Positions 1 through 64,000 of a stretch of DNA of 64,000 nt are shown one piece after another. The position numbers were made by a program, and so were the translations under genes. This stretch comes from Prochlorococcus sp. AG-388-E21 (GTDB lineage Bacteria; Cyanobacteriota; Cyanobacteriia; PCC-6307; Cyanobiaceae). Position 1 is the stretch's first letter, and each line of letters starts with the position of its first letter. The notes under the pieces were generated by a model. That model was not told where the DNA came from. It searched no databases and was given only the letters and a program-made list of their open reading frames with translations. Location: NCBI GenBank assembly GCA_003279855.1, contig QCGO01000002.1:186001-250000 (forward strand), written 5' to 3'.

Positions 1-24
1 TTTTCTTATGGTTCGCTGCTTACT

Positions 25-69
25 AGGTTTTACGTAGGTTTCACGTGGGTTTCACGTGGCGAAATACGT
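25..69. repeat. 11-bp-period tandem repeat with CACGTG/TACGTA palindromes
   Basis: Three 11-nt units follow each other (positions 25-35, 36-46, 47-57), with consensus RGGTTTYACGT, and a diverged 12-nt fourth unit ends at 69. The unit junctions create TACGTA at 31-36 and CACGTG at 42-47 and 53-58. All reading frames across the minus strand are quickly closed and the repeat is not obviously coding. It ends just before a TATAAT box, so I infer a phased operator array. The spacing of one helical turn would place bound proteins on one DNA face. No regulator is identified. Confidence 0.6.
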
Positions 70-71
70 GT

Positions 72-77
72 TATAAT
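72..77 (+). promoter_or_regulatory. Candidate -10 box (TATAAT)
   Basis: A perfect TATAAT lies directly after the CACGTG repeat. The region where a -35 box would sit is inside the repeat and does not resemble TTGACA, so the promoter may depend on an activator or on the repeat-binding factor. A transcript starting near 84 would have a leader of about 110 nt before the nuclease ORF at 192. Confidence 0.4.
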
Positions 78-191
78 ATGCTCAGACCCATTGATATAAC
101 TGTCTTTTTTATTAACCTTTTTGGAGGGACTATTGAGTGGGAATAAAAAAATACTTTAATTTTTTATCTTTAACTTTTTTATAAAATTATT

Positions 192-905
192 ATGGAGGAA
201 ACTATTAAATTAAGTAGATCTACTGTTGAAAAATATCTTAGTTGTCCCAGATGTTGCGTTCTTGATAAAAAGCATAAAATAAAACCTCCATCATTACCAT
301 TTACTTTAAATATTGCTGTAGATAATTTATGTAAAAACGAGTTTGATTATTATCGTGATAGACAGGAATCTCATCCTTTATTTATTGAGCATAATATCGA
401 TGCTATACCTTTTAAACATAAAGATATAGATACTTGGAGAAGTAATTTTAAAGGAATAAGATATAAATCTACTGAACATAATTATGATTTTGGTGGTGCG
501 GTTGATGATGTCTGGCAAAAAAAGAATGGAGAGTTAATTATCGTTGATGTAAAAGCAACATCAAGAAATAATTTTGATTGGTTTGAAACTTTTAATAAAT
601 ATGATTATGCAAAAGCATATAAAAGACAATTAGAAATGTATCAGTGGTTATTTAGAAAAAATGGTTTCAAAGTTGCAGATGAAGCCTATCTTCTTTATTT
701 TAATGGGAAAAAGAATGAGAAATTTTTTAATAATCAGTTAAAGTTTGATGTGCATTTTATTAAGTTAGATTGTTCTTCAGCATGGGTAGAAGGCAAAGTT
801 ATTGAAACAGTAAAACTTCTCAGATCTAATTTGTTCCCTTCACCATCTTTTAAATGTGAATATTGTAATTATTTAAAAAAGCGTTGGCAGTTGTCAAAAA
901 ATTAA
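192..905 (+). CDS. Stand-alone PD-(D/E)XK nuclease, Cas4/RecB-like
   Basis: The 237-aa protein carries the RecB/Cas4-type nuclease core: Asp105-Asp106 in GGAVDD, Asp119 and Lys121 in the IIVDVKAT strand, and a QLEMYQW helix (Gln146, Tyr150). Two N-terminal cysteines (CPRC, 18-21) and a C-terminal pair (CEYC, 222-225) match the layout that coordinates an Fe-S cluster in Cas4 and AddB-like nucleases. The expected role is cutting or resecting DNA ends. There is no CRISPR array or cas1/cas2 nearby and no helicase partner, so it acts alone or with distant genes. The start is the ATG at 192. The family call is firm; the substrate is unknown. Confidence 0.75.
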   Translation: MEETIKLSRSTVEKYLSCPRCCVLDKKHKIKPPSLPFTLNIAVDNLCKNEFDYYRDRQESHPLFIEHNIDAIPFKHKDIDTWRSNFKGIRYKSTEHNYDFGGAVDDVWQKKNGELIIVDVKATSRNNFDWFETFNKYDYAKAYKRQLEMYQWLFRKNGFKVADEAYLLYFNGKKNEKFFNNQLKFDVHFIKLDCSSAWVEGKVIETVKLLRSNLFPSPSFKCEYCNYLKKRWQLSKN

Positions 906-995
906 TTAATGACTTTGAAAAAATAATATTATTGGATAATTCTGGAAAAATTTTAAAATAAAGATAATCTTTAAGTAGACAATAAATTTTAGATT

Positions 996-1604
996 TTGGT
1001 TAAACCGAAAAGTTCTGATAATAAAATTAGCAATCATTTACAACAAGATGTTGTCAAAATTGCAGGCAAAACAATCTTTATAAATCCATTTTTGTATTGG
1101 AGAAGGTTTGATGAAAATACCAATAGATGGTTAAGAGAACCAGGACAAATGTCAGAAGAGCAAATCCAGGCAAATAGAAATCGTTTTTATCCTGAAATTG
1201 AATGGGCCGATTTAAGTCACGAACAAAAGCTCGTAAAAGATGCAAGTGTAGAAATGTTTCTGAAGACTTTGGAGCTTATAAGCACGTTTCATCCTCAGCT
1301 TAACTCTGGACAATTATTAGAAGTTGAGAGGAAAATGGCAATTACAAAAAAGCTACCTTTTGAAAAGTGGGTAACAAAGTCTTTTGCTAAAAAAGCTAAA
1401 GCTGAAGAAAATGAGAAAAGGAAATTTAAAAGAGATAGATTTATCAGAAGTTGGAAGGAATGGCTAAGCCTTGAAAATACTCAACAAGCTATACTACCTA
1501 TAATTGTCGTTGTATTTGTGTCAGCATTTATTGGTTGGTCTACAGGTGTTTCAAAAAACAGTTGTAATCCTTATTTTGAACAAAATTCAGATCAGTCAAT
1601 GTAA
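996..1604 (+). CDS. Conserved hypothetical, C-terminal membrane anchor
   Basis: The 202-aa product starts with TTG. It has a tryptophan/arginine-rich N-terminal domain (FLYWRRFDENTNRWLREP, about residues 32-49), a lysine-rich amphipathic stretch (130-150) and one hydrophobic segment near 165-182 followed by a short tail. That suggests a mostly cytoplasmic protein anchored at its C terminus. I do not recognise a named family. It lies between a nuclease and PBP2 on the same strand with 90 to 260-bp gaps, so co-transcription is possible but not shown. A lineage-specific picocyanobacterial protein is likely. Confidence 0.6.
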   Translation: MVKPKSSDNKISNHLQQDVVKIAGKTIFINPFLYWRRFDENTNRWLREPGQMSEEQIQANRNRFYPEIEWADLSHEQKLVKDASVEMFLKTLELISTFHPQLNSGQLLEVERKMAITKKLPFEKWVTKSFAKKAKAEENEKRKFKRDRFIRSWKEWLSLENTQQAILPIIVVVFVSAFIGWSTGVSKNSCNPYFEQNSDQSM

Positions 1605-1709
1605 ACCGTTTTATTAAATAGAATTTAATATTATTTTGATGATTTGTGATTTATTATTTGGGGTAATATAAAAGAAGTTTAGTTTTTAAGCTAACTTATT
1701 ATTAGTTTT

Positions 1710-1862
1710 ATGGATAACAAAGAGCAAGAAAAAAATATATCAAGTTTAGAATTTGATAAAGGTAAGACTCGAAATGATTATAAATTTTTAGTTCAAAAAC
1801 TAAAAAATATAAAGGAGATTATTACTTTCTTAGAAAAAAAGTTTTTACAGAAAGAGATGTAA
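1710..1862 (+). CDS. Small 50-aa charged protein upstream of PBP2
   Basis: An ATG-initiated 50-codon ORF (first residues MDNKEQEKNISSLEFDKG) ends with TAA 4 nt before the TTG start of the PBP2 gene, suggesting translational coupling. The product is Lys/Glu-rich with a possible amphipathic helix in its second half and no cysteines or membrane segment. The shape resembles an exonuclease VII small subunit (XseB), which is also a short helical Lys/Glu-rich protein, but no xseA is next to it. I would not assign that function. The compact tandem layout is the main argument for a real gene. Confidence 0.5.
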   Translation: MDNKEQEKNISSLEFDKGKTRNDYKFLVQKLKNIKEIITFLEKKFLQKEM

Positions 1863-1866
1863 ATTT

Positions 1867-3657
1867 TTGCAAAATACTAACTTCAATAATAAGTTCCCTT
1901 CTTTTAAAAGACAGCCTTTGGTTTTCTATTTAATTACTACTTTTACTTTTTTATTAATATTAATTAGATTAATTTTTCTTCAATTACTAAATCATGAGAC
2001 TTACAAAAAAATGTCTGATGAAAATAGAATTAGGTTAATTTCTACTCAACCAATTAGAGGGAGGATACTAGATAAAAATGGATTAATATTGGCAGATAGC
2101 CGTTTTAAGTACTCTTTAATAATTAAACCTCAATACGTCAGTAAAAAAGCATGGCAGAAATATAAATCAAAGATTTCGAAATTATTCAATATTTCATCTG
2201 ATTCACTTCAAAAGAAATATTCTGATGGTTTAAAAAATAAAAATTTTTCAATAACTCTATTAGATGATTTAAAAGTTGATCAAGTTATCAAATTTAAAGA
2301 AAATGAAAATATCTTAAATGGCTTAGAGATTTCAACAAAAATGATTAGAAATTATCCTTATAAAACTGTTGCTTCTCATGTGATTGGTTATACCCAACCC
2401 ATTACAGATTCTGAATTCAACATTTTGTCAACAAAAGGTTATAAGTTAAATGATTTAATAGGGAGAACTGGAATTGAGTTTGTTTATGAAGATCATATAA
2501 GAGGAGAATGGGGAGGAGAAATGATTGAAGTGAATTCTTCCGGCACTTTTACAAAATCTTTAGGTATTAAACCATCAAAACAAGGGAAAGACCTTGAATT
2601 GACAATTGATTTGAATTTACAATTAATAGCTGAAGAAGTTCTTAAAGATAAAAATGGAGGAGCAATAATAGTTATGGATCCCAGAGATGGTGCCATAAGA
2701 GCAATGGCTAGTAAACCAACTTTTGACTTGAATTTTTTTTCAAAAGAATTTAAACCAGAAAAAGAATATAATGCTCTGTTCAATTCTCCCGCTAAACCAT
2801 TATTTAATAGAGCTTTAAATGCATATGATCCAGGAAGTGTTTGGAAAATTGTGACTGCTATAGCTGGTTTAGAAAGTGGAAGGTTTCCTCCTGAAACTGC
2901 TTTAGAAACTAAACCTTGTATTACTTATGGAAGTCAATGTTTTAGAGAACATAATGACTTAGGTTTCGGAACAATAGGTTATGAAGATGCTTTGCGAGTT
3001 TCAAGTAATACGTTTTTTTATCAAATTGGTTATGGCGTAGGTGTAGATGAAATTTATAACGTCTCTAAAAAGCTTGGCTTTGCCTCACTATCTGGAATCG
3101 AAATTTCTGAACAAGAAAATGTAGGTTTAGTGGCAAGTAGTCAATGGGCTAAACAAGGTAGAGGATGGGGCGAACCAGGAAGAACTCCTTGGGTTCCAGA
3201 GGACATCGCGAGTATGTCTATTGGTCAATTTGTTGTTCAAGTTACCCCTATACAAATAGCTCGTGCATATGCAGCAATCGCGAATGGTGGCTATTTAGTA
3301 ACTCCTCATTTATCTAAAAAAGAAGATCAACTTTTAACAAATCAAAAACGTATAAAAATTGATATTGATCCAAATAATCTTCAGTTAGTAAAAAATGGTT
3401 TAAGGAAAGTAGTTGAATCTGGAACAGGGGTTTCTATTAATTATGGGGTATCTAATCTTCCTCCAGTTTCGGGTAAAACTGGTACTGCTGAAGATGGAGA
3501 AGGAGGTTCAGATCATGCATGGTTTGTTTGCTTTACTCCTTCAGATAAAAGTGAGTTGTTAATAGTTGCTTTTGCACAAAATACGCCTGGAGGAGGATCT
3601 GTACATGCACTACCTATGGCTAGAGAAATTTTAAAAGTTTGGAATGAAAATAAATAA
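1867..3657 (+). CDS. mrdA: Penicillin-binding protein 2 (elongasome transpeptidase)
   Basis: This class B PBP of 596 aa has one N-terminal membrane segment (about 18-41), a dimerisation/pedestal domain beginning with PIRGRILDKNG (62-72), and a C-terminal D,D-transpeptidase domain. The three active-site motifs are complete: SVWK (Ser324, Lys327), SSN (379-381) and KTG (537-539). It cross-links peptidoglycan during lateral wall growth, normally with RodA and MreBCD; none of these is in the window. PIRGRI and the length favour PBP2 over FtsI. The TTG start overlaps nothing but sits only 4 nt after the 50-aa ORF. Confidence 0.9.
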   Translation: MQNTNFNNKFPSFKRQPLVFYLITTFTFLLILIRLIFLQLLNHETYKKMSDENRIRLISTQPIRGRILDKNGLILADSRFKYSLIIKPQYVSKKAWQKYKSKISKLFNISSDSLQKKYSDGLKNKNFSITLLDDLKVDQVIKFKENENILNGLEISTKMIRNYPYKTVASHVIGYTQPITDSEFNILSTKGYKLNDLIGRTGIEFVYEDHIRGEWGGEMIEVNSSGTFTKSLGIKPSKQGKDLELTIDLNLQLIAEEVLKDKNGGAIIVMDPRDGAIRAMASKPTFDLNFFSKEFKPEKEYNALFNSPAKPLFNRALNAYDPGSVWKIVTAIAGLESGRFPPETALETKPCITYGSQCFREHNDLGFGTIGYEDALRVSSNTFFYQIGYGVGVDEIYNVSKKLGFASLSGIEISEQENVGLVASSQWAKQGRGWGEPGRTPWVPEDIASMSIGQFVVQVTPIQIARAYAAIANGGYLVTPHLSKKEDQLLTNQKRIKIDIDPNNLQLVKNGLRKVVESGTGVSINYGVSNLPPVSGKTGTAEDGEGGSDHAWFVCFTPSDKSELLIVAFAQNTPGGGSVHALPMAREILKVWNENK

Positions 3658-3687
3658 ATATAATTCGTTTAAATTTTTTATAAAAAT

Positions 3688-4212
3688 TTATACTCTTAAT
3701 TTTTTCATTTGTGATAGTCGTTGAATTATATCTTCTATTGTTTTTATATCCACTGGTTTACTAAATGAAGACAATAGCTGTCTGCCCAACACTTGACTAC
3801 CTAAATGTACTAATTGAATTCTTAATGATGTTAATAATTCTAATCCGACTCCACCAGAAAAAGTTGCAATTGCTATTGGCTGACCATTAAATAAATTCCT
3901 AAAATCGTCTCCTGAGACAGAAAGCCAAGCTATTAAATTAGAGAGAATTGGAGGGATCGAACCGTTATATTCAGGAGCACATATAATCCATTTTTCTGTA
4001 GCAAAAAGCTTTTCTTTTATTTCAATTATTTCGACAGGAATATTTTCTTTTGTATGTATTCGTGGATTGAATAAAGGTATATCAAAAGTAGTAAGATCCA
4101 AAATTTCAGAATTGAATTTTAGTTCATTACTTTTTTCTTGAAATTTTTTTGAAAGTTCTAGATTTTTTCCACAACTTGCTGAAATGATTATTAGATCTTT
4201 TGAATCAGGCAT
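3688..4212 (-). CDS. NADPH-dependent FMN reductase family flavoprotein
   Basis: A 174-aa flavodoxin-fold protein. It begins with a Rossmann-like strand and Ser/Cys-rich loop (IIISASCGKNL) and has the family motif APEYNGSIPP that binds the FMN isoalloxazine ring, plus a GGVGLELL loop. Members (ChrR, SsuE, YieF types) reduce FMN, quinones or metals with NAD(P)H. It starts 14 nt after the end of the Flv1-type gene on the same strand, so it is probably the third cistron of the flavodiiron operon and could feed or share flavin chemistry there. The substrate cannot be inferred. Confidence 0.8.
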   Translation of the reverse strand: MPDSKDLIIISASCGKNLELSKKFQEKSNELKFNSEILDLTTFDIPLFNPRIHTKENIPVEIIEIKEKLFATEKWIICAPEYNGSIPPILSNLIAWLSVSGDDFRNLFNGQPIAIATFSGGVGLELLTSLRIQLVHLGSQVLGRQLLSSFSKPVDIKTIEDIIQRLSQMKKLRV

Positions 4213-4226
4213 AAAAATAATTTGGT

Positions 4227-6029
4227 TTAGTAGTTAGCTCCACTCTTACGGTGATGAACGGCAGTTAGACTATCGGATTTTAATATATTGCCGTGTAAAA
4301 CCTCAGCATATATTACCCAATGATCTCCGCATTCCATTCTTTCTTTCACAGAAGCATCTAACCATGCTAATGACTCAGGAATTATTACTTGATCATTAGG
4401 TGTTAATTCAATATCTAAGCCCTCAAATCGATCTTCCCCTGGTGAGAAAGGTTTTGTAAATCTTTTTAAAGGTTCTCTGAAATCTTTTTCGCTAAGAATA
4501 TTTAAGGCGAAAGAGTCACCTTTTTGAAGAAGCGATTCTACTGATCTATCTTTTGCTACCGCAATACTCAATCCAGGAGGAGAAAAACTTGCTTGGCTTA
4601 CCCAAGATGCAAGCATAGCTCCTTTTACATTATTTTCATCTTTCCCTTTTGATGCAGTTAGAACACACAGTGAACCAAGTACTCTTCCTAAAGCTTGCAA
4701 TGTTGGATCAGTTTTACTAGATATCATTCCGGTATCTGATTTTCTGATTTTTTGTTTTGCTTTTTTTAAAATTTTTCTACCAAAATGAGTACCAATTTCT
4801 TCTAGTTCTTTAATTTTTGGTTTATTAGGACTAAATTTTATTCTTATTGGATCAAAACTAAATTTAAATCCACCATCTTTTAATTTTGTCTCAAGCAAAT
4901 CTATTGCTTCTCCGCTCCATCCAAAACTACCGAAAATGCCTACTGGTTTATCTCTATTACCTTCTGATAACAAAGTTCCTAGAGCACTTACTATTGGAGT
5001 TGGGGCGTGTCCCCCCAAAGTAGGCGATCCGATTAGATATCCATCAGCGTGTTGAATAGATTTTATAAGTTCTTCATTAGACGTAAATTCGCAATTAATA
5101 CTTTCAACTTCTACTGAAGTTCTATTTACACCTTTCGCTAATGCATCACCTATTGAGGCTGTATTGCCATAAGCACTAGCGTATATCAAGACAATTTTAG
5201 AATTGTTTGTTGAAAGATTTTCTCCCCATCTAATGTAGTCATTTAAAAAGCTTTTTAAGCTGTACTCAATTGCTGGACCGTGAAGTGGAGCAATAGTTTT
5301 AATGTCTAATTCAGAAATTTTTTCAGCTATTGATACGATTTGATTAGACATTGGTGCCATAAGACAATCATAAAAATGTTTTCTATCAATTTCTGTACTC
5401 ATTCTGTTGGTTTCTGACCATTCTTCAGATGCTAAATGTGCAGAAAATATTTTTTCACTTAAAAGTATTTCTTGATTCTCTTCATATATGATTAATCCAC
5501 CAGGCCACCGGGCAGTTGGTACAGGAATTAGTTTTAATGAAATATTTTCTAGTTCTAGATAAAGTTCTTTTTTTACGATGTTAATTTCAGGTAATTCTCG
5601 CTCAATAAAAGTTTTTAAATTTGGATTTTTTTGATTCCAAAGTTCACTAATAAGCTTAAAACCAGGATTTGAACATGTGAGAGTTAAGTTGCTGAATTGG
5701 ACACTGATTGACTTTATAGTTTCAATAATTTTAGGATTTACATGACCAGTAATTATGTTAATTTTGTTGAATTTAAACTCATCATGAAAATTTGAAATTA
5801 CTTCATTAATTAATTTTGAATATTCTTTTTCAGGTGGATGAATAATGAAAAAATCATTATTACTTATGATTAAAAAGGTATTAAACGAAGTTCCTTTCTC
5901 AAGATTAAATTCGAGCTCAAACCTTTCTTTGTTTTGATCAAGAAATCTGATGCAAATAAATTTTTCAGTTATTTCAAATATTGATAAGTTTTTATTTTCT
6001 AAAAGTGAACTTGTATTAATTACTGACAT
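4227..6029 (-). CDS. flv1: Flavodiiron protein, Flv1-type, non-canonical diiron site
   Basis: A 600-aa three-domain fusion typical of cyanobacterial A-type flavodiiron proteins: metallo-beta-lactamase-like (about 1-255), flavodoxin (from VLIYASAYGNT, about 280-420) and NAD(P)H:flavin reductase (about 440-600). The diiron ligands seen in its neighbour (HxExDH, HWP, CDAF) are replaced here by GHVNPKI, RWPG and EKIF; only the HGP histidine remains. Loss of these ligands is known for Flv1, which works as a heterodimer with Flv3 in Mehler-like reduction of O2 to water downstream of photosystem I. It starts 17 nt after flv3, so the two are surely co-transcribed. Confidence 0.88.
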   Translation of the reverse strand: MSVINTSSLLENKNLSIFEITEKFICIRFLDQNKERFELEFNLEKGTSFNTFLIISNNDFFIIHPPEKEYSKLINEVISNFHDEFKFNKINIITGHVNPKIIETIKSISVQFSNLTLTCSNPGFKLISELWNQKNPNLKTFIERELPEINIVKKELYLELENISLKLIPVPTARWPGGLIIYEENQEILLSEKIFSAHLASEEWSETNRMSTEIDRKHFYDCLMAPMSNQIVSIAEKISELDIKTIAPLHGPAIEYSLKSFLNDYIRWGENLSTNNSKIVLIYASAYGNTASIGDALAKGVNRTSVEVESINCEFTSNEELIKSIQHADGYLIGSPTLGGHAPTPIVSALGTLLSEGNRDKPVGIFGSFGWSGEAIDLLETKLKDGGFKFSFDPIRIKFSPNKPKIKELEEIGTHFGRKILKKAKQKIRKSDTGMISSKTDPTLQALGRVLGSLCVLTASKGKDENNVKGAMLASWVSQASFSPPGLSIAVAKDRSVESLLQKGDSFALNILSEKDFREPLKRFTKPFSPGEDRFEGLDIELTPNDQVIIPESLAWLDASVKERMECGDHWVIYAEVLHGNILKSDSLTAVHHRKSGANY

Positions 6030-6046
6030 CTTTAAAGATTTATTTT

Positions 6047-7822
6047 TTAGTAGTGATTAGCAACTTTCCTATGATGAACGGCTGTTTTACAGGATAAATC
6101 AGAAACGCTTCCATTTTTAACTATACCGTAAATAATCCAATGATCTGGAGTCTCTAATCGTGAACTTACTTCACAATCTAAAAATGCGAGAGAATCAGAA
6201 AGTACTGGTCCCCCATTTGCGATATTGCTCACTACATCTACATCAGCAAATCTATCTGCTCCAGGTGCAAATCTTTTTAAAAAATGTCTAAACATTTTTT
6301 GATAGTTATCTTCTCGTAAGATATTAACTACAAAACCTTCTCCAACTTGCATATAAGATTCAATAGCTCTATCTTTTGCTACTGCAACTGTAATGCCTGG
6401 CGGACTGAAACTTGCCTGACTAACCCAGCTTGCTACCATCGCGCTTTGTCTAAAAGTCGAACCTTCTCCTTGGCTAGCTGTAACTACATATAAACCTCCA
6501 CTTAATCTCCCTAAAGCTTTATCCAGATTTGAATCAAGGCTTTTCATTGAAGCAATATTTTTCTTCTTGTTAATTAATTGTCCCAAGTCGGTTCCAGCTT
6601 CTTCAAATTGTTGATAGATAATAGGATCTGGAATGTTTTTAACTCTTAGAGGTGAGAAGGCTTCTTTTTGTCCTAATTCTCTCAACTTACTTGCTAATGA
6701 GTCTATCGGTTCATCATTTCCTCCAAAAGCATCGTAAACTGCCGTAAATTGTTTAGGCTTTAATGCGGCAAAAAGAGTGCCAAGAGACTCTTTTAATTCG
6801 TTATCAGACTTAACTGGCCAGGTTGGGATTACTACGGCTTTAGATTCTGAAATTAAACCTGTTAATTCTTGAGAATCTGAAGATCTTAAATCAATTAATT
6901 GAACCTGTGCATCTGCCTTACTTATGCCGTGAGATATAGCTTGACTTAATCGATCACAATATCCATAATCACTGATGTAGCAGACAGATACAAATTCATT
7001 ACCTTTACTCTTGCTACTACTCCACTCTGAATACTTTTCTTTCCAAAAATTTACTTGATTATGAAGTAATGGCCCATGACCCACAGCTATAGTTTTAAGT
7101 CTAGGTAACTTATCTATTCGTTTGATAGCTTGTAGAACACTTCTTGCGTTCGGGCCCATAAGACAATCGTAATAAAAACGAAAATCTTGATAAATTTCTT
7201 TTTGATCATTATCAAAAAATTCATCAGAGCAATAATGCAATCCAAAAGCATCGCATGTATATAAAACATTCGTACCGTGATCGTAGGAGAAAATAGTATC
7301 TGGCCAATGTAAATTTGGTGCACTTATAAATTCAATATTATGATTTACTCCACTTGTGGGGTTAGCTCCAAGATCTAAATATTGTCCACTTTTTACTTCT
7401 AATCTTTTAAATGGAATATGTATTTGATCCTCAATAAATTTAAGCGCTAATTTTGAACCAACTACTATTATTTGTGGATTAAGAGTTAAGAGGTTTCCAA
7501 TTAAACCTGAGTGGTCTGGCTCTGTATGACTTGTAATTAAATAATCAATTTCTTCTGGATTTACTTCTTTAAGTAATTGCTCAAACCATAGTTTTTCAAA
7601 TTTAGCGTGGCTTGTATCAATTATTGCTAGTTTTTGGCCCTTAATGATAAAACTATTATAAGTAGTTCCATTTCTTAATCCAAATTCAATATCAAACCTA
7701 CTTCGGTCCCAGTCAAGAGATCTAATTGCACTTGTGTCATCTGCAAAAACTTTCTGTTGCACAGATAATTTTTGCTCAACTTTATTCATCTCTGAAGTAC
7801 TTGTTTTTGCAGAAGTTATCAT
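6047..7822 (-). CDS. flv3: Flavodiiron protein, Flv3-type, canonical diiron site
   Basis: The same three-domain architecture as the adjacent Flv1-type protein, but with an intact diiron site: HTEPDH (His99, Glu101, Asp103, His104 from the chosen start), His172 in HWP, Asp191 in CDAF and the HGP histidine. Flavodoxin and flavin-reductase domains follow. It should reduce O2 with photosynthetic electrons without making superoxide, and it is the first gene of the flv3-flv1-FMN reductase operon. The open frame extends upstream to a TTG at 7861. I chose the ATG at 7822 because the extra 13 residues are unlike the family. It is divergent from alaS, with about 110 bp between. Confidence 0.88.
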   Translation of the reverse strand: MITSAKTSTSEMNKVEQKLSVQQKVFADDTSAIRSLDWDRSRFDIEFGLRNGTTYNSFIIKGQKLAIIDTSHAKFEKLWFEQLLKEVNPEEIDYLITSHTEPDHSGLIGNLLTLNPQIIVVGSKLALKFIEDQIHIPFKRLEVKSGQYLDLGANPTSGVNHNIEFISAPNLHWPDTIFSYDHGTNVLYTCDAFGLHYCSDEFFDNDQKEIYQDFRFYYDCLMGPNARSVLQAIKRIDKLPRLKTIAVGHGPLLHNQVNFWKEKYSEWSSSKSKGNEFVSVCYISDYGYCDRLSQAISHGISKADAQVQLIDLRSSDSQELTGLISESKAVVIPTWPVKSDNELKESLGTLFAALKPKQFTAVYDAFGGNDEPIDSLASKLRELGQKEAFSPLRVKNIPDPIIYQQFEEAGTDLGQLINKKKNIASMKSLDSNLDKALGRLSGGLYVVTASQGEGSTFRQSAMVASWVSQASFSPPGITVAVAKDRAIESYMQVGEGFVVNILREDNYQKMFRHFLKRFAPGADRFADVDVVSNIANGGPVLSDSLAFLDCEVSSRLETPDHWIIYGIVKNGSVSDLSCKTAVHHRKVANHY

Positions 7823-7936
7823 ACTATTATTCTTTTGTATTATGACTTTAGTTAAATACAATATAAATCCGCGTGAATCTAAGTGTGGAATTACCGAATT
7901 TGTTTTTTAATCACTTCATTATTGATACTGTTATAA

Positions 7937-10597
7937 ATGAAATCTCAAACTAAAAACACTCCAATTACAGGTGATGAAATAAGAAAAGAATTTTTAAATT
8001 TTTACCATGAAAAATTACACGAAATTATTCCAAGTGCATCTTTAATTCCTGATGATCCTACAGTTATGCTCACTATCGCTGGAATGCTGCCTTTTAAGCC
8101 AGTTTTTTTAGGATTGAAAGAAAGGCCATCAAAAAGAGCCACATCTAGTCAAAAGTGTATAAGAACAAACGATATTGAAAATGTTGGAGTTACTGCTCGA
8201 CACCATACCTTCTTCGAGATGCTTGGTAATTTTTCTTTTGGAGATTATTTTAAGAAAGAGGCTATTGAGTGGGCTTGGGAATTAGTTACTGATATTTATG
8301 GACTTTCTGCTGAGAATATAATAGTGAGCGTGTTTCATGAAGATGATGATTCGGTAAAGATTTGGAAAGAAGATATCGGGATTCATCCAAAAAGGATAAT
8401 TAAGCTTGGAGAAAAAGATAATTTTTGGTCTTCAGGGAAAACAGGTCCTTGCGGACCATGTTCAGAATTATATTATGACTTTAAACCAGAAAAAGGTCTT
8501 CAGAATATTGATTTAGAAGATGGTGATCGTTTTATAGAATTTTATAATCTTGTATTTATGCAATATAACCGTGACCCTGATGGTCAATTGACAGATTTGA
8601 AATACAAAAATATTGATACTGGAATGGGGCTTGAAAGAATGGCTCAAATATTGCAAAAGAAGAAGAATAATTACGAAACAGATTTGATTTTTCCAATTAT
8701 TCAAAAAGCTTCTGAGATCTCCAAAATTGATTATTATTCTTCAGATGAAAGAACCAAAATCTCTTTAAAAATTATTGGAGATCATATAAGAGCAGTTATA
8801 CATTTAATTTCTGATGGGGTAGTAGCAAGTAATCTTGGAAGGGGATACATATTAAGAAGACTTATTCGAAGAATGGTTAGACATGGAAGGTTGTTAGGCT
8901 TAAAAAATGAATTTTTATCGAAACTTGCAAGTGTAGGTATTAAATTAATGCAAGAGAATTATCCAGATTTAAAAAATAATTGTGACCATATATTGAGTGA
9001 GATAAAAATTGAAGAAATAAGATTCAGAGAAACTCTTGATAGAGGAGAGAAATTACTAGATGAATTGATTTCATCGGGTCAGAAAATGATTACTGGGTTT
9101 AAAGCATTTGAACTTTATGATACTTATGGCTTTCCATTAGAACTAACAGAAGAAATCGCTCAAGAAAACAATATTGGTGTTGATGTTAAGGGGTTTGACA
9201 AAGAAATGTCTGCACAAAAAGAAAGAGCCAAATCTGCTTCTCAGATCATTGATTTGACATTAGAGGGTTCATTAGAACGCGAAATAGACTTATTTGATAA
9301 AACTCTTTTTAATGGTTATGATTCACTGGATTCAGATGCAGAAATTAAGGGTATATTTTTGGAATCAACCTTGGTTAAGCAAGCAAGTGAAGGACAGAAA
9401 GTTTTAATTGTCCTTGATCAGACCTCTTTTTATGGAGAATCTGGGGGGCAAGTTGGTGACATTGGAAAGATATCCTCGAATGATCTAGAGGTTTTAGTTG
9501 ATAACGTCATACGAAAGAAAAACGTTTTTCTGCATTATGGAATAGTTAAAAAAGGAATATTATGTCTGGGACAAAAAGTTAAAACTAAAGTAAATGATTT
9601 GGCTAGAGCTAAGGCTGCGGCAAATCATACTGCTACTCATTTACTACAATCTGCTCTCAAAGTAGTTGTTAATGAAAGCGTTGGACAAAAAGGCTCATTA
9701 GTAGCATTTAATAAATTACGATTTGATTTCAATTCTTCTCAACCTATTACAAAAGATCAAATTTTTAAAGTTGAGACTTTAGTTAATTCTTGGATTTTGG
9801 AAAATCATTCTCTTGATATTAAAAACATGGCCAAGAGTGAGGCTCTCGAAAGAGGGGCAGTGGCTATGTTTGGAGAGAAATATGATGATGAAGTAAGAGT
9901 TGTTGATGTGCCAAGTGTTTCGATGGAACTATGCGGTGGTACTCATGTAAAAACAACATCTGAATTAGGTTGTTTTAAAATAATTAGTGAAGAAGGAATT
10001 TCAGCGGGCGTAAGAAGAATCGAAGCATTGTCAGGGCAATCAGCCTTTGAATACTTTAGTGATAAAAATTCTCTCGTAAGTCAACTTAGTGATTTGTTAA
10101 AAGCAAATCCTAACCAACTCCTGGATAGGGTTAATTCTTTGCAATCAGAGTTGATTAATAAAAATAAAGAAATACAAAAAATGAAGGATGAAATTGCTTA
10201 TTTTAAATACTCTTCGCTAAGTTCTTCTGTAAATAAAATTGGATTATTTTCGCTGATTATTAGTCAACTTGATGGACTAGATGGAAATTCTCTACAATCT
10301 GCAGCATTAGATTTAACTTCTAAATTGGGAAATAAGTCGGTTGTGATTCTTGGAGGAATACCAGATAAGGAAAATAGAAAATTGTTATTTGTTGTTTCTT
10401 TTGGGGAAGACTTAGTTAAAAGAGGTATGCATGCAGGGAAATTAATTAATGATATTTCACGTATTTGCTCTGGGGGAGGAGGAGGTAAACCTAACTTTGC
10501 ACAGGCAGGTGCTAAAGATATTGATAAATTAAATGATGCTTTGGAATATGCAAGAAAAGATTTGAGGTCAAAACTCCTTAGTTATTCTGATAAGTAA
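7937..10597 (+). CDS. alaS: Alanyl-tRNA synthetase
   Basis: The 886-aa class II synthetase is of normal length. The N-terminal aminoacylation core is recognisable from [17 protein letters not shown] and the [16 protein letters not shown] segment. The editing domain carries the zinc/catalytic motifs HTATH (613-617 region) and CGGTH, and the C-terminal C-Ala domain ends in [15 protein letters not shown]. It charges tRNA-Ala and deacylates Ser/Gly mischarges; it also charges tmRNA, which is encoded in this window. Its last 16 bp overlap the 3' end of the convergent speA gene. Confidence 0.97.
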
Positions 10598-12528
10598 CTA
10601 CTTTTTCTTAAACTGGTTTCTATTTGTTCAATTAACTTTCGTGCTTCTTGAATAGTCAAAGTTTTATTATTGATGGCAGATTCAGTATTGACTCTTATAG
10701 ATTCAACTAAATTATCTGAACTGTAATCTAATAACTCTAAAATTTCTGATTTGCTATTTTCTTTAATAATGTTTTTAATTTTATAAGAATTATCTTCATT
10801 TATATCAATATGAATAACATTTGTATTTCCAAATAAATTATGAAAATTACCTAATGCTTCTTGATATGCTCCTGCCATAAAGATTCCTATTAGATAATCA
10901 TTATTTTTTTCTGGAGGATGTAAATTTAAAAGTGATTTAATTTTTCCATTGTCAATAAAACTATTCAGCTTGCCATCAGAATCACAAGTTAAATCCGCAA
11001 AGTTTCCCTTACAAAAGGGCTCTTCTAAGTGTCTATGAATTGGAATAATTGGAAAAACTTGATTAATTGCCCAAGTATCAGGAATAGATTTAAAAACTGA
11101 TAAATTTGCGTAATATGTTGATGCAAGTGTGTCTGTTATTTCATATAAGTCTGGATGGTTAATTTCATCACTCTCCAATTGATTTGCAATCTCTTGTGCA
11201 CAAGCCCATGTAAGCTCTTCTGCATACGCACGTTCTTCCAAACAAATAAATCCTAATCTAAAAGCGGCTAAGCAATCCTCTTTAAATTTTTTAGCGTCAT
11301 TCCATAATTCTATTATTTCAGATAAATCTTCTTTTTTATTTTTAAGATTCTTTAGCTGATTAAGGGTTTCTATCAGATTTGTGATGATTAATGATTGGTT
11401 TTTTTGATCGGATACTTTGACTTGGGAGCTGACATGACTTGTCCCTAAAATATTAAAAATTAAAACTGAACAATGACTGATTATCGCTCTACCACTTTCT
11501 GAGATTATGATTGGATGTTGAATATTATTTACTTCACATGAATCTTTTACTGTTGCAATAACGTCATTTGCGTAGTTTTGAAGAGAATAATTTGTCGACG
11601 TATTGGAAGAAGTTTTAGTTCCATCGAAGTCTATTCCTAAGCCGCCTCCAACATCTATATATTTCATTGGTGCGCCTAACTTAGATAATTCAACAAATAT
11701 TTGACTAGCTTCTTGTAATGCATCTTTTATTACTGATATATCACTGATTTGGCTTCCAACATGGAAATGCAGCAACTTCATTTCATTTATTAGATTTGCT
11801 TCTTTGAGCTCTTTTATTGTTAGCATTATTTCTGGAATTGATAATCCAAATTTGGAATTATCTCCCACTGATTTACCCCACCTCCCACTACTCTTACTTG
11901 ATAATTTTGATCTAATTCCAAGTATGGGGCTTGCTTTGAGATCTTTTACAGCTTCTATAATTCTTTTAACTTCATCTCTTTGTTCAATAACTATTATTGG
12001 CTGTTTACCAAGTTTTCTGGCTAATATTGCACTCTCAATATACTTTTTATCTTTATATCCATTACAAATTAAAAGTGATTTTTGATTTTCTAGGATTGAT
12101 AATCCAATTAATAATTCCGATTTGCTTCCTACTTCTAAACCAAAATTCCAAGGATCCCCATATTCAATGATTTTTTCCAAGACATTTTTTTGTTGATTAC
12201 ATTTAATAGGAAAAACTCCTTGATAAATATTTTTATAGTTATAAGTTTCTACAGCTTGGCAGAAGGCATTATTTAATTCCGTAATTCGGTCTTTTAAAAT
12301 GTCGTTGAATCTTATTATTAGGGGAGTATTGATTTCTCTACTTTTAAATTCCTTAACAAGTTTAAAAAGATCGACTTTTTTTTTGGATTTTCTATTTGGG
12401 CTTATCGATATATTGCCATCTGAATTAATTGAAAAATATTTCCCCCCCCATTTATCAATACCATACGTAGAAATACTATCTTCTATAGTCCAATTTTTAT
12501 TTAATTTTTTTGTATCAAAATCGGTCAA
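10582..12528 (-). CDS. speA: Biosynthetic arginine decarboxylase
   Basis: The 648-aa PLP enzyme of the SpeA (alanine-racemase-fold) family converts arginine to agmatine, the first step to putrescine and spermidine. The PLP-lysine segment reads [11 protein letters not shown], the phosphate-binding glycine loop is [12 protein letters not shown], and [13 protein letters not shown] carries the C-terminal active-site cysteine. Length and motifs match plant and cyanobacterial SpeA. It is convergent with alaS (16-bp overlap) and divergent from ndk, with a 122-bp shared promoter region. No other polyamine gene is in the window. Confidence 0.95.
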
Positions 12529-12650
12529 TTTTAGTTTTGTGGTTTATATAAGTTTTTGAAAATTACTCAAAACAATATCTTTTATTTTAATGATTACTTG
12601 CCAAGTTACCACCTAAAAGAAGAATATACATAGAGAGATTACTAAATTAA

Positions 12651-13109
12651 ATGATCAAAGAGAGAACGTTTCTTGCAATTAAACCAGATGGAGTTCAGAG
12701 AGGATATGTTTCAGAGATTATTGGAAGGTTTGAAAAAAAAGGCTTTAAATTGGTAGGTTTAAAACAATTAATTCCATCAAAGCAACTTGCTCAAGATCAT
12801 TATGGGGTACATAGAGAGAGACCTTTTTTTAAGGATTTAGTCGACTTTATATCAAGTGGTCCTGTGGTTGCCATGATTTGGGAAGGAGAAGGTGTAATCT
12901 TAAGCGCAAGAAAATTAATTGGTGCTACAAAACCACTTGAGGCTGAACCTGGCACTATAAGAGGAGATTTAGCTATTAATATAGGTAGAAATATAATTCA
13001 TGGTTCAGATGGTGAAGAAACTGCAAAATTTGAGATAAATTTATGGTTTGATCAAGATGAAATATGTGATTGGGAGACTTCTGATTCTGAATGGCGAGCA
13101 GAAAATTAA
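12651..13109 (+). CDS. ndk: Nucleoside diphosphate kinase
   Basis: The 152-aa protein has the full NDK fold: [15 protein letters not shown] at the N terminus, the Kpn-loop region [19 protein letters not shown], and the catalytic histidine His117 in NIIHGSD, which is transiently phosphorylated. It equilibrates NTP and NDP pools from ATP. It is a single gene, with its end 12 bp from the convergent thiO. Confidence 0.97.
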
Positions 13110-13121
13110 AGAAATTTATAT

Positions 13122-14225
13122 TTAAAATCTATTGAAACTAAATTTTTTAAGGAAAGTAGTTTCAATATTGTTGAGAGTTTTTTCTTGAATTAATTTGAAC
13201 ATAATATCGCTTGTAATTGCCGAAAAGAGTACCCCATTCCTGTAATGTCCCGTAGCTACATAAAGATTGATGATTTGAGTTTTTCCAATAATAGGCTTGA
13301 AGTCAGGTGTACAAGGCCTGAATCCCCACCAATGTTCCATTTGTGGCCAGTTTAATGCTTCTGGTAATAAAGATTTAATACCCTCCTGAAGTTGATTTAT
13401 GCCCTTTGGGGTATTTCCCTGATTAAATTCGGCCTTATCTTCAACGGTTGCTCCAACAACTATAAGGCCATCTTCTCTAGGAACTAAGTAAGTATTAGGA
13501 CCAAAAAGAACTCTTTTAATAGAATTTTCTGGACCTTGTATTGACAGCATTTGTCCCTTTACAGGAAAGATTGGTAAATTATTTAAAACTTTTTTACTCC
13601 AAGCACCGCAACATAAAATTACTTTTTCCCCAAAAATATTTTTTATTTCTCCAGTAGCGTTTAAAACTTTTGCACCAAGAATTTTATTTTTTTCTAAGAT
13701 TAATTCTTTTACATCTGCTCCTTCTTGGAACTTGACCCCATGCAAAGAACATGCACGTTCCAGAGCACGCATAAGCCTCCTTCTATTATCTATTTGCCCA
13801 TCTTGTTCAAAAAGTAATCCATGCTCCCAATTTGTATTTATTCCACTGATTTCTTTCTTTAGGTTTTTCTGATTTAAATATTTTCCATATTTATAAGTTT
13901 TGAATTTCTTCAATTTTTTTAAATTTTCAAACGGTACTACTATTCCACATTTTTTTAAACCACAATCAATGCCACTATCTTGTTCGATATTTTTAATCCA
14001 TTCTGGAATTAAATTTTGACTTTGTTGTCCAAATATGAATAATTCATCTTCAAGTCCTTCAGCATGGGTGGCTAGCATTCCTGCTGCAACGAATCCAGCA
14101 GATTCGCTTCTGTTTTTGCTTAAAACTTCAACTTTAAATTTATTACGTGCAAATTCATAAGCAATAGATAAACCTATTAATCCTCCACCAATAATTAAAA
14201 TTGTATTTTTAGTTTCTGATCGCAT
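13122..14225 (-). CDS. thiO: Glycine oxidase ThiO / DadA-like FAD oxidoreductase
   Basis: A 367-aa D-amino-acid-oxidase-family flavoprotein. The N-terminal dinucleotide fold is ILIIGGGLIGLSIAYEFA, followed by the FAD-contact segment SAGFVAAGMLATH and the C-terminal GHYRNGVLFSAITSD motif typical of ThiO. ThiO oxidises glycine to iminoglycine for the thiazole ring of thiamine. The alternative is another FAD-dependent amino acid oxidase (DadA/MnmC-C type), but the length and C-terminal motif favour ThiO. It is divergent from gatB with an 80-bp gap. Confidence 0.82.
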   Translation of the reverse strand: MRSETKNTILIIGGGLIGLSIAYEFARNKFKVEVLSKNRSESAGFVAAGMLATHAEGLEDELFIFGQQSQNLIPEWIKNIEQDSGIDCGLKKCGIVVPFENLKKLKKFKTYKYGKYLNQKNLKKEISGINTNWEHGLLFEQDGQIDNRRRLMRALERACSLHGVKFQEGADVKELILEKNKILGAKVLNATGEIKNIFGEKVILCCGAWSKKVLNNLPIFPVKGQMLSIQGPENSIKRVLFGPNTYLVPREDGLIVVGATVEDKAEFNQGNTPKGINQLQEGIKSLLPEALNWPQMEHWWGFRPCTPDFKPIIGKTQIINLYVATGHYRNGVLFSAITSDIMFKLIQEKTLNNIETTFLKKFSFNRF

Positions 14226-14305
14226 TTAATTATTTTTATAATTTAGATATGTTTTGATCCTCTTTTACCTTATATCCAATAAGATTAAGAGAGGAACATT
14301 TAATA

Positions 14306-15778
14306 ATGAAAAATTTAGAACCTTGGGAAGCTGTTATCGGTTTAGAAACCCATGTCCAGCTTAATACTAAAAGTAAAATATTTACAGCTGCATCAACAGC
14401 TTTTGGTGATGAACCTAATACTCATATTGATCCTGTTGTTTGTGGGTTGCCAGGAACTCTCCCTGTTTTAAATAAGACTGTTTTAGAGTATGCAGTAAAA
14501 ACCTCTCTAGCACTAAATTTAAATGTGGCAGAACATTGTAAATTTGATAGAAAACAATACTTTTATCCTGATTTGCCTAAAAATTATCAAATCTCTCAAT
14601 TCGATGAACCTTTAGCAGAAAATGGCTGGTTAGAAGTTGAAATAGCAGAAAAAGATAAAGAAACGTACTTAAAAAAAATCGGTATAGAAAGACTTCATAT
14701 GGAGGAAGATGCTGGTAAATTAGTTCATGTAGGTAGCGATCGATTGGCTGGTTCTAAATATTCATTGGTAGATTACAACCGGGCAGGTATAGCACTCGTT
14801 GAGATCGTAAGTAAACCAGACATTAGGACAGGTAGAGAGGCATCAGAATATGCTTCAGAAATAAGAAGAACTGTTAGATACCTTGGTGTTTCAGACGGCA
14901 ATATGCAGGAGGGATCACTAAGATGCGATGTAAACATTTCAGTTAGGAGAGGCCCTAATGCCCCTTTCGGGACCAAAGTTGAAATAAAGAATATGAATTC
15001 TTTCTCTGCTATTCAAAAGGCTTGTGAGTATGAAATAGAAAGACAAATTGATGTCTATGAGAATGGAGGAGTAATTTATCAAGAAACTAGGCTTTGGGAC
15101 GAAGCTAAGCAATTAACAAAAAGTATGAGATTAAAAGAGGGTAGTAGTGATTATAGATATTTCCCAGACCCAGATCTTGGCCCAATTGAAATATCAAAAG
15201 AACAAAAGGATCAATGGCTTAATGAATTGCCCGAATTACCTTCTAAGAAGAGACAAAAATATGTCAAAGAATTAGGCTTGTCACCATATGATTCAAGAGT
15301 TATTTCGGATGAAGTATTTATGGCAAACTTCTTTGAAGAGACCGTAGCAAATGGAGCCGACCCTAAACTCGCATCAAATTGGATAACAAGTGATATAGTT
15401 GGTTATTTGAAATCAAATAAACAAAGTTTTGCTGAATTAAAGCTTAGCCCTATTAACCTTGCAGAAATGATTAATATGATTTCTAAGAAAGTTATTAGTG
15501 GAAAAATAGCAAAAGAAATCTTACCAGAATTAATTCAGGATAATATTTCTCCACAAAAGGTAGTTGAAGAAAAAGGCTTGGCGATGATATCTGATTCTGC
15601 AAGCATTTTACCTATTATTGAAGAACTTATTATTGAATATCCCAAAGAGGTTAAATCTTTTAAAGAGGGAAAAACTAAACTCCTTGGCTTTTTTGTAGGA
15701 CAGCTGATGAAAAAAACTAAAGGTAAAGCAGATCCCAAACTTGCTAATAAACTCATTTCAGAAAAACTAAATAGTTAA
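14306..15778 (+). CDS. gatB: Asp-tRNA(Asn)/Glu-tRNA(Gln) amidotransferase subunit B
   Basis: The 490-aa GatB begins with the family hallmark WEAVIGLETHVQLNTKSK. It contains DYNRAGIALVEIVSKPD and a kinase-like SSDYRYFPDPDLGP segment, and ends in a YqeY-like helical tail. Within GatCAB it activates the side-chain carboxyl of mischarged Glu-tRNA(Gln) or Asp-tRNA(Asn) for amidation. GatA and GatC are not in the window, which is usual where the subunit genes are scattered. The stop is 3 bp from the convergent coaE. Confidence 0.97.
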   Translation: MKNLEPWEAVIGLETHVQLNTKSKIFTAASTAFGDEPNTHIDPVVCGLPGTLPVLNKTVLEYAVKTSLALNLNVAEHCKFDRKQYFYPDLPKNYQISQFDEPLAENGWLEVEIAEKDKETYLKKIGIERLHMEEDAGKLVHVGSDRLAGSKYSLVDYNRAGIALVEIVSKPDIRTGREASEYASEIRRTVRYLGVSDGNMQEGSLRCDVNISVRRGPNAPFGTKVEIKNMNSFSAIQKACEYEIERQIDVYENGGVIYQETRLWDEAKQLTKSMRLKEGSSDYRYFPDPDLGPIEISKEQKDQWLNELPELPSKKRQKYVKELGLSPYDSRVISDEVFMANFFEETVANGADPKLASNWITSDIVGYLKSNKQSFAELKLSPINLAEMINMISKKVISGKIAKEILPELIQDNISPQKVVEEKGLAMISDSASILPIIEELIIEYPKEVKSFKEGKTKLLGFFVGQLMKKTKGKADPKLANKLISEKLNS

Positions 15779-15781
15779 TTT

Positions 15782-16396
15782 CTAGACAAGTTTTTGTATT
15801 GTATTCTTCCATAATTGTTTATTATTTGAATTGTCTAAAATTACATCTGAAAATTTAGATTTATCTTCAAAATTTAATTGAAGATTGATAATTTTCTCAG
15901 CCTCATTTTCACTGATTATATTTCTTTTCATAAGTCTTTTCTTTTGGACTTCTTTTGGGCATTTTACTAACCATATTTCTGTACAAATATCCGTAAATTT
16001 CGCTTCAAACAGCAAAGGAATAACTAAAAGTAAAATTTTATTTTTATCAAATTGATTACATTTTTCTATCATTTTTTCTTTTATTAATGGATGAAGAAGA
16101 TTTTGAATCCATTTTCTATGTATAGAATTTTCGAAAATAATTTTTTTTAATAATTCCCTGTTTATTTCATTTTCTGAAGAATGTTGATCAACTATTTGAG
16201 GTCCAAAATAAGCGATAACTTTCTTATAGCAATTACTTTTCGGCTTGATTAGATCTTTTGAATATTGATCTGCATCCAATATCGGAATGTCTATATATTC
16301 TTTTATGTATTTAGCTATAGTAGATTTGCCACTTGCAATACCACCAGTAAGACCTATTCTTCGTTGTTTATTATTTAATTTTGGGTGGATGCTCAT
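15782..16396 (-). CDS. coaE: Dephospho-CoA kinase
   Basis: A 204-aa P-loop kinase with Walker A GLTGGIASGKST near residue 15, the DAD substrate segment (ILDADQYSKDLI), and a lid region rich in Lys/Arg (VQKKRLMKRN). It adds the final 3'-phosphate of coenzyme A. A second CoA gene, coaX, lies at about 50 kb in the same window but is not linked transcriptionally. It is divergent from argJ, with only 20 to 75 bp depending on the argJ start. Confidence 0.95.
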   Translation of the reverse strand: MSIHPKLNNKQRRIGLTGGIASGKSTIAKYIKEYIDIPILDADQYSKDLIKPKSNCYKKVIAYFGPQIVDQHSSENEINRELLKKIIFENSIHRKWIQNLLHPLIKEKMIEKCNQFDKNKILLLVIPLLFEAKFTDICTEIWLVKCPKEVQKKRLMKRNIISENEAEKIINLQLNFEDKSKFSDVILDNSNNKQLWKNTIQKLV

Positions 16397-16470
16397 AAAT
16401 TTAATAAGAATCTATATTGCAGTGTTTTAATAGAAAGAATAGTTATTATGAATTTAATTTACAAAACAGA

Positions 16471-17709
16471 TTGATTCAGCTTGAGAATAATTGGTCATTT
16501 GTGAGTGATGGCGAAGAAAAGCCTGATGGTTTTTCTTTCGCGGGAATCACTGCAGGATTAAAGGATTCTAATAAGAAAGACTTGGCTTTAATATTAGCCC
16601 CAGAAAATAGCATTTGTAGTGGCTTGTTTACACAATCAATAGTTCGAGCATCCTGTGTAGATATTTGTGAACAAAGGATTAAAAAGTCTTCAGGTCTTAT
16701 AAGAGCAATATTAATAAACTCCGGACAAGCAAATGCCTGTACAGGTGATTATGGTATTCAACATACTTTGTTTGCTACGAAGGAGGTCTCACAACTATTA
16801 GGAATAAATGAAGAAGAAGTTTTAATGTGCTCAACTGGTGTAATTGGTATACCGATTCAAATAAAAAACTTAATTGATAATTTGCCTAATTTGGTCAAGG
16901 AGTTAAAAACAAATAGTTTACAGAATGCTGCAGAAGCTATTTTAACTACTGATTTAGTTGATAAAAAAATAACTATAGAAACATTTATTGAAGGTAGAAA
17001 GGTAAAGATATCTGGCTTCGCAAAAGGATCAGGAATGATTTATCCGAATATGGCTACTATGTTAGCCTTTCTTACATGTGATGTTGGTGTTGATAAAGAA
17101 GAATGGGACAAGATGATTTCTATTGCTGTTAAAAAGTCTTTTAATGCTATTTCTGTGGATGGAGAGACAAGTACTAATGATGCCTTTATAGGAATAAATT
17201 CAGGAAAAAAAATTGATAAGAAATTTTTATCAAAGATTCAATCAGGAATTGATATTGTATGCCAGAGCTTGGCAAAAAATATCGCTAGAGATGGAGAAGG
17301 CGCAAATTGTTTGCTAGAGGTTTTGGTTGAGGGAGCCAAGAATAATTCAGATGCAATTAAAATAGCGAAATCTATATGTAATTCTTCACTGGTAAAAACT
17401 GCAATTAATGGGTGTGATCCAAATTGGGGCAGAATTATTTCAGCTGCTGGTAATTCTGGAATTGTTTTTAACTTAGATGTCCTTGATTTATATATTGGAG
17501 ACTTTCAGATTTTGAAAAAGGGTAAGTTAAATAAATATGATTCCAAAAAAGTTGCCAATTACATGCAAACAAGAATGAATGGTAAATATTTAGTTGAGGA
17601 TATAGTATCTATAGCTCTTAATCTTAATTCTGGTTCAGAAAAAGGAACTGCTTGGGGTTGTGATTTGTCTAAAAAGTACGTTGAAATAAATAGCGAATAC
17701 ACTACTTAA
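16471..17709 (+). CDS. argJ: Bifunctional ornithine acetyltransferase / N-acetylglutamate synthase
   Basis: ArgJ recycles the acetyl group in arginine synthesis. Family marks are GFSFAGITAGLK, the self-cleavage motif KGSGMIYPNMATMLAFLT (the nucleophile Thr follows the Ala-Thr pair), and the C-terminal GCDPNWGRI. The open frame reaches a TTG at 16417, but that start would lie 20 bp from coaE and add 18 residues not expected in the family. The TTG at 16471 gives 412 aa beginning just before NWSFV, close to normal. Arginine made here is also the substrate of SpeA upstream. Start confidence is moderate, function high. Confidence 0.93.
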   Translation: MIQLENNWSFVSDGEEKPDGFSFAGITAGLKDSNKKDLALILAPENSICSGLFTQSIVRASCVDICEQRIKKSSGLIRAILINSGQANACTGDYGIQHTLFATKEVSQLLGINEEEVLMCSTGVIGIPIQIKNLIDNLPNLVKELKTNSLQNAAEAILTTDLVDKKITIETFIEGRKVKISGFAKGSGMIYPNMATMLAFLTCDVGVDKEEWDKMISIAVKKSFNAISVDGETSTNDAFIGINSGKKIDKKFLSKIQSGIDIVCQSLAKNIARDGEGANCLLEVLVEGAKNNSDAIKIAKSICNSSLVKTAINGCDPNWGRIISAAGNSGIVFNLDVLDLYIGDFQILKKGKLNKYDSKKVANYMQTRMNGKYLVEDIVSIALNLNSGSEKGTAWGCDLSKKYVEINSEYTT

Positions 17710-17944
17710 TTTTTAGCAGCTCAATTGGTAAATATTCGTTTATGTAAAGAAAGAGGATTGAAATAGTTCCTATTACAGAGCCAATAAAACTTCCAATAAA
17801 ATAATTAAATATCTTGGGTTGCATGATTTGTGAGTTTTCTCCATTTTCTATTTCAAAATCAGGAGAATCAACTACTTTTAGGCGCTGATTAGTTGTTGGT
17901 TGTTTAAGTTGTTGGTGTCGGATGAGTGCTTCGAAATCAGGCAT
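17702..17944 (-). CDS. Small single-pass membrane protein overlapping parA
   Basis: An 80-aa ORF with an ATG start (MPDFEALIRHQQLKQ) that lies inside the 3' end of the ParA-like gene, in another frame, with a 67-bp overlap. It has a polar N-terminal half and one membrane segment near 48-68 (FIGSFIGSVIGTISILFLYI), so it probably presents a cytoplasmic or external N-terminal domain. The clean hydrophobic profile and convergent close fit with argJ argue for a real gene. The function is unknown; because of the overlap it may be translationally coupled to ParA. Confidence 0.55.
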   Translation of the reverse strand: MPDFEALIRHQQLKQPTTNQRLKVVDSPDFEIENGENSQIMQPKIFNYFIGSFIGSVIGTISILFLYINEYLPIELLKIK

Positions 17945-18549
17945 GGAATTTGAGATGCAATGGAACAGTAGGCAGACCAGCCCGTCATTCGACGAGGATC
18001 TGATCTTCCTAAATCGTCTACAGCTTCAAATACTGCATTTCCAGATGCTTCTGCTTTATCAAATGCTGAAAGTAAAGGAATAAATGTATCAAAAACGTGT
18101 AAACCGAAATTTTTTAACGCTGCCTTAGCTTGTTGAGCTGCTTTTTGTTGTCTGAAATCTACTTTTACAATTACGACTGCATGGTTAACTTTTAAAGTAT
18201 TTAATAAGCTGGCTAATTCAACAGTTAATTCAACAGACCTTGCTTTTGCGGTTGTGGGTAAAATAACTAAATCTGATCCGTAGGCAAGATGTTTAAGTTC
18301 TTCTGTATCACTGCTTGCCTGGCCATCAGTAATAACAATTTCCGAGGATCTGGAGGCTTTTGCGGCTGAACTAACTGGAAAAATGGGAAATGGAAGATTT
18401 CCTCTGGATGAGTAGGCTAATGCTGATCTATTTTTATCAGCATCAACTATACATACCTTTTTGCCTTCAGAATGCCATACACTTGCAAGATGAATACTTG
18501 TGCAAGTTTTAGCAACACCTCCTTTTTGCCCGCAAACAGTAATAAACAA
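17878..18549 (-). CDS. Orphan ParA/MinD-family ATPase
   Basis: The 223-aa protein has the deviant Walker A motif GQKGGVAKT (residues 7-15) with both lysines, a CIVDADKNRSALA Walker A' strand and a Walker B-like VITDGQ. It belongs to the ParA/Soj superfamily, whose ATP-dependent dimers position cargo on nucleoid or membrane. No parB or parS-like repeats are nearby, so it is an orphan and need not segregate DNA; some cyanobacterial orphan ParAs position carboxysomes (McdA). The DG in place of DTPP in Walker B is a divergence worth noting. Cargo unknown. Confidence 0.82.
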   Translation of the reverse strand: MFITVCGQKGGVAKTCTSIHLASVWHSEGKKVCIVDADKNRSALAYSSRGNLPFPIFPVSSAAKASRSSEIVITDGQASSDTEELKHLAYGSDLVILPTTAKARSVELTVELASLLNTLKVNHAVVIVKVDFRQQKAAQQAKAALKNFGLHVFDTFIPLLSAFDKAEASGNAVFEAVDDLGRSDPRRMTGWSAYCSIASQIPCLISKHSSDTNNLNNQQLISA

Positions 18550-18699
18550 TTTTTTACTAATATTTTCCTTACTTTGGAGAATAATTTCTTAATGTCAATA
18601 GGTAATTATTTGAAAAGTTTTAAAACTTATATTTCCTAAATACTCTTTTGTGGAATATATAGTTTCGAGTAATCTTAAAAGTATGTTTAAAAATAGTAA

Positions 18700-19662
18700 G
18701 TGAAAAAAAGAATTGGATTAGGAACATGGTCTTGGGGAAATCAAGTATTTTGGGACTATCAAATTAGTAATGATGATGATTTACGTGAGACTTATAAAGA
18801 AGCGTTAAAAAGAGGTTTTAACTTAATTGATACTGCAGATTCTTATGGAACTGGAAAACTTAATGGAAGAAGTGAAGAACTTTTAGGGGAATTTTTACTA
18901 GATACTCCTACTTTTCAAAAAAAACGAATTCAAATAGCAACAAAGCTTGCTCCTTATCCATGGAGATTTGGGAATACAGGCTTCACTAAACCGTTTCTCA
19001 AAAGTTTAGAAAGATTAAATAATAAATTAGATATAGTCCAAATACATTGGTCAACCGCAAAATATAATCCTTGGCAAGAATTACAATTATTAAATAATCT
19101 TTGCGATTTAATTGATCAAGGTTTTAATTTTAAAATTGGATTATCAAATATTGGACCCCAAAGATTAAAGAAAATAATTCAATACTTATCAAAAAGAGAT
19201 AAGAAAGTTAAAAGTGTTCAAATTCAGTTTTCTTTATTGTCTCCAGATTTCCTAAAAAATATAAATTTAAAAAGAATTTGTGAAAATAATGATATAGATT
19301 TTTTAGCTTATAGTCCTTTATCTTTTGGAATATTATGTATAGATCCTGAAAAAGATGAAGACAAGCAAAATTCTTTTCTACGTAATTTAATTTTTACAAA
19401 CTATAAAAAATCAAGTATTGAATTAAGGAAATGTCTTAAACAGATTGCTGTTTCAAGATCAGTTTCACAAGCTCAAGTAGCAATCAATTGGTGTTGTTAT
19501 CAGGGAGCCATACCTCTTGTAGGAATGAGAAAAAGGTCTCAAGTTATTGATATATCGAATGTTTTTAAATGGAACTTAAATAAAAAAGAATTTGGAATGC
19601 TTCAAGAAGCTTCTCAAAAGTGTTTGAAAAAGATGCCAAGTAATCCTTTTTCAAGCTTTTAA
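18700..19662 (+). CDS. Aldo/keto reductase
   Basis: A 320-aa TIM-barrel oxidoreductase starting at GTG. The catalytic tetrad can be read: Asp and Tyr in DTADSYGTGKLNGRSEELLG, Lys in IATKLAP and His in DIVQIHWST. The C-terminal NADPH-binding segment is VAINWCCYQGAIPLVGMRKRSQ. It would reduce an aldehyde or ketone with NADPH; the substrate is unknown. It stands alone, divergent from parA with about 150 bp between. Confidence 0.9.
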   Translation: MKKRIGLGTWSWGNQVFWDYQISNDDDLRETYKEALKRGFNLIDTADSYGTGKLNGRSEELLGEFLLDTPTFQKKRIQIATKLAPYPWRFGNTGFTKPFLKSLERLNNKLDIVQIHWSTAKYNPWQELQLLNNLCDLIDQGFNFKIGLSNIGPQRLKKIIQYLSKRDKKVKSVQIQFSLLSPDFLKNINLKRICENNDIDFLAYSPLSFGILCIDPEKDEDKQNSFLRNLIFTNYKKSSIELRKCLKQIAVSRSVSQAQVAINWCCYQGAIPLVGMRKRSQVIDISNVFKWNLNKKEFGMLQEASQKCLKKMPSNPFSSF

Positions 19663-19680
19663 AAGAGAATTAAATAAATT

Positions 19681-19815
19681 TTATGCTGATAGTTTTTTAA
19701 GATTTTTTATTTGATTATTGCTCCAAAGTTCTGTCGGAAAGTTTGAACCTGTAAATCTTAAAACTTTAGGTTTTAATTTTATTAATAAGTCATTAATGTT
19801 ATTTTTTGTGCTCAT
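19681..19815 (-). CDS. Small 44-aa basic ORF
   Basis: An ATG-started 44-codon ORF (MSTKNNINDLLIKLKPKVL at its start) ending in TAA, located between the aldo/keto reductase and the tmRNA. The product is Lys/Asn-rich, with a single Trp and no membrane segment. It has a plausible start and composition like neighbouring genes, but no known motif. It is downstream of the tmRNA on the same strand, about 155 bp away, so it could be a separate transcription unit. Probably a lineage-specific small protein. Confidence 0.4.
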   Translation of the reverse strand: MSTKNNINDLLIKLKPKVLRFTGSNFPTELWSNNQIKNLKKLSA

Positions 19816-19974
19816 TTATATTGAGAATTTTTAGTACGTTAAAATATTTTTTCTTTAATCTTCTCAGTATTTATACTCATAAAATTCAAAAAATAATTTC
19901 TAATACATTATTTTGAAGTAAATTTTACAAATTAACAAATTATCTAATACCAAATTCCGTCAATTTAAAATGGT

Positions 19975-19992
19975 GGAGCCCTTCCAGGCTCC
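19975..19992 (-). terminator. Stem-loop at the 3' end of the tmRNA precursor
   Basis: A 6-bp GC-rich stem GGAGCC/GGCTCC with a 6-nt loop closes the coding half of the tmRNA. On the minus strand it is followed by ACCATTTTAAATTG, with only a short T run, so it may be a terminator or a structural element of the coding piece. Confidence 0.4.
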
Positions 19993-20040
19993 TTGGATCA
20001 TTTGGTTGATAAGGCTGATATCACCCCATCTCCTTTGAGA

Positions 20041-20091
20041 TCAAGCAGCAACAGGTGCTGTTTGACGGGAGAAACTAACGATTTTGTTAGC
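20041..20091 (-). other. tmRNA tag reading frame (ANKIVSFSRQTAPVAA)
   Basis: Starting at the GCT resume codon, 16 codons encode ANKIVSFSRQTAPVAA followed by TGA. The hydrophobic APVAA end is the degron recognised by Clp proteases. The peptide matches the tag type I know from Prochlorococcus and is the strongest organism marker in the window. Confidence 0.93.
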
Positions 20092-20298
20092 GTTTGTGTT
20101 TTTGCTCTAACCGAGCAGGCTTCAGTCATCTTCCTTACGCCCCGTCGAAACCATTACAACCCCAAAAGCTAATGGAGTTGAGCGGAATCGAACCGCTGTC
20201 CGAAACATCGGTTGAGATCACCTAGTCCAATTGGACATTTATATTCTGGCAGGCAAAATGAGTATTGAATAGTTATTTCATTAATTTTTTAAATATAA

Positions 20299-21423
20299 AT
20301 GTATGTAATTGCATCATCACCTGAAGGTTTAGAGAAATATTTAGCAAGTGAAATTATTGATTTGGGTGGATTTAATATTAATACCTATAAAAGATCAGTT
20401 TCTTTTGAATGTGATTATGCCACTTTTTATAGAATTCATTTTTTTTCAAGAGTTGCGTTTCGTTTTTATAGACAAGTTGCACGTTTTAAATGCTATGACA
20501 GGCTTTCTTTATATGAGGGAGTTAGAGATTCATTTGATTGGTTGAAATGGTTACCTCCTGAAAAAACATTTAATGTTCAAGTAACCGGCAGAACTTCTTT
20601 GTTAAGTCATTCGCATTTCACTGCTCTTGAGGTTAAAAATTCAATTACTGATCTCCAACAATCTTTATGGAATAAAAGATCTAATATTTCTTTAGATAAT
20701 CCTGATTTGATAATTCATTTACATTTAAATAATGATCGTGGGGTTCTTAGTCTGCAGAGCACTTTTGAAAGTCTTCATAAAAGAGGATATAGACCCGCTA
20801 TTGGAAATGCTCCACTTAAAGAAAATTTAGCTTCTGGTTTATTAAAAATGACTGAATGGAATGGAACTAAACCTTTGGTTGATCTTATGTGTGGTTCAGG
20901 AACTTTTTTAATAGAGGCTATTAATCAAATTCTTAAAGTTCCACTTAAATTTCAACAATTTTATCTTTTTGAAAATTGGCTCGATTTTAATAAAAATATA
21001 TATCTAGAAGAGAAAAACAAGGCTCAGAAGAAAGTTATTACTTTTGAGAAATTATCAAAAATTCTTGGTTGTGAGATTAATAAAGATGTTTTTGATCAAG
21101 CAAAAGTTAACATAAAATTAGCAGGACTTGAAAATTATATTGAATTACAAAATGATGATTTTAAAAATATTCAAATTAAATCTTCCGAAGGATTAATTTT
21201 ATGTAATCCACCCTATGGAAAAAAACTAGGTGATGAAAACGAATTAATTACTTTATATGAGGATATGGGTGAATTTTTGAAGAGAAATTTTTCAGGTTGG
21301 GAATTCTGGTTACTTAGTGGGAATCCAAAACTTACAAGATATTTAAAAATGAAATCTTCTTTAAAAATACCCGTGAGCAATGGAGGTCTTGATTGTAGAT
21401 GGATTAAATATTTAATAAGATAA
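20299..21423 (+). CDS. THUMP-domain RNA methyltransferase (RlmL/YpsC-like)
   Basis: A 374-aa protein with an N-terminal ferredoxin-like plus THUMP region (about 1-160) and a C-terminal class I SAM methyltransferase domain. Motif I is LVDLMCGSGTFLIEA and the catalytic N-methyltransferase motif IV is ILCNPPYGKKLG. This architecture methylates the exocyclic N2 of guanosine in 23S rRNA (RlmL N-terminal half; m2G) or a tRNA. Older annotation calls it an adenine-specific DNA methylase because of NPPY; the THUMP domain makes an RNA substrate far more likely. It starts just upstream of the divergent tmRNA. Confidence 0.88.
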   Translation: MYVIASSPEGLEKYLASEIIDLGGFNINTYKRSVSFECDYATFYRIHFFSRVAFRFYRQVARFKCYDRLSLYEGVRDSFDWLKWLPPEKTFNVQVTGRTSLLSHSHFTALEVKNSITDLQQSLWNKRSNISLDNPDLIIHLHLNNDRGVLSLQSTFESLHKRGYRPAIGNAPLKENLASGLLKMTEWNGTKPLVDLMCGSGTFLIEAINQILKVPLKFQQFYLFENWLDFNKNIYLEEKNKAQKKVITFEKLSKILGCEINKDVFDQAKVNIKLAGLENYIELQNDDFKNIQIKSSEGLILCNPPYGKKLGDENELITLYEDMGEFLKRNFSGWEFWLLSGNPKLTRYLKMKSSLKIPVSNGGLDCRWIKYLIR

Positions 21424-21424
21424 T

Positions 21425-21811
21425 TTATTTTTTTCCTAATACTGCTTTTGTTGTTTTACCTAAACCCTCTAGTGTTTGGGGAAGATAAGGTCCTTTAGCT
21501 AGTTTTCCTCCAAGCTTTAAGCTTAAACCTGCAAGAAATAAATCAACAAATATTATTAAAAGTAAATTATATTCTGTTGTCCAATTATTAAACTTACTAA
21601 GAGTGAGATAAAAAATAACATGAATACAAATTAAAACTAATAATAATAAAATTCCACCCATAGCAATAAATACTGCGCCACTTATTAATCTTCTCTTCTC
21701 CCTATCAACTTCTTGAAGTGCTATTCGGACATGCAAATCCATTACAGAACTTGCAATTGCAGAGATTCTTGAAGCTGTATTAGCAAAGTTTTTGTTTTTG
21801 GGTTTATCCAT
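21425..21811 (-). CDS. YqjE/DUF1469-like (holin superfamily III) membrane protein
   Basis: The 128-aa protein has an N-terminal amphipathic helix (ISAIASSVMDLHVRIALQEV), two adjacent membrane segments (about 45-70 and 80-100) and a basic tail. This fits the PF07332 putative holin-X / YqjE family of non-phage inner-membrane proteins. It starts 1 bp after the stop of the preceding gene, a DUF883/YqjD-like protein, reproducing the yqjD-yqjE order seen in enterobacteria. Its likely role is at the membrane, perhaps in stress or ribosome tethering as proposed for YqjD. This is inference. Confidence 0.65.
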   Translation of the reverse strand: MDKPKNKNFANTASRISAIASSVMDLHVRIALQEVDREKRRLISGAVFIAMGGILLLLVLICIHVIFYLTLSKFNNWTTEYNLLLIIFVDLFLAGLSLKLGGKLAKGPYLPQTLEGLGKTTKAVLGKK

Positions 21812-22273
21812 TTATTTATTTCTACTATTAATTAAACTACCTATAAATAATCCTATACCAGCAGCAATAGCAATAGATAAGATTGGTTTTTTTCTAATTG
21901 GGCTCTCTATTTTTGGCCTTAATGTACTGTTCAGTTCATCAAGTAACTCTTCTAATTGACTTTCGATTGGTTCTATTTTATCTGCAATTTCCCAATTATT
22001 TTCTTGAATTGAATCAATGATTTGAAATAATTGATTTTTAATACCACTAGCAGATGATCCAGTATGGCTTGCTATTACTTCAACTAAATCATCAATACTC
22101 CCTTTTGCAGTCTCAAGAGTTTGTTGTGCAATATTAGGCCATTTTTCTTGTATTAACGGAATCAAACTATCGATTTTCTCACGCAACCATTTTTCTGATA
22201 TACCTTCTTTTTTTGGCAGTGCAGAATCATCAATTGTTTCTTTAACTTCTTTGGGAGGATGAAAAGCTTCCAT
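21812..22273 (-). CDS. YqjD/ElaB-like (DUF883-type) tail-anchored protein
   Basis: The 153-aa protein is helical and acidic. It has a long middle segment (TLETAKGSIDDLVEVIASHTGS) and a C-terminal glycine-rich membrane anchor, KKPILSIAIAAGIGLFIGSLI, ending in NSRNK. The C-terminal arrangement (short basic stretch, GxGxxxG helix, basic end) is the hallmark of DUF883 proteins such as YqjD and ElaB, which bind stationary-phase ribosomes at the membrane in E. coli. It is upstream partner of the DUF1469-like gene (adjacent ends). The N-terminal half is longer than in E. coli. Confidence 0.6.
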   Translation of the reverse strand: MEAFHPPKEVKETIDDSALPKKEGISEKWLREKIDSLIPLIQEKWPNIAQQTLETAKGSIDDLVEVIASHTGSSASGIKNQLFQIIDSIQENNWEIADKIEPIESQLEELLDELNSTLRPKIESPIRKKPILSIAIAAGIGLFIGSLINSRNK

Positions 22274-22462
22274 TAATCCACCAGCATTTCTTTTAGAGTA
22301 GTTCGTATTTTCTTAATTTGAAACCCTTCTATTTAGATTTGTTTTTAATAAAAAATTATCGACATATAAAATTTTATTTACATTTCATTTATCTCCCCTG
22401 TTCTGTAATAAGGTTTTGTTAAGCTATTACTGACTTTATTAAATTAAGTTTTTTATTTCATC

Positions 22463-22600
22463 ATGGATATCACATTTGCAGCAATTATTTTTGCATCCCG
22501 TACAATTCCAACTGATTTTGGATTGGTAGCAGCAGCTATTGCAGGAGCTGGAAGTTTGCTATTTATTGCTTTGAGATTTGTTCCTGATGCGGGTAACTAG
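22463..22600 (+). CDS. 45-aa single-pass membrane protein
   Basis: An ATG ORF of 45 codons (MDITFAAIIFASRTIPTDFG at its start) with an Ala/Gly-rich hydrophobic helix at about 20-39 and a short polar tail ending VPDAGN. It has the size and topology of photosystem small subunits, but I cannot match it to PsbX, Psb30, PsbK, PsbY, PetN or PsaM. An independent gene is supported by its own upstream region (190 bp) and a stem-loop just after its stop. The function is unknown; association with thylakoid complexes is a guess. Confidence 0.65.
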   Translation: MDITFAAIIFASRTIPTDFGLVAAAIAGAGSLLFIALRFVPDAGN

Positions 22601-22612
22601 GTTTTTTCTTTT

Positions 22613-22644
22613 TTAAGATGCGCCAACTTGTTAGCTCATCTTAA
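22613..22644 (+). terminator. Stem-loop downstream of the 45-aa gene
   Basis: An 8-bp perfect inverted repeat, TTAAGATG (22613-22620) and CATCTTAA (22637-22644), starts 12 bp after the stop codon, with a possible GC/GC extension inward. A T-rich stretch precedes rather than follows it, so it may stabilise the transcript or terminate weakly. Confidence 0.45.
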
Positions 22645-22687
22645 TGATTGATTATTAATATAAGATAATTTATTGATGCACTAGATA

Positions 22688-23050
22688 ATGAATCGATGGG
22701 TTTTACTCGAACATAAGATCCTAGGTAGTAAATTAATTGATATTCACTATGATTTTCTTGTTGAAGATCAATTAGATTGTTTTACTTGGAAATTTCACGA
22801 AATTCCATTACTTAATAAGGGTTTTGTTAAAATAGTAAAACAACCAAATCATAGATTGGTGTGGCTTTCTAGAGTTGAATATCAACTTTCTAATGATAGA
22901 GGTTTAGTAAAAAGAATTGATCATGGAACTTCCTCTTATATTTCTCATAATCCAGACTCTCAAGAGTTAAAAATGATATTGAACGGTAAATTGTTAAACG
23001 GTTTATTCATAATAGATGGGAATTTTTGTCAATTAACTAAAAATAATTAA
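22688..23050 (+). CDS. LigD 3'-phosphoesterase-like domain protein
   Basis: The 120-aa protein opens with WVLLEHKILG and continues with IHYDFLVEDQLDCFTWKF, then PNHRLVWLSRVEYQLSNDRG and KRIDHGT. This ordered pattern (LEH, H-D-F-L-E, TW, HRL, Y-S-x-x-RG, D-x-G-T) matches my memory of the PF13298 LigD N-terminal phosphoesterase family, especially the short stand-alone versions. That family trims 3' ends for repair ligation. No ligase or Ku is nearby. The neighbouring downstream gene is smc (76 bp away, same strand). Domain assignment is from recall. Confidence 0.55.
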   Translation: MNRWVLLEHKILGSKLIDIHYDFLVEDQLDCFTWKFHEIPLLNKGFVKIVKQPNHRLVWLSRVEYQLSNDRGLVKRIDHGTSSYISHNPDSQELKMILNGKLLNGLFIIDGNFCQLTKNN

Positions 23051-23126
23051 TTTGTTTTTAGAAATAATCTTAATAATTCTCTTGAGATTTTTTGAAAAGT
23101 AGCTATTCTTACTTAGCTATTGTGAC

Positions 23127-26100
23127 TTGCGATTGGTATACATCAATCAGGTCGAGTTTGAAAATTTTAAATCTTTCGGAGGAAGTGTAAAAATTCCTCT
23201 TGAAGAAGGTTTTACAGTGGTGACTGGTCCAAATGGATCTGGGAAAAGTAATATTTTGGACGGAATTTTATTCTGTTTAGGTTTGGCAAATAGTAGAGGT
23301 ATGAGAGCAGAGAGATTACCAGATTTAATAAATAATTCTAAAGTAAAAGAAGGTAAATCTTCCGAAACATTTGTTTCCGTTAAATTCAATATTGAAGATT
23401 GGTCGCCAAGGGAAGATGTTCCACCTTTGGATTTAGAAGAAGATGATATCGCGCTTAAAAGAGATCAAAAAGAATGGATAGTTTCCAGAAAATTGCGGCT
23501 AATGCCTGGTGGATCATATGCATCGACTTATACCTCTGACGGACGCCAGTGCACTTTACAACAAATACAGAGAGTTCTTAGAGATATAAGTGTTGATCCA
23601 GAAGGCAGTAATGTTGTGATGCAGGGAGATGTCACAAGAATAGTATCAATGAATAATAAAGAGAGGAGAACACTTATTGATGAATTGGCAGGGGTAGCTC
23701 TTTTTGATAGCAGAATTGAACAAACGCATTCCAAACTTAATGATGTTTTTGAAAGACAGGAAAGATGCGAGATTCTAGAAAACGAACTGAAATCTAGTAA
23801 AGTAAGGCTTGAAAAAGAATGTGAAAAAGCAAAAAAATATAAAGAGTTGAAGGCAAAACTTTTTCATATTAGGGAGATTGAAAAAGTACTTTTATTCGAT
23901 AAACAAGTTCAAAATATTGAATTAATTAAGAAAAAAGCTATTAACTTGGATAAGAGTATGATTTTATTTAATCAAAAAAAAGAATCTCTTAGTAAAGAAA
24001 TACAAGTACTGCAAGATGCAATGCAAATCATGATTGCAGAATTAAAAGAGAAAGGAGAAGATAACCTTATTAAAGTAAATTCTGATATTGGGAGTATAAA
24101 TTCTAATTTAAGGGAATTAGAGAGAATAGCAGTTGTTAATAAAGAGGAGGGCATTAAACTACAAGATCAACGCGATAAAATTGCAATATCTAAAAAAAGT
24201 ACGGAGTTAGAAAAGAATCAGCAAGAGCACTTTAATGATAAGTATCTAGAAAAATTGAATATCGAGATTCAAGATTTAACGTTAAAACATAAGCTATCTA
24301 GAAAAAAACTTTCTGATGCTGCAGGTGAATCAGGTGAATTTTCAAAGCAAAGTATAAAGCTCAATAATGAGTTAGAAAATATAAAATCTTTGCTACAACC
24401 TATTGAATCTAATAAAAGAAATATTGAAGAGGAAATTATACAAATTAATATTCAAAGAGAAGAAATATTATCTCAAAATCATTTTTTAAACTTAGAAAAA
24501 CAAAAACTATCAGAATTTAATCAAAATAATGAAAAATCAACAGATAAAAAAAATCATAATTTGAGTAGTATTAGATCTGAGATTGATACTTTAAAAATTG
24601 AAATAGATTTGTTAAATAAAACTAAACTAAGGCTAAACAACGAACAATTAAGGCTGGAAAAAGATTTATCAAGATGTGAAAGCAGAAAAGAAGCTTTAAA
24701 TGAAACCAGGGGATCATATGCGTTAAGAATACTTTTAGAGGCAGGTTTAGAGGGTATACATGGATATGTTGCTCAATTGGGTGCTGTTAATGAAAAGCAT
24801 AGGTATGCATTGGAAATTGCAGCTGGTAATAGACTCGGACAAATAGTTGTTGATAATGACACTATTGCTTCAAAAGCTATTGAAATTCTTAAAAAAAAGA
24901 AAGCAGGGAGATTAACCTTTCTCCCACTTAATAGAATTAAAACCTATAAAAAAAATTTCGCGCTTAAAAGATTTGAGAATTTTAAAGAGAACGGATTTGT
25001 AGATAAGGCTATTAATTTAATTGATTGTGATGATGTTTATGATGATGTTTTTAAATATGTTTTTGGAGATACAGTAGTCTTTTTAGATTTAGAGACAGCT
25101 AAATCATCTAAACAAAAAATTAGAATGGTTACCTTGAGTGGAGAACTATTGGAAGTTAGTGGTGCAATTACGGGAGGTAGTAAAGTTAATAAAGATCTAG
25201 CTTATAGGTTCGGAACCAATAATGATATTGACGAGGCTCACCCTATAAAACAAAGACTATCTATCATTGAAGAAGCTTTGAAGAAATCAGATAATGATAT
25301 TTTAAATAAAACTAATAACTTGAATAAATTAAATTTTAATCAAAGGGAAATATTAGAGGATTGCGTATCCTCTAATAAAGAAATTGAAGTAAATAATAAT
25401 TCTTTAAAAGTTTCAATGAAAAGGATTGACGATAACAATTTGAGGCTAAATAAGCTTACGTCTCAAAATAATTTACTAAATGATAAATTGGAGAAGGTTC
25501 AAAATGAAATAAAACCATTTAAAAAAAAGTTGGATGAATTGGAGATGATCCTTAAAAAGAATTATGAAGATAATCAAACATCCTCTTTAATGACTCATAA
25601 TAATGATTTCGAAAAGTTAGATAAAAAACTTGAATTAATGATTCAAGAGAAAGATGAATTATTAAATAAAAAGAATCAATTTGTTTTAAATAAAGAACGT
25701 ATAAATAATCAATTAAATCTAATTTCTCTACAAGAAAAGAATCTACAAGAATCAGTTAAAGAGCTTTCTAATGCTCATAATGAATGGATAAAGAAAAGAG
25801 ACGATTATAAAAGTGAGCTTGCGAGTCTTGATAGTCAAAAATCGCTACTTGAAAAAGATCTTGGAATATTAAGAAGAAAAAGGGATGAGTTGAATTCATC
25901 TATTTCCAATAAGAGACAAGAAATAAACCAGTTTACCCTTAAGTTGGAATATCTCGAAAGAGATATAAGTTCTCTAAATGCGGAAATGCGTAGCGAAACT
26001 ATTAAGTTAGAAAATTACAAAAAACAGCTACCTGATCCTTTGCCCAGCTTTGGAGAATATGAGAATATAACTCTTGATTTATTACAATCAGAGATCGTTG

Positions 26101-26717
26101 TGATTAATACGAAATTGGAAAGTTTAGAACCGGTGAATATGTTGGCTTTAGATGAACTCGAGGAATTGACAGAAAGGTTAAATGATTTGATAGAAAGACT
26201 GGAAGTTTTATCTAATGAAAGATCGGAGTTGTTATTAAGAATAGAAACTGTTTCAACTATGAGACAAGAAGCATTTATGCAGGCATTCATAGAGGTTGAT
26301 AAGCATTTTAGAGAGATCTTTGCCAATTTATCAGATGGAGATGGATTCCTTCAGCTCGAAAATCCAGAAGCTCCTTTGGAGGGAGGTTTAACTTTAGTGG
26401 CTCATCCTAAAGGAAAAAATGTCAGAAGATTAGCTTCAATGTCGGGTGGAGAGAAATCATTAACGGCCCTAAGTTTTTTATTTGCTTTACAAAAATATAA
26501 GCCTTCTCCTTTTTATGCATTAGATGAAGTAGATAGTTTTTTAGATGGTATTAACGTTGAAAGATTATCAAAATTAATATCAAGTCAGTCATCAAATGCT
26601 CAATTTATAGTCGTAAGCCATAGAAGACCTATGATAGGTGCATCTGAACGAACAATTGGTGTTGCTCAAGCAAGAGGTGCTAATACTCAAGTTGTTGGAT
26701 TACCAAATGCTGCATAA
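23127..26717 (+). CDS. smc: Chromosome segregation protein SMC
   Basis: The full-length 1196-aa SMC has an N-terminal Walker A (VTGPNGSGKSNILDG, about 33-47), a Q-loop region (VVMQGDV), two long coiled-coil arms rich in Lys/Glu/Asn, a hinge (about 520-690, including GIHGYVAQLG and TGGSKVN), the ABC signature MSGGEKSLTALS and Walker B FYALDEVDSFLDG. It compacts and resolves chromosomes, with ScpA/ScpB, which are not in the window. The TTG start at 23127 keeps VYINQVEFENFKSF, the typical SMC beginning. Confidence 0.97.
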   Translation: MRLVYINQVEFENFKSFGGSVKIPLEEGFTVVTGPNGSGKSNILDGILFCLGLANSRGMRAERLPDLINNSKVKEGKSSETFVSVKFNIEDWSPREDVPPLDLEEDDIALKRDQKEWIVSRKLRLMPGGSYASTYTSDGRQCTLQQIQRVLRDISVDPEGSNVVMQGDVTRIVSMNNKERRTLIDELAGVALFDSRIEQTHSKLNDVFERQERCEILENELKSSKVRLEKECEKAKKYKELKAKLFHIREIEKVLLFDKQVQNIELIKKKAINLDKSMILFNQKKESLSKEIQVLQDAMQIMIAELKEKGEDNLIKVNSDIGSINSNLRELERIAVVNKEEGIKLQDQRDKIAISKKSTELEKNQQEHFNDKYLEKLNIEIQDLTLKHKLSRKKLSDAAGESGEFSKQSIKLNNELENIKSLLQPIESNKRNIEEEIIQINIQREEILSQNHFLNLEKQKLSEFNQNNEKSTDKKNHNLSSIRSEIDTLKIEIDLLNKTKLRLNNEQLRLEKDLSRCESRKEALNETRGSYALRILLEAGLEGIHGYVAQLGAVNEKHRYALEIAAGNRLGQIVVDNDTIASKAIEILKKKKAGRLTFLPLNRIKTYKKNFALKRFENFKENGFVDKAINLIDCDDVYDDVFKYVFGDTVVFLDLETAKSSKQKIRMVTLSGELLEVSGAITGGSKVNKDLAYRFGTNNDIDEAHPIKQRLSIIEEALKKSDNDILNKTNNLNKLNFNQREILEDCVSSNKEIEVNNNSLKVSMKRIDDNNLRLNKLTSQNNLLNDKLEKVQNEIKPFKKKLDELEMILKKNYEDNQTSSLMTHNNDFEKLDKKLELMIQEKDELLNKKNQFVLNKERINNQLNLISLQEKNLQESVKELSNAHNEWIKKRDDYKSELASLDSQKSLLEKDLGILRRKRDELNSSISNKRQEINQFTLKLEYLERDISSLNAEMRSETIKLENYKKQLPDPLPSFGEYENITLDLLQSEIVVINTKLESLEPVNMLALDELEELTERLNDLIERLEVLSNERSELLLRIETVSTMRQEAFMQAFIEVDKHFREIFANLSDGDGFLQLENPEAPLEGGLTLVAHPKGKNVRRLASMSGGEKSLTALSFLFALQKYKPSPFYALDEVDSFLDGINVERLSKLISSQSSNAQFIVVSHRRPMIGASERTIGVAQARGANTQVVGLPNAA

Positions 26718-26762
26718 TCACACTTTTTTAAATTTTTGCGTCAGAATGTCAGAAAGATATTA

Positions 26763-27785
26763 ATGAGTTTGTCGAACACATCCACAAATAATAATGGCCG
26801 CAATTCCGTACCTAGCGAACGTCTATGGTTAAGATCGGAACTTATGGGAACCCAGGTCATTACTACTGATACCGGTAGAAGATTAGGGGTTGTTGGTGAA
26901 GTTGTTGTTGATATCGATAGAAGAGAGGTAGTTGCTCTAGGTCTTAGAGATAATCCTCTCACAAGATTTTTGCCAGGTTTACCTAAATGGATGCCTCTTG
27001 AAAGTATAAAGCAAGTTGGCGATGTAATTTTAGTGGATTCTTTAGATTCTTTGAGTGACGGTTTTTCTCCTGAAAGATATGGGAAAGTTATAAATTGCCA
27101 GGTTATTACGGAATCTGGTCAGCTTCTTGGAAGAGTTCTTGGATTTTCTTTTGATATTGAGACGGGGGATTTAATTTCTCTTGTGATGGGTGCAGTAGGA
27201 GTTCCTCTTTTAGGTGAAGGTGTTTTAAGTACTTGGGAAATTCCTGTAGATGAGATAGTCAGTAGTGGTACTGACAGAATAATTGTTTATGAAGGCGCAG
27301 AGGAAAAATTGAATCAACTAAGTAGTGGATTACTCGAGAAACTTGGGGTTGGCGGTTCTTCTTGGGAAGAAAGGGAAGCAAATAGGTATACAGCAAATCT
27401 TGTGCCAGTAGAGAATCAGTTATTGTCAGGTTCTGAATCAGAAGAACGAAATAATTTTATGGAAGAAATTAAAGAAGAAGAATTTATAGAAGAAGAATTT
27501 ATAGAAGAAGAACTTGAATATGTAGAAATTGAAGCTGCAAAAGAAAAAATAAATAATAAAAAACAACTTTATTTGGATAATGACTCCTCTGAACAATTAG
27601 ACCATCAAACTGATGAAGAAAATACGACAGAATTTGCTGTTCCAAAGCCATCTATATCTAATCGGGCTTCTAAGAGACCTATTCAAAGGTCACAAGAACC
27701 TTTAGATATTGAACCTGTTCAAGAGAAAAAAACAGTCATAGAAAATCCTCAATCAGAATCTGTAGAAATTGATGATCCTTGGTAA
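26763..27785 (+). CDS. Tandem PRC-barrel domain protein with acidic tail
   Basis: Two PRC-barrel modules follow each other: the first from LWLRSELMGTQVITTDTGRR (about 20-95), the second from GKVINCQVITESGQLLG (about 100-180). The remaining third is acidic, low-complexity and probably disordered, containing near-perfect EEEFI repeats, and ends EIDDPW. PRC barrels occur in photosynthetic reaction centre H subunits and RimM; the double-barrel version is common in cyanobacteria with unknown function. The frame is open from a TTG at 26736, but I chose the ATG nine codons in. It follows smc by 45 bp. Confidence 0.8.
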   Translation: MSLSNTSTNNNGRNSVPSERLWLRSELMGTQVITTDTGRRLGVVGEVVVDIDRREVVALGLRDNPLTRFLPGLPKWMPLESIKQVGDVILVDSLDSLSDGFSPERYGKVINCQVITESGQLLGRVLGFSFDIETGDLISLVMGAVGVPLLGEGVLSTWEIPVDEIVSSGTDRIIVYEGAEEKLNQLSSGLLEKLGVGGSSWEEREANRYTANLVPVENQLLSGSESEERNNFMEEIKEEEFIEEEFIEEELEYVEIEAAKEKINNKKQLYLDNDSSEQLDHQTDEENTTEFAVPKPSISNRASKRPIQRSQEPLDIEPVQEKKTVIENPQSESVEIDDPW

Positions 27786-27796
27786 TTATTTAGTAG

Positions 27797-29065
27797 TTAA
27801 CTGAATCTTTTGATCGAATTAAAAATTATGTAAGCCAATTTTTTAACTGCACCAGTTTCTCCTCGTTGTTTTGATAAATTATCTTTTTGCTCATTTAAAT
27901 ATTTTTTATTTTTTATCAGAAATATAGCTTCATTAGCGATTTGTTTTGGTGAAATGTTGCCTATTCTTTCTGGAATAATTAACTTCTTAGCTTTTATATT
28001 TGGCCATGAAAAAAATTTTTTTTTCTTTAAGTACCAATTTTTAATTATAAAAGTGAAGAATTTATTGATAAAAGAAATTTTCCCAATTATTCCGAAGATA
28101 CCGTCCCAAGCATTCATTACATTCAGATGTTGGGTGGGTAGAATAACTATCATGGGTAAAGTAAGTGAAGCTAATTCAGCAGTATTTGCTCCGACTGTGG
28201 TAATTGCAAGATCACATTTTTTTAGTAATTCATAGCAAGGATGTTTATTAATTAAATAAATTTTTGTATTATTTGAGGTTTCAATAACATAATCAAAAAC
28301 GGAACTTTTAATTTGTTTAATTTGTTTTATTTTGGATGAATAATATTTTGATATAGGATTCTTATGACTTTGAAAGAATAAATATTCGCTTGTACTTGTA
28401 GTAGGTGCTATAGGAATAATTAAATTTATATTTTTATTGTTTTTATTAATATGATCAGCCATTTCAAGAAAGAAAGGAATACCTACCGTGAGCTTTGCTT
28501 TTTTAGAACCTGGCAGTAAAGCAATCCACTTTTTTTCTTCAAGATTTAAAGCAATTTCTTTTTTATTCGTGATGTCTGCCATTAAATCGCCAATAATTTT
28601 ACATTTATATCTATATTTTGAAGGAATGCTTTTCTTGACATTTTTATTCATTGCTGCAATAACATTGTTCCAACGTGGCCATCTTGAAATCCATTCAGCA
28701 TATGTGATGTTGATATAACCTAATCTTTTTGCTAACAAAATACTCCAAAATTGATCACCTCCAAGAAAAATAACGATTCCTTTTTGAGGCCATTTTGCAT
28801 ATTGAGCAGGCCTGATCAATAATTTCCAAAAAGTCTTTGCTTCTGTAACTAATTCAAATTTGCGCCATGATTTAGCAACTTCATATTCTTTACCAGTAGC
28901 ATTTGGACACGGTACTAAAACTAATCTTATAAAGAAATTCAGTTTATCAATATTTTTCGAGGTATCATTTATCTTATTAAGATAATCCACTACAGGTCTT
29001 ACCCACGTTGATAATTCACCAGGCCCATTAGAGATAATTACAACTGCAATTGATTCTTTTTTCAT
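27797..29065 (-). CDS. LpxB-related glycosyltransferase-like protein
   Basis: The 422-aa protein (from the ATG at 29065) resembles lipid-A-disaccharide synthase: an N-terminal VVIISNGPGELSTWVRPVV strand-loop, a central IVIFLGGDQFWSILLAKRLGY, and the sugar-nucleotide-binding ALLPGSKKAKLTVG and TVGANTAELASLTLPMIVI. It fits the cyanobacterial LpxB-related family often annotated as hypothetical, distinct from true LpxB. It presumably acts on a lipid or envelope glycan. The frame is open further upstream only because it reads through the tRNA-Leu gene; that extension is rejected. It lies 26 bp downstream of the tRNA on the same strand and may be co-transcribed. Confidence 0.75.
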   Translation of the reverse strand: MKKESIAVVIISNGPGELSTWVRPVVDYLNKINDTSKNIDKLNFFIRLVLVPCPNATGKEYEVAKSWRKFELVTEAKTFWKLLIRPAQYAKWPQKGIVIFLGGDQFWSILLAKRLGYINITYAEWISRWPRWNNVIAAMNKNVKKSIPSKYRYKCKIIGDLMADITNKKEIALNLEEKKWIALLPGSKKAKLTVGIPFFLEMADHINKNNKNINLIIPIAPTTSTSEYLFFQSHKNPISKYYSSKIKQIKQIKSSVFDYVIETSNNTKIYLINKHPCYELLKKCDLAITTVGANTAELASLTLPMIVILPTQHLNVMNAWDGIFGIIGKISFINKFFTFIIKNWYLKKKKFFSWPNIKAKKLIIPERIGNISPKQIANEAIFLIKNKKYLNEQKDNLSKQRGETGAVKKLAYIIFNSIKRFS

Positions 29066-29090
29066 TGCAGTCAATCCAAAATACATTAAA

Positions 29091-29172
29091 TGCGGACGGC
29101 GAGACTTGAACTCGCAAGGCCTAAGCCACACGCTCCTTAGACGTGCGCGTCTACCAATTCCGCCACGTCCGC
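29091..29172 (-). tRNA. tRNA-Leu, anticodon AAG
   Basis: This 82-nt class II tRNA folds completely: acceptor GCGGACG/CGTCCGC, D arm GCGGAATTGGTAGACGC, anticodon stem CACGT/GCGTG (last pair U-G), loop CTAAGGA with anticodon AAG at 29138-29136, a long variable arm (GGC/GCC), T arm GCGAG-TTCAAGT-CTCGC and discriminator A. CCA is not encoded. A34 needs TadA deamination to inosine to read CUU, CUC and CUA. A TATACT box about 45 nt upstream of the 5' end could be its -10. The 5' half is duplicated 923 bp away. Confidence 0.92.
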
Positions 29173-29189
29173 CAAGGGTTTTGGAGCAC
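29133..29189 (-). repeat. Direct repeat copy 1 (tRNA-Leu 5' half plus upstream flank)
   Basis: These 57 nt match 30056-30112 in the same orientation at 54 positions (39 of the 40 tRNA nucleotides and 15 of 17 in the upstream flank). The repeat begins in the anticodon loop/stem, a common breakpoint for tRNA-targeting integrases. Confidence 0.85.
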
Positions 29190-29409
29190 CGTCGGGTGCG
29201 TAAACCTCAAAATTAGTATAGCGGATAGCCTGAAATTGGGGGTCAGTCGCCACACACGCCGTAGTGCCGACCTTGCCTAATGAATATCTGTCATCCTCAG
29301 TTAATACTTTTTATATTCCTTTAGATAATTTATGGAAACTTAAAAAATTATTGTATCCAAGTTTAAAATCAAATTAAGAGTAAAATAAATTATATTGATT
29401 TATCAAAAA

Positions 29410-29874
29410 ATGTCTTATTCAGGGTTAAAAAGTATTTTTTACAAATTAGTTTTGGTTTTATACTTCTACTCTGCTAACCCTGTTTCAGCGGAAAGTGCAT
29501 TAGATGGAAGTTATAAATCAGAATTTTTGATGAGGATGAATATGGTTGTATATCAAGGTAATTATAAGTGTCCAAGAGAAGTTCCAATAAAAATAATACT
29601 TAGAGTAGTTGGTAATCAACTATCAGGATCAATAGAAAATACTCACGAACAATGTAGTGATTGGCAAAATGCCTCAATATCAGGATCTATTGATGATGAA
29701 GGTAATTTTTTAAAAACAAAATTTATTCATAAGGATAAAATATATGGCAGACGTGAAGATGCTTACAAGATAGAAGGTAATATTCTCAGTGAAATGACGC
29801 TAAAAAGTAAATCAAGACAGTTTTGGAAAGATAAGCAATTTAAAGCAACTAAATTTAATGAATTTGGTCTTTGA
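29410..29874 (+). CDS. Orphan secreted protein between tRNA-Leu repeats
   Basis: The product (154 aa from the ATG at 29410) has a Sec-type signal: basic start, hydrophobic core KLVLVLYFYSANPVSA and a likely cleavage after VSA. The mature part is polar, beta-rich in look, with two cysteines (YKCPREVP and EQCSDW) that could form a disulfide, and GNQLSGSIENTHEQC and SISGSIDDEGNF segments reminiscent of a small lipocalin-like or ligand-binding barrel. No family recognised. It is the only gene between the full tRNA-Leu and its truncated copy, so it is probably an acquired or strain-variable gene. The frame also extends to a TTG at 29395. Confidence 0.6.
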   Translation: MSYSGLKSIFYKLVLVLYFYSANPVSAESALDGSYKSEFLMRMNMVVYQGNYKCPREVPIKIILRVVGNQLSGSIENTHEQCSDWQNASISGSIDDEGNFLKTKFIHKDKIYGRREDAYKIEGNILSEMTLKSKSRQFWKDKQFKATKFNEFGL

Positions 29875-30401
29875 GGGAAATATGAGGGAACGCTTTTTTA
29901 GGAAAATTATTATTAACTAAGACTTACTGCTACAGGGTTGTAATTTAGACGACCGCCGTAAGCATCCGACTCTTGCAGATGTGGATAGCTGAGAAATGAT
30001 AAAGGGACTGGAGTTTTAATCCAATCCCTGTATAAGTGCATTAATTTTGTGCACACTCCTTAGACGTGCGCGTCCACCAATTCCGCCACGTCCGCAAAGG
30101 GTTTTTGAGCACAAGGGTGTTCTAAAACCATCAAATTATCATACATTAATCGCATTAATTTGCGATAATATTCCAGAATCTGCTTGGTTTAGATTCTTAA
30201 AACATTTATTTTTAATTAACTAAGTTTTAAATACTTAATAATGACTGATTTTTTCTATTGCATAAATAAATAATTATCCACATATAACGTTTTAGGTTGT
30301 ATTGTTAACCAATGCATTCTTGAAATTCAAAAATTTTATTGAATACTTTTTAAAGTATTTTCAATTTAAATTAATTTTTATTTCTTCAATTTAATTTTGT
30401 A
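29875..30401. other. Gene-free 527 bp between the secreted protein and accC
   Basis: No convincing ORF is present. The stretch holds an imperfect hairpin near 30004-30030 (GGGACTGGA/TCCAATCCC), the truncated tRNA-Leu copy, a 16-bp TCGCATTAATTTGCGA near-palindrome at 30150-30165 and a long AT-rich leader to accC. I read the first half as remnants of an inserted element and the second half as the accC promoter region. Confidence 0.6.
30056..30112 (-). pseudogene. Truncated tRNA-Leu (5' half) with its upstream flank
   Basis: Nucleotides 30095-30056 on the minus strand repeat the tRNA-Leu from its first base through the AAG anticodon and G of the 3' anticodon stem, with one substitution, then diverge. 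The upstream flank is also duplicated, and a TATGATAAT-like -10 lies about 45 nt upstream, so the fragment may still be transcribed. No variable arm, T arm or 3' acceptor strand follows, so it cannot be a functional tRNA. Confidence 0.85.
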
Positions 30402-31751
30402 ATGGTTGAAAAAGTTTTAATTGCTAATCGTGGAGAAATAGCTTTACGAATTATCAGAAGTTGTAGAGAGCTTGATATTGCAACTGTTGCTGTTTATAGC
30501 ACCGTAGATAAAAAGGCATTGCATGTGCAATTAGCAGATGAAGCAGTTTGCGTTGGAGACTCATTAAGTAACAAGAGTTATTTAAATATTCCAAATATCT
30601 TAGCTGCCGCAACATCTAGAGGAGTTGATGCCATTCATCCAGGTTATGGTTTTCTTGCGGAGAATGATAAATTTGCAGAAATGTGTAACGATCATGGAAT
30701 AACTTTCATTGGTCCATCTCCCAATGCTATTAGATCAATGGGAGACAAATCTACTGCTAAAGAGACAATGGAGAGGGTCGGAGTACCAACTGTTCCAGGA
30801 AGTAAAGGTCTATTGTCGAATGTTGAGGAGGCTTACGAAATGGCACAAGAGATTGGATATCCCGTCATAATAAAAGCCACAGCTGGAGGAGGAGGTCGAG
30901 GAATGAGATTGGTTGAAAATAAGGCTAACTTAGAAAAAATGTTTAAAGCAGCTCAAGGCGAAGCAGAAGCGGCATTTGGTAATGATGGTTTATATATGGA
31001 GAAATTTATAAAAAAGCCAAGACATGTTGAAATTCAAATCCTTGCTGATAGGTCAGGTAATGTGGTTCATCTAGGAGAGAGAGATTGTTCTGTACAAAGG
31101 AGACACCAAAAATTATTAGAAGAGTCTCCCAGTCCAGCTATAAACCATTCTCTTAGAAAAAAAATGGGTAATGCCGCCATTGCTGCTGCAAAAAGTATTT
31201 GTTACGAAGGGGCGGGAACTGTTGAATTTTTAGTAGATGATGATAATAATTTTTACTTTATGGAGATGAATACAAGGATTCAAGTGGAACACCCCGTAAC
31301 TGAAATGGTTACTGGTGTTGATCTAATCGCCGAACAAATCAAAATAGCTGGAGGTGACAATTTAGGATTTACTCAAGACGATATTCAATTAAACGGTCAT
31401 GCTATTGAATGCAGAATTAATGCTGAAGATCCCTCACATAATTTTCGCCCATCGCCCGGAAAAATTACTGGATGGCTGCCTCCAGGGGGTCCTGGAGTAA
31501 GGGTTGATAGTCATGTTTATACTGGTTATGAAATACCTCCATTTTATGATTCACTTATAGGTAAATTAATAGTCTGGGGTAAAGATCGTAATACTGCTAT
31601 TAAAAGAATGAATAGAGCTTTAAATGAATGTGCAGTAACAGGAATTCCAACAACAATTAACTTTCATTTATCTCTTCTAAATAAAAGGAAATTTATTGAA
31701 GGCAAAATTCATACAAAATACGTTGAGGAAGAATTATTACCTAACTATTAA
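30402..31751 (+). CDS. accC: Biotin carboxylase subunit of acetyl-CoA carboxylase
   Basis: The 449-aa ATP-grasp enzyme starts with [23 protein letters not shown]. It contains the glycine-rich ATP loop [14 protein letters not shown] (about 158-171) and the catalytic [14 protein letters not shown] segment, and ends at the usual length. It carboxylates biotin on BCCP with ATP and bicarbonate, the first step of fatty acid synthesis. AccB, AccA and AccD are elsewhere. It has a long AT-rich upstream region and is convergent with the yggT-family gene. Confidence 0.97.
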
Positions 31752-31768
31752 TTCAATATGATGCCTTC

Positions 31769-32074
31769 TTAACTTATACTTTTTTGAATGGCTAATTTAA
31801 TTAAACCTTGTTGACCAACTAATATTTCTCTTAAAAAACTTATTATTCCTATCCAAATGACTGGGCCAACATCGACGCCCCCAATGGGAGGAATCAATTT
31901 TCTGGTAAAATTCAAAATAGAACTAGTTGGGATTGCAATTAATAACCAAAAACCTTTATTTAAATCAACTTTTGGGTACCAAGTTAATATTAATCTTATT
32001 AAAAAAACTAGGGTTAGGAATGATAATAGAATTCCTATCGTAAGATCTAAAGCATGCAAATAGTTTTGAGACAA
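31769..32074 (-). CDS. YggT/Ycf19-family membrane protein
   Basis: A 101-aa hydrophobic protein with membrane segments near 10-28 and 65-95 and the family-typical LIRLILTWYPKVDLNKGFWLL and GVDVGPVIWIGIISFLREIL. YggT/CCB3/Ycf19 proteins sit in cytoplasmic or thylakoid membranes; plant CCB3 helps attach heme to cytochrome b6, while others relate to division or osmotic stress. The exact role here is not decidable. It is divergent from psbX with about 90 bp between. Confidence 0.85.
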   Translation of the reverse strand: MSQNYLHALDLTIGILLSFLTLVFLIRLILTWYPKVDLNKGFWLLIAIPTSSILNFTRKLIPPIGGVDVGPVIWIGIISFLREILVGQQGLIKLAIQKSIS

Positions 32075-32164
32075 TGAAATGACAATTGTTTAATCCATCT
32101 TAATAAATATCCCATAAGTTATGATTTAATTCGTATTATAAATTTAGAATTTAATTTTAAAAAA

Positions 32165-32353
32165 GTGATTCAAATTTCAAATCTAATATTAGTGGCTGAT
32201 GTCTCTCCAGAAGTGGCTGGTAGTTCTAGTTTTAATATGATAGCGAGTTTCTTTGCAGCAGCGTTACTTATAGTTATTCCAGCAGCAGCTTTTTTGATCT
32301 TTGTTAGCCAAAAAGATTCACTTGAACGTACTTCAGCTACACGTAGACGCTAG
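32165..32353 (+). CDS. psbX: Photosystem II protein PsbX
   Basis: A 62-aa product with a GTG start. After a longer N-terminal region than in other cyanobacteria (about 22 residues), it has the single membrane helix [22 protein letters not shown] and the highly typical SQKDSLERT stromal end. PsbX binds at the edge of photosystem II near cytochrome b559 and affects QB turnover. It is followed by ycf66 on the same strand. Confidence 0.88.
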
Positions 32354-32385
32354 TTTTTATAAAAGTTTTAAGTAAACTATATATA

Positions 32386-32405
32386 AAGGTGTTTTATTGC
32401 ACCTT
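32386..32405 (+). terminator. Stem-loop between psbX and ycf66
   Basis: AAGGTG and CACCTT form a 6-bp stem around an 8-nt loop, about 33 bp past the psbX stop. It is followed by A, not T residues, so it could act as a processing or stability element rather than a classic rho-independent terminator. Confidence 0.35.
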
Positions 32406-32431
32406 AAAAAAATAAGTTTTGGAGAAAAAAA

Positions 32432-33364
32432 GTGGTCAATGCTAGTCTAAATTGGGCGAGTATTGTAGGCATCGTACTAGCTGTATGTGGAGGTGGCCTA
32501 TATTTTTTGCGGTCGTTTAAACCTGCGCTGGCAAGAGATTATGATGTTTTCTTTGCGGCAATAGGTCTTTTATGTGGAGGGATATTATTTTTTCAAGGAT
32601 GGAGATTAGATCCTATTTTGCAATTTGGGCAATTTTTACTAGCAGGAACTACGGTATTCTTTGCATATGAAAGTGTTCGACTAAGAGGTGTTGCCACTGA
32701 CCAAGCAAGAAGATCTTCTTATTTTGAAGATGATCAGATTCCAGATATTCCTAGAAATTCTTCCAGAAATAGATTTAACGATGATTATGATCAATTTGAA
32801 GATTCTGATAGACCTTCTAGAAGATTCAAACCCCAAGATGATGACTTAGAATATGATTATATGGAAGGTAGATCCCAAAGGAGAAATATTTCAAGAGCTA
32901 TTCCTGAGTCTGCAGTAAGCAGGAGGCGTCCTTCTTCAAGAGACTCTAATCAATTTGAAAATGATGAACCTAAGAGAAGAAGAGATCGGTCTGAGGATAA
33001 TAGCATGAGTGATGAGGATAGAAGAGGAAGATTTGGAGACAGAAGATCATCAAGAAGTGAAATTAAAAGAGGTTCTCGGCCATTATCTAATCAAGAAGTT
33101 TCTAGAAAATCAAATAATTCTTCTCTTAAGGATTCTTCTCCCTCCTCTAATAAACCAGCAAGGTCATCTATAAGGTCTCAGACTTCAAGAGAAAAAGTAG
33201 AAGATGCATCATTTTCTACTAATATAAATCAAGTAAAAAAGCCTCGTCAAACAAGAAGCACAGCAGCTAGCGTAAGATCAACTTCTAAAAATAAAACTGG
33301 AAGATATACTGTAGGCACAAAAAAAAATAAACCAAGAGATAACAGCTCTAGATTTGATGACTAA
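32432..33364 (+). CDS. ycf66: Ycf66 family protein
   Basis: A 310-aa protein with a GTG start. The N-terminal 85 residues hold three hydrophobic segments and the family motifs NWASIVGIVLAVCGGGLYFLR and AAIGLLCGGILFFQGWRLDPILQFGQ. The rest is low-complexity, rich in Arg, Ser, Asp and Lys (RRGRFGDRRSSRSE-like), probably disordered and cytoplasmic. Ycf66 is conserved in cyanobacteria and some plastids with unknown function. Adjacency to psbX suggests a thylakoid role. Confidence 0.88.
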   Translation: MVNASLNWASIVGIVLAVCGGGLYFLRSFKPALARDYDVFFAAIGLLCGGILFFQGWRLDPILQFGQFLLAGTTVFFAYESVRLRGVATDQARRSSYFEDDQIPDIPRNSSRNRFNDDYDQFEDSDRPSRRFKPQDDDLEYDYMEGRSQRRNISRAIPESAVSRRRPSSRDSNQFENDEPKRRRDRSEDNSMSDEDRRGRFGDRRSSRSEIKRGSRPLSNQEVSRKSNNSSLKDSSPSSNKPARSSIRSQTSREKVEDASFSTNINQVKKPRQTRSTAASVRSTSKNKTGRYTVGTKKNKPRDNSSRFDD

Positions 33365-33598
33365 TTAAAATATCCCAGCCCAATTTAGAAATGATTTTTG
33401 ACTTATTAATTCAATTAAAATAATTGTTAAAAATCCTAGCATTGCAAATCTTCCATTTGTTATTTCTGAATAATTGCTCCATCCAAATTTATACTTATCT
33501 TCAATTTCAGTTGATTGATCATCAATTTTAATTTCTTCAGAATTTGTTTTTTCTATATCCATAGCTTCCTCATTTTTTTGTTCTTGATTTGAATTCAT
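33365..33598 (-). CDS. hli: High-light-inducible protein (Hli/SCP)
   Basis: The 77-aa protein has an acidic N-terminal region and one chlorophyll-binding helix with the LHC-superfamily motif: E-I-x-N-G-R-F-A-M-L-G-F (Glu, Asn/Arg ligands) followed by LTIILIELISQ. Hlips bind chlorophyll and carotenoid as dimers and dissipate energy during photosystem II assembly and stress. It is convergent with ycf66, with adjacent ends, and lies just after the ABC transporter on the same strand (10 bp), so it could share that transcript. Confidence 0.92.
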   Translation of the reverse strand: MNSNQEQKNEEAMDIEKTNSEEIKIDDQSTEIEDKYKFGWSNYSEITNGRFAMLGFLTIILIELISQKSFLNWAGIF

Positions 33599-33607
33599 GA
33601 TTATAAT

Positions 33608-35590
33608 CTAATTTTTAAAATTATACTTATCTGTAGTAAATAATTTCCAGTCTCCTTTTCCATTTAATTCTAAAATGTTCTCATGAAAATCCTTTAAACT
33701 AGGCCTATGTCCCACGCTTATCAACGATAATTCTCTATCTCTTAATAAATTATAAAGTTTTTTTTCAGTTTTAATATCGAGTGCACTTGTAGCTTCATCT
33801 AACACAGCAAATCTCGGAGAATTGAGTAGTAATCTTGCAAAAGCTAATCTTTGCTGCTCTCCTAATGAAAGTATTCTTGGCCAATCTTGTTTTACGTCAA
33901 GGTTGGGATATCTATCAACAATAGAATTTAAATTTACCTCATTAAGAACAGAAATTAAGTGGTCATCACTAAATTTATCAACTTCTGTTGGATAACATAA
34001 TTGTTCCCTTAAAGAACCCAATAACATATAAGGTTTTTGAGGTATAAATAGTAAATCACCTGTTTTTGGTTTTTTAATCGATCCTTGATTAGGTTCCCAT
34101 AATCCACTTATCATCCTTAATAAAGAGGTTTTGCCACAACCAGATGGGCCTACTACTAATAATGATTGATTTGTTTCAATACTCAGATTTAAGTTTTTGA
34201 TGATAGCTTTATCAGAACCAGGAGGAAAAAGATTAGCATTGTTGATAAGGATAGAAGAATAATCAGAAATTATATTTTGATTGCCTATCGGCTTAGTTTG
34301 ACTGATACTTTCAACTTTTGACTGAAAACCCTCTAATCTTCCAATTCCTGCTGTGAACTTTGCTAGTTCCTCTATTTGATTAACTATAAAAAATAACGAA
34401 CCTTCTACCATCCCAAATGCAAAGCTTGCTTGAATAAATCGACCATAATCAATATCTCCTCTAAAGTAAGGAATTGCCATTATTAGATATGGAAAGAAGT
34501 TGCCAGCATAATTAATAGAACGTCTCATTACATCAATAATTACTCTCCAAATTATTAGTAAGTTAAAGTTTCTTACCACTTCTCCTAATCTTCTCTCTGT
34601 TTCACTTTTTTCTGGTTTTTCACCTGCATAAAAAGCTATTGATTCAGCATTATCTCTAATATGAACTAGTCCATATCTAAAGTCTGCCTCATATCTGAGT
34701 TGATCGAAATCAATTTTTACAAGATTTTTTCCAGCAATTAATAAGATAGCAGTAGCAAATGCTGCGTATCCAAATAATGAAAAGGTTAATGTTGTACTAA
34801 TGCTCCATAATATGAGAATGTTGAGAGAAAAAGTAAGAAGTGCATCAAAAACTCCCAAAGTAAAGGATAAGCTCTGACCAGTAAAAGCTCTGGTATCATC
34901 TGTTATTCTTTGGTCAGGATTATCTACATCAGTTTGTTCTTCATCATTAGGATTTAGTTGGTAGTATGCTTTATTTGTCATGTAGTCTTTAACTAAGCTT
35001 TTTGAAAGCCAATCTCTCCAAATTATTCCTAATTTATAGGTAAAGAATATTTGAGAAACACGAATTGGGAGCGCTACAGCAAAGCAACAAGCATAGATTC
35101 CTAAAATCCTATAAAATCCATCTTGTTGTTTTTCTACTAAAGCATTTGTTAAGTCTCTTGCAATAAATCCTATTCCTGCATTAATTCCATTTACAGCCAA
35201 AAGCATTAATACTATGACTGCTAGGAATAACCAATGTACCCATCTGCGATTCTTGAGTTGACGCCTTAAACTAAAGAAACTTCCTGATCCAATAAGAAAT
35301 AATCCTGAAAACAATAATCCCCACCAGCCAGACCATATTGTATTAACAGTATTAACTACTCCTCCAAAGTATTTATCAAGAAAAATAGGTTGAATGCTTT
35401 CAAAAAAACTAATTATACCTGTAAGGCCTACAAGAACAATACCTCCTACACAAAATAAAAGAGATATTAAAAGCCATATAAATTGAAAGCCATTACATTG
35501 ATCAATTGGTAAGAAAAATGGTTGGGCTAACCTTCTTAACTTTTGTAATTGATAAAATATTTTAGATTTATTTTGTACTACATTATTCAT
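33608..35590 (-). CDS. SbmA/BacA-YddA-like ABC transporter, permease-ATPase fusion
   Basis: The 660-aa protein (ATG start at 35590) has an N-terminal ABC_membrane_2-type domain with about six helices, then a nucleotide-binding domain: Walker A VVGPSGCGKTS, signature LSLGEQQRLAFAR and Walker B FAVLDEATSALD. This half-transporter would dimerise. Relatives (ABCD type, YddA, BacA) move peptides, B12 or fatty acyl compounds; the cargo here is unknown. The frame extends to a TTG at 35647 inside the preceding gene, which I reject. An upstream 95-aa membrane protein is probably in the same operon. Confidence 0.85.
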   Translation of the reverse strand: MNNVVQNKSKIFYQLQKLRRLAQPFFLPIDQCNGFQFIWLLISLLFCVGGIVLVGLTGIISFFESIQPIFLDKYFGGVVNTVNTIWSGWWGLLFSGLFLIGSGSFFSLRRQLKNRRWVHWLFLAVIVLMLLAVNGINAGIGFIARDLTNALVEKQQDGFYRILGIYACCFAVALPIRVSQIFFTYKLGIIWRDWLSKSLVKDYMTNKAYYQLNPNDEEQTDVDNPDQRITDDTRAFTGQSLSFTLGVFDALLTFSLNILILWSISTTLTFSLFGYAAFATAILLIAGKNLVKIDFDQLRYEADFRYGLVHIRDNAESIAFYAGEKPEKSETERRLGEVVRNFNLLIIWRVIIDVMRRSINYAGNFFPYLIMAIPYFRGDIDYGRFIQASFAFGMVEGSLFFIVNQIEELAKFTAGIGRLEGFQSKVESISQTKPIGNQNIISDYSSILINNANLFPPGSDKAIIKNLNLSIETNQSLLVVGPSGCGKTSLLRMISGLWEPNQGSIKKPKTGDLLFIPQKPYMLLGSLREQLCYPTEVDKFSDDHLISVLNEVNLNSIVDRYPNLDVKQDWPRILSLGEQQRLAFARLLLNSPRFAVLDEATSALDIKTEKKLYNLLRDRELSLISVGHRPSLKDFHENILELNGKGDWKLFTTDKYNFKN

Positions 35591-35627
35591 ATTTTTTCTA
35601 TACCTTTTTATTAAGTAGAATATATCT

Positions 35628-35915
35628 TTATGAAGATGATTGCCCAAATCCTATTAGCGAAAGTGCCCAATCGGGAAGGTTGAGGTATGTTAATAATTTT
35701 AAATCAAATTCATGAACTTTTATAATCGATACATCCATTAGCCACCATATTAGAAAAGGTAAATTAAATAAAATCTGTAGTTGCCATTTGTAAGTTAATA
35801 CTTTCCAAATTTTAGTTAAAATTGACTTCTGAGATTCATCTAAACTTTCCCAATTTGTAGTAATTAATTGGAATAAATTTTTAGATTTATTATTGAGGGA
35901 TTCTTGAGAATTCAT
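35628..35915 (-). CDS. Small membrane protein upstream of the ABC transporter
   Basis: A 95-aa ORF with a helical polar first half (ESLDESQKSILTKIWKVL) and a hydrophobic segment LQILFNLPFLIWWLMDVSII near 48-67, then a soluble tail. It lies 37 bp upstream of the ABC transporter start and is likely co-expressed. No family recognised. It could be a small partner of the transporter. Confidence 0.6.
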   Translation of the reverse strand: MNSQESLNNKSKNLFQLITTNWESLDESQKSILTKIWKVLTYKWQLQILFNLPFLIWWLMDVSIIKVHEFDLKLLTYLNLPDWALSLIGFGQSSS

Positions 35916-35962
35916 GTTTAATTTTTCTTATTTATAGCTAAAAAGAAACTCTTTTGAGAGTT

Positions 35963-36304
35963 TTAGCCAGGAGGCCAAAGCATTTTTCTACCAGCTAAAA
36001 AATGTATATGCAAATGAAAAATTGTTTGTCCAGATTCTTCACCGGTATTAATAACTGTTCTCCAATTTTTTAATTTCTTAGATTTGGCAATATTTTTTCC
36101 TATTAAAAGAAGATGTCCTAATAAATTTTTATCTTCCTCTAAACACTCGCATAAACTAACTAATGGTTTTTTAGGAATTACTAAAAAATGAACTGGAGCT
36201 TGAGAGGCAATATCATTAAATGCTATACAAAGCTCATCTTCATGAAGCTTTTCGCAGGGAATCTCACCATTTATTATTTTGCTAAAGATTGTAGTTTCAG
36301 TCAT
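35963..36304 (-). CDS. hinT: HIT family nucleotide hydrolase (HinT-like)
   Basis: The 113-aa protein has the histidine triad HLHIHFLAGR near the C terminus and the N-terminal TIFSKIINGEIPCEKLHEDELC of HINT/PKCI-type proteins. It hydrolyses purine phosphoramidates such as AMP-lysine. The gene lies between def and the transporter unit on the same strand, 20 bp after def. Confidence 0.94.
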   Translation of the reverse strand: MTETTIFSKIINGEIPCEKLHEDELCIAFNDIASQAPVHFLVIPKKPLVSLCECLEEDKNLLGHLLLIGKNIAKSKKLKNWRTVINTGEESGQTIFHLHIHFLAGRKMLWPPG

Positions 36305-36324
36305 TGGTTTATTAAATAATTAAA

Positions 36325-36930
36325 TCAGTTGATTGGTATTACATCCTTTTGATGAAATCCTTCTTTGATGAGTTCTTTATTTAGATCTTCTTTTGAAGTA
36401 ACTCTATCAACAAATAAAACCCCATTGAGATGATCCATTTCATGTTGAATGCATCTTGCTAAGAGTCCATCAGCTTTCATTTTTCTTGGCCTACCCATTT
36501 CATCTCTAAATCTTAATTTAATTGTTGATGGTCTTACAACGTTTAAATAAACTCCTGGGATACTTAGACACCCCTCTTCATATGAATTTAAGGTTGTTCC
36601 ATAATCGGTAATTTCTGGATTTATTAAAATTAATGGGTCAGCAGCAGCATCTTCAAAATTTACATCAATTACAAGGAGCTCTTTCTTGATTCCTATTTGC
36701 GGAGCAGCAAGTCCAATTCCCTTGGCTGCATACATACTTTGAAGCATTTCTTTAGCTAAATTTCTTATGGAATTATCAACTTTACTTATTCGTTTAGCAT
36801 TTTCTCTCAAAACATTATCACCAAGTTTATATATTTCTAGTGATGGAGTCCCTGTTTGTTCTTTAGATACCTTTCCTGCAGGACTGTTTGCTTTTGACTT
36901 TCTTGCGAGTTGTGAAAAATTGTTTGCCAC
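36325..36930 (-). CDS. def: Peptide deformylase
   Basis: The 201-aa metalloenzyme removes N-formyl groups from nascent proteins. All three motifs are intact: GIGLAAPQIG (71-80), EGCLSIPG (119-126, metal ligand Cys121) and QHEMDH (162-167, ligand histidines and catalytic Glu). The N-terminal 30 residues are an extension that is probably disordered. It is divergent from the S9 peptidase by 79 bp. Co-directional with hinT. Confidence 0.96.
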   Translation of the reverse strand: MANNFSQLARKSKANSPAGKVSKEQTGTPSLEIYKLGDNVLRENAKRISKVDNSIRNLAKEMLQSMYAAKGIGLAAPQIGIKKELLVIDVNFEDAAADPLILINPEITDYGTTLNSYEEGCLSIPGVYLNVVRPSTIKLRFRDEMGRPRKMKADGLLARCIQHEMDHLNGVLFVDRVTSKEDLNKELIKEGFHQKDVIPIN

Positions 36931-37009
36931 GGTAAAAAAAAATATTTACTCAACAGTTAAGCTATAAAAATACTAGCACTTTAAATTCATCTTTAAATAA
37001 ACTTTCTAA

Positions 37010-38938
37010 ATGAGTAATGCTAAGAATTTAAAAATTAAGCAAATCGATAAAAAAAATATATCTTTTAAAGAGTTATCTCTTATCAAGAATATGATCTTTT
37101 GGGTTGATCTTATTCCTGATGATCAAACACATAAAAATGCTATTTTTGCTAGGCCATTTAATGACAAAAATGCAATTCCACAAAAATTAACGGGCGATAA
37201 TTTTTATATTAAAAGCAATTTTCATGGTTATGGCGGAAAATCGTATCAATGTATAGAGGTAAATGATCAAATTTATTTGATATGGGTCGATCAGCTCTCA
37301 AATGCAATGTGGTTACAAATTTTAAGAGTCCAAGAAAAAGTATCTGAAAGTGAAAATAAATATCTGCTATGCGATATGGAACCAAGACAACTTACTGAGT
37401 CAATAAAAATTAATTTTGATACTTCATTTGTTATTTCTAAAAACAATCTTTTATACGGTTTATGTGAGATAAAAGATAGAGATTATTTATTCTCATTAAA
37501 TTTAACTAATACTAAACAAGAAATTCATATAATAAAAAAATTTGATAATTTTGCTGGGAATTTATCTTCTAATATCTCAGCTGATTTATTTTCCTGGATA
37601 GAGTGGAATGATGGATCCATGCCTTGGGAAAGAAATGAGCTCTTTTTTGCAATTATTGACGATGATGGAGAGATACAAAAAATAAAAAAATTTTCTAATA
37701 AATTGGTTAATGAGGAGAAAAATGTTTCTTTCTTTCAACCTTACTGGATGAGTGATAATATTTTAGTTTGTTCTGAAGATAGTACGGGCTGGTGGAATTT
37801 ATTATTTCTCGATGTAACTGATATTAAAAATATTATTATCAAAAAAAGAATAATGAAACCTTTGACCGAGTATGGATCCCCTCAATGGGTTTCAGGAATT
37901 TCATTTTTTTCTGGAAATATTAAAAATTTATTTTGTATTGCGAAAAAAGATAATAGTTGGCTACTAGAACAATATCAGAACTGTGAATGTATTCAAGAAC
38001 TCAAATTACCATTTTGTTCAATAGTTGATTTAGATGTTTGTGATAGAAAATTAGTTATTAGAGGCGGTAGTTTTGATTGTTATGACGAATTAATTGAGTG
38101 TGATTTTGAAGAGAAAAGCCATACTAAATTATTAAATGATATCTCCTTCGAGTCTGTAAATGTATATACGAGACCTGAATCTTTTTGGTTTAAAGGTTTT
38201 AATAATCAACCCACACATTCTTTTATTTATAAGCCTCTTTTTAAAAGGTTTATTAAGTCACCATTAATTGTTAAGGCACATAGTGGGCCTACTGCTTGCT
38301 TTGATGGATCTTTAAATTCGGAAGTTCAGTATTGGACTTCGAAAGGATTTACGGTTGCGGAAGTGAATTATGGTGGCTCCTCGGGCTTTGGAAGAGAGTA
38401 CAGGGAGAGATTAAATTATAAATGGGGCATTCTTGATTCATACGATTGTAAAGCATTGGTACTTGATTTAATTAGGTTGAATTTAGTTGATAGCACCAAA
38501 GTTGCAATTTTAGGCAACAGTGCTGGTGGTTTAACTGCAATTAATGCTTTATGTGAAGGTGATTTGTTTAAAGTGGGGATTTGTAAATATCCTGTTCTTG
38601 ATCTAAACGATATGCATCAACAAACTCATAGATTTGAGAAAGGGTATTTAAATTCTCTTATAGGTAAATATTCAAAATTTCGTAATGAGTATCAACTTCG
38701 ATCACCAATTTATAAAATTAATCAATTAAAAAAACCAGTTTTATTATTTCATGGAAAAAAAGATTTAGTTATTTCATACAAAAAAACCTTACAAATCAAA
38801 GAAAAACTTCTTAAAAATAATAAAAACTCAGAAGTCATAATTTTTGATAATGAAGGGCATGGTTTTAAAAATACTAATAATAAAAAACAAGTTACCATTA
38901 AAACTCAACAGTTTTTAGAGAAAACTTTAAATATTTAA
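37010..38938 (+). CDS. Prolyl oligopeptidase family (S9) serine peptidase
   Basis: A 642-aa protein with an N-terminal beta-propeller region (about 1-380, with repeated hydrophobic and Trp-rich blades such as DLFSWIEWNDGSMPWERNELF) and a C-terminal alpha/beta-hydrolase domain. The triad is readable: Ser504 in GNSAGG, Asp585 in HGKKDLV and His617 in EGHGF. The glycine-rich VNYGGSSGFGREYRERL is typical of S9C acylaminoacyl peptidases. No signal peptide, so cytoplasmic peptide turnover is likely. Its last 4 bp overlap the convergent sufS. Confidence 0.92.
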   Translation: MSNAKNLKIKQIDKKNISFKELSLIKNMIFWVDLIPDDQTHKNAIFARPFNDKNAIPQKLTGDNFYIKSNFHGYGGKSYQCIEVNDQIYLIWVDQLSNAMWLQILRVQEKVSESENKYLLCDMEPRQLTESIKINFDTSFVISKNNLLYGLCEIKDRDYLFSLNLTNTKQEIHIIKKFDNFAGNLSSNISADLFSWIEWNDGSMPWERNELFFAIIDDDGEIQKIKKFSNKLVNEEKNVSFFQPYWMSDNILVCSEDSTGWWNLLFLDVTDIKNIIIKKRIMKPLTEYGSPQWVSGISFFSGNIKNLFCIAKKDNSWLLEQYQNCECIQELKLPFCSIVDLDVCDRKLVIRGGSFDCYDELIECDFEEKSHTKLLNDISFESVNVYTRPESFWFKGFNNQPTHSFIYKPLFKRFIKSPLIVKAHSGPTACFDGSLNSEVQYWTSKGFTVAEVNYGGSSGFGREYRERLNYKWGILDSYDCKALVLDLIRLNLVDSTKVAILGNSAGGLTAINALCEGDLFKVGICKYPVLDLNDMHQQTHRFEKGYLNSLIGKYSKFRNEYQLRSPIYKINQLKKPVLLFHGKKDLVISYKKTLQIKEKLLKNNKNSEVIIFDNEGHGFKNTNNKKQVTIKTQQFLEKTLNI

Positions 38939-40212
38939 GAATTTAGTTTTAAAAAACTAATAGTTTCCTTAAGTTTTTCGATAAAAGTATTGATATCTTC
39001 TTTGGTAGTTGTGAAGTTCATACTAACTCTAGCTGTTGAATTTATTCCGATATGTCTATGCAGAGGTTGACAACAATGATGTCCACTTCTTATGCAAATA
39101 CCTTTAGAATCAAGGATTTCAGCTATGTCGTTTGAATGTATTTCTTTTAAATAAAATGTTGCCAATGAAGCTCTATTAGGATCTTTTTCGGGAGAAGGAC
39201 CTATTATTTCAAGATCCTCTATTTGATTTAATTTTTCAAATAAATAATTTGTAATCTCCTTTTCATACTCACTAATACGATCTAACCCAATATTATTAAT
39301 GTAATTAATCGCTGCAGCTAATCCTATTGCTTCTGCAATAGCTGGAGTACCAGCTTCAAATTTATGAGGAAGTTCAGCCCAAGTACTTTTCTCTTCAAAA
39401 ACATCTTGAATCATTTCACCACCACCAAAAAACGGAGGGATGTTTTCTAAAATTTCTTTTTTGGACCATAAGAAACCTATGCCTGTTGGGCCACATAATT
39501 TATGTCCTGAACCGGCTAAAAAATCTATACCTAGTTTATGAACATCTAGCTTTTGATGGGCTAAACTTTGACAAGCATCAAGCAGAACTAAAGAACCTTT
39601 ATCCCTAGCTAATTCAGTTATTTCTTTTATTGGATTACAGCATCCTAAGGTGTTACTTATGTGTAATAAACTTACTAGTTTTGTTTTAGTTGTCAATTTG
39701 GATTTGAAATCATTTATATCTAATCTTCCGTCTTGATCTATGCCCACAAATTTCAGTTTACATTTGTTTTTTTCAGCTACCATTTGCCAGGGAACAATAT
39801 TACTATGATGCTCCATTATTGATAAAAGAATTTCATCATTCTCTTTTAAAGTAAATTCTCCCCATGATCTGGCTACCAGATTTATAGCTTCAGTTGCATT
39901 CCTTGTAAAAATTATTTCTTTTGATGAATTAGCGTTAACATATTGAGCAATTAAAGATCTTGAATTTTCAAACTCTTCTGTTGCTTTGGCACTTAATTGA
40001 TGAGCACCTCTATGAACGTTTGCATTGAAATTTTTATAATATTCGTCAATTTTTTCAAGAACTTGGATAGGTTTTTGGGTTGTTGCAGCATGATCGAGAT
40101 AAATAATTGTATTTTGGCTTTTAGAATTATTTTCTAATAAAGGAAAGTCTTTTTTATCTATTAGAGGAAAGTTTTTTTTATCTATTTTTGGGAAATTTTT
40201 AATTGTTTCCAT
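38935..40212 (-). CDS. sufS: Cysteine desulfurase SufS
   Basis: The 425-aa group II desulfurase has PLP-lysine Lys238 in SGHKLCGP and the catalytic loop RSGHHCCQPL with Cys380/Cys381. It supplies persulfide sulfur to the SufBCD scaffold. It is the last gene of sufBCDS and overlaps sufD by 1 bp. Oddity: before the conserved IYLDHAATT the N terminus carries three tandem octapeptides, NFPKIDKK, NFPLIDKK and DFPLLENN (residues 6-29), absent from typical SufS. The paired 24-nt units look like recent duplications. Confidence 0.96.
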   Translation of the reverse strand: METIKNFPKIDKKNFPLIDKKDFPLLENNSKSQNTIIYLDHAATTQKPIQVLEKIDEYYKNFNANVHRGAHQLSAKATEEFENSRSLIAQYVNANSSKEIIFTRNATEAINLVARSWGEFTLKENDEILLSIMEHHSNIVPWQMVAEKNKCKLKFVGIDQDGRLDINDFKSKLTTKTKLVSLLHISNTLGCCNPIKEITELARDKGSLVLLDACQSLAHQKLDVHKLGIDFLAGSGHKLCGPTGIGFLWSKKEILENIPPFFGGGEMIQDVFEEKSTWAELPHKFEAGTPAIAEAIGLAAAINYINNIGLDRISEYEKEITNYLFEKLNQIEDLEIIGPSPEKDPNRASLATFYLKEIHSNDIAEILDSKGICIRSGHHCCQPLHRHIGINSTARVSMNFTTTKEDINTFIEKLKETISFLKLNS

Positions 40213-41429
40213 TAATTTTCTTTTAGAATTTTATCTAGTAAATCCCATCTATCTTTTGAGATAGGAATATTTGAAATAATTTCTTGTATATAAGAACTTA
40301 ATTGTAATTGACTAGCTTCTGCTAACGTGAGTCCTCTTGATCTCATATAGAAAAGTTCTTCTTCATTTAATTGTGAAATAGTTGCACCATGTTTGCATTT
40401 TACGTCATCAGCAATTATTTCTAACTGCGGTTTAGTGTCTATTTTTGCGTGTCTAGATAAAAGTAGATTTCTGCTCAATTGAGACGCATCGGTCTTTTGC
40501 GCAATTTTTGGGACAATGATCGATCCTTCAAAGACAGCATGTGATTTACCATCTGCTAAGGATTTATTTATTTGATTTAAAAATCCATTAGGGCCGTTAA
40601 ATTTCATTTTTGTATAAGTAGCAATTTGGTCGTTATTTTTTGTTATTTGTATTCCTTTTATATTTGTTTTAGCATTCCCATCTAATTGATTAATACTGAT
40701 TTCAAATCTTGCATAATTAAATTTGAAATGTAATGAACCTAAGCTATATTCACTTTTTGCTTTTTGCATTACATTTAAAGAATTTAATAAATTAGATTTG
40801 CCTTCTCCATAGGAAACTACACCATGATTTACCGAAGTATTTTCTTCTAAACAGAAATAAGTTGATTGAGATAGTGAAGAATTCTCGTTTCCTAAATTAA
40901 TTTGCAATAAATCTACTTTAGAATTTTTTTCAAAGAATAAAATAAGTGTTTTAGCATTTAAAGAGTCAGGTGAGGAAGCACTAAATATCTCAAGAGGCGG
41001 GATTTTATTACCAGAAATATTTAAACCTAAGATGTTTTCTTTAGAACTTAAACAATGATTTAGTAAGTCACTCCAATGATCATTTTGATTAAAATTAGAT
41101 ATATTTTTTTTGATATAATCAGCTATTTCTATCTCTTTTAAATTTTTTATTGAATAGTTTTCTTCTTCTAAATTGATTGAGTTATTCTCGCCTATTATTA
41201 GTCTAATTACATTTTCAGATGCTTTTTTATATGGGAGATTAATTTTAGATTCTTTATTTTTATTTGAATGATCTAAAAATCTTGAAAATTTGGATTTATT
41301 GGAAAGTCTCCAGTATTCACTTTTGATATTTGGTAACGGATTTAATTTTAATTTATCAAGACAAATTTTTTGTATCTCAGATGGATTACTAATTAATTCG
41401 TTATTTTTAATTTCTTCAATAATTTGCAT
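40212..41429 (-). CDS. sufD: Fe-S assembly scaffold protein SufD
   Basis: The 405-aa protein matches SufD: the conserved C-terminal core contains AKIDTKPQLEIIADDVKCKHGATISQLNEE, with the cluster-related Cys and His, followed by YMRSRGLTLAEASQLQL. It forms the SufBC2D complex that builds [4Fe-4S]/[2Fe-2S] clusters. The N-terminal half is poorly conserved, as usual for SufD. It begins 4 bp after sufC and shares its last base with the sufS start. Confidence 0.95.
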   Translation of the reverse strand: MQIIEEIKNNELISNPSEIQKICLDKLKLNPLPNIKSEYWRLSNKSKFSRFLDHSNKNKESKINLPYKKASENVIRLIIGENNSINLEEENYSIKNLKEIEIADYIKKNISNFNQNDHWSDLLNHCLSSKENILGLNISGNKIPPLEIFSASSPDSLNAKTLILFFEKNSKVDLLQINLGNENSSLSQSTYFCLEENTSVNHGVVSYGEGKSNLLNSLNVMQKAKSEYSLGSLHFKFNYARFEISINQLDGNAKTNIKGIQITKNNDQIATYTKMKFNGPNGFLNQINKSLADGKSHAVFEGSIIVPKIAQKTDASQLSRNLLLSRHAKIDTKPQLEIIADDVKCKHGATISQLNEEELFYMRSRGLTLAEASQLQLSSYIQEIISNIPISKDRWDLLDKILKEN

Positions 41430-41433
41430 CGAT

Positions 41434-42222
41434 TTATTGCTCTTTTATAAAATTATCAGTCCATTCATATCCATGTTTCTCAAGTTCTAGGGCAAGATCA
41501 CTTTCTCCAGTTTTTATTATTTGACCGTCTGACATTACATGAACATAGTCAGGTTGTATTTCATCTAATAATCTTTGATAGTGAGTGATTAATATAATTC
41601 CGGTTTGTTCATTAGATATTTTCTTAATACCTGAGGCAACTACTCTAAGTGCATCAATATCTAAACCTGAGTCGGTTTCATCCAAAATTGCAATTTTTGG
41701 TTCTAATAATGCCATTTGTAATATTTCATTTCTTTTCTTTTCCCCACCTGAAAAACCTTGATTAATACTCCTCGATAAAAAGGCAGAATCCATTTTGACT
41801 AAGTCAAGTTTTTCTTTTACTAAGTCTTCAAAATCAAAAGTATCTAGTTCTTCTTTATTAAGAAATTTTCTTCTTGCATTTGTCGCAACTCTAAGAAATT
41901 CTAGATTACTTACTCCAGGAATTTCGATTGGATATTGAAAACCAAGAAAAATACCAGATTGAGCTCTTTCTTCTGGTTCTAAAGACTGAATATCATTTCC
42001 TTTAAATTTTATTTCGCCTTTAGTTATTTTGTATGATGGATGACCCGCAATAATCTTTGAAAGAGTACTTTTTCCACATCCATTCCTTCCCATGATTGCG
42101 TGAATTTCGCCAGGATTAACTGAAATAGTTACCCCTTTTAAAATAGGAAGATTTTCGATAGATGCAAAAAGATTATTTACTTCTAATATTGGATCTAATT
42201 CTTTCGTTTTGCTTTGCATCAC
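41434..42222 (-). CDS. sufC: Fe-S assembly ATPase SufC
   Basis: The 262-aa ABC ATPase has Walker [10 protein letters not shown], signature [17 protein letters not shown] and Walker [14 protein letters not shown], all in SufC-specific form. It drives conformational change of SufBC2D; it is a soluble protein, not a transporter. It starts 18 bp after sufB. Confidence 0.97.
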
Positions 42223-42240
42223 ACTTTAGAAATTAATTGA

Positions 42241-43683
42241 TTATCCAACGGATCCTTCTAATTTGAGGGCAAGCAGCTTATCGGCTTCAGCCGCAAATTC
42301 CATTGGCAGTTGATTGAATACATCTCTACAAAAGCCACTTACCATCATTGATACAGCCTCTTCAAATTCAATACCTCTGCTTTGTAAATAAAAAAGTTGA
42401 TCTTCAGAAATTCTACATGTACTTGCTTCATGCTCAATTTCTGAATTTGGTTGTTGAGATTGAATATAAGGAAATGTATTCGCAGCAGCTTGATCGCCTA
42501 TTAACATTGAATCACATTGACTATAATTTCTTGATCCAGAAGCTTTTGAACCCATTTTTACAAGACCTCTGTAACTATTAATTGAATTGCCAGCACTAAT
42601 TCCTTTACTAACTATTGTTGATTTAGTTCTAGGACCGATGTGAATCATTTTTGTACCTGTATCGGCTTGTTGAAGGTTATTAGTAAGAGCTACAGAATAA
42701 AATTCCCCTACCGATTCCTCTCCTAAAAGAATACAGCTAGGATATTTCCATGTAATGGCAGAGCCTGTTTCAACTTGGGACCAACTTATTTTACTTCTCT
42801 TACCTAAACATTTCCCCCTTTTGGTGACAAAATTAAAGATTCCTCCAACTCCTTCTTCATTTCCAGCATACCAATTTTGTACTGTTGAATATTTAATTGA
42901 GGCGTCATCTAAGGCAATAAGTTCGACTACCGCTGCGTGCAGAGTATTCGTATCAAACATTGGAGCTGTGCATCCTTCAAGGTAGCTAACGGAGCTAGAT
43001 TCTTCTGCGATAATTAAAGTTCTTTCAAACTGACCAGAGTCTCCACTATTGATTCTAAAATATGATGAGAGATCCATCGGACATTTAACTCCTTTTGGGA
43101 TGTAAACGAATGAACCATCACTAAAAACAGCAGAGTTTAATGCAGCAAAATAGTTATCATTAGCTGGTACAACAGAACCTAAATATTTTTCTATTAAATT
43201 CGAATGATCTTTTACTGCTTCACTTATTGAACAAAATATTACTCCATGCTCAGCAAGTTCTTTTCGGAAGGTTGTTGCAATAGAAACGCTATCGAATACT
43301 GCATCAACAGCAACGTTTGTAAGTTTTTTTTGTTCAGTAAGAGGAATTCCTAATTTATCAAAAGTTTCTAGGAGCTTGGGATCAACTTCATCTAAACTAG
43401 AAATCTTTTCTTTTTGTTTGGGTGCAGAATAATAAATTATATCTTGATAATTAATCTTTTTGTAACCTAGGTCTGCCCAGTTAGGCTCCTCCATTTTTTG
43501 CCATTTCCGAAAGGCATTAAGTCTGAAATTAAGAAGATATTCAGGCTCTTCTTTTTTTTCTGAAATTAATCGAATTGTATCTTCATTTAGCCCTTTGGAA
43601 ATCTTTTCAGTTTCGATATCGGTAACGAAACCATATTTGTATGGTTCAGATACGACATCTTTAACTAAATTTTCACTTACCAT
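42241..43683 (-). CDS. sufB: Fe-S assembly scaffold protein SufB
   Basis: A 480-aa SufB, first gene of sufBCDS. Conserved blocks include [36 protein letters not shown] and the C-terminal [21 protein letters not shown], which holds the cysteine and histidine used to nucleate the cluster. Together with SufC and SufD it is the main Fe-S builder in oxygenic phototrophs, essential for photosystem I. It has a divergent 97-bp intergenic region shared with an unknown 120-aa gene; no SufR-like repressor gene is seen here. Confidence 0.97.
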
Positions 43684-43780
43684 AATTTCTATAAATTAAT
43701 CTATTACAATTAGTTTTCTATACTTTAGCTAAATATATGCCCAATATTGAGTTTTTATCTTTAATTAAATTAAAAAATTA

Positions 43781-44143
43781 ATGTCTAATCAAACAAATTC
43801 TTTTCCAAGTCCGTTAAGCGATGAGATTGTGAAAAATATAGATCAACTGAATTTGCCCGTAATTAAAAAGCACCATGTTCGATTACTTGCCCATTGTCTT
43901 GAAATCTTCAAGAAAATCGGAAAAGATGAAAAATCTTTCTTTGAAGAAGATGAACTTCTTAAGGAATGGTGTGAAAAAAAATCCCAGAAGTTTAATGATA
44001 AAAATTTCAATCAACTGTTTTATGAACAAATGTCTTCTGCTGCAAAAAAAATAAACTTTTTTTCTAAGAGTATTGATAAAAATTTCAAAGAATTGGATCT
44101 TGAGGATTTAGTCACTTTAGTTGAGCAAAATCAGGGAAATTAA
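43781..44143 (+). CDS. Conserved hypothetical, divergent from suf operon
   Basis: A 120-aa helical, charged protein (ATG start). Notable segments are LNLPVIKKHHVRLLAHCLEIFKK (about 28-50) and YEQMSSAAKKINFFSKSI; there is no membrane segment and only two cysteines. It occupies the place where many cyanobacteria carry sufR, but I see no winged-helix domain and no C-terminal cysteine cluster, so it is not SufR. A role linked to Fe-S assembly is only a positional suggestion. Confidence 0.6.
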   Translation: MSNQTNSFPSPLSDEIVKNIDQLNLPVIKKHHVRLLAHCLEIFKKIGKDEKSFFEEDELLKEWCEKKSQKFNDKNFNQLFYEQMSSAAKKINFFSKSIDKNFKELDLEDLVTLVEQNQGN

Positions 44144-44313
44144 TATGAAGCGATCCCGAAGAAAAAATATATTTTTGTTGAGTTCTTAACAATTCAAGGT
44201 AATAAAATTTAAAAAATAGAAAATTAATTGATAAGTTATAGATTTCTAGATTTCTTTAAAATTCACTTATACCAGTTACTTATAAGAAAGTTGTAAAATT
44301 TGAAAACTTGAAA

Positions 44314-44335
44314 GTAGTCAGAAGATCCTGACGAC
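44314..44335 (+). promoter_or_regulatory. Hairpin in the leader of the DUF4912 gene
   Basis: GTAGTCAG (44314-44321) and CTGACGAC (44328-44335) pair over 8 positions with one mismatch around a 6-nt loop, about 70 bp before the GTG start. It has no T run. It may be a 5' UTR structure; no known riboswitch is recognised. Confidence 0.3.
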
Positions 44336-44406
44336 TGCCTCTAATGTCACCCAAACTGCAAAAAAAAAGAACATACTGATCCCATGCAATTTATGGAGTT
44401 TTAAAA

Positions 44407-45513
44407 GTGGTTGATGGGATCAAGAATAAAGAATATTTACTTAGTCTAACCCTCAGACAATTGCGACAAGAAGCTAGTAAATTATCTGTCCCTTTATATA
44501 GTAGAAAGACAAAAGCTGTACTAATTGAACTCATTGATAAATATCAAAGAAATACTAGCCGTTCAAATAAAAAAACCTTAACTAAGAATATTTCTCCAAA
44601 AACCTCTAAACTTACAACTCAAAAAGTAACAGAAGAAGTTAATACAAAACTAGTATTTTTGCCCAGAGACCCAGAATGGGCATATGTATTTTGGCAAATC
44701 TCAGAAAGTGATAGAGATAAAGCTCAGTCTTTAGGTGCTAATAAATTATGTTTACGTTTATATGATGCATCAGGTAATGTTGAAGGAAATCTAAATCAGG
44801 GCACTTTAAGAGAAATTGCTGTAGATAGTTATAGTACTGAATGGTATTTGCCCATTCCTCTAGCGGATAGGGATTACAAGGTTGAATTAGGTTATAAATA
44901 TGGCTTTAAATGGATGTCATTAGCTTTTTCCTCTACAAGTCATGTACCAGGTACTCAGCCTTCAGAGCAGATTTTAGATAAATTTGTTCCTTTTAACTTA
45001 GACACTCCTGTATCATCTGAGTCACCTTCGATTACGCAAATACCACAGGTACAAGAAACTAATGGTTTGCATGAGCGCTTATACCAGGCAGCAACAAGTT
45101 TTCCTACAAGAAGAAAAGTAGGTTCTGAAGAATTTATGGAAAACTTGAATTCAAAAAATTTAAAATCAAATCTCACCGAATCTGGTGCAGGCCAATGGTC
45201 TTCAGGCTTAAATGAATCTGGTAGTGGAATAGTTAAAAATAAATCTTTTTGGTTAATTGCTGATTCGGAATTAATTGTTTATGGTGCAACAGATCCATCT
45301 GCCAAATTAATTATTGGTGAAGAAGAAGTTCCTTTGGCTGCTGACGGTACTTTTAGACTTCAAGTTCCTTTTAGGGATGGCTCGCAAAAATATGAAATTA
45401 AAGCTATTGATGCTTCTGGTGACCAGGAAAGAAATATTACAATGAAATTTGATAGAGTTACTCCTCTTGACAATACAAATGAGAAAAATAACGCTGAGAA
45501 AGAATGGTTTTAA
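44407..45513 (+). CDS. DUF4912 domain protein with SAP/Rho-N-like N terminus
   Basis: The 368-aa protein (GTG start) begins with a small helical module LTLRQLRQEASKLSVPLYSRKTKAVLIELI, similar to Rho-N or SAP nucleic-acid-binding folds. Then a basic linker and a DUF4912 domain: LVFLPRDPEWAYVFWQISESD, LRLYDASG, and YKVELGYKYG. A C-terminal beta-rich repeat (ELIVYGATDPSAKLIIGEEEV) may be an Ig-like domain. DUF4912 proteins are common in cyanobacteria and firmicutes; the function is not known. A 264-bp upstream region contains a hairpin. Confidence 0.75.
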   Translation: MVDGIKNKEYLLSLTLRQLRQEASKLSVPLYSRKTKAVLIELIDKYQRNTSRSNKKTLTKNISPKTSKLTTQKVTEEVNTKLVFLPRDPEWAYVFWQISESDRDKAQSLGANKLCLRLYDASGNVEGNLNQGTLREIAVDSYSTEWYLPIPLADRDYKVELGYKYGFKWMSLAFSSTSHVPGTQPSEQILDKFVPFNLDTPVSSESPSITQIPQVQETNGLHERLYQAATSFPTRRKVGSEEFMENLNSKNLKSNLTESGAGQWSSGLNESGSGIVKNKSFWLIADSELIVYGATDPSAKLIIGEEEVPLAADGTFRLQVPFRDGSQKYEIKAIDASGDQERNITMKFDRVTPLDNTNEKNNAEKEWF

Positions 45514-45529
45514 ATAAATAAAAATATTT

Positions 45530-45700
45530 ATGCTTAAAAAAATTGTTGCTTTTACACCTTTATTTGGAGCTTTAAGTTTCCCTTTGATAGTTCCTATTAC
45601 TATTTCTAAGTTTGGAGTAAATTATGGAATTCTTAGTGCATTAGTTATTTCCTCCTTATGGTTTATCGCTATGTTAAGAACATCCGAAATGCCACATTAA
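45530..45700 (+). CDS. 56-aa small membrane protein
   Basis: An ATG ORF of 56 codons starting 16 bp after the DUF4912 stop. Two hydrophobic stretches (KIVAFTPLFGALSFPLIVPI and ILSALVISSLWFIAML) flank a short polar turn and the protein ends RTSEMPH, suggesting a helical hairpin in a membrane. No family recognised. The tight spacing suggests co-transcription with the DUF4912 gene. Confidence 0.6.
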   Translation: MLKKIVAFTPLFGALSFPLIVPITISKFGVNYGILSALVISSLWFIAMLRTSEMPH

Positions 45701-45733
45701 TTTAGTTAGATTTTTCTAAGTTTTATAGAAATC

Positions 45734-47371
45734 ATGACTGAAGTTAATGTTATTAATATAAAAAACCCTTTTCTAGATCAGAAACCAGGTACTTCTGGGT
45801 TAAGAAAAAGTACTTTAAGGTTTAAAGAAGAGCATTACTTGGAAATATTTATAGAGGCAATTTTTAAATCACTTAATAATTTGCGTGGATCAACTTTGGT
45901 TGTCGGTGGTGATGGTAGATATGGGAATATCGAAGCAATCGAGAAGATTATCCAAATATGCGTAGCTCATAAAGTTGGAAAAGTTATTATCCCAAAAAAT
46001 GGTTTATTATCTACACCTGCTACATCTCATTTGATTAGAAAAGAGGAGGCCATTGGAGGAATTATTTTATCAGCAAGTCATAATCCTGGTGGTATTGACG
46101 GGGATTTCGGAGTGAAACTAAATACTGCGAATGGTGGACCTGCTCCAGAGTCAATTACAGATCAAATATTCCAATGTTCTCAATCACTTAAGAGTTACAA
46201 AATTAGTAATATTAAAATTCCAGACTTAGATAAGTTCGGTGTATTTTCCTTTGGAGAAACTACATTAGAAATAATTGATGGATTAAAGGATTATTCCGAT
46301 TTAATGGAGAATATTTTTGATTTAGATCAAATAAGTGATTTTCTTAAAAATGATTTCTCTTTAATTTTTGATGCTATGAATGCAGTAACTGGTCCATATG
46401 CAAAAAATATTTTTGTTGAAAAAATGGGTCTTGTAGATGCTTGTGTCATGAATGGCACACCCCTCGAGGATTTTGGAGGTTTACATCCTGATCCAAATCT
46501 TACTTATGCCTCTAAATTGGCGGATTTGTTATTAGTTCAAAAAGCCTATAGTTTTGGAGCTGCATGTGATGGTGATGGTGATAGAAATATGATCTTAGGT
46601 CAGGGATGTTTTGTAAATCCAAGTGATAGTTTGGCAGTTATTACTGCTAATACAAATTGTGTACCTGGATATAAAGATGGTATTGCTGGTGTTGCACGAT
46701 CTATGCCCACGAGTTCAGCAGTAGACTTTGTTGCACGTGCTTTAAACATTCCTTGTTTTGAGACACCAACTGGATGGAAATTTTTTGGAAATCTTTTAGA
46801 TTCTAATTTAATTACAATTTGTGGAGAGGAAAGCTTCGGAACTGGCAGTAATCATGTAAGAGAAAAAGATGGCTTATGGGCAGTTTTATATTGGTTACAA
46901 ATTTTAGCTGTGAAAAATTGTTCAGTTAGTGAATTAATTCAAAACCACTGGAAACAATACGGGAGAAATTATTATTCAAGGCATGATTATGAGGCTATTC
47001 CTTCTACTATTGCAAATCAAATATTCAATAATTTATCTTCTATGCTTCCAAGTTTAAGCAACAATAAGTTTGCTGGAAATCTGGTAAAACAAGCAGATAA
47101 CTTTTCATATTTAGATCCAGTAGATAATTCAATTAGTAAAAATCAAGGATTAAGAATTATACTTGAGGACAATTCCAGAGTAATCATACGTTTATCAGGC
47201 ACTGGTACCAAAGGTTCAACTTTAAGATTATATTTTGAAAAATTTGCAAATTCTCAAAATAATTTAGATTTAAATCCTCAAATAGCTCTAAAAGATTTAA
47301 TAAACGATTTAGATCATTTATTAAATATTTCAAAACTTACTAAAATGGAAAAACCTACTGTTATTACATAG
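45734..47371 (+). CDS. pgm: Phosphoglucomutase (alpha-D-glucose)
   Basis: The 545-aa phosphohexomutase begins with the substrate-binding KPGTSGLRK. It has the phosphoserine loop LSASHNPGGIDGDFG, the metal loop CDGDGDRNM, the sugar-ring loop GEESFGTGSNH and the C-terminal phosphate-binding RLSGTGTKGSTLR. It interconverts glucose-1-P and glucose-6-P, feeding glycogen and nucleotide sugars. Same strand as the next gene rarA, 34 bp apart. Confidence 0.96.
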   Translation: MTEVNVINIKNPFLDQKPGTSGLRKSTLRFKEEHYLEIFIEAIFKSLNNLRGSTLVVGGDGRYGNIEAIEKIIQICVAHKVGKVIIPKNGLLSTPATSHLIRKEEAIGGIILSASHNPGGIDGDFGVKLNTANGGPAPESITDQIFQCSQSLKSYKISNIKIPDLDKFGVFSFGETTLEIIDGLKDYSDLMENIFDLDQISDFLKNDFSLIFDAMNAVTGPYAKNIFVEKMGLVDACVMNGTPLEDFGGLHPDPNLTYASKLADLLLVQKAYSFGAACDGDGDRNMILGQGCFVNPSDSLAVITANTNCVPGYKDGIAGVARSMPTSSAVDFVARALNIPCFETPTGWKFFGNLLDSNLITICGEESFGTGSNHVREKDGLWAVLYWLQILAVKNCSVSELIQNHWKQYGRNYYSRHDYEAIPSTIANQIFNNLSSMLPSLSNNKFAGNLVKQADNFSYLDPVDNSISKNQGLRIILEDNSRVIIRLSGTGTKGSTLRLYFEKFANSQNNLDLNPQIALKDLINDLDHLLNISKLTKMEKPTVIT

Positions 47372-47405
47372 TTTTTAACAATGATTTATTCGTTAGATTA
47401 AAAAC

Positions 47406-48695
47406 ATGGAGTCAGATAATTTATTCAGCAATACTTATCGAATAGAAAGTAACGCGCCATTAGCGGATAAACTAAGACCAAAAAATTTAGATGACTTTTT
47501 CGGTCAAGAAACAATTTTAGGACATAATTCTTTATTGAGAAACGCAATTTTGAATGATAAGGTTGGAAATATTATTTTTTCTGGGCCACCAGGTGTAGGT
47601 AAAACAACTTTAATTGAGATTATATCTTCTAATACTCGTTCCTCATTAATAAAGTTAAATGCTGTTTTGTCTAGTATTAAGGAGTTAAGAACTGAGATTG
47701 CTAATGCGAAGGAAAGATTACGTAGTTCTAATAGGAAAACAATTTTATTTATAGATGAGGTACATAGATTCACCTCAGTTCAACAAGATGCTTTATTGCC
47801 CTCAATTGAAAATGGCACTATTATTTTTATTGGTGCTACAACAGAAAATCCTTTCTTTGCCGTAAATAAAGCTCTAATAAGTAGAGCTCGTATTTTCTCA
47901 TTACTTCCTTTAAATAAAAATGATTTGAAGAAAATAATTGATAAAGTAATAAAGTATTACTCTTGCCTTAAAGATTCCAAAGTTATTGAAATAAAAGAAG
48001 AAGCAATCAATCATTTAATAAAATTTTCAGGAGGCGATGCGAGGAATCTCATAAACGCTTTAGAGTTAGGTATCAGTATTACAAAGGAAAATAAAGAAAA
48101 CATAGTTGTTATTGATCTCTCAATTGCAGAAGATTCAATCCAAAAGAAAAATATTGTATATGACAAAAATGGGCAAAATCATTTTGATGTTATTAGTGCA
48201 TTTATAAAATCTATTAGAGGTTCAGACCCAGATGCGACTTTATATTGGCTTGCCAATATGGTAGAAGCTGGTGAAGATCCAAATTTTATTTTTAGAAGAC
48301 TTTTGATTTCTGCTTGTGAGGATATAGGTCTTGCAGATCCCAATGCAATAGTTGTTGTGCAATCATGTTGTGATGCTTTTGATCGAGTTGGTTTCCCTGA
48401 AGGATTATTTTTTCTTTCACAAGCTTCTTTATACTTAGCAATTTCTCCAAAGAGTAATAGTACTAAATCAATTTTTAAAGCGGTAGAAGCAATTAAGGCT
48501 ACTAGTGTATCGTTAGTCCCCAATCATCTGAAAAATAATGCTAGTAATTACTTAAATCCACATAATTATCAAGGGAACTGGTTGCAACAAGAATATCTGC
48601 CAACAGATTTAAAAGGAATGAAGTTTTGGAAACCAAAAGATTCTGGATGGGAAAAAAATAAATATGAAGATTTACCTAAAAACCAAAAAAGTTAG
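47406..48695 (+). CDS. rarA: Replication-associated recombination ATPase RarA
   Basis: The 429-aa AAA+ protein starts PLADKLRPKNLDDFFGQETILG, then Walker A FSGPPGVGKTTL, Walker B TILFIDEVHRF, sensor 1 IGATTENPFF and the C-terminal tetramerisation/clamp-loader-like domain (GSDPDATLYWLANMVEAGEDP, ISACEDIGLADPNA). It acts at stalled replication forks. The family length is normal; many other cyanobacteria carry longer fusions, and this one is not fused. Confidence 0.95.
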   Translation: MESDNLFSNTYRIESNAPLADKLRPKNLDDFFGQETILGHNSLLRNAILNDKVGNIIFSGPPGVGKTTLIEIISSNTRSSLIKLNAVLSSIKELRTEIANAKERLRSSNRKTILFIDEVHRFTSVQQDALLPSIENGTIIFIGATTENPFFAVNKALISRARIFSLLPLNKNDLKKIIDKVIKYYSCLKDSKVIEIKEEAINHLIKFSGGDARNLINALELGISITKENKENIVVIDLSIAEDSIQKKNIVYDKNGQNHFDVISAFIKSIRGSDPDATLYWLANMVEAGEDPNFIFRRLLISACEDIGLADPNAIVVVQSCCDAFDRVGFPEGLFFLSQASLYLAISPKSNSTKSIFKAVEAIKATSVSLVPNHLKNNASNYLNPHNYQGNWLQQEYLPTDLKGMKFWKPKDSGWEKNKYEDLPKNQKS

Positions 48696-49337
48696 ACCAT
48701 TTTTTAGCTACAAATAATATCAGGTATAAAGTAAGAGGCATCTTTATAAGCTAAAAGAGATAGTTCATTTATATAAGTTAATTTGGGTAAATTTTAACTT
48801 CAGTTTCCTCTTTTTATGAAATAGGATTTTGCCATTTTCAGAATATTGTCATTCCTTTATGTCTTCAGCTAACTTCCCATGATCCCATTTTATGGCGGCC
48901 TCAACTGCACAACATTGATTTAAGGTGGTGTTTTATATGATTCGCTCGTATTATTTCAACAATTTGATTTGAAGAAATATTTTTTCGCTAATTTTGCATA
49001 ATTGAAATCTCCATCAATTCTCTCAATATCAATCCCAATTTTTTTCATGCCAAACTAATATAGCCGCATTATTGCAATGAATAAAACTAAAATATCCATC
49101 CCTTTTGGTAATCCAGGAGGTTCTCAAGGATTTACAATTATGGTTACCTTTAATGGATTTGAATTGAAAAGATTTTCTAAACATTGTTTTATATAAGCTC
49201 TGCTTTCTAAAAAATATTTGCTCGATGTCTAGAAAGCTTATTTGCGATTTCAAGTTCTTTCAGTGTTGCGACATCTTCTACACCTTTTATCTCATGAAAC
49301 CAGATTTTTGGTATTTTATATTCATAGTTATTTAATA
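48696..49337. other. 642-bp gene-poor region, possible decayed genes
   Basis: No complete, credible gene is seen. On the minus strand three short open segments have protein-like composition but lack starts or are closed by stops: 48852-48932 (ends AIKWDHGKLAEDIKE), 48964-49024 (contains ERIDGDFNYAKLAKKYFF) and a 74-aa frame at 49029-49253 (ends CNNAAILVWHEKNWD). They could be fragments of one or two frameshifted genes. Such a long gap is unusual in this compact genome. A small RNA is an alternative. Confidence 0.45.
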
Positions 49338-49811
49338 ATGTCAATGGCTCTTAAGATTGGTGATAAAGCACCAGAATTTAATTTAAAAGACTCTTTTGAA
49401 AAAAATGTATCTTTAGAAGATTTTAAAGGTAAAAGAATAATACTATATTTTTATCCAAAAGATAATACTCCAGGATGTACTAAAGAGGCATGTAATTTTA
49501 AAGAAAACTGGGATTTACTAAAGGAAAATAACTTTGTAGTTCTTGGAATTAGTAAAGATAGCTCTGCTTCACATCAGAAATTCATTGAAAAATTTGACTT
49601 ACCTTTTGTTCTTTTGACTGACCCTGAACCTTACAAAACCTCTTCTGATTATGATAGTTATGGCCTTAAAAAATTTATGGGCAAGGAATATATGGGAATG
49701 ATAAGAAATACTTTTTTAATTGATGTTGATGGTAAAGTTGAAAAAATTTACCTTAAGGTTAAAGCCGCTATTATGGCAGACCATATTATTTCAGATTTAG
49801 GATTAAGGTAA
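49338..49811 (+). CDS. bcp: Peroxiredoxin Q / bacterioferritin comigratory protein
   Basis: A 157-aa thioredoxin-fold peroxidase. PGCTKEAC gives peroxidatic Cys47 and resolving Cys52, the CxxxxC spacing of atypical 2-Cys PrxQ. The start MSMALKIGDKAPEFNL (ATG at 49338) fits the family; the same frame is open to an upstream ATG at 49242 but those 32 residues are non-family. It detoxifies peroxides using thioredoxin. Confidence 0.95.
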   Translation: MSMALKIGDKAPEFNLKDSFEKNVSLEDFKGKRIILYFYPKDNTPGCTKEACNFKENWDLLKENNFVVLGISKDSSASHQKFIEKFDLPFVLLTDPEPYKTSSDYDSYGLKKFMGKEYMGMIRNTFLIDVDGKVEKIYLKVKAAIMADHIISDLGLR

Positions 49812-49816
49812 ATATT

Positions 49817-50497
49817 CTAATGATTGAAGTGTGTGATCATACCTTGCATAACTAAATTCGGGGCTATAATAATTTCTTCTTTCTTTTGCTTTAATAGACT
49901 ACCAATTAATTCAGAGTCGCCTCCGCACATAATCAAAATATCTTGCGCAGGGTTGAATGATAAATTAATCACACCCATTAGAGAGTTAGATACTCCTTTT
50001 AACATTGAATCTTCTGTATTAATTAAAAAATCTTGAACAGGAATATCATACTTTTTAGGAGCTTTGAGGTTCTTGGTGTATTTTTCCATAGATCTTAGCT
50101 GTGTCAGGAAACCAGGTGTTATTTGCCCGCCGATAATAGAGCCTTGTGCGGTTAACTTCGTAAGAGACAAAGTTGTTCCAAAGTCTGCTATTAATAATTC
50201 TTTTCTGGATGGGTTCTCTATTATTTTTAAAGCTTCCAAACAACCAAGAGCTCTATCAACACCAAAATGATTCGGAAGGTTTTTTAATTTAATATCTTGA
50301 GTTGAGATTCTATTTTCTTGCTTAAGAGACAAATCTGGTAATTTCCCTACTGATGCCCAAATTAAATTATTTAAATTGATATTTTGAGGCACATTATTAT
50401 TTTTTTGTGTGTGAAAAAACTTATACTTTGTTTGTAAATGTTCTGCCCAGTGAAGCCTGCTATTGCCAACTAAAAGGAAATTAATATCATCGATCAT
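49817..50497 (-). CDS. coaX: Type III pantothenate kinase
   Basis: A 226-aa ASKHA-fold kinase: N-terminal phosphate loop LLVGNSRLHWA, catalytic ELLIADFGTTLSLT, and GGQITPGFLTQLRSM. It phosphorylates pantothenate, the committed step of CoA synthesis, and type III enzymes are not inhibited by CoA. It is convergent with bcp (5 bp) and lies just downstream of cysH on the same strand. Confidence 0.93.
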   Translation of the reverse strand: MIDDINFLLVGNSRLHWAEHLQTKYKFFHTQKNNNVPQNINLNNLIWASVGKLPDLSLKQENRISTQDIKLKNLPNHFGVDRALGCLEALKIIENPSRKELLIADFGTTLSLTKLTAQGSIIGGQITPGFLTQLRSMEKYTKNLKAPKKYDIPVQDFLINTEDSMLKGVSNSLMGVINLSFNPAQDILIMCGGDSELIGSLLKQKKEEIIIAPNLVMQGMITHFNH

Positions 50498-50514
50498 AGT
50501 CCTGAAAGGAAAAT

Positions 50515-51237
50515 TTAATTTTCAGTATGAATCCCACATTCTTGCTTCATTCCGCCAAATCTTGTTGTCCTGCCTTCTTTATCAACACTTTCGGGAGAAC
50601 TGGAATGCCAATCTCCAACAGTTGAATAACCTTTTGAGAAAAGTGGGTGTGACGGTAATTGATTTTCTTTCATGTAATAAAAAATATCTTTGTTTTTCCA
50701 GTTAAGTAAAGGCCTTAAAGAAAGTCGTTTGCGTATTACGTCAATAAAATTCATTTTATTCCTATTATTCGTTTGCTCCGATCTCACACCGCTAGCCCAG
50801 CAGAATATGTCGTGTTTATCTAAAGCATTTTCTAAAGGTTTGATTTTTCTTATGTCATGGTATTTATCTAAATCACTAGATTTATTAGTTTCCCAAAGTT
50901 TTCCATAAAGGGATTCCATTCTTGCTGGAGATAGTTCACTTTGTAAAACCTCTATTTCTAAAGATAAATCATTAATTAGTCTCTCTGCATATTTATAAGT
51001 TTCTGAGGGTAAGTAGCCTGTATCAATCCAAAAAATCTTAATTTTTTTTTGTAATGAGTTTTGATTTACCATATGTAAAATAACTGATGATTGAATCCCA
51101 AAGCTTGTTGTAATAGCAAAGCGATTATCAAAGTTTTTATAACCCCATAATATTATTTCTTTGGGAGTCATATCTTTTAATTTTTTATTATGCCCTTCTA
51201 AATTAAGTTGAATACTTTCTAGCGTTTTTTCAATCAT
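50515..51237 (-). CDS. cysH: Phosphoadenylyl-sulfate (PAPS) reductase
   Basis: The 240-aa enzyme has the PP-loop-like ITTSFGIQSSVILHMV, the substrate segment FWIDTGYLPSETY, and the C-terminal redox-active Cys in ECGIH. It lacks the two cysteine pairs that would bind an Fe-S cluster, so it is the PAPS (thioredoxin-dependent) type rather than an APS reductase. It reduces activated sulfate to sulfite for cysteine synthesis. It starts an operon with coaX, 17 bp apart, and is divergent from the dehydrogenase by 95 bp. Confidence 0.93.
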   Translation of the reverse strand: MIEKTLESIQLNLEGHNKKLKDMTPKEIILWGYKNFDNRFAITTSFGIQSSVILHMVNQNSLQKKIKIFWIDTGYLPSETYKYAERLINDLSLEIEVLQSELSPARMESLYGKLWETNKSSDLDKYHDIRKIKPLENALDKHDIFCWASGVRSEQTNNRNKMNFIDVIRKRLSLRPLLNWKNKDIFYYMKENQLPSHPLFSKGYSTVGDWHSSSPESVDKEGRTTRFGGMKQECGIHTEN

Positions 51238-51332
51238 TATAAAAGGTAGTTAGGGATTAGAGGTTATTTCGCTCAGTTTGAATATTATTCGTTTAATTTA
51301 ATAATACATTTAGGTTTAACAATATATCCTTC

Positions 51333-52517
51333 ATGAAATCAATAAAAAAACCAATAGTAATAGTTGGCGCAGGCTTTGGAGGTATGACAGTTGCTTCAAG
51401 CTTAAAAAGACTTAATCCCTCTTTGCCAATCTTAGTCGTTGATTCTGAAGCAAACTTTATATTTAAACCTTTAATGTATGAAGTTTTAAGCGAAGAATTA
51501 TCAATGTGGGAGACTGCTCCTGAATTTTCAAATATATTTTCAAATTTAGGTATTACTTTTCTAAGAAATTGTTTAACTAAAATTAAATTTGATGAAAAGA
51601 TTCTCGAATTTAGTGATGATCTAAATATAGGTTATGAATGTTTGATTCTTTGTACAGGATCCTTACCTTGTAATTTTTCAGTGAAAGGCGTAGATGAAAA
51701 TTGTTATTTTTTTAATAATTTAAATGATCTTAAAAAATTAAAGTCGTTTTTACAAAAATTTCAGAATGACATAATAAAGAAAAACTTATTTGTAATTGGA
51801 GCTGGTCCTTCTGGGGTAGAGATCGCATGCAAAATTAATGATATTTATAAAAATAAATTTGATATAAGTATTGTTGAAAGGTCTAATGAAATTTTAGGTC
51901 GAAATAAGATTTTTAATCGAGAAGAAGCGGAGAAAGCTTTAGAAAGAAGAAAAATAAATGTTCTTTTAAATGCAACTGTACAAGAAATTTCTGATCAAAA
52001 AATTAGTATTTTGGATGGTTCTGAGATTAAAGACTTAGACCAAGATGTTGTAATATGGACTGCTGGTGTGAAACCTAACCTTCCGTACATTGACGAACAA
52101 GTCACACAAAAAAAGGGAAGGATTCTCGTTAATGAAAATTTTCAGATAGAGAATTGTTTAAACTCTTTTGCTATTGGAGATATTTCAATCATTAAAGGTA
52201 TGGAGGATTTGCCGTTGACCGCTCAAGTAGCAATGCAACAAGGAAATCATCTTGCTAAAAATATCGAATTATTCTTTCAAGAAAAAGAGCTTTTACCCTT
52301 TGATTTTGAGGACAATGGTGAAATGATTAGTTTAGGAATTGGTGAAGCATCCATTTCTTCTTTAGGTTTAACTTTATCGGGTAAATTAGCATTTGAAGCA
52401 AGAAGATTGATTTATGCTTCAAAAATGCCTGATATTAGTAAAAGTTTAAAATCTACGGCTTCTTGGTTATTTAAAAAAAAATCTACTATAAATAACTTTA
52501 TTAATAAAAAACTATAA
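51333..52517 (+). CDS. Type II NADH dehydrogenase-like flavoprotein
   Basis: A 394-aa two-dinucleotide-fold oxidoreductase: FAD fold PIVIVGAGFGGMTVASSL at the N terminus, second NAD(P)H fold LFVIGAGPSGVEIACKI near 150, VIWTAGVKPN and the FAD-contact NSFAIGDI. It fits NDH-2/Ndb proteins, single-subunit dehydrogenases reducing quinone without pumping protons; cyanobacterial NDH-2s often act as redox sensors. It precedes an SLC13/Ktr transporter cluster on the same strand, 59 bp apart. Confidence 0.85.
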   Translation: MKSIKKPIVIVGAGFGGMTVASSLKRLNPSLPILVVDSEANFIFKPLMYEVLSEELSMWETAPEFSNIFSNLGITFLRNCLTKIKFDEKILEFSDDLNIGYECLILCTGSLPCNFSVKGVDENCYFFNNLNDLKKLKSFLQKFQNDIIKKNLFVIGAGPSGVEIACKINDIYKNKFDISIVERSNEILGRNKIFNREEAEKALERRKINVLLNATVQEISDQKISILDGSEIKDLDQDVVIWTAGVKPNLPYIDEQVTQKKGRILVNENFQIENCLNSFAIGDISIIKGMEDLPLTAQVAMQQGNHLAKNIELFFQEKELLPFDFEDNGEMISLGIGEASISSLGLTLSGKLAFEARRLIYASKMPDISKSLKSTASWLFKKKSTINNFINKKL

Positions 52518-52576
52518 ACAAGTTTAAACTTTTTTGGCCTATTGTTTATAGGTATATTGAGTTAAATAAGTTTGAT

Positions 52577-54385
52577 ATGAATCTGATTTCTTTTTTTAGT
52601 AATAATTTAGATGCACTAATAACGGTATTAGTTTTATTTCTGTCATTAATTTTATTTATAAGAAATACTATAGCCCCTGAATTAACTGGTTTATTATGCG
52701 TTGGAATATTTATTGTTACTGGAGTTCTAACCCCTGAAAAAGCTTTATCTGGATTTGGAAGCCCATCTTTAATCACTTTGATGGGTTTATTTGCAGTTTC
52801 ATCTGCATTATTTAAAAGTGGTGCGTTAGACAGAGTAAGGGAGCTTATATCCTCAGAAAATATTAAAACGCCTAGAAAATTAATTTTACTTATAACTTTT
52901 TTAATAGCTCCAATATCTGGAATCGTCCCTAATACGCCAGTAGTAGCATCTCTTTTGCCTTTAATTGAAGGATGGTGTGAACGACGAAATATTTCACCTT
53001 CTAAAGTCCTTTTACCTTTATCTTTTGCAACTCTATTAGGAGGAACACTTACATTATTAGGTAGCTCAGTAAATCTGCTAGTAAGTGATATTAGTCAGCA
53101 ATTAGGCTATGGGTCTCTTGAATTATTTAGCTTGACTTCAATAGGGATTCCAGTTTGGTTAATAGGCACAACATATATGATCTTTGTCTCTGACTTTCTT
53201 TTGCCTGATAGAGGAAGAAATAAAGATTTTATTAAAAATGGTAATATGAATATCTATTTTACAGAAGTTACCATTCCTTCTTCCTCTGAATTAGTTGGCC
53301 AATCAGTAAGAAATAGTAGATTACAAAGAAGATTTGATGTTGATGTTCTTGAGTTGCAAAGAAACGGAAAAGTAATACTACCTCCACTTGCAGATCGTAA
53401 ATTTGAGCCTGAAGATAGATTGATAGTACGAGTTACGAGGGCGGATTTATTGCGATTACAACAAGAACATACAATTTTGTTAGCTGAAAATAAGAGATCT
53501 TTTGGCGGAACTAATCTTCTTTCTACTGAAGAAGGTACCAAAACTTTCGAGGCTTTGCTTCCTTCAGGATCAACTTTAGCAGGAGCAAGCTTGAGAGAAC
53601 TAAGATTTAGGCAACGTCATAATGCAACAGTTTTAGCCCTCAGAAGAGGACAACAAACTGTTCAGGAAAGATTAGGTCAAGCCGTTTTAAGAGCAGGAGA
53701 TGTTTTGTTACTTCAGGCACCTTTAGACTCAATAAGAGGTTTGCAAGCAAGTAATGACTTATTAATTTTGGATCAATTTGAAGATGATTTACCATTTTTA
53801 ATTAGAAAACCAATTGCAATCGCAATTGCAATTGGTATGGTTGTCTTGCCTTCTTTAACTACTATTCCATTAGTAGGATCAGTTCTTTTAGCAGTTATAG
53901 CGATGGTGGCTTTTGGCTGTTTGCGTCCTGCAGAAATACAAAGGTCAATCAGGCTAGATATTATTTTATTATTAGGTTCATTATCAAGTTTCAGTGTAGC
54001 TATGCAAGTCACTGGATTGGCCGATCTAATAGCCATAAATTTGGACTTTGTCCTGAGTGAAATGCCACTCTATTTTGCTTTAATAGTAATTTTTGTAGCT
54101 ACTGTAATACTTACTCAATTTATAAGTAACGCTGCTTCTGTTGCGCTTATATTACCTGTTGCTATTCAGTTTTCAAGCGTTCTGGGGATCTCGCCAAATG
54201 CTCTTATAATGCTTGTATTATTTGGTGCAAGTCAATCATTCTTAACTCCCATGGGTTATCAAACAAATTTAATGGTTTATGGGCCTGGGAGATATAGATT
54301 TTTTGATATTGCGAAATATGGTGCGGGTTTAACACTTATAATGTCATTGACTGTGCCAGCTTTGATAATTTTAAATTATAAATAA
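52577..54385 (+). CDS. SLC13-family permease with two RCK_C domains
   Basis: A 602-aa membrane protein. The N-terminal half has about five helices with TLLGGTLTLLGSSVNLLVSD, a DASS-type sodium/anion-binding loop. Two RCK_C (TrkA-C) modules follow (about 215-300 and 310-395, VTRADLLRL and LREL-LRQRHN). The C-terminal half has more helices with ITQFISNAASVALILPV. Such proteins carry sulfate, phosphate or dicarboxylates. The RCK domains sense ligands; the neighbouring K+ uptake genes and NDH-2 suggest joint ion/redox control. Substrate undecided; sulfate is a reasonable guess beside cysH. Confidence 0.85.
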   Translation: MNLISFFSNNLDALITVLVLFLSLILFIRNTIAPELTGLLCVGIFIVTGVLTPEKALSGFGSPSLITLMGLFAVSSALFKSGALDRVRELISSENIKTPRKLILLITFLIAPISGIVPNTPVVASLLPLIEGWCERRNISPSKVLLPLSFATLLGGTLTLLGSSVNLLVSDISQQLGYGSLELFSLTSIGIPVWLIGTTYMIFVSDFLLPDRGRNKDFIKNGNMNIYFTEVTIPSSSELVGQSVRNSRLQRRFDVDVLELQRNGKVILPPLADRKFEPEDRLIVRVTRADLLRLQQEHTILLAENKRSFGGTNLLSTEEGTKTFEALLPSGSTLAGASLRELRFRQRHNATVLALRRGQQTVQERLGQAVLRAGDVLLLQAPLDSIRGLQASNDLLILDQFEDDLPFLIRKPIAIAIAIGMVVLPSLTTIPLVGSVLLAVIAMVAFGCLRPAEIQRSIRLDIILLLGSLSSFSVAMQVTGLADLIAINLDFVLSEMPLYFALIVIFVATVILTQFISNAASVALILPVAIQFSSVLGISPNALIMLVLFGASQSFLTPMGYQTNLMVYGPGRYRFFDIAKYGAGLTLIMSLTVPALIILNYK

Positions 54386-54394
54386 TTAAATAAA

Positions 54395-55798
54395 GTGAAA
54401 ATAAAGAATGTTGTTTATAAATTAAAAGAAATATACAGAAAGTTATCTGTACCTCAATTCACAATTGTCACAGGATTAATTATTATTATTATTGGAACAT
54501 TAATTTTAAGTTCTCCATTATGTTCTTCATCAGATGTAGGTTTGTGGGAAGCATTCTTTACATCTACTTCTGCAATAACTGTTACGGGGTTAACTATCAT
54601 TGATGTAGGAGTTGATTTAAATATTTTTGGGCAAATCTTCTTAGCTTTAATGCTTTTATCAGGTGGTTTAGGATTAATGGCTATTACTACTTTTTTACAG
54701 GGATTTGTTGTAAAAGGTACTCAGCTTAGGACTAGATTGGATAAAGGTAAGACTCTCGATGAATTTGGGGTTGGTGGAATTGGGAGAACTTTTCAAAGCA
54801 TTGCTATAACTGCCACTTCTATTATTTCATTTGGAGCAATAGTATTATATTTTTTCGGATTTCTAGAAATTCAAAATAATTGGCAAAGACTATGGTCTGC
54901 AATTTTTCATAGCATTTCTGCATATAACAATGCAGGTTTTTCTTTGTGGTCTAACAGCCTTCAAGATTATCGATCTAATTTTATTGTCAATATTGTGTTT
55001 ATTTTTTTAATTGTGATGGGAGGACTTGGTTGGAGAGTTATTGACGATATATGGAGTAATAGAAAAAATCTTTCATATAAAAAATTGAGTCTTCATTCTA
55101 GATTAGTTATTAGGACAAGTTTTTCCTTAATAATTTTTGGATCATTAGGTTTTTTCGTAATAGAGACCTTATTAAATAGTCAATTTTTTAATGATCTAAA
55201 TTTCTTTGAGAAAATTTTATCATCTATTTTCGAGACTGTGAGTGCAAGAACAGCGGGATTTACAAATTTTCCAATATCTTTAAATTCAATATCAGATACT
55301 GGTCTCTTGCTATTAATGACGTTGATGTTTATTGGAGCTAGCACCGGTGGTACTGGAGGGGGAATCAAAACTACAACTTTTATTGCCTTAATGGCAGCAA
55401 CTAGATCAACGTTAAGGGGACAAAAAGATGTAATTATTAGCAACAGATTAATTTCAGATAAGGTTATTTTGAAAGCAGTTGGAATAACTGTTGGCTCTTT
55501 ACTTTTTGTTCTCTTGATGGCTATGTTATTGAGTACTACGAATACTTTTATTAAAAAAGAATCATTTACATTTCTAGAAATTCTGTTCACATGTATTTCT
55601 GCATTTGCAACTGTAGGTTTTGATATCGGTTTGACGGCAAAATTAAATCATTTTGGTCAATTTATTTTAATTATTGGTATGTTCGTGGGAAGACTTGGGA
55701 TTCTTTTGCTTTTAAGTGCTCTGTGGCAGGCTCTATATAAGAGTAGAATAGAAAGACAAAAAAGAATTGGCTATCCAAAAGCTGATCTTTATGTTTAG
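54395..55798 (+). CDS. ktrB: Potassium uptake membrane subunit KtrB/TrkH
   Basis: The 467-aa protein (GTG start) has four pore loops with filter glycines: TVTGLTI, NNAGFSL, RTAGFTN and ATVGFDI, and a glycine-rich gating segment ASTGGTGGG. This is a KtrB/NtpJ/TrkH-type K+ channel, Na+-dependent in Synechocystis. Its regulatory partner lies 18 bp downstream. It follows the SLC13 gene with 9 bp. Confidence 0.92.
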   Translation: MKIKNVVYKLKEIYRKLSVPQFTIVTGLIIIIIGTLILSSPLCSSSDVGLWEAFFTSTSAITVTGLTIIDVGVDLNIFGQIFLALMLLSGGLGLMAITTFLQGFVVKGTQLRTRLDKGKTLDEFGVGGIGRTFQSIAITATSIISFGAIVLYFFGFLEIQNNWQRLWSAIFHSISAYNNAGFSLWSNSLQDYRSNFIVNIVFIFLIVMGGLGWRVIDDIWSNRKNLSYKKLSLHSRLVIRTSFSLIIFGSLGFFVIETLLNSQFFNDLNFFEKILSSIFETVSARTAGFTNFPISLNSISDTGLLLLMTLMFIGASTGGTGGGIKTTTFIALMAATRSTLRGQKDVIISNRLISDKVILKAVGITVGSLLFVLLMAMLLSTTNTFIKKESFTFLEILFTCISAFATVGFDIGLTAKLNHFGQFILIIGMFVGRLGILLLLSALWQALYKSRIERQKRIGYPKADLYV

Positions 55799-55816
55799 CC
55801 TTTACTAATATTTATT

Positions 55817-56521
55817 ATGGCTGATTGGTGGCAATGGTCTCAACAAAAAGAAGAGGAAGCTCTAACTTTCGCAGTTGTAGGAGTTGGAAGATTCGGAACG
55901 GCTGTTTGTAGAGAACTTATTAGTAATGGCGTAGATGTTTTAGCTGCAGATGCTTCTGAGAAGGCTATTGATGATTTAAGACAATTAGAACCTTCTATTG
56001 AAGCCAGAGTAATAGATTGTACTGATGAAGAATCAATGAAGGAATCAGGTATTCTAGAGATGAATACAGTTGTGGTAGGTATTAGTGAGCCTATAGAAGC
56101 AAGTATTACCACTACTCTTATTGCTAAGGATAGTGAAGGAACAAAAGTAAAAAGAGTAATTGCAAGAGCCACGAGTGATTTGCATGAAAAGATGTTAAAA
56201 AGAGTAGGTGCTGATAAGGTCGTTTTCCCTTCTAGAATGCAAGGTGAAAGGTTAGGTTTAGAACTTGTTAGACCCAATCTAATTGAAAGATTAGAATTGG
56301 ATAATCAAACTGGAATAGATGAAATAACAGTTCCAGAAGAATTTATTGGGAGATCTTTAAGAGATTTAAATTTAAGAAAAAATTATTTAGTTAACGTTCT
56401 TGCTGCCGGTCCTCCAGAACAATTAACAGTAAATCCTCCTGCAAAATATATTCTTGAGAGAGGAAATATTTTGGTAGTTATGGGGAAAACTTTAGATTTA
56501 CAAAAATTACCTCAAAATTAA
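55817..56521 (+). CDS. ktrA: Potassium uptake regulatory subunit KtrA/TrkA
   Basis: A 234-aa RCK protein. The N-terminal NAD/ATP-binding fold is FAVVGVGRFGTAVCRELI (about 19-35) with an acidic DASE at the end of strand 2; the C-terminal RCK_C domain begins about 150 (TVPEEFIGRSLRDLNLRK). It gates KtrB according to bound nucleotide. It closes the four-gene cluster, and its stop abuts the convergent RHH gene. Confidence 0.93.
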   Translation: MADWWQWSQQKEEEALTFAVVGVGRFGTAVCRELISNGVDVLAADASEKAIDDLRQLEPSIEARVIDCTDEESMKESGILEMNTVVVGISEPIEASITTTLIAKDSEGTKVKRVIARATSDLHEKMLKRVGADKVVFPSRMQGERLGLELVRPNLIERLELDNQTGIDEITVPEEFIGRSLRDLNLRKNYLVNVLAAGPPEQLTVNPPAKYILERGNILVVMGKTLDLQKLPQN

Positions 56522-56830
56522 TTATTTATTCTCGGATTTTTTGGTATATATAATCCTTTGAGGAGCTCCTTTTAATCTTTTAATACTTTGTCTTTCCAAT
56601 GAATCTCTGAAATTATCGGTATCAATATTATTATCTGATGTTTGTGATTTGGCTTCTCTTTTGAAATAATTTTTAATTCCTTCCTGAATCAATACCTTTG
56701 CCATATTGCTGACGGTTCTTGATTCACTTTCAGCTAAAGAATTTAGCTGTTCACAAATTAATTCTGGAAGAACCACCTGAATCCTAGGGGATTTTGGCTT
56801 CCCATTAGTTGAATTTTGGCGGGTTGCCAT
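56522..56830 (-). CDS. Ribbon-helix-helix (CopG-like) DNA-binding protein
   Basis: A 102-aa protein with a basic N-terminal arm and an RHH core: strand SPRIQVVLPELICEQLNSLAE, then SESRTVSNMAKVLIQEGIKNYF, the two helices. The C-terminal 45 residues are polar and probably disordered. RHH proteins are dimeric repressors or antitoxins; no toxin is adjacent. The upstream region has direct and inverted repeats that could be its own operator and control the divergent 112-aa gene. Confidence 0.8.
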   Translation of the reverse strand: MATRQNSTNGKPKSPRIQVVLPELICEQLNSLAESESRTVSNMAKVLIQEGIKNYFKREAKSQTSDNNIDTDNFRDSLERQSIKRLKGAPQRIIYTKKSENK

Positions 56831-56897
56831 TAGTCAAACTGAATAACTGTTACTTTTAAGTATACACAGTTAGTCAAGGGTAGTATCTTTGTGTATA
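56830..56897. promoter_or_regulatory. Repeat-rich divergent promoter, candidate RHH operator
   Basis: Two TTAGTCAA copies sit 40 bp apart (56830-56837, overlapping the RHH start codon, and 56870-56877), and TATACACA (56861-56868) faces TGTGTATA (56890-56897). Inverted and direct repeats near a RHH start are the usual form of an autoregulatory operator. Binding is inferred. Confidence 0.45.
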
Positions 56898-56946
56898 TTA
56901 ATAGTAAGGATATTAGCCTTTGATTAATTTGTTCCTTGTGTAAATT

Positions 56947-57285
56947 ATGAAAAATTCAAGAAAACTTGATTCTTCTCAAAGATCAACAATTGATAAAAAG
57001 AAAAAAAAAATAATACACTCTGAGCCGTTAAGTAACGAGAATAGTGATGTATTAGTATCTGCAGTGATCAGTCCATATTTATTGACTCATCTTCATCAAA
57101 TTCTGCAGCGTTCGGAATATTATGCTCAGAAAGATGGAAGAATATCTCATGCTGCTAATTTTGCAAAGCTTAGGAAAGTTCTATGTTTAGATGCAAGAAG
57201 TATGGCAGATGCCTCAGCCAAAGAAATAAAAGATACTGATCATGATTTGTCTATAAATAACTATAATCAACAAAATGTAGCTTGA
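56947..57285 (+). CDS. Conserved hypothetical helical protein
   Basis: A 112-aa protein. The lysine-rich N-terminal arm is followed by a compact helical region (VLVSAVISPYLLTHLHQILQRSEYYAQ, then HAANFAKLRKVLCLDARSMADASAKEIK). I do not recognise a family. It is divergent from the RHH regulator and followed 36 bp later by another small gene on the same strand, so the RHH may control both. Confidence 0.6.
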   Translation: MKNSRKLDSSQRSTIDKKKKKIIHSEPLSNENSDVLVSAVISPYLLTHLHQILQRSEYYAQKDGRISHAANFAKLRKVLCLDARSMADASAKEIKDTDHDLSINNYNQQNVA

Positions 57286-57320
57286 GGGAATAGTCTATTG
57301 ATATTAATTAATGGAAACTG

Positions 57321-57551
57321 ATGACTAGTAATGTTGAGAAACTCTACAATTTAATAGCCGATGATTCAAAAAAAAAACAAAGTTTATTTTTGATGGCTCT
57401 TAATAATCCAAAAGCAGCTCTTGAAAAAATTTGCGAGATAGGTAGAGAAGTAGATATTCCAGTTACTAAAGAGGAGGTTATGGATTATTTGTCGACTTTG
57501 GATGACGAAGCAACTAAATTATGGTTGATTAAGGCTCGAGGAGGTCTTTAG
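57321..57551 (+). CDS. Small 76-aa protein, remotely Nif11-like
   Basis: A helical acidic protein with NPKAALEKICEIGREVDIPV followed by TKEEVMDYL. The spacing resembles the Nif11 leader fold (…AxxLAKEAGFxxxxEExxxL), and it ends ARGGL, but no core peptide follows the GG, so a natural-product precursor is not supported. Function unknown. Its 3' end overlaps by 33 bp the convergent small ORF. Confidence 0.55.
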   Translation: MTSNVEKLYNLIADDSKKKQSLFLMALNNPKAALEKICEIGREVDIPVTKEEVMDYLSTLDDEATKLWLIKARGGL

Positions 57552-57701
57552 CAAAAGATTTTGCGTAGTACCTTCTTTTGATACTGGTGTTATTCTTCTG
57601 TTGTAACCACCACCACCAGCCAATGTCCAAAAAAACCAATAACTTGGAATTGCTAATGCTGCAGCTATGAAAATTACTACGATTTGTTCTATTCTTTTCA
57701 T
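57519..57701 (-). CDS. 60-aa membrane-anchored small protein
   Basis: An ATG ORF with an N-terminal membrane helix (IVVIFIAAALAIPSYWFFWTL), a GGGG turn and a basic-polar tail (NRRITPV). The topology is clear, but the gene overlaps the neighbour's 3' end by 33 bp, so its reality is less certain. No family recognised. Confidence 0.5.
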   Translation of the reverse strand: MKRIEQIVVIFIAAALAIPSYWFFWTLAGGGGYNRRITPVSKEGTTQNLLLKTSSSLNQP

Positions 57702-57772
57702 ATCACAATTTTATTCCACAAAAATTTTTTTTGGTAAAAAGTCTCTAATTTTGTAAATTCAATTATTTTAAA

Positions 57773-59395
57773 GTGATTAGATTTGATAATGTAAGCAAAA
57801 TTTACTCTACTGATGTTGTTCTGAGAAATATTAATTGGGAAATTAGGAAGGGAGAAAAGATAGGCTTAGTTGGTTCTAATGGAGCAGGGAAATCGACCCA
57901 GTTTAAAATCTTAATCGGTGAGGAGGATCAAACAAGTGGACTAATTCTTAAAGAAGGAAGTCCCAAAATTTCCCACTTAAAACAGGAATTGGATTGTAAT
58001 CTAAATCGAACAGTTAGAGAAGAATTAGAAAGTTCTTTCAAAGATATTCAATTAGTTTCAAATAAACTTCTAGAGATAGAAAATGAAATGAAATTCTTAG
58101 AAACAAGCAAAGACTCTGAAAAACTTGATCATCTTGTAAATCAACTAGCCAAATTTCAAGAAAAGTTTGAAGTTTTAGGTGGCTACCAAATGCAGGCAGA
58201 AGTAGAGAAGATACTTCCAAAACTAGGTTTTTCTAAGGATGATGCAGACAAATTGGTAGGTAATTTTTCTGGGGGTTGGCAAATGAAAGTTGCTCTTGGA
58301 AAAATTATTTTGCAAAAACCTGATTTACTTTTACTCGATGAGCCAACTAATCATTTAGATTTGGAAACAATTTTTTGGCTAGAGGAATATTTAATATCTC
58401 TAAAAATATCAATCATATTAATTAGTCATGATCGATATTTTTTAGATAAACTATGCAAAAAGATTATTTTTATAGAAAGAGGAATTTCTGAAACATATAA
58501 TGGGAATTATTCTTTTTTTATTGAACAAAAGTCTTTAAATGAAGCAACTCAAAGTAAAGCTTTTGAGTTGCAGCAAAAGGAGATCGAAACACAAAAAAAG
58601 TATATTGAAAGATTTCGAGCTAGTGCTACAAGGAGTACTCAGGCTAAAAGTAGAGAGAAACAATTAAAAAAGATTGTAAAAATTGATGCACCTATTTCAA
58701 GACTAAAAAGTCCTTCTTTTAATTTTCCTGAGTGTCCTCGTTCTGGTAAATTAGTTCTTCAAATTAAGAATTTATCTCATAGTTTTGAAGAAAAAATACT
58801 ATTATTTGATGTCAATTTAAAGGTTTCCGCGGGAGAAAAAATAGCAATTTTAGGTCCTAATGGATGTGGTAAATCTACTTTGTTGAAGTTGATCATGAAA
58901 AAAATAGAACCTGAAATAGGAGAAGTTAATTTAGGTAAACATAATATAATTACAAGTTATTATGAGCAAAATCAGGCTGCAGCACTTGCTGTTGAAAAAC
59001 AGGTTATTGATTTAATATTTTCAAAAGCACCAGATTGGTCTCAACAAAAAGTAAGGACATTCTTAGGCAGTTTTGGCTTTCATAATGATGCTGTTTTTAA
59101 AAATGTTCAACAACTTAGTGGTGGCGAAAAAGCTAGATTAGCATTGGCTTTGATGATAATGAGTCCAAGCAATTTTTTACTTCTTGATGAACCTACAAAC
59201 CATTTAGATTTACAATCGAAAGAGAATTTGGAACTTGCAATAAATAATTATAAAGGAACAGTATTTATTATTTCGCATGATAGATATTTTATTTCTAAAA
59301 TAGCAAATAGAATAATTGAAATTAAAGACTCTAAATTATTATCTTTTAATGGAAATTATGAATATTTTTTAGAGAAGAAAAGGAGTATAAAATAA
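57773..59395 (+). CDS. ABC-F family ATPase
   Basis: A 540-aa soluble protein with two ABC domains: Walker A VGSNGAGKST and LGPNGCGKST, signatures FSGGWQMKVALGK and LSGGEKARLALAL, Walker B LLLLDEPTNHLD and FLLLDEPTNHLD, joined by the basic P-site linker (KKYIERFRASATRSTQAKSRE). No membrane domain. ABC-F proteins act at the ribosomal E site (EttA/Uup/YbiT types); the subtype cannot be fixed here. GTG start. Confidence 0.93.
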   Translation: MIRFDNVSKIYSTDVVLRNINWEIRKGEKIGLVGSNGAGKSTQFKILIGEEDQTSGLILKEGSPKISHLKQELDCNLNRTVREELESSFKDIQLVSNKLLEIENEMKFLETSKDSEKLDHLVNQLAKFQEKFEVLGGYQMQAEVEKILPKLGFSKDDADKLVGNFSGGWQMKVALGKIILQKPDLLLLDEPTNHLDLETIFWLEEYLISLKISIILISHDRYFLDKLCKKIIFIERGISETYNGNYSFFIEQKSLNEATQSKAFELQQKEIETQKKYIERFRASATRSTQAKSREKQLKKIVKIDAPISRLKSPSFNFPECPRSGKLVLQIKNLSHSFEEKILLFDVNLKVSAGEKIAILGPNGCGKSTLLKLIMKKIEPEIGEVNLGKHNIITSYYEQNQAAALAVEKQVIDLIFSKAPDWSQQKVRTFLGSFGFHNDAVFKNVQQLSGGEKARLALALMIMSPSNFLLLDEPTNHLDLQSKENLELAINNYKGTVFIISHDRYFISKIANRIIEIKDSKLLSFNGNYEYFLEKKRSIK

Positions 59396-59560
59396 CTATT
59401 TATGTGTGTCTTTTAAATATTTTATTCTTGTTTCTTTTAGTTTGGATGATTAGTTTTTAGAAAACTTTACAATCCTCTAGGCAAGATCACTTATTTATCT
59501 TTACAGACTTCATAACTTTGATTAATGTAATAATTGCTAATTTGTTTATTTAGAATACTT

Positions 59561-59704
59561 ATGAAAAAGTATGATTTAAAAGAAAGTAATTATGTTACTT
59601 CTGATCCAGTAGAAAGTTATTTTGAGTGTATTTCTAGTTGTGATATTTCTGATGGTATTTGTATCTCTCAATGTGTAGAAATACTCAGAGACTATGAAAG
59701 TTAA
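59561..59704 (+). CDS. 47-aa cysteine-bearing small protein
   Basis: An ATG ORF (MKKYDLKESNYVTSDPVESY at the start). Four cysteines are spaced in FECISSCDISDGICISQC, i.e. CxxxC and CxxxC separated by six residues, a possible metal or Fe-S site, or a disulfide-linked helical hairpin. I think it is conserved in cyanobacteria as a hypothetical. It lies 11 bp from the convergent HtrA gene. Confidence 0.65.
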   Translation: MKKYDLKESNYVTSDPVESYFECISSCDISDGICISQCVEILRDYES

Positions 59705-59714
59705 AAAAAATTTA

Positions 59715-60863
59715 TTATTTTGTTAAATCCGTAATATCAATCGGTTTAACTTTTAATTTAATAATTTTATTTTTTCTTTTTAAGGTTATATTTATAAATT
59801 TATTAATTCCGTTGTTACTTATTTCGTTGATAATATCTGAAGAATTATTAATATTTGTTTTACCCACTTTTAGAATTATGTCATTAATAATGATTCCGCT
59901 TTTTGCAGCAGGGCTATTTGGGACAACGTATCCTACTTTTACAATATTTTTATTCGTCTCAAAATAATTTTCGTCTATTAAGTTGATTCCAATCATGGGA
60001 TGTATTACTTTTCCATTTTTTATTAGTTGCGAGGCGATATGTTTAGCTTTGTTTATTGGGATTGCAAAACTTAAACCTGCCCCAGGGCCTGATCTAATAA
60101 GAGTATTAATTCCAATCACTTCTCCATTACTATTTAATAATGGCCCTCCAGAATTGCCAGGGTTTATGGCTGCATCTGTCTGAATTAACTCAAACTTTTT
60201 ATCATATATTCCTAATTGTGAGACATTTCTATTTAAGTTACTAATTATTCCCAAGGTTACTGTATTTTCCAGTCCAAAAGGATTACCAACAGCTATTGCC
60301 CAATCACCAACTTCAATTTTTGTTGAATCTCCTAACTTTGCTTTTGGCCAAGGTCCTTTCCCTTCAAGCTTGATAACAGCTAAATCAGTAAGTAAATCTT
60401 GTCCTATTAATTTCCCTTTATATTTTGTTCCGTTTGATAAGCCAACTATTAACTTTTCTGATCCATTCACAACATGTGCATTTGTCATTACAAGACCATC
60501 TCCGAATATAAATCCGCTTCCTTGACTTTGTTCTAACCGTGGTTGATTTTCAGGAGGTAATTGTAAACCGAAAAATCTTTCAAAATATGGATCTAAGAAT
60601 ATTCTTGAATCTCTAGAAAATTGTCTATTTTTAACAAATCGCTGAGTGTCAATAGTTACTACCGAAGCCCCTGTTTTCTTTACTGCTTTTGTTACGAAAG
60701 ATATATTTGAAATTTTAGATTCTTCATTTAGATTTTGATTTACTAGTGGCTGAGATATTACATTTGATTTATTAATTAAACCAAGTGTTAAACATGAAAG
60801 GAAGAATAGTTTTTTAAAATAGTGTTTTATAAAATTTTTTTTTGTGATTGTCTTTGAAAACAT
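59715..60863 (-). CDS. HtrA/Deg-type serine protease with PDZ domain
   Basis: A 382-aa protein: signal or anchor (LFFLSCLTLGLINK, about 19-32), trypsin-like domain with triad His130 (TNAHVV), Asp160 (LLTDLAVI) and Ser238 (NPGNSGGPLL), and one PDZ domain (about 285-375). It acts outside the cytoplasmic membrane or in the thylakoid lumen in protein quality control, like HhoA/HhoB/HtrA of Synechocystis. Confidence 0.94.
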   Translation of the reverse strand: MFSKTITKKNFIKHYFKKLFFLSCLTLGLINKSNVISQPLVNQNLNEESKISNISFVTKAVKKTGASVVTIDTQRFVKNRQFSRDSRIFLDPYFERFFGLQLPPENQPRLEQSQGSGFIFGDGLVMTNAHVVNGSEKLIVGLSNGTKYKGKLIGQDLLTDLAVIKLEGKGPWPKAKLGDSTKIEVGDWAIAVGNPFGLENTVTLGIISNLNRNVSQLGIYDKKFELIQTDAAINPGNSGGPLLNSNGEVIGINTLIRSGPGAGLSFAIPINKAKHIASQLIKNGKVIHPMIGINLIDENYFETNKNIVKVGYVVPNSPAAKSGIIINDIILKVGKTNINNSSDIINEISNNGINKFINITLKRKNKIIKLKVKPIDITDLTK

Positions 60864-61011
60864 TCGTTTACAGTTTATTATTTATGTTAGTGATAATCAA
60901 ATAAATCGCTGGAATTATTTAGTAAATAGAAGAATATCTTTCTTTAAATTAGCTAAATTTATTTTTTTCGGGCTATCATAGAATTTAAATAATAATTAAT
61001 TAATAAACTTA

Positions 61012-61275
61012 ATGTCTTTTTTATTTCCAATAATTTATTCTGCTGCTCTAACCTATCTTGTTTGGAAGGCTTTTAAAGTAATGTCAAATGGTTGGGGGGC
61101 ACTTGATAAACAACAAAATCGATCTTACAAAACAAATATTAAACAAAATAAATATACTATTCATCCTGAACTTCTAGATAAATCTGGAAACATAACTCAA
61201 GAAGAATTACTTACAGTAAGGTTTTCTAATGATACAGATTCAACTCTGGAAGAAAAGGGAACTAAAACTGATTGA
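61012..61275 (+). CDS. DUF2973 family small membrane protein
   Basis: An 87-aa protein with an N-terminal membrane segment (LFPIIYSAALTYLVWKAFKVM) and a soluble tail with HPELLDKSGNITQEELLTVRF, the DUF2973 hallmark. It is restricted to cyanobacteria and of unknown function. The neighbouring gene is 31 bp downstream on the same strand. Confidence 0.75.
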   Translation: MSFLFPIIYSAALTYLVWKAFKVMSNGWGALDKQQNRSYKTNIKQNKYTIHPELLDKSGNITQEELLTVRFSNDTDSTLEEKGTKTD

Positions 61276-61306
61276 ATTCATTTAGTAAATTTATAAGGTT
61301 AAAATT

Positions 61307-61690
61307 TTGGAATTAAGAACAAAGATTGTCTCGGGAGTTATTAGATCACTCAAGTTGCCACCTAGGTTTCGTCTTAAAATGGTTAAAGAAGAACCTGTGA
61401 GACTTGAATTGAGTTTAACTCCTTCTTATGGAAAAAATCCAATTATAGTCGGAATAGTAGAATCTCTTGATTTAGTTGCCAGAAGAGATAGAGAGGGGAG
61501 ACTGCCAAGAGATCTGCAAGGAACCTGGGATTGGACTGTAAGACATGGAAAAGTAAGTACTGGAGGCTGGAACCCAATGCTCAAAGAAGCTCTACAGACT
61601 ATGTTTGAGACAGGTCTGCCTGCAATTATATATGAAGAATTAACTGGAGACGAGTACAAGCCAGTTGATGGAATAAGACATGTTAGATAA
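61307..61690 (+). CDS. Conserved hypothetical cyanobacterial protein
   Basis: A 127-aa protein (TTG start) with a strongly conserved look: KLPPRFRLKMVKEEPVRLEL, GKNPIIVGIVESLDLVARRD and GTWDWTVRHGKVSTGG. No membrane segment, mixed alpha/beta. I do not recognise a named family. The fixed pairing with DUF2973 suggests a common job. Confidence 0.65.
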   Translation: MELRTKIVSGVIRSLKLPPRFRLKMVKEEPVRLELSLTPSYGKNPIIVGIVESLDLVARRDREGRLPRDLQGTWDWTVRHGKVSTGGWNPMLKEALQTMFETGLPAIIYEELTGDEYKPVDGIRHVR

Positions 61691-61758
61691 ACCATGAATT
61701 TTTTTCATAAATTTAACCTTCAAACGCTAAAATAAAATTACTTTTCGAATAAATCATT

Positions 61759-61905
61759 ATGAATGAGGATAATCAACCAAGATTTGGTTTTGTCAACTTT
61801 GCAGAAACTTGGAATGGCAGAATGGCAATGATGGGAATATTGATAGGTTTAGGTACAGAATTAATTACAGGACAAAGTATTTTAAGACAAATTGGGATTG
61901 GTTAA
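61759..61905 (+). CDS. hli: High-light-inducible protein, short form
   Basis: A 48-aa Hlip: FGFVNFAETWNGRMAMMGIL contains the Glu and Asn/Arg ligands of the chlorophyll-binding helix, followed by IGLGTELITGQSILRQIG. Short single-helix Hlips protect photosystem II and bind chlorophyll. It has its own ATG and about 68 bp of upstream DNA. Confidence 0.93.
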   Translation: MNEDNQPRFGFVNFAETWNGRMAMMGILIGLGTELITGQSILRQIGIG

Positions 61906-61932
61906 ATTTTTATAAGAAGTATTTAAGGTCAA

Positions 61933-62259
61933 TCATTTGATTTCTTCTGCTTTTACTTCAATTGTAGTTTCACTGGGTTTTTTTAAACTTTCAATGCCTT
62001 CTGAATTTTTATTTTCCAAATCTGCGCCACAATTCATACAGTTATTATTAATTCCTAAAGTTATAGTGCCACATTGATTACAAGTTTTTACTTTTGATTT
62101 TAAGGAATTAAAACTTATCAATAAAACAGAAAGTATTAAAAGAGGAATTAAAAATATAAGTAATAAAAGATTTCCTATAAGACTTAGAAAAAAGTTAAAT
62201 CCAAAAAGGGAAATAAATATTAAAAAAATTATAGAATAAGTAACTAAATTTTTGTTCAT
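61933..62259 (-). CDS. Zinc-ribbon membrane protein
   Basis: A 108-aa protein. Two hydrophobic segments near the N terminus (SIIFLIFISLFGFNFFLSLIG and LLLLIFLIPLLILSVLLI) are followed by a double-CxxC zinc ribbon, CNQCGTITLGINNNCMNCG, then a charged tail. The ribbon probably faces the cytoplasm. Function unknown. Confidence 0.7.
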   Translation of the reverse strand: MNKNLVTYSIIFLIFISLFGFNFFLSLIGNLLLLIFLIPLLILSVLLISFNSLKSKVKTCNQCGTITLGINNNCMNCGADLENKNSEGIESLKKPSETTIEVKAEEIK

Positions 62260-62290
62260 TTTAGAAAAGGAAACATGTGATTCTTTTAGA

Positions 62291-63217
62291 TTAATTTTTT
62301 CTTCTCCTACTTGTTAAAGACATACTAGCTATAACCACACTCCAACATTGTCCAAAATATAAAATAACGCCTAATAGCCAAACCCATAAAGTTAATACTA
62401 AAAAACCTCCAATAAAACCATATGCTTGAAACCTTGTCCCAAGGGAAAGAATACTTTTACTAACTGCTAGATTAAGAGTAGTCAGCCCAATTCCAATCAG
62501 AATTGAACCAGGGATTAGTGGTTTTAAAGGAACTTTTCTACTCGGCAATAGTGCTTGAAGTAATAAAGCCATTAATGAAAATCCCACTAGTGGCAAAGCA
62601 AATTGACCAACTTGCAAGAGTGGTAACTTTAAAATGAATTCAGAAATAAAATTACTAGAATTTGATATTTTTTCTAAAACAGTAGTTGGAATCATTCTGA
62701 GATTTGCACTGATTTGATCTAATACCATTAAAAACCCTATAAAAAATACTACTAAGAAAGCTTCAATTCTGTTCCTAAGGAATCTTGATGCTTGCTCTTG
62801 CCAGGCAGAGTTTATTCTTCTTGAAGGCAGCTCGTCTTCCCAAAGCCTATCAGAACCTCTTTGAAGTGATAAGTAGGCGTTGCCAGCAGTAAACAGTAAA
62901 AACATAGCTCCTAAAATACCTGCTCCAAAGCCTTGGTCAATTAATTTAAATAATGTTGTTTCAACTAATTCAACAACTGATGGAGGTAAAATTTGAGCGG
63001 CAACAGATATTATTTGTTGATCTAAACCATCTTGTTTACCTAGAAACCAAGAAGCTATTGAAAGAGAAATAAGGAGTATTGGAAAGAATGACTGAAGAGT
63101 GTAATAAGCAAAAGCAGCACTTAAATCAATACAATCCGATTTACTCCATCTTTCGCAAGCTCCCCATAAACTTTTAATGATCCATGTTGTACTGCGCTGC
63201 ATATTAATTCTCTTCAA
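62291..63217 (-). CDS. YihY/BrkB family membrane protein
   Basis: A 308-aa polytopic protein with about six helices and the family motif ALSAAFAYYTLQSFFPILLISLS-like at the N terminus, including the conserved YYTL and a Gly-rich LFTAGNAYLSLQRGSDRLW. The family was mis-annotated ribonuclease BN; its function is unclear, perhaps envelope transport. An alternative start is the ATG five codons in (63202). Confidence 0.88.
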   Translation of the reverse strand: MKRINMQRSTTWIIKSLWGACERWSKSDCIDLSAAFAYYTLQSFFPILLISLSIASWFLGKQDGLDQQIISVAAQILPPSVVELVETTLFKLIDQGFGAGILGAMFLLFTAGNAYLSLQRGSDRLWEDELPSRRINSAWQEQASRFLRNRIEAFLVVFFIGFLMVLDQISANLRMIPTTVLEKISNSSNFISEFILKLPLLQVGQFALPLVGFSLMALLLQALLPSRKVPLKPLIPGSILIGIGLTTLNLAVSKSILSLGTRFQAYGFIGGFLVLTLWVWLLGVILYFGQCWSVVIASMSLTSRRRKN

Positions 63218-63290
63218 ATACTTATCCCAAATCTTATTTATTCTATCTAATAGGGATATTTTTCAAGTCTTTTATATATTTATGATGTAA

Positions 63291-64000
63291 CTAATTTTCC
63301 AATAATAAATTACCCCATGGTTTTAAGACTTTCATTTTTTCTTTTGTCCTAGAGGCAATTAAGGGAAAATTAGTATCTTGTAAATCTTGTTCTTTAGTTA
63401 AATGCAAAGGGTTTATTTCTAACCATTCAATTGAACAATTTAACTCCTCTAGTAATAGCCATGCTGCTGCAATGTCCCATATTTTAGGAGTTGATTCTAT
63501 TGCTCCAAAAGTTTGTCCCATTGCAACACTTGTTAAATTTAAACTGGATACACCAAGAAGTCTTATTTTCCCGGGAAATATTGCATTAGGATTTTTTTGT
63601 AAAATTTTAATAGATCTACTGCATAAAGAAACGCATTCACTTTGTTGTTTATCATTAACCTCAATTTTCTTGTCATTAAGCCAAACACCTTCTCCTTTGA
63701 TTGCTACAAATTTTTTCTTTAATGTTGGAATGATTAAAAAAGAAGATTGAGGGACACCATCTACAAATCTTGCTACCGAAATAGACCAATATGGAATTCC
63801 TGCAGCAAAATTTGTGGTCCCATCAAGAGGATCTACTATCCAATAAGCATTTGTATTAGGAACTAACTTTCCGCCCTCTTCACTTAGAACCCCTTCATGT
63901 GGAGCAATTTTAGATAGAGCCTCTACTATCGTTTTATCGCTCCATAAATCACAACTTGTGATTAACGAACCGTCTGACTTGTTGCTGGCACTGATGTTTC
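63291..64000 (-). CDS. Inositol monophosphatase family protein (N terminus cut by window)
   Basis: The frame is open from the window end to the stop at 63291. It contains the metal/substrate motifs SEEGG, DPLDGTTNF and WDIAAAW, in that order, so it is an IMPase/CysQ-superfamily phosphatase. Substrates could be inositol phosphate, 3'-PAP (CysQ, consistent with sulfate assimilation by cysH) or histidinol phosphate. The start lies outside the window; the visible part is about 236 residues. Convergence or partners cannot be judged. Confidence 0.9.
   Translation of the reverse strand, partial: NISASNKSDGSLITSCDLWSDKTIVEALSKIAPHEGVLSEEGGKLVPNTNAYWIVDPLDGTTNFAAGIPYWSISVARFVDGVPQSSFLIIPTLKKKFVAIKGEGVWLNDKKIEVNDKQQSECVSLCSRSIKILQKNPNAIFPGKIRLLGVSSLNLTSVAMGQTFGAIESTPKIWDIAAAWLLLEELNCSIEWLEINPLHLTKEQDLQDTNFPLIASRTKEKMKVLKPWGNLLLEN

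Follow-up and report, generated by a model that had tools for sequence, protein, structure and literature searches.

The locus and its tRNA-Leu(AAG) gene

The window, the whole stretch of DNA analysed here, comprises 64,000 nucleotides of Prochlorococcus sp. AG-388-E21, whose genome (G000 in our set) has 1.66 Mb on 17 contigs and an estimated completeness of 100%. The features on which the argument rests are the following, in window coordinates.

27797..29065, minus strand: LpxB-like gene, directly downstream of the tRNA gene and used as synteny anchor (profile matches)
29091..29172, minus strand: tRNA-Leu(AAG), complete, 82 nt, without encoded CCA (ARAGORN, Rfam, orthologue alignment)
29134..29140, minus strand: anticodon loop CTAAGGA (positions 32-38); anticodon at 29136-29138, with A34 at 29138
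29173..29312, minus strand: phage-derived flank (92.9% identity with viral contig L430 over 140 nt)
29215..29220, minus strand: candidate -10-like TATACT in that flank, 48 nt before the tRNA (consensus only)
29410..29874, plus strand: 154-aa ORF with no assigned function inside the insert (mechanical ORF)
29944..30050, minus strand: other phage arm, beside the truncated copy (91.6% over 107 nt to L430)
30052..30095, minus strand: truncated 5' half of tRNA-Leu(AAG), read as the stranded native half at one end of a scar (direct repeat D1)
30096..30400, minus strand: the tRNA gene's native upstream region, joined today to the truncated copy (identity to relatives)

An earlier note on this DNA, made from the letters, had read the loop CTAAGGA as that of a tRNA-Leu with the A34 anticodon AAG, and this is borne out. 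ARAGORN calls a minus-strand tRNA-Leu(aag) at 29091-29172, an interval that Rfam RF00005 also matches, with 53.1 bits (gathering score 29), and both the loop as read and the cloverleaf of the orthologues agree. In an alignment of 12 orthologues of the window tRNA-Leu, 11 of them distinct, the cloverleaf pairs are standard in 253/253 cells (23 pairs in 11 distinct orthologues). Five pairs, one in each of five helices, have changed on both sides, a number reached by 0 of 500 shuffles and falling to 0-1 when the alignment is slid. A fold with GAG or TAA as anticodon, which the same note had raised, is disfavoured by this pairing and its compensatory changes. The free-energy minimum of the naked tRNA-Leu sequence is not the cloverleaf and was given little weight.

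Several records under the title Prochlorococcus (L164, L196, L207 and L230 among them) match the tRNA with full identity over its 82 nt. The exact pattern is matched by 16 of the 19 genomes of the window's genus, the remaining three being 50-76% complete, and the loop is CTAAGGA in all 16; two further same-genus counts, from sets that overlap with these, are also entirely AAG (5/5 and 6/6 matched genomes). A sequencing error is therefore excluded. The truncated copy with the same anticodon had been offered as the error check. That copy is real (30052-30095), but as half of a scar it gives no independent confirmation.

Thirty-seven tRNA genes were found in G000 (150 of 175 candidates scored). 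Their leucine anticodons are AAG, UAG, CAA and UAA, with neither Leu GAG nor Leu CAG among the 37, so the suspected lack of a GAG form is confirmed for this gene set. A pattern search of G000 for A34 or G34 leucine tRNAs agrees, returning one gene, to which looser matching adds just its truncated copy. The sole other A34 tRNA among the 37 genes is Arg(ACG). A permuted tmRNA of cyanobacterial type with the tag ANKIVSFSRQTAPVAA lies at 19950-20262.

One conserved place with two loop states

The LpxB-like protein matches Pfam LpxB with 41 bits and TIGR03492 under its cut-off. Its gene was found in 30/30 genomes, one per genus of the same cyanobacterial family, and a tRNA-Leu lies just upstream of it in all 30 genera, GAG in 23 and AAG in 7. 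Since the LpxB-anchored position is the same, AAG was derived from GAG, or GAG from AAG, in place; an origin from a CAG tRNA, suggested among the matches listed, is ruled out by synteny. Every GAG copy in this set has the loop TTGAGGG and every AAG copy CTAAGGA.

The same two loops were recovered with a family-wide pattern that leaves positions 32 and 38 free (N) and requires R at 34, with stems restricted such that loop variants on unusual stems are missed. It matched 135 of 149 family genomes, once each, with 96 TTGAGGG, 39 CTAAGGA and no other loop; two of the 14 genomes without a match are at least 90% complete (G098 and G162). No genome among the 135 held AAG and GAG together under this pattern, and both states occur within the genera g45, g54 and g63. 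Pattern matches at 23 off-genus loci were taken as chance, ARAGORN finding no tRNA in 14/14 tested. In a second Prochlorococcus lineage (L162, L167, L169, L210; genus g67, genome G085) the anticodon stem carries a compensatory change (CATGT/ACATG) and the D-loop reads GGTATAC, with the loop still CTAAGGA.

Number and direction of the switches

Fitch parsimony gave 6 switches on a maximum-likelihood tree of the LpxB-like and SMC proteins from 29 genomes, which left out G054, G073 and G076 (LpxB only). The SMC proteins of 29 genomes taken by themselves also gave 6, TadA, whose gene is unlinked, gave 5 (38 genomes, 12 of them AAG), and a FastTree phylogeny of the LpxB-like proteins of 65 genomes (26 AAG) gave 9. 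Shuffling the AAG/GAG labels on the 65-genome tree gave a mean of 20.7 and a minimum of 14 switches, and a single AAG clade was rejected with p-AU 2e-9 (29 genomes). That the loop switched several times is firm; the count of nine is not, because deep nodes of the 29-genome tree are weak (support 46-49) and the LpxB and SMC genes adjoin the tRNA. The inferred root state is GAG in the 65-genome LpxB-like, SMC-alone and TadA trees and ambiguous in the LpxB-like plus SMC tree. A recombination tract was looked for in g45. Its GAG member shows mostly 60-85% identity with the AAG members throughout, and this genus therefore offers no recent switch to dissect.

TadA and the probable inosine at position 34

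A TadA is encoded at G000:C3:108721-109215. It scores 116.8-117.7 bits against NF008113, under the curated cut-off of 150; among 14 control genomes the same model gave 5 matches above the cut-off, 7 below it and 2 genomes without a match. Solved relatives of the protein include 3ocq, 1z3a and 2b3j, of which we take 1z3a to be the TadA of E. coli and 2b3j that of S. aureus. TadA was present in 30/30 genomes searched (9 AAG, 21 GAG). The AAG genome G114 (93% complete) gave a weak TadA match only, in a 375-aa frame that is probably RibD, and none was found in the AAG genome G108 (64% complete); both absences may be assembly gaps. In an exploratory comparison of TadA alignment columns between AAG and GAG genomes, no residue clearly separated the two states. 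The best column, position 60, presumably the equivalent of E. coli R51, was rejected as confounded by ancestry and base composition.

The tRNA-Arg(ACG) loop of G000, CTACGGA, is one base off the leucine loop, the difference lying at position 35; in S. pyogenes the Arg and Leu loops are reported to differ at 35 and 37. The mRNA sites edited by S. pyogenes TadA follow the motif YUAMGRA (PMC11472039), which CUAAGGA fits at all seven positions in 39/39 AAG genomes. A GAG loop changed by G34A alone (UUAAGGG) misses this motif, as the final A is absent. S. pyogenes TadA is reported to edit tRNA-Leu(AAG) fully (PMC11472039), and in vitro editing of this tRNA by a Streptococcus TadA is also described (PMC13249217). 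E. coli TadA left the streptococcal Leu(AAG) unedited (PMC11472039), so the presence of a TadA alone is insufficient.

We consider it likely that, taken as a whole, the locus is best explained by a TadA-edited I34 leucine tRNA derived from a GAG tRNA, with loop switching coupled to TadA. The tRNA would descend from a standard GAG tRNA of this very locus, and in the family the loop has alternated several times between U-U-GAG-G-G and C-U-AAG-G-A. In the transcript A34 would become I34, probably through the housekeeping TadA that edits tRNA-Arg(ACG), and the window tRNA would most likely be read as IAG. It would then decode CUU, CUC and CUA, and it appears to be, as far as found, the sole tRNA dedicated to leucine CUU and CUC. 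We propose that A38, and C32 with it, accompanied A34 because TadA requires a loop resembling the one in tRNA-Arg(ACG). The deamination itself, the demand of TadA as the cause of the base coupling, and the decoding are each our reading of sequences. C32 may be favoured since U32 could pair with A38. The Y of YUAMGRA does not demand C32, and U32 occurs in 11 of the 80 AAG loci examined from at least 119 matches. A complete tRNA-Leu(AAG) with the loop TTAAGGG lies on the 195-kb phage contig L435 (L435:575-657), so G38 together with A34 can exist. This loop is the intermediate form, which was not seen in the host family.

A prophage scar and the phage contigs that carry the tRNA half

The partial copy lies 914 nt upstream of the tRNA in the window. 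The region adjoining it (30096-30400) is 92-95% identical to four relatives over about 300 nt and 79-81% identical to other relatives over about 150-164 nt, while of the sequence preceding the full tRNA all but the final 40-64 nt is foreign. An accC motif found 245-322 nt upstream of the tRNA in other loci is 1244 nt away in the window. The partial copy is missing in 38/38 other clade loci with 628-2500 nt examined, some of which may be one genome under two names, and among all family loci scanned (mostly 1.5 kb either side) it occurs in the window genome only. The flank at 29173-29312 retains the C-terminal part of an integrase-like frame, whose stop codon falls within the tRNA. The 879-nt insert is without an intact integrase, and the contig that matches it at both ends carries an integrase together with a phage RNA polymerase. 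A search of the insert, 29173-30051, against phages gave no match, and its 154-aa ORF had no Pfam match, no viral contig match and just E 0.04-0.06 in PHROGs.

Six IMG/VR contigs hold the AAG tRNA from nucleotide 1 to nucleotide 42-46 and then pass into other sequence. In L430 the stretches on either side of this tRNA half match the window insert, one next to the full tRNA and the other next to the truncated copy (identities as listed above). L425, L426 and L428 match more weakly at both ends (72-76%), L427, whose contig ends at the tRNA half, at one end, and the neighbours of the half in L429 did not match the insert. A wider pattern adds six contigs with a GAG half (TTGAGGG). Six further matches to it were rejected as attP, their tRNA body being different; four of these (L433, L435, L438, L442) have complete leucine tRNA genes, and ARAGORN found none in L432 and L436. 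It found no complete tRNA in the loci of the 12 halves either. All 12 contigs have an ORF of 179-370 aa on the same strand whose end falls anywhere from 106 nt ahead of the half to 36 nt inside it, and the half itself ends 0-7 nt past the loop, one being cut by the contig end. In the four contigs tested (L425, L430, L440, L441) this ORF matches the integrase family PF00589; the other eight have an ORF in the same position. A phage RNA polymerase comes next in 3/3 tested, as seen by Pfam in L430 and L441 and by PHROGs in L430 and L440. Of the six AAG-type contigs, five have an integrase frame that enters the half and ends with the TAA of the loop. This stop is U33-A34-A35 of the half in L425, L427, L428 and L430 (L426 is cut by the locus end); in a GAG loop the same frame would stop too (TGA). 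A -10-like element identified by consensus only (TATAAT, TACAAT or TATACT) lies at 45-48 nt in 6/6 AAG-class contigs, as against none within 75 nt in four GAG-class contigs and only TACCAT at 56 nt in the other two.

Because the arms of L430 match both insert ends, and phage integrases adjoin the tRNA half, we firmly interpret the insert between tRNA-Leu and accC as a decayed prophage and the truncated copy as its scar. The working tRNA is, on the same evidence, hybrid: its upstream flank comes from the phage and its 3' half from the host. Its 5' half is very probably phage-derived, a conclusion drawn from the arrangement of the scar, since the two halves are too alike for sequence to tell. 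Tycheposons are marked by an integrase of tycheposon type at a tRNA gene, a mark that a decayed element such as this insert may have lost.

Do phages move the loop alleles?

Integration of a cyanophage with the tRNA 5' half in its attP would replace promoter and 5' half, the loop included, and so phages might move loop alleles, changing three bases in one step, which would account for the missing intermediate loops. We regard this as possible yet doubtful; it is compatible with the TadA-coupled explanation and not its exclusive alternative. The AAG half is found on six viral contigs and the GAG half on six others, an ORF ends near the half in all of them with an integrase in each of the four tested, and the window tRNA itself is hybrid in this way. 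The flanks of G108 (g54) match the AAG genus g42 best on both sides, consistent with import or shared ancestry. Against this, 6/6 AAG-type attP have the tRNA body of high-light Prochlorococcus and none that of the other AAG lineages, and the AAG genus g67 shares D-arm bases with the GAG genus g15. The AAG genomes G036 and G084 have flanks closest to GAG relatives on both sides, and those of G114 are likewise GAG-like, with an AAG genome leading by one bit downstream. The partial copy occurs in the window genome alone among the family loci scanned, and no scar showed a switch. Of the other AAG genomes checked, G067, G087 and G085 have flanks of mixed AAG/GAG affinity, and for G082 the nearest matches on either side are GAG-like.

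Leucine codon usage and a possible reading without inosine

In Lactobacillales, leucine usage is reported to have shifted towards CUU and CUC and away from UUA (PMC13249217), a reported effect and not a defining feature of tRNA-Leu(IAG). We compared 24 family genomes of similar base composition (11 AAG, 13 GAG), counting 5,099-11,515 codons each in mechanical ORFs of at least 150 aa from 40 kb per genome. Fractions in AAG and GAG genomes were.269 and.267 for UUA,.271 and.271 for CUU, and.073 and.074 for CUC, and for these three codons as for UUG and CUG no difference was found between the 11 and the 13 genomes. Thus, the Lactobacillales recoding from UUA to CUU/CUC is not repeated in this sample. 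CUA was used at 0.145 in AAG and 0.127 in GAG genomes (p 0.0175, uncorrected over six codons; GC3-adjusted p 0.015; by genus p 0.023), in the expected direction in 4 of 6 hand-picked AAG/GAG pairs. A control expected to be equal, C versus U ending in six other codon boxes, also gave a GC3-adjusted p of 0.017, so the CUA excess is at most a hint of a real effect.

These data bear on the idea that A34 is left as plain adenosine, reading CUU and, weakly, CUC, and that the loop change tunes the 32-38 pair for decoding and is no TadA signal. Under expanded wobble rules an unmodified A pairs most strongly with U and modestly with C (PMC11066159), which would suit such a tRNA. Yet the loop satisfies the published TadA motif throughout, Leu(AAG) is reported to be edited in O. 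oeni, S. pyogenes and S. mutans, and the slightly higher use of CUA in AAG genomes weakly hints the same way. We therefore think it unlikely that A34 is left unedited, and retain inosine as the probable state.

Do phages select the switch?

The loop might instead be the region exchanged by the integrase, such that changing three bases of seven lets the host escape a phage's range. This, too, is compatible with TadA editing and not its exclusive alternative, and we hold it improbable. In its favour, all 12 tRNA halves end just past the loop. The half carried by P-SSP7 is of Leu(UAA) and ends at the loop, and the tRNA-Leu half of S-TIP37, S-TIP28 and S-CBP1 has a CAG loop; phages thus differ in this very loop. 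However, the argument is one from sequence, the exchange site is placed only within the shared 40 nt, and podoviruses of the P-SSP7 kind are mostly lytic.

P-SSP7 was considered as a user of the present tRNA and rejected, its half being Leu(UAA) instead, and no cyanopodovirus was found when named phages were searched with the whole tRNA. L444, L445, L446 and L443 are cyanopodoviruses with 5' halves of different leucine tRNAs (CAG loop, UAA). The anticodon loop may be a common exchange site of cyanopodoviruses. The sites of P-SSP7 and of the contigs in PMC3861242 resemble those described here in having an integrase by the phage RNA polymerase gene and the 5' part of a host tRNA-Leu as attP. The tRNA-Leu matches given in PMC3861242 are 42 bp and 39 bp long. 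In contrast to P-SSP7 (UAA) and S-TIP37, S-TIP28 and S-CBP1 (CAG), the present halves fall into an AAG and a GAG class on IMG/VR contigs.

More generally, we put forward only tentatively that the wobble base is coupled to phage integration, cyanophages exchanging at the anticodon loop of this tRNA and circulating both alleles, so that they would either carry the three-base switch from host to host or select for it. If true, reading by G34 or I34 would be toggled by the contest between phage and host, and TadA would leave the host just two loops that work. As for an assembly error, pseudogene or tRNA-like repeat, for which the second, truncated copy could be cited, the complete and compensated cloverleaf, the conserved place and the many orthologues refute it, and we give it practically no credence.

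Distribution and the published record

The strict pattern AATTGGTAKACRCGCNNNNYTAAGGA, which fixes G36, G37 and A38 and is silent on variation there, gave at least 119 stretches in the genomes of 84,980 species. All 80 loci examined from these contain tRNA-Leu(AAG) by ARAGORN, 27 with cyanobacterial titles and 53 without. Among the matches listed, the non-cyanobacterial loci include Akkermansiaceae, other Verrucomicrobiota, Synergistaceae, Alphaproteobacteria, Myxococcales, Clostridiales (Firmicutes), Mollicutes, Weissella, Lacticaseibacillus and others, and most are metagenome bins. The earlier note had called A34 outside Arg(ACG) uncommon. This calls for some qualification, given AAG in at least 80 loci, 53 of them outside cyanobacterial titles. 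Rafels-Ybern and colleagues reportedly published papers on bacterial A34 tRNAs in 2018 and 2019.

Almost all bacterial tRNA-Leu(AAG) genes are placed in Bacilli by PMC13249217, with further cases in Mycoplasma and Prochlorococcus; the spread seen here is wider than that paper states. The Prochlorococcus Leu AAG is accordingly already published, in one sentence of its concluding remarks. That sentence concerns the same anticodon and genus and gives no sequence, locus, loop, phylogeny or phage link. In a limited literature search we found no published account of the two-state loop and its repeated switching at the LpxB locus, of a truncated tRNA-Leu(AAG) copy as a prophage scar, of phage attP with AAG and GAG versions of this tRNA's 5' half, of the lack of Lactobacillales-type leucine recoding here, or of tRNA-Leu(AAG) in Verrucomicrobiota. 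The nearest known system is the tRNA-Leu(IAG) of Lactobacillales (Oenococcus oeni, Streptococcus pyogenes, S. mutans), where an A34 leucine tRNA also replaces GAG, with TadA and a YUAMGRA-type loop. Unlike there, two states alternate here in one family at one locus, and the leucine codon shift is not seen (24 GC-matched genomes).

Meaning for the family

The gene, its conserved place, the two-state loop, the repeated switching and the scar are firm, and inosine at position 34 is probable. Eukaryotes went from a single inosine tRNA to several, a step that few bacteria were believed to have begun. Here one and the same tRNA has crossed the A34 line several times within a single cyanobacterial family, which amounts to a set of natural replicates. 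These reveal which bases change together and allow the specificity of TadA to be compared among relatives, and they do not repeat the codon recoding of Lactobacillales. The overlap with a phage attachment site provides a testable reason why the loop may have changed as a block.
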